Positions 1-25,137 of a stretch of DNA of 25,137 nucleotides are shown here, in pieces. Under the pieces are notes generated by a model. That model made no database searches. It saw only the letters and a program-made list of their open reading frames with translations, and had not been told where the DNA came from. Origin of the DNA: a virus; the IMG/VR virus record IMGVR_UViG_3300008451_000420, positions 1 through 25,137 of that record; one strand, given 5' to 3'. Numbering within the stretch: position 1 is the first letter of the stretch; each line of letters begins with the position of its first letter. The translations under genes were made by a program, and so were the position numbers.

Positions 1-473
1 ATACTATTGATAAAAAGATAAGAGATCAAATGGAACTTGTCCTCAACAGGTATGGAGAACTTATGGTTGCTAATATCATACGTATCCTACGTGAAGAGGA
101 CAAAGTTGCATCTGGTAAACTTATAAAAAGTTTCAACTACAAAATTGTAGAAGATGTTGGTACACTCCAACTACTTATTGAGAGTAGTGCAAACTATTCT
201 GATATTGTAGATGTTGGTAGAAAAGCAGGAAAACAACCTCCTCCATCAGCACTACAAAAGTGGATGAATCAGAAAGGTATAAAAGGAAATGCTAAATCTT
301 TATCTTTTGTAATTGGTAGAAAGATTGGAAGATTTGGTATTAAAGGTGTATTCTTCAACCAGCGTACACTTGATAAGTATCAGAGAAATCTAATACAAGA
401 TTTAAACAACCTGAAAGGGTTAGATTCATTGATAAATGAAACATACATCATAAACTTAGGAAACAAATTTTAA
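1..473 (+). CDS. Tail completion / gp10-like neck protein, 5' truncated by window edge
   Basis: The reading frame is open from the first full codon of the window (base 3) through the ATG at 30, and there is no start-like leader before that ATG, so I think the true start lies outside the window and 147 residues from base 30 is a minimum. The visible protein is basic and mixed alpha/beta, with a stretch (SLSFVIGRKIGRFGIKG) that resembles the 'fully folded, Ile-Gly-rich' tails of HK97 gp10-like head-tail joining or tail-completion proteins of Bacteroidetes phages. Such proteins sit at the neck, between connector ring and tail tube. The next gene begins 4 bases after the stop and is a tail component, which agrees with this role. 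The family call rests on overall resemblance, not on a catalytic motif; another minor virion protein remains possible. Confidence 0.55.
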   Translation, partial: TIDKKIRDQMELVLNRYGELMVANIIRILREEDKVASGKLIKSFNYKIVEDVGTLQLLIESSANYSDIVDVGRKAGKQPPPSALQKWMNQKGIKGNAKSLSFVIGRKIGRFGIKGVFFNQRTLDKYQRNLIQDLNNLKGLDSLINETYIINLGNKF

Positions 474-477
474 AATT

Positions 478-2175
478 ATGGCACTAACAATTACTAACCA
501 ACCTGAAGAAGATAATATCTACTTATCTGGTAATAAGATATATTTTAAAGTAACCTCTACTCTTAGTGGTAATGATAATTTTACATACAAAGTAGAGGTT
601 TTCATCAGATCTGTTACAGGTAGTTATGGAGATCCCATTATTCTATTAGTTCCACCTATTGGAACTAATGGTGCATTAGAGTTAGACCTCTCTGATATTT
701 ACTATAGTATTGATTTTGCTAAATATACCAACTATACGAACTATAATGTAGGTAATATCACTAATGGTGTGTACCAAAGTTATTTACAGATTAGTGAGGT
801 AACATCAGGGGGTGCAGCTACAGCTACTACAGATTTCTTTATTGTTGATGGAAAAGTAGATTTGAACAATGTATTAGCTGCTAATAACTTCGATCAACAC
901 TATGTTGCAGATCCAAGTCAACCCTCTGATAAACTATGGTTAACAGATGCACCTGATACTATTGAAACAAACACTGTTCAACTAGAATTTGTTACTAAAG
1001 CAGATTTAATTGATGCTGTTACATTTCAACCATTTTCTAATGATCCATTACAAGATACAATTGAAGGATATGATGCACAGTACGATGAGGGAGATTTATC
1101 AAATGCAGAGTTCTTTTTTGATGATATAAATGGTTTTCCTACCCTAGAAACATCTGCTAATGGTAGAGGTGATTTCAACAGCTTAGGATATACTACTATT
1201 TTTTGGACAACATTTTCAACTATTCCTTATTCTAGTGGTTTTGGTGATCAACTTGTAACATTACAACTGGATAGTCCATCAGGAGACTATTTCTTAGATA
1301 CTATCAACTATCCTGCTTTTACTGGATATAGAATTTTATTAGTTGGTGGTAATCAAGATAAATCACAATGGACTCCTATTGATGAAATTTTTGTAACAGA
1401 TGGTGGTACACCCACTCAAATTTCTACTATTTCAGCTCCATCTTTACCTATTGATATCTTAAATCAATTTTCATACTTAGGTTTCTTGTATATTGCACGA
1501 GATATTGATGATGTACCAACAGATAACCCATTTCCTATTAGAATTGAGGTAATTGATCTACAAATTGAAAGAGCTGGTGAGTATTTTGTAAAATTTGAAA
1601 GACCAACTACTGGTTTACCTGCAGAATATATTAGATTTGGTAATAATACTAAGAGAAATTATATTATAACAGAAACTACAACTACACCAATAGAACTTAC
1701 AGTTGTTGACAACAATTTACAACCATTAGGTAGAACTATTACAGCAGTAAAACCTTGTCAAAAGCTTAGAAAAGCTGATGCTGTTCTAATTCAATTCCAA
1801 AATGACTACGCTAGTACAGAATATTGTACAATGTATGAGTTGGAAGCAGAAACATTCTTGGAGAGATTGAATATTATTAAACCATTACCAGCAAATTACA
1901 CATATCAGGATAGAGGTAGTAAAACACTCACTACAACTAGCTCAAAAACTAGAACTTTCGTCACTGATTTCATTACAAAAGATGAAGCAGATTGGATGTT
2001 GCAGTTGGTTCGCTCCACTTCTGTTGGTATTGTTAGTGAAGATTTGTCAGGTGATAATTATGTTTTACCAATGGTAATCACAACGGATAGAGTTACTAGA
2101 ATGAATGACTTACTTACACCATTATACCAACTAAGAGTGGAAATGGTTGAAGCAAATACTCTATCTCTAAGATAA
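478..2175 (+). CDS. Distal-tail-like virion protein
   Basis: A 565-residue protein rich in Thr, Asn, Asp and aromatic residues with alternating hydrophobic pattern, as expected of stacked beta-sandwich virion domains; there is no signal peptide, membrane segment or enzyme motif. The last 80 residues (around TFVTDFITKDEADWMLQLV and then VLPMVITTDRVTRMND) follow a layout I know from distal-tail proteins of Bacteroidetes siphophages: a helix carrying 'DEADWM', then a strand that contacts the next ring. It stands directly before a hub-like protein and upstream of the tape measure, the place where a Dit-like protein is expected. The leader ATTTTAAAATT lies immediately before the start and overlaps the preceding stop. 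Function is inferred from position and fold pattern; a generic baseplate protein is the alternative. Confidence 0.5.
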   Translation: MALTITNQPEEDNIYLSGNKIYFKVTSTLSGNDNFTYKVEVFIRSVTGSYGDPIILLVPPIGTNGALELDLSDIYYSIDFAKYTNYTNYNVGNITNGVYQSYLQISEVTSGGAATATTDFFIVDGKVDLNNVLAANNFDQHYVADPSQPSDKLWLTDAPDTIETNTVQLEFVTKADLIDAVTFQPFSNDPLQDTIEGYDAQYDEGDLSNAEFFFDDINGFPTLETSANGRGDFNSLGYTTIFWTTFSTIPYSSGFGDQLVTLQLDSPSGDYFLDTINYPAFTGYRILLVGGNQDKSQWTPIDEIFVTDGGTPTQISTISAPSLPIDILNQFSYLGFLYIARDIDDVPTDNPFPIRIEVIDLQIERAGEYFVKFERPTTGLPAEYIRFGNNTKRNYIITETTTTPIELTVVDNNLQPLGRTITAVKPCQKLRKADAVLIQFQNDYASTEYCTMYELEAETFLERLNIIKPLPANYTYQDRGSKTLTTTSSKTRTFVTDFITKDEADWMLQLVRSTSVGIVSEDLSGDNYVLPMVITTDRVTRMNDLLTPLYQLRVEMVEANTLSLR

Positions 2176-2186
2176 AGTAATGTTTT

Positions 2187-5100
2187 ATGAAAGGTGCTGA
2201 ACTTTATATTTATACCACCCAATGGGAGAAGTTAGATTTGTATGGTAATGAGGTGATTCAATTAACCAAACAGATTGCTAATATTGATGAGGAATCCTTC
2301 AGACAATCTAATTTCTCCCTTGATTTTGATACACCTTTGACAAAAAGAAATCAAAGGGTATTTGGATATGTTGATAATGTTAATTCTAGACAGCTTTATA
2401 CAGGTTATGATACCAACTTTATCACATTTGATACTGATTCATTTTGGGATTTTGATACCACTGTAGTAGGTAATACCTACAAATGGCAAGGTGATACTAA
2501 ACAATTTGTTGTTAATCAGGAGGTAAAAATCACTTGGTTACCTAATGAACTCTCTTATTACATTGGTACTATCACTTCTGTTGACCCAATTAACAACACC
2601 ATTGACATTAAAATTACCTACAAGAGTACTAGTACTAGTGTATTTGCTCCAGGTGTACAACCTGATTGGCAAATTAATATCATCTACCTTAATACCCTCA
2701 AATATCCAGCTATTGTAATGAATAATGGCTACTTGGTATCTAAAGGGTTTATTGAAATCAACACTATTACTAAAAGAGTACAAGATACATCTGTAAATAT
2801 TACATTCTTTGGTGAACAGTTAGATTTCTTCTTGAAAATGGATGGTGGATTGAGAGATTTAGATGTATCAGATACAAATGATGTAGCTTGGGATGCTCTA
2901 ACAATTACTACTTCCAATAATTTTTATCAATTCTCATTAGAAGATCCTATAGGTGAGGTAAACTCACCTGTTTATTGGGGTTTTGTAGATTATGCTGACC
3001 ATATTGATATTACAGATATTGATGTAAATAATACAACAACAGGTGTTGTAAAGTATAATAGAGGTGTAATAAAAACTGAAAATTTAACAGTATCAGATGC
3101 AGTACTATTAGGTACAAATGTTATTGGTAATTTTTATGGTAATAGAGGATTGTACGTAGGACACGATCTTTTACCCTACTTTAAAACAAATTATCTTGTA
3201 AATAAATGTGTAGAATATGGTGGTTACACATTAAATGTAGCTGATTCTACATTCTTTACTACCTTACCATATAGTGCATCAATTCTTATTCATAATGATA
3301 TTAATGAAAACAATGGTAGTTTCCCTTGGTTGATGAAAAGTAATAATGATGAGGTTACAGTATCAGAAGATACACTTACTTTTACAGCAAATCCAGCAAC
3401 ATCAACTAGAATATCAATTGGTACAAATCTATCTACTACATTGGGTTTAAATGGTTATCAAGGTGGATCTATTACACCTTTATCTTTAGAAATATTTAAC
3501 TCAAACTCAAGTGTTATTTTAAATGATACAATTGAATTTACTATTAAAGAAAGAGATCAAATTGTAATTAGGAGGGTGAGAGATGGAATCACTGTAGCTA
3601 CTTTCAATCCAACTACAATTAGTAATCCTACTACTGGTGAATATGACATTTTAACACCTAATGCTACTATTAATAATTCATATGAGTTGTTTGATGGTAC
3701 AATAACTATTCCTGCAAACTCAATATTAGAGGAAAATGAAGAATTTGTAGTTGAATTTGTATCAAATTCTATCTTGGGTGCTGGTGATTATACAGGTGCT
3801 GCATACAATTCAAATAATGCATACTCAGGATTTCACGTTAGAAACTATGGTTCTTATCAACCAGTTATAAATGTTGAAAGTGGTGAGTATGCTCAAGATA
3901 TAAACAACCTATTATTAGGTGCTACTCCTGAAACTCCAAATAGATTTGTTGATAATGATAAAGATTCAAGAAATACAGGTACTGTTTTATCAACTTCTGT
4001 TAACTCTGTTGCACCAAACTCATTTGACTACACTGATGGAAGGGTGAATTATGAATTAGGTAGAATCAAAGCACCATTTTTACAAAATGAGGTTAAATTT
4101 TACATATATTTAAAAGTTAGTTATAATGCACTCGTAACAATTACTCCATCAAGTGTAGCAACATTTACAAGTAGAAAGTATGTAAAAACAGGAGACTTCC
4201 AAATTAGATTGTCAGAAGAAAGTCCAAAATTCAACTATAAGAAAGTATTACCAAAAAATTTAACTATTGGACAATATTTATCCAATATTATCAAAACTTA
4301 TAACCTAATGTTTGATGTTGATAATCAAACTGGTGTAGTAACAATGGATAGATTCCAAGATTTTTATGCTGATGGTAATGCTATAGATCTATCAAATAGT
4401 TTAGATTTATCAACACCTATTGAAATTGAGCGTGATCCCAAGATTAAATGGTTAAATAAAACATTTGTAGAATCAAATGATTATCAAAATACTAGATATG
4501 TAGATTATTACAAAGAAAATCCACTCAAATCTGGTGCTGATTTAATATATGGTGCATCAGAAAGATTGTTCTCTCAAAAGAATAACATTAATAAAGTTAT
4601 TGAGAATGAGTTTATGCCTATTATGTACTATTCAAACCTTAGTTTGTGTACAGTGGATCGTACAGATAAAACCTTTAGACCATATGATAGATTTATCACT
4701 ACACCATTAACAGGATATTTTGATTCAGAGGGATCAACTATTGATGGTACATTTAGATTAATAAAGAAAACAGATACAAATCTAACATCTATTGCATTTC
4801 CAAATGTATTAGAAACTGCAAGATTTAACCCTAATGGTCAACTAATCCTAATTGATGAATATCCTACTAATAGTGGTATTGGTATTTTCTTCTCATTTTT
4901 TGGTAATACATTAGCTGCTGTACAAGATACCACCAAATATGATTATCTTATACTCACACCAGAGGTAGATGCTGAAACAGATATTTTCAATGGAGCACAA
5001 TTCTATTCAGTAGGTCATATGTTTGATATTATGAATACTAGTCTTTTAGGATTGGATACTATTTCACTTACTTATAGGTACGATGAAGCATTATATCAAC

Positions 5101-5510
5101 AAGATATGGGCATTGTATCAGAACTTATTACAGGATTACCAGGTATTCCTTCTCTTTTTAAAAGAGATATTAATGGTGTTTGGTATTGGACTGGAATTAA
5201 TTATAAGTATACAGGATTTGCAAATGAAGCCTACCCATTACTATTCTCAAGAGAAAATGTGATTGACTTAACAGAAGCATACTTCTCTGAATTTGAGGAT
5301 GACTTGGATCCATCTATCAACGTGTATAATAAAGTAAAATGTAGGGTGTTTTTGACAAGTAAACAATTAGCAGAGATTAAGTTGAATGATAGGATTCTTC
5401 TAAACTTTGGTAAGGGTGAGGGAGCTTACTACAGAATCAATAAATTGTCCAGTAATCTAGACGGTAATAACCCTACTACTTTGGAGTTGATTAGATTAAA
5501 CAAATACTAA
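2187..5510 (+). CDS. Large baseplate hub / tail-tip (Tal-like) protein
   Basis: At 1107 residues this is the longest gene here. It is beta-rich and acidic, with few cysteines and no signal or membrane segment. A central-to-C-terminal part (around LPKNLTIGQYLSNIIKTYNL, followed by MFDVDNQTGVVTMDRFQDF and IEIERDPKIKW) has the arrangement of hub proteins (gp27/gpD/Tal type) in phages of Bacteroidetes. The C-terminus ends in an OB-like strand pattern (GEGAYYRINKLSSNLDG). It sits between the distal-tail-like gene and the tape measure, which fits a hub that closes the tail tube and anchors fibres. No peptidase or lysozyme motif is visible, so it may not digest the wall itself. The start at 2187 is chosen because the nearby ATG at 2180 is in another frame. 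It has no obvious repeats despite its size. Confidence 0.55.
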   Translation: MKGAELYIYTTQWEKLDLYGNEVIQLTKQIANIDEESFRQSNFSLDFDTPLTKRNQRVFGYVDNVNSRQLYTGYDTNFITFDTDSFWDFDTTVVGNTYKWQGDTKQFVVNQEVKITWLPNELSYYIGTITSVDPINNTIDIKITYKSTSTSVFAPGVQPDWQINIIYLNTLKYPAIVMNNGYLVSKGFIEINTITKRVQDTSVNITFFGEQLDFFLKMDGGLRDLDVSDTNDVAWDALTITTSNNFYQFSLEDPIGEVNSPVYWGFVDYADHIDITDIDVNNTTTGVVKYNRGVIKTENLTVSDAVLLGTNVIGNFYGNRGLYVGHDLLPYFKTNYLVNKCVEYGGYTLNVADSTFFTTLPYSASILIHNDINENNGSFPWLMKSNNDEVTVSEDTLTFTANPATSTRISIGTNLSTTLGLNGYQGGSITPLSLEIFNSNSSVILNDTIEFTIKERDQIVIRRVRDGITVATFNPTTISNPTTGEYDILTPNATINNSYELFDGTITIPANSILEENEEFVVEFVSNSILGAGDYTGAAYNSNNAYSGFHVRNYGSYQPVINVESGEYAQDINNLLLGATPETPNRFVDNDKDSRNTGTVLSTSVNSVAPNSFDYTDGRVNYELGRIKAPFLQNEVKFYIYLKVSYNALVTITPSSVATFTSRKYVKTGDFQIRLSEESPKFNYKKVLPKNLTIGQYLSNIIKTYNLMFDVDNQTGVVTMDRFQDFYADGNAIDLSNSLDLSTPIEIERDPKIKWLNKTFVESNDYQNTRYVDYYKENPLKSGADLIYGASERLFSQKNNINKVIENEFMPIMYYSNLSLCTVDRTDKTFRPYDRFITTPLTGYFDSEGSTIDGTFRLIKKTDTNLTSIAFPNVLETARFNPNGQLILIDEYPTNSGIGIFFSFFGNTLAAVQDTTKYDYLILTPEVDAETDIFNGAQFYSVGHMFDIMNTSLLGLDTISLTYRYDEALYQQDMGIVSELITGLPGIPSLFKRDINGVWYWTGINYKYTGFANEAYPLLFSRENVIDLTEAYFSEFEDDLDPSINVYNKVKCRVFLTSKQLAEIKLNDRILLNFGKGEGAYYRINKLSSNLDGNNPTTLELIRLNKY

Positions 5511-5511
5511 G

Positions 5512-5739
5512 ATGATTGATATCAAGCAAATACTACAAGGATATGGCAGGCTTCTATCAAGTGATATGAAGTCTGCTATTCTTGCAGAAGAAAGACAAAA
5601 ACTTTGTGCAGAATGCCCATTTAAGACATTAGCAAACACTTGTAGTAAATGTGGATGCTACATACCAGCAAAAACTAGAAGTGATGCAGCAGAGTGCCCT
5701 GATGGAAAATGGGGTGCAGTAAAATTGAATGAACTATAA
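5512..5739 (+). CDS. Small Cys-rich, probable zinc-binding protein
   Basis: A 75-residue protein with six cysteines: C32xxC35, C44xxC47xC49 and C62, followed by PDGKW. Four of these (two CxxC pairs) would make a zinc ribbon; C49 and C62 may complete an alternative site. It begins one base after the hub stop codon and precedes the tape measure by 23 bases, so it is translated with the tail operon. I recall small proteins with this 'CP...C.KCGC...CPxGKW' pattern in many Caudoviricetes, usually next to tail genes, but I know no proven role. A virion metal-binding plug, an assembly factor or a regulator are all possible. The protein is intact and compact; there is no sign of decay. Confidence 0.75.
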   Translation: MIDIKQILQGYGRLLSSDMKSAILAEERQKLCAECPFKTLANTCSKCGCYIPAKTRSDAAECPDGKWGAVKLNEL

Positions 5740-5741
5740 CT

Positions 5742-5757
5742 CTATTTTAAAGAAAAA
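5742..5757 (+). promoter_or_regulatory. A/T leader element, copy 1
   Basis: The string CTATTTTAAAGAAAA lies 21 bases before the tape-measure ATG. A near-identical string precedes the protease gene and the 614-residue fibre gene at 19-21 bases from their starts. There is no Shine-Dalgarno sequence. The fixed distance to the start codon suggests a translation-initiation enhancer, as A/T-rich leaders are in Bacteroidetes, though a promoter part is possible. Confidence 0.45.
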
Positions 5758-5762
5758 TTCGT

Positions 5763-7805
5763 ATGGCTAATAATGTAAATATTAAAGTAACAGTTGATGA
5801 TGCTGCGTTGGAGAAATTAACCAACAAAGCTCAACAATCTGCTAAGATTATACGTGGTGGATTTGATATTGCTACTGGTGCTGCTGCTATCTTTGGAACA
5901 AAGTCTGCTGAAGCTATGGAAAAATTAGCCAACAGGAGTATTCTTGTAGCTAATAGTTTCAATGGTTTAGAAGATTTGATTGAGGGATTAGGTAAACAAG
6001 AGGGATTCCTAAAAGCAGCCCAAAAAGTAGGTATAGGTAAGCAAGCTGTAGAGGGATTTGCTGCTGCGTTACCTGGAATTGGTATTGCTGCAGCAGTTGT
6101 ACTTCCTTTAGTTACAGAATATTGGGATGACATTGCTTCAGCAATAGGAATTTCTACAGAACAAACTTTATTGAATTCTGAAGCTATTGGTAAGGCTGCT
6201 GAAAAATTTACTTCTTTAAAAACTGATGTAGAGGTATTAGTTTCTGAGTATAATAATTCTAATACTTCATTAGAAAGACAAAAGGAGATAGTAGGTGAAC
6301 TATCTGAGATAAGCCCTAATTACTTCAATACAGCTATTTCTAATACAGAACAGCTGAAAGCTGCACAAGATCAATTTAATGCAGCTATAATTCAACAAAT
6401 AACTCTAGAATCAAGTAAAAGTTTAATAGCTGAAAAACAGAAAGAGTTTTTAAATGAAAATGTTCAATTACTTCAAGATATTGCTGCTTTAGAGGCTAGA
6501 GATCCTAAGAAGTTTCCTGCTTTAAATGAGGCTCAGAGAGAAGCAGATAGAAAAAATGCAGATAGATTAAAAGAGTTAAGATCTCAGTTTAAAGAGAATG
6601 AAAGATTGTTCCAAGGAGAAGTAACTGGATTATTAAACATTGCAACAAAAGCTTCTGGTAATTTAGATAAATTGGGTGGTGATGTTACAAAAAAAGCTAT
6701 AAAAGGAGTAGCTAAAACTGCTAAAGAAACTGCTAGAGAGGAATTGGATTTACCTTTACTACAAACTTTAATTCTTGGAGAAGGTACTCTAGAAGAACCC
6801 TTGCCAGAAGAGGATAAGAAGAAATTAGCTAATGCTATATCATTATCTTTGTTGGGTGTTACAGAAGAAGTTAGACAACAACAAAAAGAAGATAATAAAC
6901 CTTCACCATTAGTAGATCTTATAATACCAACTGAGCAAGAAATTACTGAGTTAGACCTTACTATTGGTGAGAGAGCTCAATTTATTGGTAAAAAAATAGA
7001 AAAATTCTTAAACTCTGAAGCATTTCAACAAAGTTTTGCTGTATTTAACAATATTACTAGTGCTATTTATGATAATTTACAGATGAGATTGGATGCACTC
7101 TCCACTGAAAAAGAGAAAGCATTAGCAATGATTGATGATTTTGAAAAGCAAGCATTAGAGAAAGCTAATGATAATGAGTTGGAGAGAGTGAGAATTCAAA
7201 AGGATGCTAATGCTAAAAGGTTAAAAGCAGAGGAAGAGTATGCAGCAAAAGAGAAAGAACTCAGAAAAAAGCAAGCAGACATCCAATTAGCTGTTACTAT
7301 TGCTCAAATTCTTGCTACACAAGCAAAAGCAATCACTGAAGCTATTGCTGTTGCTCCTCCTTTAGGGTTTATTTTGGCTGGTTTAGTTGGTACTGCTACT
7401 GCAATTCAACTCTCTACTGCTATTCAACAGAGAAATCAGATTGCAAAATTAGCACAAGGTGGTACTCTTTTTGGTCCATCACACGCAGAAGGTGGTATTA
7501 GAGGTACTGGAGCTTTTGGTGGTATTGAAGTAGAAGGTGGAGAGATGATTATTAACAAGAGAAGTGCTAGAATGTATGGTCCACTTTTGAGTAGAATTAA
7601 CCAAGCAGGAGGTGGTGTACCTTTGATTCCTACAAAAGCAGCAAATGGTGGTGTATTACCTGGTTCAATGATGAGTGATCTAGATTATGACAGATTGGCT
7701 TCTGCTATTGCTGCTACACCTGTTAGAGCATATGTAGTAACACAAGATATTACTGACTCTCAAGATAAACTTAATTTGATTCAGCGTAAAGCAAATCTAT
7801 TCTAA
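5763..7805 (+). CDS. Tail tape measure protein
   Basis: This 680-residue protein has the design of a tape measure. It starts with a helical region, then a hydrophobic block (about residues 98-117), long charged helices likely to be coiled coil (about 200-290 and 435-505), a second hydrophobic block (about 510-550), and a glycine-rich C-terminus with GGTLFGPSHAEGGI and EVEGGEMIINKRS, which recurs in Bacteroidetes phage tape measures. The protein would run through the tail tube, set its length, and exit during DNA ejection. With the usual rule of about 1.5 angstrom per residue the tail would be near 100 nm, which suits a siphovirus. It is preceded by the A/T leader element and followed by the protease gene after 22 bases. 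Its position upstream of the head genes is unusual. Confidence 0.8.
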   Translation: MANNVNIKVTVDDAALEKLTNKAQQSAKIIRGGFDIATGAAAIFGTKSAEAMEKLANRSILVANSFNGLEDLIEGLGKQEGFLKAAQKVGIGKQAVEGFAAALPGIGIAAAVVLPLVTEYWDDIASAIGISTEQTLLNSEAIGKAAEKFTSLKTDVEVLVSEYNNSNTSLERQKEIVGELSEISPNYFNTAISNTEQLKAAQDQFNAAIIQQITLESSKSLIAEKQKEFLNENVQLLQDIAALEARDPKKFPALNEAQREADRKNADRLKELRSQFKENERLFQGEVTGLLNIATKASGNLDKLGGDVTKKAIKGVAKTAKETAREELDLPLLQTLILGEGTLEEPLPEEDKKKLANAISLSLLGVTEEVRQQQKEDNKPSPLVDLIIPTEQEITELDLTIGERAQFIGKKIEKFLNSEAFQQSFAVFNNITSAIYDNLQMRLDALSTEKEKALAMIDDFEKQALEKANDNELERVRIQKDANAKRLKAEEEYAAKEKELRKKQADIQLAVTIAQILATQAKAITEAIAVAPPLGFILAGLVGTATAIQLSTAIQQRNQIAKLAQGGTLFGPSHAEGGIRGTGAFGGIEVEGGEMIINKRSARMYGPLLSRINQAGGGVPLIPTKAANGGVLPGSMMSDLDYDRLASAIAATPVRAYVVTQDITDSQDKLNLIQRKANLF

Positions 7806-7808
7806 TTA

Positions 7809-7823
7809 CTATTTTAAAATAAA
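7809..7823 (+). promoter_or_regulatory. A/T leader element, copy 2
   Basis: CTATTTTAAAATAAA stands 19 bases before the protease ATG and matches the copies ahead of the tape measure and fibre genes. Its core ATTTTAAAAT is a palindrome. Confidence 0.45.
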
Positions 7824-7827
7824 CATT

Positions 7828-8967
7828 ATGAACATAAAAGTTTACGAAGCATTTCTTGATGAAAACTTTAAAGGGGTATATGCATTATCTTTTGTTAATA
7901 AACCTGCTATGCAGGCTGAGTTCTTCTTATTGAGTGAGATTGAAGATTTTGATGAGAATGAAATCAAACTTAGTGTATTAGATGAAGAGAAAAAGATTGT
8001 TGTTGGTGCTATTGCAATACCAGATAAATTGATCTTGAGAAAAGATAGATTTGGTACACCATTCTTTGTCTACTTTACTGAACAAACTATCAGAGATTCT
8101 GCTGCACTTACATTCAATAACGGTGCACTTTTGAACAACAATATTGAGCACACCTCAAAGAAATTAGAAGGTGTACAAGTATTAGAAACTTGGGTGATTG
8201 ATGACCCTGAGAAAGACAAAGCAAACCTTGTATATGGTTTTAATTACCCAAAAGGTACTTGGATGGCTTCATATAAGGTTAATAGAAAAGATGTATGGAA
8301 TGATATTAAATTTAAAAAGATCAATGGTTTCTCATTAGAAGGTCATTACAACACTAAGTTTTCCTACTATTTGAGTGATTTCAAACTAAGTCAAGAGAAC
8401 TTCAGAAAAAGTATCATTGGTAAGAAGATTGAACAGTTACTAAACACTCATAAGATTAAATTTTTGAACTTTATTGCAGAAAGTGAGATTGAAAAGAGAT
8501 ACAATGACTTCTATAGAAATGTCAATATGACATTAGGTGATATGGAAAAGTGGTCTCAATCACCTTGTTCAAGATTAGCATCATTGGATAGAAAACCTGT
8601 TGAGAGAGTAATCAAATTATTATCAACACCAAAGAATCTTTGGGGATTAGATGAATACACAGAAGCAGGTAAAGTAGTATCATTCATCCAAAGAATGAAG
8701 GAAAACTCAGCAGGTGCACCAGCAAGTGATGAGTGCAGAATGTCAAAAAGAACTATCTCTCTATTGAATTGGGGGTACAATCCTAATGATAGAATGAAAT
8801 TCAATGAAGAATGTGATAGTTGTTTGGAGTTAAAATTACCAGAACCATCATTTTCTGAGAATGAGAGTGAGTTTGTATCAAGATGTATGGGTGATAATAC
8901 TATGCAATCTGAGTTTCCAGATGAACAACAGAGAGCTGCTGTTTGCTACGCACAATTTAGGAAATAA
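7828..8967 (+). CDS. XkdF-type prohead serine protease with C-terminal extension
   Basis: The first 175 residues match the XkdF family of phage serine proteases: VVGAIAIPDKLILR (about 58-71), NNIEHTS with a candidate catalytic His at 108, VQVLETWVIDDPEKDKA (116-132), PKGTWMASYKV (141-151), and GFSLEG with a candidate catalytic Ser at 169. The enzyme would cleave the scaffold and mature the prohead, and it stands just before the scaffold and capsid genes. The remaining 200 residues are not needed for the protease fold. They hold a Cys-containing helical block (about 245-335, with SPCSRLASLDRKPVERVIK) and end in a motif (ESEFVSRCMGD, then FPDEQQRAAVCYAQFRK) that I know from the ends of several phage head proteins. 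The extension may be a scaffold-binding or portal-binding arm; that is inference. Confidence 0.82.
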   Translation: MNIKVYEAFLDENFKGVYALSFVNKPAMQAEFFLLSEIEDFDENEIKLSVLDEEKKIVVGAIAIPDKLILRKDRFGTPFFVYFTEQTIRDSAALTFNNGALLNNNIEHTSKKLEGVQVLETWVIDDPEKDKANLVYGFNYPKGTWMASYKVNRKDVWNDIKFKKINGFSLEGHYNTKFSYYLSDFKLSQENFRKSIIGKKIEQLLNTHKIKFLNFIAESEIEKRYNDFYRNVNMTLGDMEKWSQSPCSRLASLDRKPVERVIKLLSTPKNLWGLDEYTEAGKVVSFIQRMKENSAGAPASDECRMSKRTISLLNWGYNPNDRMKFNEECDSCLELKLPEPSFSENESEFVSRCMGDNTMQSEFPDEQQRAAVCYAQFRK

Positions 8968-8975
8968 GCGGACTT

Positions 8976-9041
8976 AGGGAGTGGATTAATATTTTCTTTA
9001 AGGGATCCTATTAAGAAATATAACTGGCAATGACACTCCTT
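8976..9041 (+). ncRNA. Two-tier stem-loop between protease and scaffold genes
   Basis: The intergenic stretch folds into nested stems: an outer GGAGTG (8978-8983) with CACTCC (9034-9039), and an inner ATATTTtCTT (8989-8998, one bulged T) with AAGAAATAT (9013-9021). It is followed closely by an intrinsic terminator, and no gene fits inside. It may be a 3' UTR structure protecting the protease message or a small RNA of about 100 nt. No family is recognised. Confidence 0.4.
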
Positions 9042-9051
9042 TATGCTAATT

Positions 9052-9077
9052 TGGCAGTCTTTTAGGCTGCCATTTTT
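9052..9077 (+). terminator. Intrinsic terminator after protease gene
   Basis: TGGCAG (9052-9057) pairs with CTGCCA (9067-9072) and is followed by TTTTT. It ends the upstream tail-protease transcript and so isolates the scaffold-capsid operon. Confidence 0.75.
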
Positions 9078-9152
9078 GCTTATATCTGACATTTTGGCAG
9101 TTAGAATAAAGGATGATTACAAACTTTCTATATATAAGGTAAATATTTTACT

Positions 9153-9797
9153 ATGGCGAATTCTATTTTAGATCGTATGTTTATTAAACTTAGTGAAATG
9201 TTGGATAATTCTATCAAGTTGGCAGAGGTTCAGTTGGAAAATGGATCCTCTCTTACTCAAGAATCAGAAGAGTTCATCATTGGTGATCTCATCTATGTTC
9301 AAGATGTAGAGGGAAATGTTGTTCCTGCTGAAGTTTCAATGTCTTACACAGCTATTGATGGTACAATTTACACAACTGATGAAAACGGTGCGTTGGCTTC
9401 TATTTCAGCACCAGAAGTTGTAGAAGAAGTTGAACCTGTAGTTGAAGAAGGTGACCAACCTGGTGCAGAGGAAGTAGTAGAAGTGATTGAAGCTGCTGAA
9501 GTTGAAATCACTGTTGAAACTCCCACTGAAGAAACAGTAGCTGAAGAGAATTCTGCTGCTATTCACGAGGCTCAAATGCAATCAATGATTGCTGCTATTG
9601 GTGAGCTTATGAATAGAGTGGAAAGCTTAGAAGCTAGAGTTGCTGAATTATCTGGTATTACTACTGAGTTGTCTAAACAACCTGCAGCACTTTCTTTGAG
9701 TGCTATCCCTCAAACTAATGAGAAGCCACTTTCTCGTGAAGAAGCAAGAATTGCTAGATTAAGAGCAATGGCTGAACAAGAAAAAAACAAAAACTAA
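9153..9797 (+). CDS. Probable head scaffolding protein
   Basis: The 214-residue protein lies directly between the protease and the major capsid protein, the classical scaffold slot. Its middle (about residues 85-130) is a very acidic, Val/Glu/Thr-rich disordered segment, followed by a likely coiled coil (about 137-168, MQSMIAAIGELMNRVESLEA) and a basic, charged C-terminus (EEARIARLRAMAEQEKNKN), which in known scaffolds contacts the coat protein. No cysteine is present. There is no sequence motif that proves a family, as is usual for scaffolds, so the call rests on composition and location. It is 22 bases from the capsid start, with an A-rich spacer, and both genes lie between two terminators. 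It is the probable substrate of the protease. Confidence 0.7.
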   Translation: MANSILDRMFIKLSEMLDNSIKLAEVQLENGSSLTQESEEFIIGDLIYVQDVEGNVVPAEVSMSYTAIDGTIYTTDENGALASISAPEVVEEVEPVVEEGDQPGAEEVVEVIEAAEVEITVETPTEETVAEENSAAIHEAQMQSMIAAIGELMNRVESLEARVAELSGITTELSKQPAALSLSAIPQTNEKPLSREEARIARLRAMAEQEKNKN

Positions 9798-9819
9798 AAA
9801 ACCCTAAAAAAATAAAACT

Positions 9820-10734
9820 ATGAATTTAAAATTCTCTGCAAGTTATAGCTCAATCTCCAAGTATGTTGATGAGTTGTATGATGGCTTCGTGCCCTCAGTA
9901 GTTGGTAAAGCTCGTACTACTGAATTTATTACTGTTGTACCTGATGTTAAGTACAGTAAAGTTGTTCCTACTGTTAACTCAACTGTAGACTTCGCTGATG
10001 CTTCTTCTTGTGCTACTTTTGACAACAATGGTACTACTGCTGTTGTTGGTGTTACTTTGACTACTTCTTATTTGAAGTATGAAGAGAAGTTGTGTTTGAA
10101 TGAAATGGAGCAGTACTACTTTGGTCAGTATATGACTAAAGGTTCTGATCAAGAGTCTCTTCCTTTTGAGCAAGCATTTATGGATGAGAAGATGGGTAAG
10201 TTGGCTAAGAAATTGGACACTATCTTCTGGCAAGGTAATACTACTCCTTCTATCACTGGTATTCTTTCTCAAGTACAAACTGGTGGTATCAACGTAACTG
10301 GTTCTTCTTTCGCAGTTTCTACTGCTGCTAACAATGGTGTTGTTGCTACATTCGATGCAATGTATGATGCTCTTGGTGCAGATATGAAAGGTGAAGAGTT
10401 GGTATTGTTCTGTGGACAAGATACTTTTGATAAGTACACTCGTTCTCTTCGTAACTTGAACTTCTACCACTTCACTCCAGATGAAATTGAAGGTGGATCT
10501 GTAAGAATGTTTGGTGCTCGTAACGTAACTGTAGTTGCTACTGTAGGTTTGAATGGTCAGAACAAAGCTGTATTGACTAAAGGTTCTTTCTTGATGTGGG
10601 GAACTGATTTAGCTCCTACTGAAGAGCCAATCAAAGCTCACTATGACTTCGTATTGGATAGCTTGTTGCTTCGCTACAAAGTTAAGATTGCTGCTGGTAT
10701 TGCTTTCGTAGCTTCTGCTGTAATTGGACGATAA
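9820..10734 (+). CDS. Major capsid protein (HK97-fold type)
   Basis: This 304-residue protein has the features of a major coat protein of a Bacteroidetes siphophage: an N-terminal helix (SSISKYVDELYDGFVPSVVGK), a long helical 'spine' region with EKLCLNEMEQYYFGQYM and MDEKMGKLAKKLDTIFWQGN (about 85-145), and beta-rich P/A-domain strands (VRMFGARNVTVVATVGLNGQ, and DFVLDSLLLRYKVKIAAGIAFV near the end). Its codon use stands out from the tail genes, with more C-ending codons such as TTC, AAC and ATC, as expected for the most expressed protein. Strong terminators lie before the scaffold and after this gene. The N-terminus shows no long delta domain, in line with a separate scaffold. A fold prediction would be needed to prove the HK97 fold. 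Confidence 0.85.
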   Translation: MNLKFSASYSSISKYVDELYDGFVPSVVGKARTTEFITVVPDVKYSKVVPTVNSTVDFADASSCATFDNNGTTAVVGVTLTTSYLKYEEKLCLNEMEQYYFGQYMTKGSDQESLPFEQAFMDEKMGKLAKKLDTIFWQGNTTPSITGILSQVQTGGINVTGSSFAVSTAANNGVVATFDAMYDALGADMKGEELVLFCGQDTFDKYTRSLRNLNFYHFTPDEIEGGSVRMFGARNVTVVATVGLNGQNKAVLTKGSFLMWGTDLAPTEEPIKAHYDFVLDSLLLRYKVKIAAGIAFVASAVIGR

Positions 10735-10757
10735 GGATTAACACTATGAATCAGATT

Positions 10758-10783
10758 AGGGGAGGCCAGTCCTCCCCTTTTTT
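10758..10783 (+). terminator. Strong intrinsic terminator after capsid gene
   Basis: AGGGGAGG (10758-10765) pairs perfectly with CCTCCCCT (10771-10778) over a 5-base loop, followed by TTTTTT. It closes the scaffold-capsid unit. Confidence 0.9.
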
Positions 10784-10799
10784 GTAAGAAGTAACAGAA

Positions 10800-10841
10800 A
10801 ACTTAAAAATTAAAAAATTAAAAACTTAAAAAACTAAAAAT
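10800..10841 (+). promoter_or_regulatory. A-rich leader of tail tube gene
   Basis: The 42 bases before the tail tube ATG are almost only A and T and consist of imperfect repeats of ACTTAAAAA / ATTAAAAA. There is no Shine-Dalgarno sequence. An unstructured A-rich leader is known to favour initiation in Bacteroidetes, so this probably supports high tail tube output. Confidence 0.5.
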
Positions 10842-11369
10842 ATGGCTTGTTCATCTATTACAACTGCTAGAGGACTCGGATGTGTGAAATCCATCGGAGG
10901 AATCAAGGGTGTATATTTAGCATCATTTGATGATGTAGATAGTTTTGCTGTTGATGGAGATGGTAAAATCACTGGTTTTACTATGGGTGCTTCTAAGAAG
11001 TTCTATCAATACTTAACTGTACAAGAAACCTCTTCTGCAGGTTTCGCACCCACTGCTAACGTACAAAACCAATCTTTGTACTTCAATGAAACTTTGACTT
11101 TGGCACTACACAAGTATGATGCTACTCTTCGTAATCAAATCATCGCTATGGCTTCTAATACATTAGTAGCAGTAGTTGAAACTCAATCAGGTGTATTCTA
11201 CTACCTTGGTGAGAGATCTGGTTTGGATATCAACGGAGGAGAGGGATCTACTGGTACAGCTGCTGCTGACAGAAATGGTGTATCATTGACTTTCCAAGGT
11301 ATCAATGCTAATCCTCCTCGTGAGGTTGCTGCTGCTGTAGTAGCAGGATCTGACTTTATTCAGGCATAA
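10842..11369 (+). CDS. Major tail tube protein
   Basis: A 175-residue protein with the pattern of tail tube proteins of Bacteroidetes siphophages: N-terminal ACSSITTARGLGCVKSIGG, a middle with QSLYFNETLTLALHKYDATLR (about 75-97), then VAVVETQSGVFYYLGERSGLD and GGEGSTGTAAADRNGVSLT (about 108-150), ending in an Ala/Val-rich tail. These strands would form the ring-stacking beta barrel. It has its own leader and its own terminator, which fits a protein needed in hundreds of copies. Gene order is odd: the tube gene lies between the capsid and the portal, several kilobases after the tape measure. A head decoration protein is the alternative but the 'LTLALHKYD' and 'GLDINGG' features favour the tube. 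Confidence 0.75.
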   Translation: MACSSITTARGLGCVKSIGGIKGVYLASFDDVDSFAVDGDGKITGFTMGASKKFYQYLTVQETSSAGFAPTANVQNQSLYFNETLTLALHKYDATLRNQIIAMASNTLVAVVETQSGVFYYLGERSGLDINGGEGSTGTAAADRNGVSLTFQGINANPPREVAAAVVAGSDFIQA

Positions 11370-11390
11370 TCTTTTGTATTGTTAATAAAG

Positions 11391-11418
11391 AAGGTGTATC
11401 GAAAGGTACACCTTTTTT
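11391..11418 (+). terminator. Intrinsic terminator after tail tube gene
   Basis: AAGGTGTA (11391-11398) pairs with TACACCTT (11407-11414), 8-base loop, followed by further Ts to 11418. It isolates the tail tube transcript from the portal group. Confidence 0.9.
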
Positions 11419-11469
11419 ATTTGTGTAAAGGAACAACTTTGGTTACATATTTTAAATTAAAAGCTTAAT

Positions 11470-11817
11470 ATGTTTACAATTCAATCAACTAATGTGTATA
11501 ATGCTTACATCACACTGTACGACAAGATCGACACTACAGTGACTGGAGCTACGTACACATATGAGTTGGTGAAGGAAGGTGACACACAAACTGTAGAATT
11601 ACTAAATGTAACAGGATATTCAACCTACACAATCATTGAGATTGATCCTGTTAATGATGATTTGAGTGCAGGGCAATATACTCTAGTAGTAACAGAAACA
11701 GTTGATGCTGTACCCACTGTAATTTACACTGACAGAGTAGATGTTACAATTGAACCTTCCAATACTACATACTCACCAACTGTTACTAAGAAACAGTATA
11801 AACCAAATTCGTTATGA
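11470..11817 (+). CDS. Small beta-rich virion protein of unknown function
   Basis: A 115-residue protein, Thr/Val/Tyr-rich and without cysteine, that reads as one Ig-like beta sandwich (strands such as YTYELVKEG, GYSTYTIIEID, GQYTLVVTETV, VIYTDRVDVTI). Its stop overlaps the portal start in an ATGA junction (11814-11817), so translation of the two is coupled. It uses TGA, one of very few genes here not ending in TAA. The location next to the portal suggests a structural protein such as a decoration or neck accessory, but nothing in the sequence proves this. The leader ATATTTTAAATTAAAA lies 23 bases before the start and resembles the A/T element of other genes. Confidence 0.7.
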   Translation: MFTIQSTNVYNAYITLYDKIDTTVTGATYTYELVKEGDTQTVELLNVTGYSTYTIIEIDPVNDDLSAGQYTLVVTETVDAVPTVIYTDRVDVTIEPSNTTYSPTVTKKQYKPNSL

Positions 11818-13016
11818 TGGAACAAAATTCTAAACATTTCTTTAAGTTAGCTGCTGAGAAGTACAATGTACCAAACCCTGTAGAAGGGGTAAAAGGTGGT
11901 AAGCAATATGTAACTTGGGGTGAGGATAACTTATGGCCTCAAACAGCTATCAATCTTACTGAAATTTCAACTATTCATAATGCTTGTATCCAAAAGAAAC
12001 TGGAGTTTGCATTAGGTCAAAAAATTACTTACACTGCTAATGATTCCTTTTTAGCTCAAGTCAATGGTAACTACGAGAATATCATTGATATCTACAACAA
12101 GTGTATCTATGACTATATTGTGTACAAAGAGTATGCAATCAATGTAGTATGGTCAAAAGATGGTAAATCCATCTCTATTATGGAGCACGTAGATATGAGT
12201 AGAGTTAGAAAGGGTAAAAAAGATGCTTATGGTGACATTACTACTTATTATGTATGTGCTGACTGGTCAGACACAAAAAGGAATGCAATCAATGAAATCC
12301 CTGCGTTCAGTAAAGAGGATGCTATTGATGCTCCTTCTCAATTGTTTGTTTTCAGTACGTACAATCCTACTCAACAGTACTACTCAAAACCTGATTATCT
12401 TGCAGCACTTGCATACATTTACCTTGATTTTGAGATTGCAAACTTTCATATTAGCAACATTAAGAATGGATTTTTCCCTTCTTTGTTACTAAATCTACGT
12501 ACACAAACTGACTCTCAAGAAGAAAGAGATGACATTTGGACAGAATTAGCAAGACAATACAAGGGTTCTAGAAATGCAGGAGAAGTTATGGTATCATTCT
12601 CTCCAGAAGGTGTAGATGCAGAGCAAATTCAAGCTAATACAAACTCTGAATTGTTTGTTACATTGAATAATATGGTACAACAATACATTCTAACTGCTCA
12701 CAGAATCACCTCTCCTATGTTGTTAGGTATTAAATCTGAGGGTCAACTTGGAGGTAGAACAGAGATTGTAGATGCAACAGAATTGTTTTTGAATGGTGTT
12801 ATTATTCCTATTCAAAATCAAGTTATTTCAGGTATTACTAGACTTTTGAAATCTAGTGATTACTCAGTTGAGTTTCATATTGAACAAGTACAACCAGTAG
12901 CAAACACAATGAGTGATTCTTTGATGGAAAAAGTACTTACCCAGGATGAAATTAGAGAGATGTATGGTTATGAACCACTAAATACCACCACGGAAGGAGA
13001 ACAAAACAATGGCTAA
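11814..13016 (+). CDS. Portal protein
   Basis: The 400-residue protein has the hallmarks of a small phage portal: an N-terminal clip/wing region with YVTWGEDNLWP (about 32-42), then a stem with IHNACIQKKLEFALGQKITY, the central KEYAINVVWSKDG and SIMEHVDMSRVR, a helical part (LYIYLDFEIANFHISNIKNGFFPSLLLNL, about 200-230), and HRITSPMLLGIKSEGQLGG (about 295-315), a conserved portal signature, followed by GVIIPIQNQVI. Portals form the dodecameric ring through which DNA enters and leaves and to which the terminase docks. It overlaps the 115-residue gene at ATGA and overlaps the connector gene by 8 bases, so all three form one operon. It is unusual that the portal follows the capsid and tail tube and lies about 8 kb from the terminase genes. 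Confidence 0.88.
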   Translation: MMEQNSKHFFKLAAEKYNVPNPVEGVKGGKQYVTWGEDNLWPQTAINLTEISTIHNACIQKKLEFALGQKITYTANDSFLAQVNGNYENIIDIYNKCIYDYIVYKEYAINVVWSKDGKSISIMEHVDMSRVRKGKKDAYGDITTYYVCADWSDTKRNAINEIPAFSKEDAIDAPSQLFVFSTYNPTQQYYSKPDYLAALAYIYLDFEIANFHISNIKNGFFPSLLLNLRTQTDSQEERDDIWTELARQYKGSRNAGEVMVSFSPEGVDAEQIQANTNSELFVTLNNMVQQYILTAHRITSPMLLGIKSEGQLGGRTEIVDATELFLNGVIIPIQNQVISGITRLLKSSDYSVEFHIEQVQPVANTMSDSLMEKVLTQDEIREMYGYEPLNTTTEGEQNNG

Positions 13017-13569
13017 TATTATTTTACTTGTTGACACTGATTATGTGAAGCAGAACTCTTTTTTGATTGAGAGTATTGAAGAGAAGTACATTGAGATTTC
13101 TATTATGAACTCTCAAAGATTGTATATTGAGCCTATTTTAGGTAGTAAATTGTATAAGAAACTTCAAACACTTATTAATGATGATTCCATCAATGCTACT
13201 GGAAACACTGCATACAAGAGTTTGTTGGATGAATATGTGGTTCCTGCACTCACTTATATGACAATGTATGAGTGTATTTTACCACTTACTTACAAAGTAA
13301 CCCCTAAAGGGTTGATTAGGAATAACAATGAGAACTCTGAATTACCATCAGCAGAAGAAATTAGATATCTAAGTGGTCAATTTAGCCAAAGAGGAGAGAA
13401 GTTTCTTGAATTATTGAGAAAGTATCTTATGGATGATACATACAATCAGAACTTACCAGAGTACAATTCATCTGATTTACAAAGCTCAGAGGTAGCACCA
13501 GATACAAAATCACAATATAAAACTTCTATTTATGTTAAACGTAACAACAGGTGTAGATACGATTTCTAA
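13009..13569 (+). CDS. Head-tail connector-like protein
   Basis: A mostly helical 186-residue protein overlapping the portal gene by 8 bases. The N-terminal VDTDYVKQNSFLIESIEEKYIEISIMNSQRLYIEPILGSKLYKKLQ (seen in parts, about residues 8-53) is a pattern I know from head-tail connector (gp6-like) proteins of Bacteroidetes phages, where helices form a ring under the portal. The C-terminal third is polar and probably disordered, ending in YVKRNNRCRYDF. It follows the portal, as such connectors usually do. The family assignment is by pattern only. It has no enzyme motif and no membrane segment. Confidence 0.65.
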   Translation: MANIILLVDTDYVKQNSFLIESIEEKYIEISIMNSQRLYIEPILGSKLYKKLQTLINDDSINATGNTAYKSLLDEYVVPALTYMTMYECILPLTYKVTPKGLIRNNNENSELPSAEEIRYLSGQFSQRGEKFLELLRKYLMDDTYNQNLPEYNSSDLQSSEVAPDTKSQYKTSIYVKRNNRCRYDF

Positions 13570-13579
13570 TAACAATACT

Positions 13580-13969
13580 ATGAAAAGCTGGTTAATCTCT
13601 ATATTGGTGTCAGTTTTGGCAGCATTATCTCCAATTGTACCCTTATTTATTACTGCTACATTGCTTATTGTAGGTGATATGATATTTGCTTTGTATCGAG
13701 CCTACAAGAATAATGTACCAATTACATCTAGAAAACTCTCTCAAATACTACCAAAGCTTATCCTATACAATATTGGGATATTATTAGCATTCTTAGTAGA
13801 GCAGTACATATTAGTAGGATCAATACCAGTTAGTAAATTAACAGTAGGTGCAATTGCCCTAGTAGAAATGAAGAGTATTGATGAAAGTTTTCAAGCTATC
13901 TTTGGATATAGCCTATATTCTAAATTATTAGCAGCAATAAAGAGACCTGAGCAGAATCCTAACAAGTAA
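13580..13969 (+). CDS. Holin (phage_holin family)
   Basis: From the ATG at 13580 the protein has 129 residues, starts MKSWLISILVSVLAAL and holds three likely membrane segments (about residues 4-20, 24-41 and 58-77), a loop with TSRKL between the second and third, and a C-terminus with EMKSIDESFQAIFG, both typical of the holin_4 type family. It would open the inner membrane to release the lysin. I prefer 13580 to an upstream in-frame ATG at 13532 because that one would overlap the connector gene by 38 bases and add a polar, non-membrane stretch. The other lysis genes lie on the opposite strand beyond the large RNA, so holin and lysin are in different transcripts. A strong terminator follows. 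Confidence 0.75.
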   Translation: MKSWLISILVSVLAALSPIVPLFITATLLIVGDMIFALYRAYKNNVPITSRKLSQILPKLILYNIGILLAFLVEQYILVGSIPVSKLTVGAIALVEMKSIDESFQAIFGYSLYSKLLAAIKRPEQNPNK

Positions 13970-13987
13970 AAATGTAGCAGAAAAGAT

Positions 13988-14014
13988 AAAAGGGGCAATT
14001 AAGCCCCTTTTTTT
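13988..14014. terminator. Bidirectional intrinsic terminator
   Basis: AAAGGGGC (13989-13996) pairs with GCCCCTTT (14003-14010) over a 6-base loop. Seven Ts follow on the plus strand, and four Ts on the minus strand. It ends the holin transcript and, from the other side, the small zinc-ribbon gene whose stop is two bases away. Confidence 0.85.
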
Positions 14015-14015
14015 G

Positions 14016-14162
14016 TTACCAATTTGCAAACTTTACTAATTCTTTTCTCTCTTTACTATCAGGTTTGGTATTTCTATACTGATAGATGAACTCACATTTT
14101 GGACATCTTCTTCTATTGTTATCTATTAGGATGTTACATCCTTTTGTTTTACAGGTTTTCAT
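14016..14162 (-). CDS. 48-residue zinc-ribbon protein
   Basis: A short minus-strand frame begins at 14162 (MKTCKTKGC...) and stops at 14016. It has C4, C9, C20 and C23 (CxxxxC and CPKC), the layout of a zinc ribbon, with a very basic stretch (NNRRR) between the pairs and a charged C-terminus. The start has an A-rich leader (AACAAACAAAAAT). It sits just downstream of the large structured RNA and ends next to a terminator, so one transcript could contain both. It may bind RNA or DNA or the RNA polymerase; there is no evidence for which. Ribbons of this size are common in phages and mostly unstudied. Confidence 0.7.
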   Translation of the reverse strand: MKTCKTKGCNILIDNNRRRCPKCEFIYQYRNTKPDSKERKELVKFANW

Positions 14163-14179
14163 ATTTTTGTTTGTTTAGT

Positions 14180-14738
14180 TACATCGTTAAAATCTCCTTT
14201 ACATACTTTTTCCCTTAACAAAAGGAAAAGAGTATAAAAAAATATAATCTTTCTTTTGATGTAATAGCTTCGATGTGTTTATCAACAAATCTAAGCCTTA
14301 AATTAGCAACTTATAGAGTAACAGTGTTTCAGATTGCTCTGATGCCTCGTGTTAGTGATTTAAGATGCTCAATCCTGTATTTCTCAGGGGAGACTTACTT
14401 CTTTACTATTCGTTCACTAACTACTCATTACTCACTTCGTGTACTAACAATTTTCGGGAGTATCGGAGAAAACCACTTTCAAGATGACAATAACTAATGT
14501 TATTCACTCTACTCGCATAATCCAACTTCTGAGCTGCTAACTATCATTTGACCCTCACAGCTGTCATACCCATACCTTATAGGGTATCTCCCTCGTATTA
14601 CTGCGCTATAATGCTTTCCATTATAGTGTCTTACGTAAGTTACGGTAGGTTTTTATTTAATTTTAAATGGAGAAAAACCTAACTTGAAAAAACTCATTGA
14701 ACAATTGATGTTTGACAGACACCTTACTGACCTTTCGA
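14180..14738 (-). ncRNA. Large structured non-coding RNA, possibly an ornate phage RNA
   Basis: About 560 bases hold no believable gene but many perfect helices on the minus strand. These are TAGGTTTTT/AAAAACCTA with inner ATTTAA/TTAAAT (14646-14681); CTATAATG/CATTATAG (14606-14626); ATACC/GGTAT (14572-14587); AGCTG/CAGCT (14532-14562); AATAAC/GTTATT (14489-14504); GAGTA/TACTC (14458-14514); GTTAGTGA/TCACTAAC (14351-14421); a 5-bp stem with a GCAA tetraloop (14329-14342); and GATGTAA/TTACATC (14179-14264). A 14-bp hairpin occupies 14203-14235. GC content is visibly higher than in neighbouring genes. A well-formed promoter lies just upstream. Size and setting recall phage RNAs such as GOLLD and ROOL, but I see no motif proving either. 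The 3' end is not clear; it may run on into the zinc-ribbon gene. Confidence 0.65.
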
Positions 14739-14742
14739 TATT

Positions 14743-14773
14743 CAAATTTACGAAGTAAATTCTACACTGCAAA
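14743..14773 (-). promoter_or_regulatory. Bacteroidetes-type promoter for the structured RNA
   Basis: On the minus strand TTTG (14773-14770) is followed after exactly 19 bases by TAAATTTG (14750-14743), a full match to the Bacteroidetes consensus TTTG-N19-21-TAnnTTTG. Transcription should start about 5-7 bases downstream, near 14737. No coding frame starts there, which supports a non-coding transcript. Confidence 0.7.
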
Positions 14774-14814
14774 ACTTTTTTTCATATTCCAGTCACTTTT
14801 TTGTGTCACTGTAG

Positions 14815-14846
14815 CAAAAAAGAAACCCTCCTTTTTGGGGAGGGTT
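14815..14846 (-). terminator. Terminator of minus-strand lysis group
   Basis: AACCCTCC (14824-14831) and GGAGGGTT (14839-14846) form an 8-bp stem. On the minus strand it is followed by TCTTTTTT, so it ends the transcript of the lysin, spanin and small CxxC genes, 40 bases before the RNA promoter. Confidence 0.85.
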
Positions 14847-14848
14847 GG

Positions 14849-14885
14849 TCTATTAGTGCTACTAATAGAGGGGTTCTTAGGAACC
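14849..14885 (-). other. Two extra hairpins ahead of the lysis terminator
   Basis: TCTATTAG/CTAATAGA (14849-14869) and GGTTC/GAACC (14872-14885) are perfect stems lying directly upstream of the terminator on the minus strand. The stop codon of the 54-residue gene falls in the loop of the second one. Together with the terminator they form a row of three stems. Confidence 0.55.
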
Positions 14886-15041
14886 ACATCCTTCACACTG
14901 GTAATTACTTCCTGGTGGTGGTTCACTGCTAATACCTAACTTTCTTTCTAGTTGCAATATTTCATCTTTAAGTTCCATCAATTCAAAGAAGTCTAGATTA
15001 TCTTCTAGTAACCTCTTTCTCAACAAATTTAGTTCATCCAT
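14877..15041 (-). CDS. 54-residue protein with CxxC tail, end of lysis operon
   Basis: The frame starts at 15041, its ATG sharing one base with the stop of the spanin-like gene (TAATG), and ends at 14877. The protein is a charged amphipathic helix (DELNLLRKRLLEDNLDFFEL, about residues 2-21), continues as helix to about 35, then has EPPPGSN and closes with QCEGCGS. The CxxC may bind a metal as a dimer or form a disulfide. It has no membrane segment or signal peptide. Tight coupling to the spanin-like gene suggests a shared role or shared timing, but no function is recognised. Confidence 0.7.
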   Translation of the reverse strand: MDELNLLRKRLLEDNLDFFELMELKDEILQLERKLGISSEPPPGSNYQCEGCGS

Positions 15042-15469
15042 TATAGTATATTTAGTTTTTTAAGTACAATCATTGCAATAACTGTGCAAAACAACCATAT
15101 TCCTGCTACAATTATCAACCACTTCTTCCAACTTTCCTCTACTTTCTTCTCTGCTACTACCTCCTTTGTTTTAATCTCCTGTACCTCTCTAATAGTTTGC
15201 TCTTTCAATCTTACAGTATCATACACTGTTTTGTAGCTAATCTTTACTGAATCTCTAAGATACTTGTATTCGTGTGATATTAGCTGTTTAGAGAGCCTGA
15301 ACTGTTGTCTTGGGGTAAGACCTTCATTTGGAAGAGAAACCCTGTTAGAAGTCAAATATGAGCTTCCTGCAGTACCACAACTATCTATTTGTTCCATATC
15401 ATTCTGTTGCATTACCTCTGTACTCCTACATCCTGTAAAAAGTAGCAGAAAAATTAAGTATTTCATCAT
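15041..15469 (-). CDS. Candidate one-piece spanin (lipobox plus C-terminal membrane segment)
   Basis: The 142-residue protein begins MMKYLIFLLLFTGC, a short lipoprotein signal with a lipidation Cys at 14, and ends with one strong membrane segment (about residues 117-136) followed by KKLNIL. Between them is a polar region rich in charged residues (about 50-115), likely helical. This is the topology of a u-spanin such as T1 gp11: outer membrane anchor by lipid, inner membrane anchor by a C-terminal helix, joining the membranes at the last step of lysis in Gram-negative hosts. It lies 3 bases after the lysin candidate. F at the -3 position of the lipobox is less usual. A non-lytic envelope protein is the alternative. 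Confidence 0.65.
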   Translation of the reverse strand: MMKYLIFLLLFTGCRSTEVMQQNDMEQIDSCGTAGSSYLTSNRVSLPNEGLTPRQQFRLSKQLISHEYKYLRDSVKISYKTVYDTVRLKEQTIREVQEIKTKEVVAEKKVEESWKKWLIIVAGIWLFCTVIAMIVLKKLNIL

Positions 15470-15472
15470 TAG

Positions 15473-15868
15473 TTAAATATGTACAATCTCAATTTCAATC
15501 TCTTTGTAACCCTCTAATTTTGTCATCAATTGTTGAAATGCTGCCCTACTCATTGATAATCCTTTAAATCCTCTACTTTGACCTACTAAGATGCAACCTT
15601 CTGTATCATTTTCAGTGTTACCAGAGTGTATTCTAATACCTTCAAAGAGTGATACATTGAGTAGGAGGGGCATTTTCTTCTTAAATCTCTTTGACATATT
15701 GAGGATTACCTTGTATTTACCCTTTGATATTGCTGTTTTAGCTGGTATTTTCTCATTTCTAACTGTATCTTCTAATGTGTAGCATTCAAATTTATCATTG
15801 ATGTACAACTTACCCATTGTTTTTGAGGGTAAAAATAGATCTCTTTCTAGTCTAAGATTTGCTTTCAT
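15473..15868 (-). CDS. DUF5675-type protein, candidate endolysin
   Basis: A 131-residue protein matching the DUF5675 pattern: GKLYIND (19-25), YTLEDTVR (30-37), PAKTAISKGKYKVILN (42-57), PLLLNV (67-72) and the key IRIHSGNTENDTEGCILVG (78-96) with H81, D88 and C92. The HxGN...GC layout recalls L,D-transpeptidase-like folds, so it may act on peptidoglycan. Such proteins are common in Bacteroidetes phages near lysis genes; enzyme activity has, to my knowledge, not been firmly shown. It heads the minus-strand operon with the spanin candidate right behind it, which supports a lysis role. No signal peptide is present, so it would rely on the holin to reach the wall. Confidence 0.7.
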   Translation of the reverse strand: MKANLRLERDLFLPSKTMGKLYINDKFECYTLEDTVRNEKIPAKTAISKGKYKVILNMSKRFKKKMPLLLNVSLFEGIRIHSGNTENDTEGCILVGQSRGFKGLSMSRAAFQQLMTKLEGYKEIEIEIVHI

Positions 15869-15940
15869 AATATTTGTTTTCTTCTAAATAGATTTTGGCT
15901 ATAAATACTTTATTGAGTGACCTGAAAACTATACATTTTA

Positions 15941-15971
15941 CTTGACATATCAAATATATTAGTTACCTTTA
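15941..15971 (+). promoter_or_regulatory. Candidate plus promoter of the 16-19.6 kb operon
   Basis: CTTG (15941-15944), 19 bases, then TACCTTTA (15964-15971) fits the Bacteroidetes pattern with one change in each box. The start would be near 15977, about 65 bases before the first gene. It overlaps a candidate minus promoter, so the two may compete. Confidence 0.45.
15951..15958 (-). promoter_or_regulatory. Candidate -7 box of the lysis operon promoter
   Basis: On the minus strand this reads TATATTTG, a full match to TAnnTTTG, about 80 bases ahead of the lysin start. A TTTG at the expected upstream distance is missing, so it is weaker or needs an activator. Confidence 0.4.
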
Positions 15972-15979
15972 CAATAGTT

Positions 15980-16024
15980 AAGTAATACATTTACAATCTA
16001 AACGTTATAGTAAGTATATTACTT
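15980..16024. repeat. Inverted repeat in the divergent promoter region
   Basis: AAGTAATA (15980-15987) and TATTACTT (16017-16024) form an 8-bp inverted repeat with a 29-base centre, located just past the plus promoter. It could be a regulator site or a leader hairpin; AT-rich chance pairing is possible. Confidence 0.3.
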
Positions 16025-16042
16025 GATTCTAAAAAACACAAT

Positions 16043-16243
16043 ATGACACCATTACAAATGTTCATCCCCTACGCACTTGAGTTTTTCTCTGAATTAGCAG
16101 AGATTTCAGGTGCAAAAAATGTAACCATCAAAGAAGTAACAAAAGAAGGGTTCATTTTCTGTTGGTTAGTTAATGACAAAGACCAACGTATCACACCAAT
16201 TATTGGTATTAGTAAAGAATTTAACGAAACATCTTTAAACTAA
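16043..16243 (+). CDS. Hypothetical 66-residue protein
   Basis: First gene of the plus-strand operon after the divergent promoters. It starts MTPLQMFIPYALEFF, has no membrane segment of full length, and reads as a helix followed by a small beta sheet (VTIKEVTKEGFIFCWLV, then ITPIIGIS). I recognise no family. Early position and small size are typical of host-takeover or regulatory proteins, which is only a suggestion. A 6-base gap separates it from the next small gene. Confidence 0.65.
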   Translation: MTPLQMFIPYALEFFSELAEISGAKNVTIKEVTKEGFIFCWLVNDKDQRITPIIGISKEFNETSLN

Positions 16244-16249
16244 AATATT

Positions 16250-16429
16250 ATGACACACACTATGTTACAAAACATTAAGTTATCTATTGTGGGATTGGTA
16301 GCTTTATTCTTAAATATCCCCTTTGTTGTTGGGTTAATGCTTGGTGCAATCTTTTCTAAAGATGAAAGAGACAAAATTGTCTTTGCCTTTGTATCAGTAT
16401 TTATCATTCTTGCAAATTTTATAAAATAA
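16250..16429 (+). CDS. 59-residue two-pass membrane protein
   Basis: A short frame starting MTHTMLQNIKL has two hydrophobic segments (about residues 10-34 and 42-57) separated by a charged hairpin loop SKDERDK. This is the shape of small two-pass inner-membrane proteins. It sits in a row of same-strand genes with gaps of 6 and 5 bases, which supports it being real. It could be a second holin or antiholin or a superinfection-exclusion protein; nothing decides between these. Confidence 0.65.
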   Translation: MTHTMLQNIKLSIVGLVALFLNIPFVVGLMLGAIFSKDERDKIVFAFVSVFIILANFIK

Positions 16430-16434
16430 TCAAT

Positions 16435-17151
16435 ATGAACAAATTTCAAACTATCTTCAAAGACGTTGATTTTGAAGAGGATGTACACAAGTATTACAAT
16501 AGAAAAACCAAAGAGGAGTATATCTCTTGTACTACCTACATTTCTAAGTTTAAGAACCCATTTGATCCAGATGGTAGTATTCTTAGAAGAAAAGCTGATG
16601 AATTGGGCATCACCCCTGATGAGTTGAGAGGTCAATGGAATAACAAGGCTGCTCTTAGTATTGAGAGAGGTAATGTTTGGCACAAGATTATGGAGGACTA
16701 CATTAAGACTAACAAAATGCCAGATCCAGAGAAGATGACAAAGTATAACTTTTCAGGACACTTTCAGATGGCTAAGTACACCATTGATACACACCAAAAT
16801 TGCTACTCAGAGGTAATGTTGTACAATGAAGCTAAAAAACTAGCTGGTACTGCTGACTTGTTGATTGTTAACTCTGATGATACTATTTCTATCAAGGATT
16901 ACAAAACAAATGCTGAAATCAAGGCTAATGCTTATGGTAAGAAGTTAAAGTATCCACTACAACACTTAGATGACCACACTTTGAACCACTACACTCTTCA
17001 GCTAAATCTCTACAAGTATATGTTAGAAGCTAAGGGTTTCAAAGTAAGAGATATGGAGTTGTATCACCTAGACCCTGAAACTGGCTTCATCAATGCCATC
17101 CAAATTGATGACAAACAAGAAGAAATTCACTCAATTTTAAAATATCGTTAA
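16435..17151 (+). CDS. PD-(D/E)XK nuclease (RecB/Cas4-like)
   Basis: The 238-residue protein carries the motifs of RecB-type PD-(D/E)XK nucleases in order: ERGNVWHKIMEDY with H83, E126 in YSEVML, AGTAD with D141, IKDYK with D155 and K157, and the QxxxY motif Q189LNLY193. All catalytic positions seem present. Such phage enzymes act as 5'-3' or single-strand exonucleases in recombination, replication or host DNA breakdown. It has no iron-sulfur cluster cysteines of the Cas4 type (only C32 and C123), so a lambda-exonuclease-like or RecB-domain role fits better. One base separates it from the methyltransferase gene. No recombinase partner is visible in this window. Confidence 0.8.
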   Translation: MNKFQTIFKDVDFEEDVHKYYNRKTKEEYISCTTYISKFKNPFDPDGSILRRKADELGITPDELRGQWNNKAALSIERGNVWHKIMEDYIKTNKMPDPEKMTKYNFSGHFQMAKYTIDTHQNCYSEVMLYNEAKKLAGTADLLIVNSDDTISIKDYKTNAEIKANAYGKKLKYPLQHLDDHTLNHYTLQLNLYKYMLEAKGFKVRDMELYHLDPETGFINAIQIDDKQEEIHSILKYR

Positions 17152-17152
17152 T

Positions 17153-17746
17153 ATGAAAACAAATGCATTAACATACAAACAATGGTTTGACCAAGAGTAC
17201 TTCCAAGTACTTAAATTTGATAATAAGGAAAGTAGAGAAGCTTATGATAGATTGCACGCTGACTTTGCTACTGTATTAGTAAGAGAATTTAAACCTGCTA
17301 CAATGGTAGAATTAGGTAGTGGAATGGGTAGTTTTCTTGCTACTATGAACAACTTAGGTGTAGACAGTGTAGGATATGATATTAATCCTTATCATAAGGA
17401 GTTCTTTGATTCAGAGCATAGTGCTTATGCTGATAAATACCAACTAAAAGACTTCACTCACCACGCTGTAAAATTACCAGAAGCTGATATGTATGTTTCT
17501 GTTGAGGTATTGGAGCACATTCCAATGGATAAAGTAAAGAAAGTATTGACTAAGATTGCTCCAATTTGCTCATATTTCTACTTCACCTCTACACCTAACA
17601 GATTTGAAGGAGATGAGGATTGGGGTCATATCAATGTTAATAGCAGAGAAGAATGGATTGCTGCATTTGAAGAGTGTGGTTTTACCTTCTTGAGAGATGA
17701 TAGAGCTATTGTAAGCTGGGGTTTAATCTTTAAAGGTTTGAAATAA
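17153..17746 (+). CDS. Class I SAM-dependent methyltransferase
   Basis: A 197-residue protein with a typical Rossmann methyltransferase core: motif I VELGSGMGSF (52-61) binds the SAM methionine part, the acidic residue after strand 2 is D76 in GYDIN, and EVLEHI (118-123) is the post-motif that marks the small-molecule or sugar methyltransferases (UbiG-like). There is no DNA methyltransferase motif such as DPPY or PCQ. It is one base away from the glycosyltransferase gene on one side and the nuclease on the other, so an act on a glycan or a modified sugar is plausible, but the substrate cannot be read from the sequence. Confidence 0.8.
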   Translation: MKTNALTYKQWFDQEYFQVLKFDNKESREAYDRLHADFATVLVREFKPATMVELGSGMGSFLATMNNLGVDSVGYDINPYHKEFFDSEHSAYADKYQLKDFTHHAVKLPEADMYVSVEVLEHIPMDKVKKVLTKIAPICSYFYFTSTPNRFEGDEDWGHINVNSREEWIAAFEECGFTFLRDDRAIVSWGLIFKGLK

Positions 17747-17747
17747 A

Positions 17748-18869
17748 ATGAAAAAAGTACTTGTTGTAACATCAAATGATGGAGTTGGACTTCATCGTAT
17801 TATGAATCCATCTATTATGCTTGAAAAGATGGGTTTGGATAAGAAGTTAGGGATTGAATTTTTGGTAATTCCTACTCTAAAACGCACCACACTTGAAGAT
17901 TTTATTGAAACTACTAAGGAGTATGAGTATGATATGGTATGGTTTAACAGAATCATTCAACTTAATATCTTCGATGGTAAGGTTAAAAGTATAGAGAATG
18001 AAAAATTTATGCAATACTTCAAGAATAAAGGTGTAAAGATCCTTATGGACTTAGATGATTATTGGGTATTGAATAAAGAGCACGTAGCATATGAGTTGTA
18101 CAACAAAGTATTAGCTAAGGAAATCATCCATTGTTTGAAGTATGCTGATGCAGTAACAGTAACAACAGAGCTTTTGAGAGATAGAGTGTTGCAGTACAAC
18201 AAAAATGTCTTCATTCTACCTAATACTATTGCTCCTGGTAACCTTAATGCTGAGTTACTTGACTCAAAAACACACGAGGGTATCCAATTTGGTTGGGTGG
18301 GAGGAGTTACCCACTACCACGATTTGCTACAAATTAAAAAGGGATTACCAACAGATGTACACTACGTTCTTGGAGGGTTTGATAAGAGGTCATTACACGA
18401 GTGGAAAAGAATGGAGAGTATCTTTACTAGGAACTACACAATTAAAGGCTCTGAGGAGCTTCTAAAGTGGGATGGTGACAAAAGTATTGATGGTTACACT
18501 AGAGTATGTACCAGAGATATTTGGTCATACCTAAGTATCTATGAGAATATTGATGTTGCATTGATTCCTTTGTTAACTAATGAATTCAATAGCTACAAAT
18601 CACCCCTCAAATTAGTTGAAGCTGCAGTTACTGGTACTGCTATCATTTGTGATAATGTAGAGCCCTACAAACAGTATTTGAAGAATAAAAAGAACTGCTT
18701 GTTGGTTAATAATAAGAGTGATTGGGCAAAGCATATCAACACTCTAAAAAACAACCCATCACTTATTACAGATTTGCTATATGGATTGAGGGAGACAGTA
18801 TTAGAAAACTTCAATTGGATGCACGTTACAGTACACAGAGCAGGTATCTTTAGTTCACTTTTAAATTAA
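17748..18869 (+). CDS. GT-B glycosyltransferase (GT4-like)
   Basis: The 373-residue protein has the two-domain GT-B form. The N-terminal half starts MKKVLVVTSNDGVGLHRI and includes ILMDLDDYWVL (about 98-108) and ADAVTVTTELL. The C-terminal half has FGWVGGVTHYHDL, IDVALIPL, and SPLKLVEAAVTGTAII (285-300) with E291, the nucleotide-sugar-binding Glu of GT4-like enzymes. It lacks a signal peptide, so it works in the cytoplasm. Substrates could be a phage virion protein, modified DNA bases or a host envelope precursor. Directly coupled to the methyltransferase, it may make a methylated sugar mark. Confidence 0.8.
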   Translation: MKKVLVVTSNDGVGLHRIMNPSIMLEKMGLDKKLGIEFLVIPTLKRTTLEDFIETTKEYEYDMVWFNRIIQLNIFDGKVKSIENEKFMQYFKNKGVKILMDLDDYWVLNKEHVAYELYNKVLAKEIIHCLKYADAVTVTTELLRDRVLQYNKNVFILPNTIAPGNLNAELLDSKTHEGIQFGWVGGVTHYHDLLQIKKGLPTDVHYVLGGFDKRSLHEWKRMESIFTRNYTIKGSEELLKWDGDKSIDGYTRVCTRDIWSYLSIYENIDVALIPLLTNEFNSYKSPLKLVEAAVTGTAIICDNVEPYKQYLKNKKNCLLVNNKSDWAKHINTLKNNPSLITDLLYGLRETVLENFNWMHVTVHRAGIFSSLLN

Positions 18870-18880
18870 AACAACACACA

Positions 18881-19621
18881 ATGAAAACACTAACTGACCA
18901 CCGTGAAATCTTAGGAGATGTTTACAAAACCTTTTTGAAGGATTACAAGTACCTAATTAACCAACACGTACATTATGATTTGAGGGATGACTTTGCACAG
19001 CACATCTTTGTACAGCTACTAGAAACAAAACCTAGTAAAATTGTAGAGTTGTACAACAAGAATCAACTTAGATTCTTCATTGTTAGATTGATTCTAAATC
19101 AAGCTCGTAGCAACACAAGTTCTTGGTACTATACTTACATCAAACCTGATGCAAATGTAGGAGAACTTACTCCCTCAATGATTAATGAACCAGATACAAC
19201 AGAACTTGAGCTCAACACTCAATTAGAGTGCTTTGAGAGCTACGAAAAGATTAAGGTACACATTGACTGTATGCAATGGTTTGATAAGCAGTGTGCAGAG
19301 CTATACCTCTTTGATGGTATGTCAATGTTGAATATTAGCAAAGAGTTGAATGTTAATGAGAGTTTTATCTACCAAACATTGACTAGGGTATTGAATTCTA
19401 TTAGACGCACACACCTTTACCATAGTGAGTTCTTTAATTTTGAGGATGAATATGATTGTATTGTAGATCAAGTGTCTAAAATTAAGAGTTTACAGAAGAT
19501 TAACATCCACCTAAGACAACAAATGATGGACTTCTACAACTTCATTCATAAGTTGGATAGAAATGATGTGCATTCTCCTACTTTGATGCAGAAAGTATTT
19601 GAATTTTATAAGAAAAATTAG
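18881..19621 (+). CDS. Sigma-70-family-like factor
   Basis: A 246-residue protein in which residues about 37-85 (DDFAQHIFVQLLE, then LRFFIVRLILNQARSN) look like sigma region 2, and 139-178 (AELYLFDGMSMLNISKELNV, then ESFIYQTLTRVLNSIRR) look like the region 4 helix-turn-helix. The linker (85-135) is polar and the last 60 residues are an extra helical tail not found in standard ECF sigmas. It could redirect host RNA polymerase to late phage promoters, or it may be only an HTH regulator. It is the sole gene here with a TAG stop, and TAA follows one codon later. It is 11 bases after the glycosyltransferase gene. Confidence 0.6.
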   Translation: MKTLTDHREILGDVYKTFLKDYKYLINQHVHYDLRDDFAQHIFVQLLETKPSKIVELYNKNQLRFFIVRLILNQARSNTSSWYYTYIKPDANVGELTPSMINEPDTTELELNTQLECFESYEKIKVHIDCMQWFDKQCAELYLFDGMSMLNISKELNVNESFIYQTLTRVLNSIRRTHLYHSEFFNFEDEYDCIVDQVSKIKSLQKINIHLRQQMMDFYNFIHKLDRNDVHSPTLMQKVFEFYKKN

Positions 19622-19674
19622 CCATAATAGTATGTAACTGTTCCTCAGAAGAAGTGATTTAGTTTGGTTTTATA

Positions 19675-19709
19675 TTTAATGTGTAGGATATTTACAATAC
19701 ACAATTAAA
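19675..19709 (+). promoter_or_regulatory. Inverted-repeat operator/promoter ahead of nuclease-like gene
   Basis: TTTAATGTGTA (19675-19685) and TACACAATTAAA (19698-19709) form an inverted repeat with one extra base, flanking GGATATTTACAA. The TTTACAAT in the centre also appears twice in the region at 15.97-16.0 kb. A TTTG at 19663-19666 lies about 20 bases upstream of the centre. This may be a promoter with an operator around its -7 box. Confidence 0.4.
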
Positions 19710-19718
19710 CACACTAAA

Positions 19719-20165
19719 ATGAATCAATTTCAAATCACTGAGAAAATTGGTAGAGACAAGTTCTCCCAATTTGCAAACCAAATGGGTTTCACAAATGTAA
19801 TTTTTACAAAAGGAAACTATGATCCCACTGATGTTTACTTCGAGTGGAATGGTAAGAGGTACACAGCAGAGATCAAGAGTAGAAATGTAACACACAACAG
19901 ATACAAGAGTATTATGATGGAGTACAACAAAGCAAAGAAATTATCAGAACTAGTAAAAACACAAAAATTGGATGGTGCTTTCTATGTTAATTTTTTTGAG
20001 GATAACAAAGTACTAATGTTTGATATTATGCAATTCTCAACAGATAATGTAGAAATCACCACCATTCTAGCACCTGCTACTACTGCTTCTGCTAGTAGTA
20101 AGATTGAAAAAACTTGTTTGCTACTTTTTAGAAATGAAAACTATTGCACAATCAAAAATCTTTAA
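19719..20165 (+). CDS. Putative PD-(D/E)XK nuclease-like protein
   Basis: The 148-residue protein shows PTDVYFEWNGKRYTAEIKSRN, with D38, E51 and K53 in the spacing of a PD-(D/E)XK core, preceded by a helix GRDKFSQFANQMGF that would carry the N-terminal acidic residue. The layout resembles Hjc-like or restriction-type small nucleases. The C-terminal part (FYVNFFEDNKVLMFDIMQF) supplies further strands. It could be a Holliday-junction resolvase or a nicking enzyme; in the absence of other replication genes I cannot choose. A new promoter-like region stands before it. Confidence 0.5.
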   Translation: MNQFQITEKIGRDKFSQFANQMGFTNVIFTKGNYDPTDVYFEWNGKRYTAEIKSRNVTHNRYKSIMMEYNKAKKLSELVKTQKLDGAFYVNFFEDNKVLMFDIMQFSTDNVEITTILAPATTASASSKIEKTCLLLFRNENYCTIKNL

Positions 20166-20174
20166 TTATCTTTG
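20143..20174 (+). promoter_or_regulatory. Candidate Bacteroidetes promoter of lipoprotein gene
   Basis: ATTG (20143-20146), 20 bases, then TATCTTTG (20167-20174) matches TAnnTTTG fully. The start codon is only 5 bases beyond, so the transcript would be almost leaderless. Confidence 0.5.
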
Positions 20175-20178
20175 AACT

Positions 20179-20502
20179 ATGAAAACAATAACACTATTAC
20201 TTCTTTCTCTTTTTGTAGCTAGTTGCTCAAAAACAGAGGTTCCAACTGTTGATCCAAATACAGTACCATCTTGTTATGATTTTAACATCACAGCATATCA
20301 CAAGTGTAGTCCCTCAGCTATTGGTTATCCAAAAACTGAAAAAGTAGTTATCACAAAATGTGATTTAACGCTAGATAGAGCAGCACGGATTGCTGATCTT
20401 GGTGGACCCACTGTAGCACCAGCAAAAAGTACTTATGTACAAGGTGGAGTAACTTATACTATCACTGTAACACAACATTGTACTGGTTATACAAGAAAAT
20501 AA
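20179..20502 (+). CDS. Small phage lipoprotein
   Basis: The 107-residue protein starts MKTITLLLLSLFVASC, a clear lipoprotein signal with the lipid-carrying Cys at 16. After it come TEVPTVDPN and a small beta-rich domain with four cysteines (C32, C43, C61 and C100), able to form two disulfides in the periplasm. It has its own promoter-like sequence and a strong terminator, so it may be a separately expressed gene. Superinfection exclusion is a common job for such phage lipoproteins; that is inference. No family is recognised. Confidence 0.75.
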   Translation: MKTITLLLLSLFVASCSKTEVPTVDPNTVPSCYDFNITAYHKCSPSAIGYPKTEKVVITKCDLTLDRAARIADLGGPTVAPAKSTYVQGGVTYTITVTQHCTGYTRK

Positions 20503-20511
20503 TATGTTACC

Positions 20512-20530
20512 ACACTAAAACTTAGTGTTT
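20512..20530 (+). terminator. Weak terminator-like hairpin
   Basis: ACACTAA (20512-20518) pairs with TTAGTGT (20522-20528), loop AAC, followed by only a short T run. It is the first of two tandem hairpins after the lipoprotein gene. Confidence 0.5.
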
Positions 20531-20542
20531 TATTGTGTGTTT

Positions 20543-20574
20543 AAGAGGGATGTCAAATGACTCCCTCTTTTTTT
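20543..20574 (+). terminator. Strong terminator before the terminase genes
   Basis: AAGAGGGA (20543-20550) pairs with TCCCTCTT (20562-20569), with GTC/GAC pairing further up, followed by TTTTT to 20574. It separates the early-type operon from the packaging genes. Confidence 0.9.
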
Positions 20575-20637
20575 ATATCTTATTGAAAATGGACTAAGAT
20601 GGAAAATGTCCTTTTGTGTCTAATAAATTATACAGTT

Positions 20638-21027
20638 ATGGCAAACAATAAATACAACAATGATGATTTGATTAATGAGTTGTACGAGAGAAGATTTAGA
20701 AAAGGTCACAGCGTTAAATCTTTGCTACAATTCTTGATGGGAGAGTTAGAATATAGTAAGAGTGCAGCTTATGAGTGGGTTAGTAAACTCAATGATGCAA
20801 TTAGTGAGCAGAACAAGGAGATTAGAACTGATGCAATGAATGAAAGTATCAACAGATGGGAGGACTATGCTCAAAAATGCTTAGAAGAAGATGACTTAAA
20901 GAACTATGCTGTTGCTTTGAAAGCTCTTGATCAACTTAAAGGTTTAGATAAGCAGAAATTAGAGTTGAGTGGTGAGGTTAATATTCCTGTTATTAACATC
21001 ATTCTAAACAAAGATACCAATGATTAA
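20638..21027 (+). CDS. terS: Terminase small subunit
   Basis: From the ATG at 20638 the protein has 129 residues. An earlier in-frame ATG at 20599 would add 13 hydrophobic residues that look like leader translation, so I prefer 20638. The N-terminal half has a helix-turn-helix-like unit (HSVKSLLQFLMGELEYSKSA then AYEWVSKLNDAI) that would bind the packaging site, followed by long charged helices for ring formation and a C-terminal strand (VNIPVINIILN) of the type that contacts the large subunit. It overlaps the large subunit gene by 8 bases. There is no direct motif proof; the neighbour decides. Confidence 0.8.
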   Translation: MANNKYNNDDLINELYERRFRKGHSVKSLLQFLMGELEYSKSAAYEWVSKLNDAISEQNKEIRTDAMNESINRWEDYAQKCLEEDDLKNYAVALKALDQLKGLDKQKLELSGEVNIPVINIILNKDTND

Positions 21028-22321
21028 TATTGAGTTTACATCAAAACAATCCTTAGCTTGGAATTACCTAGAAGATAGTACCACAGAAGAGATTTTGTAT
21101 GGTGGTGCTGCAGGTTCTGGTAAGAGTTATTTAGGTTGTGTTTGGCTACTAATTAACTGTGTTAGGTATCCTGGCTCTAAGTGGGTAATGGGTAGAAGGG
21201 AACTCAAGAGATTGAAGGAAACTACACTTGCTACATTCTTTGAAGTAGCACACAAATTTGGGTTTGAAGGTATGTACAAGTATAATGAGGTAAATGGTTC
21301 AATAAAATGGACAAATGGTTCCCTTATCCTACTCAAAGATTTAGCATATCAACCATCAGATCCTAACTTTGACTCTTTGGGGTCATTAGAAATCACTGGT
21401 GCTTTTGTAGATGAGATTGCTGAAATTAGCTACAAAGCTATTGAGGTGTTAGTATCTAGATGTAGATACAAACTCAAACAGTTTGGTATTTGTAAGAAGG
21501 TATTTATGTCCTGTAACCCATCTAAGAATTGGTCTTACACCCAATTTTATTTAGCTGACAAGGACAACAAATTAGAGCCCTACAGAAAGTTTATACAAGC
21601 ACTTCCTACTGACAACCCACACATAGATCCAAGTTATATTAAAAGCTTACAGAGGCTCTCTAATGCCCTCAGAGCAAGATTACTTTATGGTCAATGGGAG
21701 TATGGTGAGGAAGATGTTCTATTTGAACCTGAAACATTTGATAGATTGTTCAGTAATGTAGACATTACACCAAAGAAAAAGTACATTACTGTCGATGTGG
21801 CACGTACTGGTAAGGATAATACAGTAATTTGTTTGTGGTATGACCTACATATGGTTAAAATGATTCACTACAATGGTATATTATTAGATGAGAGTTCTAG
21901 AATTATTGGTGAGTTAGCAAAATCAGAGAATGTAGCAAACAAAGATATTATTATTGACTCTACTGGTATTGGTGCTGGATTAGTTGATATGTTGAAGGGT
22001 ACTGAGTTTATCTCTAATAATAAGTCAGAAGGTTATCAAAATATCAAAACTCACTGCTACTTTAAACTTAGTGAGAAGATAAAACTTGGTGAAGTTACAC
22101 TCAACATCACACAACCTGATGTACAATCTACCCTAATGCAGGAATTAGAATGTATTAAAGTGTTGGATAAAGTGGACAACAAGTTAAGTATTACATCAAA
22201 AGATGAAATGAAGAAAATTATAGGTAGATCTCCTGACTTTGCTGATGCTATTATGATGAGGATGTTACCTGAAGTAAAGCCTAAATCTAAATTCTACATA
22301 GGAGGAGTAAAATATAACTAA
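21020..22321 (+). CDS. terL: Terminase large subunit
   Basis: The 433-residue protein has the complete motor: Walker A GGAAGSGKS (28-36), Walker B GAFVDE (127-132) with the catalytic Glu, and the coupling motif SCNPS (164-168). The nuclease half has VDVARTGKDNT (258-268) with D259, IIDSTG (310-315) with D312, and SPDFADA (404-410) with D409, the three acidic residues of the RNase H-like fold. It packages DNA into the prohead and cuts the concatemer. Length is normal. It lies 8 bases into the small subunit gene and 1 base from the next gene. Its distance from the portal gene is unusual. Confidence 0.95.
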   Translation: MINIEFTSKQSLAWNYLEDSTTEEILYGGAAGSGKSYLGCVWLLINCVRYPGSKWVMGRRELKRLKETTLATFFEVAHKFGFEGMYKYNEVNGSIKWTNGSLILLKDLAYQPSDPNFDSLGSLEITGAFVDEIAEISYKAIEVLVSRCRYKLKQFGICKKVFMSCNPSKNWSYTQFYLADKDNKLEPYRKFIQALPTDNPHIDPSYIKSLQRLSNALRARLLYGQWEYGEEDVLFEPETFDRLFSNVDITPKKKYITVDVARTGKDNTVICLWYDLHMVKMIHYNGILLDESSRIIGELAKSENVANKDIIIDSTGIGAGLVDMLKGTEFISNNKSEGYQNIKTHCYFKLSEKIKLGEVTLNITQPDVQSTLMQELECIKVLDKVDNKLSITSKDEMKKIIGRSPDFADAIMMRMLPEVKPKSKFYIGGVKYN

Positions 22322-22322
22322 T

Positions 22323-22967
22323 ATGAAAACATTCAATGATATTACCCTCAAGCAATACAAACAGTATATGCTTTTGGAAGACAAATCTAATGCAGTTGAG
22401 GTAGTTAAAATCTTGATTGATAATTGGAAGAATAAAACTAATGATCAAATTAAGGATGAGATTGACCACCTAAACAACAGTGAGTTGTCTAGTATTCTGT
22501 TCGCTATTATTGAAATCAATGGTAAGTTGTACGGATTGAACAAAAAGAAGTTATCTTTTGGTGAGTTTATTGACCTACAAACCCTTATGGATGGTAATAA
22601 CTTCTGGGATAGAGTAGAACACATCTTAGAAATCTACTATAGACCTATTCAAAAGATTAGTTGGTTGCATAGACAATACTTTAAGATTGGTATGTGGTTG
22701 TACAAAAAAGCAAACACTGCTAAGAGTGAGAAATTAAAGAAAAAGTACTTATCAAGTGCAAGTGAGATTATTACCAAACTAAAATATACCCTTGAGGAGT
22801 ACAACCCTGAAGAGAATAGTATTTCAGAGCAACTTTTATCTATGAAAATGGGTAATTTGTATGGCACAACGCTTTTTTTTTGGACTCTTATAGCCAACTA
22901 CTCAGCAACAACCCTAAGCTCTTTACAGGAGGAGATGAACAACAACAAGACAAAAGTGCAGGAATGA
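22323..22967 (+). CDS. Tail assembly chaperone-like protein (upstream part)
   Basis: A 214-residue helical protein starting MKTFNDITLKQYKQYMLLED. The middle (KKLSFGEFIDLQTLMD, then VEHILEIYYRPIQK, about 78-108) follows a layout I know from Bacteroidetes phage proteins thought to act as tail assembly chaperones (functional analogues of lambda gpG). It ends in TGA, which overlaps a second start (ATGA). Nine Ts at 22873-22881 make a T-TTT-TTT slip site in the reading frame at residues 185-186. If ribosomes slip by -1 there, a 267-residue fusion results. Presence before the fibre gene suits tail assembly. Assignment is by pattern. Confidence 0.6.
   Translation: MKTFNDITLKQYKQYMLLEDKSNAVEVVKILIDNWKNKTNDQIKDEIDHLNNSELSSILFAIIEINGKLYGLNKKKLSFGEFIDLQTLMDGNNFWDRVEHILEIYYRPIQKISWLHRQYFKIGMWLYKKANTAKSEKLKKKYLSSASEIITKLKYTLEEYNPEENSISEQLLSMKMGNLYGTTLFFWTLIANYSATTLSSLQEEMNNNKTKVQE
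22873..22881 (+). other. Poly-T slip site, possible -1 frameshift
   Basis: In the frame of the upstream gene the bases read CTT TTT TTT TGG, so T-TTT-TTT (22874-22880) satisfies the slippery heptamer rule. After a -1 shift the frame is open to 23125. The -1 frame is open only from about 22856, so the two frames overlap by about 110 bases. Confidence 0.45.
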
Positions 22968-23125
22968 CATTTAGATATGATTATGCTGCATCTTGGGGGT
23001 GGTTTCACACTCTAAATATCTTTGCTGAGAAGAAAGTATGGATGCACGATACTATTCTTAAGATGGATGCACAACATATCCTCACTCAACTCACCTACTT
23101 AATTGATGAAAGTAAAAATTCATAA
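22964..23125 (+). CDS. Tail chaperone-like second part (53 residues from ATG)
   Basis: The frame is open from about 22856 to 23125 but has no ATG before 22964, where ATGA overlaps the stop of the gene before it. From there it encodes 53 residues with DYAASWGWFHTLNIFAEK and DAQHILTQLTYLIDE, a pattern known from the second chaperone half in Bacteroidetes phages. It may be made by reinitiation at ATGA as a separate small protein, or as the tail of a -1 frameshift fusion that would add 28 residues (LDSYSQLLSNNPKLF...) in between. The homologue pattern cannot settle which. It precedes the fibre gene by 24 bases. Confidence 0.6.
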   Translation: MTFRYDYAASWGWFHTLNIFAEKKVWMHDTILKMDAQHILTQLTYLIDESKNS

Positions 23126-23128
23126 TAC

Positions 23129-23144
23129 CTATTTTAAAATAAAA
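23129..23144 (+). promoter_or_regulatory. A/T leader element, copy 3
   Basis: CTATTTTAAAATAAAA lies 21 bases before the ATG of the fibre gene and is the same as the copy ahead of the protease gene. Confidence 0.45.
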
Positions 23145-23149
23145 TTGTA

Positions 23150-24994
23150 ATGAGAGCAACAATATTAAACATATCAAACAATATTCTAGAGATTTGCAAA
23201 TCTCACCTTTTGGTTGAGTACGTATTCTCTGGTAGTATTGATAAACTTGATGATAAAGTTGATTTTAAAGGTAGAACTGCTTGGTTAACTGTACAAAGTA
23301 TTGGATTAGAGGAAGGTAAAAAGGTAGTAAGATTCAATCTTATTATGCTTGACAAGGAAAACTCTGATAGAAGTAATGAACTTCAGATCCAATCAGATTG
23401 TAGCCAAATTTTGATTGATATTGCAGGTAGGTTAAATCAACTTCCACTTAATAATAGCTGGTTAGATATTACCACTGCTGATATTGAACCTTTTATTGAG
23501 AAACACAATGGGTATCTTGCAGGTGCTACTATGACATTTGACTATGTATCACTTGAAGATTATGATACTTGTAATGCTCCATTTGATGGTTCTACACCAA
23601 CAGATAGTGATGAATATATTACCTACATCAATAGATATCTTACTTGTGAAACATTAGCAGCTTGTCCTACTATTATTCAAATCCAAGAAGATATTGCTGC
23701 TATTACAGGTGGTACTGGTGGACTTACTTGTGCAACATTAGGTGATTGTGAAACTATTCAAGATATTCTTACTGCACTAGCTAATATTGACTTAGCTATT
23801 GAGGGATTAGAAGATTCAATTGAAGGTTTAGTACCATACACTGGTGCTACACAAAATGTTGATTTAGGTGAGTTTGATCTTAAAGCAGGTCAGTTTACTT
23901 TAGATACCTCTCCAACAGGTACTGCAGTGGTGGGAACAACTAGATGGAATGATACTATTGGAAGTACAGAAACTACTTTAAAAGGTGGTTCTGTTATTCT
24001 TAAGAATGGTGTTGATTTGGTTACAAGAGTAGTGAACAAAGTATCTCCTAATGCTACATTACTTAGATCTCAATATAGAGCTGTTCGTGTTACTGGTGCA
24101 CAAGGTCAAAGATTAGCTGTTGCTTATGCACAAGCTAATAATGATACTAACTCTGCTGATACAATTGGTTTAGTTTGTGAGGATATTGATACTAACCAAG
24201 AAGGTTTCATCATTACAGTAGGACAATTTGAAGGTATCAACACTACGGGAAGTTTGCAGGGTGAAACGTGGAATGATGGAGATGTAATCTATTTATCACC
24301 TACCACACCTGGTGGACTTACAAAGGTAAAACCAACTGGATTTACAGGACATATTGTTGTTATTGGATATGTTGAGTATGCACACGCAAACAACGGTAAG
24401 TTGTATGTAAAAATTATGAATGGTTGGGAGTTGGAAGAACTTCACGATGTAGGAATCAGTGGTGTTACAAATGGTCAAGCTTTAGTTTATAATAGTAGTA
24501 ATGGACTTTGGCAAAATGGTGTACCAACTATTCCAACTTTAACTTATTTACAAGCAGGATTACCTTATGTGGTATATAATTCCTCTGCAGCTACCACAAT
24601 ACCTACTACTATAGATTTTACAATCAATACATCTTTACTTAGAAATGGTAGTACTATTATCTTACAAGGATATATTTCGAGAGCATCAGGATCAGGTACA
24701 GCAACTTTTAGCTGGACTGCAAATTCAAATGCTAATACAGCATCTCAAAGCTTTACATCAACAACACAATATGGTATTCAATTCTATTGGACTGCTAAGT
24801 ATATATCAGGTACAACTAGTTTGAGATTCTTCAGAACTCCTACCTCATCTTTCCAAAACAATACTTCAGTCACTCCTCCTTTCTTTGATGTAGCAGCATC
24901 TAGTGGTATATTCACTATAAACTTTAGAGCAACTGTTACATCAGGATCTATGACTGGAGCAACTGAAAACTTAACATCTACAATTATCTACTAA
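23150..24994 (+). CDS. Tail fibre / receptor-binding-type protein
   Basis: The 614-residue protein has an N-terminal domain (about 1-150, MRATILNISNNILEICKSHL..., with RTAWLTVQSIGLEEGKK) that is probably the attachment part to the baseplate. A Cys-containing linker follows (TCETLAACPTIIQIQEDIAA and TCATLGDCETIQDILTAL, a short repeat, about 163-215), then a helix and VPYTGATQNVDLG (about 228-240), a sequence common in phage fibre shafts. The C-terminal half is Thr/Ser/Asn-rich and beta-structured, with GWELEELHDVGISGVTNGQA, ending in a distinct domain (about 470-614) likely to be the tip. It would bind a host surface glycan or protein. Confidence 0.7.
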   Translation: MRATILNISNNILEICKSHLLVEYVFSGSIDKLDDKVDFKGRTAWLTVQSIGLEEGKKVVRFNLIMLDKENSDRSNELQIQSDCSQILIDIAGRLNQLPLNNSWLDITTADIEPFIEKHNGYLAGATMTFDYVSLEDYDTCNAPFDGSTPTDSDEYITYINRYLTCETLAACPTIIQIQEDIAAITGGTGGLTCATLGDCETIQDILTALANIDLAIEGLEDSIEGLVPYTGATQNVDLGEFDLKAGQFTLDTSPTGTAVVGTTRWNDTIGSTETTLKGGSVILKNGVDLVTRVVNKVSPNATLLRSQYRAVRVTGAQGQRLAVAYAQANNDTNSADTIGLVCEDIDTNQEGFIITVGQFEGINTTGSLQGETWNDGDVIYLSPTTPGGLTKVKPTGFTGHIVVIGYVEYAHANNGKLYVKIMNGWELEELHDVGISGVTNGQALVYNSSNGLWQNGVPTIPTLTYLQAGLPYVVYNSSAATTIPTTIDFTINTSLLRNGSTIILQGYISRASGSGTATFSWTANSNANTASQSFTSTTQYGIQFYWTAKYISGTTSLRFFRTPTSSFQNNTSVTPPFFDVAASSGIFTINFRATVTSGSMTGATENLTSTIIY

Positions 24995-24995
24995 T

Positions 24996-25124
24996 ATGAA
25001 ATACTTATACTGGATACAAGAAAATGGACAGGTAGTAGTATACTACTCTGATACATTACCTCAAACCTACTACAGATTGTTTGAGTTGGGTGAGGATGAA
25101 AATTATTGGGAGATTTTTAACTAA
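24996..25124 (+). CDS. 42-residue hypothetical protein
   Basis: A short frame MKYLYWIQENGQVVVYYSD... starts one base after the fibre stop and ends at TAA. It is rich in Tyr and Trp (YWIQ, VVYY, QTYYRLFELGEDENYWEIFN), with a beta-hairpin look and no signal or membrane segment. Its place behind the fibre gene, in line with the other tail genes, suggests it is translated, possibly a small chaperone or cap of the fibre. No family is recognised. Confidence 0.55.
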   Translation: MKYLYWIQENGQVVVYYSDTLPQTYYRLFELGEDENYWEIFN

Positions 25125-25130
25125 TAATCA

Positions 25131-25137
25131 ATGGCTT
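25131..25137 (+). CDS. Start of the next gene, cut by window edge
   Basis: ATGGCT begins 6 bases after the previous stop, in an A/T-rich leader. Only the first two codons are visible, so nothing can be said of the product. Confidence 0.3.

Follow-up and report, generated by a model that had tools for sequence, protein, structure and literature searches.

A structured noncoding RNA of 560 nt behind a consensus promoter in a phage of likely Bacteroidetes host

The window, that is the whole stretch of 25,137 bases analysed here, is a virus record encoding a portal, a head protease, a large terminase and other phage proteins, and its minus strand carries a structured RNA of 560 nt (14179-14738) whose folded shape is kept by evolution. 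The count of helices in one sequence is weak evidence for such a fold; the comparison of two sequences is decisive. The RNA is phage-encoded, longer than 400 nt, covarying and devoid of a conserved protein frame, and belongs to the descriptive kind of large structured phage noncoding RNAs. The reading favoured here, to which we give about an even chance, is that of a new and rare class of such RNA, about 560 nt long, the most likely product being the folded RNA itself, acting in trans. To our knowledge very few large structured phage RNAs have been described and none has a settled function; the present one is uncatalogued, of considerable size and supported by covariation, and none of the known families applies in this phage group. 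The closest named terminases are those of Flavobacterium phage 11b and Cellulophaga phage phi10:1 (44-47% identity), so a Bacteroidetes host is likely, and the relatives of the phage infect Bacteroidetes (marine and freshwater flavobacteria).

Table 1. Features of the RNA locus and of its surroundings in the window (identities refer to the homologue L002)
Feature	Position	Strand	Remark
Small membrane protein, holin-like by eye	13532-13969	+	near the RNA
Bidirectional intrinsic terminator ending the RNA/ORF unit	13988-14011	-	conserved in L002
48-aa zinc-ribbon ORF	14016-14162	-	immediately 3' of the RNA
RNA domain IV, long imperfect 3' hairpin	14179-14264	-	closed by 14258-14264/14179-14185
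RNA domain III, short hairpin region GGCUUAGAU...AUCGAAGCU	14264-14300	-	92% identity; pairing predicted
RNA domain II	14302-14448	-	closed by 14442-14448/14302-14308
RNA domain I, multibranch core	14448-14600	-	88-94% identity
Variable hairpin, 14620-14626 with 14606-14612	14601-14640	-	compensatory changes
RNA 5' domain, hyperconserved	14641-14738	-	98% identical
Promoter TTTG-N19-TAAATTTG (Bacteroidetes -33/-7)	14743-14773	-	exact consensus; 100% identical
Direct repeat AGTGAC...AGTGAC	14792-14810	-	just upstream of the promoter; identical
Terminator of the upstream minus-strand operon	14824-14846	-	conserved; separates the operon from the RNA unit
Lipoprotein-like protein with C-terminal membrane segment, spanin-like by eye	15041-15469	-	
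DUF5675	15473-15868	-	near the RNA
54-aa ORF		-	also near the RNA

Conservation of the fold

A single homologue was found in IMG/VR, L002 (IMGVR_UViG_3300016665_000498), a 4.2-kb contig which keeps the gene order from the portal through DUF5675. Its genes are about 74-87% identical to those of the window in the 4.1-kb overlap, and identity across the RNA varies by part from 60 to 98%. The two sequences were aligned by MAFFT on sequence only and the minus-strand consensus was obtained by RNAalifold. It comprised 150 pairs (164 with RIBOSUM scoring), none of them broken, and 21-22 two-sided compensatory changes between window and L002. Column shuffles, in which conserved and changed positions keep their pattern, gave 4.15 +/- 1.98 compensatory pairs, none of 120 reaching the observed 22, and a consensus energy of -66 +/- 5.6 versus -109 for the true alignment. 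The best helix showed five compensatory changes in 7 bp, against three at most in 100 shuffles. An earlier note on this DNA had proposed a large structured minus-strand RNA, and the covariation with the homologue (22 compensatory pairs) bears this out; the covarying structure extends to 14179. The individual helices should be read as predictions from one evolutionary comparison, that of two members.

The fold of the single sequence was marginally beyond chance on the minus strand (z -1.67; 4/100 shuffles) and gave z -2.72 on the plus strand. The modest first value speaks for chance folding of non-coding spacer DNA, but the covariation exceeds all shuffles and refutes this explanation, leaving it hardly any probability at all.

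Helix covariation shows by nature on both strands. The RNA was assigned to the minus strand because the consensus is more stable there (-109 versus -92 on the plus strand), because the sole conserved GNRA stem occurs on that strand only (UCAGA-GCAA-UCUGA in the window, GUAGA-GAAA-UCUAC in L002) and because the promoter lies there likewise. Across the RNA region no frame is open in both homologues: the frames of either strand are full of stops or unshared by window and L002, and a plus-strand ORF of 74 aa in the window was rejected as a gene, since it is not kept in L002. The view that the region holds no convincing gene is thus sustained, helices being conserved instead of a protein frame.

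The 5' domain contains a 9-bp helix (14673-14681 with 14646-14654) that is invariant in L002. The adjoining variable hairpin has 60% identity and is paired in both sequences, UAAU/AUUA being replaced by CAAG/CUUG. Domain I is built from the helices 14582-14587/14566-14571, 14557-14562/14532-14537 and 14468-14475/14448-14455, the pairs of which are kept, some of them through G-U/A-U changes. Its conserved loop UCCGAUACUCCC can pair with GGGAG at 14588-14592; both strands are invariant, and because nothing varies there this pseudoknot or kissing site is a candidate only. Domain II comprises an 8-bp helix (14414-14421/14351-14358) and a GNRA hairpin (14329-14342), with three compensatory pairs in the closing helix, one in the 8-bp helix and two in the hairpin, whose tetraloop changes from GCAA to GAAA in L002 and so remains GNRA. 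The pairs of domain III are invariant between the two sequences, hence without covariation. Domain IV shows 61% identity, yet each sequence alone folds into the same hairpin, and its closing helix, UUACAUC/GAUGUAA in the window and UGAAUCA/UGAUUCA in L002, accounts for five compensatory changes.

Both the 8-bp pair and the GCAA stem of domain II had been named by the earlier note and were found at the places given there. The 14-bp hairpin that it also listed corresponds to one of two elements, an 8-bp hairpin at 14606-14626 or the long imperfect hairpin at the 3' end. The higher G+C content it described is true of the core (14301-14600, 38.5%), the sole raised part; the whole RNA has 33.9% G+C versus 33.7% for the window.

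The transcription unit and its promoter

The promoter, TTTGCAGTGTAGAATTTACTTCGTAAATTTG on the minus strand, matches exactly the Bacteroidetes consensus TTTG/TAHHTTTG (PMC6847099), as had been stated before. One perfect host-type promoter is present in the window and about one is expected by chance; the call is credible because of the position and the complete identity in L002 and not because of the rarity of the match. From the spacing given in PMC6847099, transcription would start at about 14738.

Within the 4.1-kb overlap no conserved stretch is longer than a block of 155 bp (14656-14810) with one difference between window and L002, which spans the AGTGAC repeat, the promoter and the first ~80 nt of the RNA. 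The promoter and 5' domain are 98-100% identical, compared with 74-87% for the genes of the overlap, the downstream ORF included. The AGTGAC repeat occurs once in the window, where 0.04 such matches would be expected, and is a possible site for a regulator, either activator or repressor. Such a block could be a cis-acting transcription element, an antitermination or regulator site controlling read-through in the manner of the HK022 put RNA, to which the remaining fold would be secondary. This we consider improbable: the covariation spans the whole 560 nt to 14179, more than a site close to the promoter would require, and between the RNA and the terminator there is nothing but a tiny ORF.

This ORF, which had been overlooked by the earlier note, encodes a 48-aa zinc-ribbon protein with 81% amino acid identity in L002, and 15 of the 23 differences fall at third positions, the ORF being under purifying selection. 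Its product matches weakly the N-terminal zinc-ribbon part of the HNH family phrog_144 (E 1.6e-4). The last covarying helix of the RNA ends 16 nt before its AUG. Neither a terminator nor a second promoter was found between the two, and since no terminator separates them, read-through from the RNA into the ORF is to be expected, which makes it likely that both are on the same transcript. Terminators isolate the RNA/ORF unit on both sides. This unit of promoter, RNA, small protein and terminator is short and well bounded, and therefore can be made and tested directly.

The arrangement keeps a cis-acting role in play, in which the RNA would be an unusually long 5' UTR controlling transcription or translation of the zinc-ribbon ORF. 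This main rival, which we hold to be possible though rather unlikely, is favoured by the shared strand with nothing to end or restart transcription between RNA and ORF, by the distance of the last helix from the AUG, as a leader would have, by the selection acting on the ORF, and by a start context rich in A, such as Flavobacterium uses (PMC6847099). Against it, the 5' domain of the RNA is better conserved than the ORF, and Rfam yielded no leader or riboswitch match. Usual leaders are, moreover, far smaller than ~560 nt. The start region of the ORF is predicted to be mostly open in the window and paired to 432-441 in L002; since this pairing is not shared by the two homologues, a translational switch is poorly supported by these predictions on two sequences. 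A structured RNA product is the better reading because selection on the 5' part is stronger than that on the ORF, and because the start-region pairing is unshared. In L002 (2390-2560) the ORF leader CCUUAAACUC could pair perfectly with GAGUUUAAGG of the RNA over 10 bp, a pairing of which the window is incapable.

Distribution and comparison with known RNA families

The search of IMG/VR by five DNA patterns derived from the RNA retrieved L002 and no third copy; a pattern match in another record, L017, lies inside a transposase-like gene and was rejected as chance. One RNA-derived pattern gave no match in 84,980 prokaryote genomes, and blastn of the RNA against phages and plasmids returned only terminator or short chance matches. 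L002 was also the sole relative retrieved with the zinc-ribbon ORF, and a search of genomes by TerL found no relatives. With a covariance model built on domain I, neither 14 distant portal/DUF6712 relatives nor four flavobacterial phages gave a hit, and the distant phage relatives have no gap at the place equivalent to the RNA locus. No description of this RNA was found in the literature. The RNA appears to be narrowly distributed, two members being known from these searches.

Rfam gave no match in the window at gathering scores, and at E <= 10 unrelated weak hits only, in window and L002 alike. No tRNA was found in the 25 kb of the window, a contig that may be incomplete. The suggestion that the RNA might be GOLLD or ROOL was thus not upheld, neither model matching at E <= 10 in either homologue and no tRNA being present, and the suggestion of a new class survives. 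GOLLD is often longer than 800 nt, as against the 560 nt found here, and the overall size of ROOL is similar to that of the present RNA. The likeness to ROOL consists in being phage-encoded, with many helices and no known function; the differences are the phage group and the lack of a tRNA island in the contig, such an island not being universal in ROOL. With GOLLD the RNA shares the state of a large structured phage-encoded RNA, and differs in having no tRNA nearby.

OLE RNA, a large RNA for which small proteins are considered as partners, was rejected as well (its model has no hit at E <= 10 in window or L002); by this likeness one may guess that the zinc-ribbon ORF is a partner of the present RNA. 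As a likely co-transcribed product the zinc-ribbon protein is a candidate partner such as GOLLD and ROOL do not have.

The structured RNA next to an ORF that weakly resembles an HNH family in its zinc-ribbon part, together with the GNRA hairpin, might recall a mobile ribozyme or guide-RNA element, of the group I/II intron or HEARO/omega RNA kind, surviving as a remnant beside an HNH ORF in decay. This is largely refuted and very improbable: no intron, HEARO or similar model matched at E <= 10 in either homologue, the unit has its own promoter and terminator and splits no gene, and the 48-aa ORF, conserved and uninterrupted in the two phages, is not decaying. For introns in particular, no neighbouring ORF is split in the window or in L002; for HEARO/omega RNA, the neighbour is the zinc ribbon only, with no IscB/IsrB-type nuclease.

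GOLLD and ROOL are phage RNAs often found beside tRNAs, both form RNA cages, and GOLLD rises during lysis (PMC12286853). The closest RNA in setting is that of the Vibrio phage ICP1, a noncoding RNA of ~800 nt at the lysis cluster which is the most abundant ICP1 transcript (PMC7567579); the likeness, an orf-less space at a lysis cluster in a phage without tRNAs, is one of setting. Phage and host differ, and blastn of the present RNA against the phage collection gave short chance stretches only. All three are thought to be structured products of like kind, and the present RNA is not homologous to those that could be tested.

Possible action and neighbouring genes

If the folded RNA acts in trans, host RNA polymerase would start at the promoter, the consensus of which is exact, and the transcript would fold into an invariant 5' domain and four further structured parts, as the observed covariation indicates. 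Transcription would then read through the zinc-ribbon ORF to the terminator at 13988, and the RNA might work alone as a scaffold, or join the basic zinc-ribbon protein or some host component in an RNP. Action during the lytic phase may be supposed because the RNA adjoins lysis-type genes. Antisense pairing with plus-strand mRNAs of the phage was within chance by a shuffle control; that with minus-strand sequence reached 15 nt at most, judged by the plus-strand mRNA control, and no target was evident. It is tempting to speculate, doubtful as this may be, on a new and independent 'ornate' RNA class in Bacteroidetes phages, which would form oligomeric particles, of RNA or of RNP, together with the zinc-ribbon protein encoded beside it, perhaps via the UCCGAUACUCCC loop and the GGGAG strand.

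The location had been described as a phage lysis region. Lysis-type genes do stand beside the RNA, and the label is plausible, not proven. The product of 15041-15469 resembles a unimolecular spanin, and its gene adjoins that of the DUF5675 protein, a possible endolysin. Farther away, the product of 18881-19621 matches weakly the phage RNA polymerase sigma factor family phrog_1740 (E 8.4e-7) and is possibly the phage's own late regulator. A glycosyltransferase gene (17748-18869; phrog_7162, E 3.8e-50) is flanked by methyltransferase-like and sigma-like genes.
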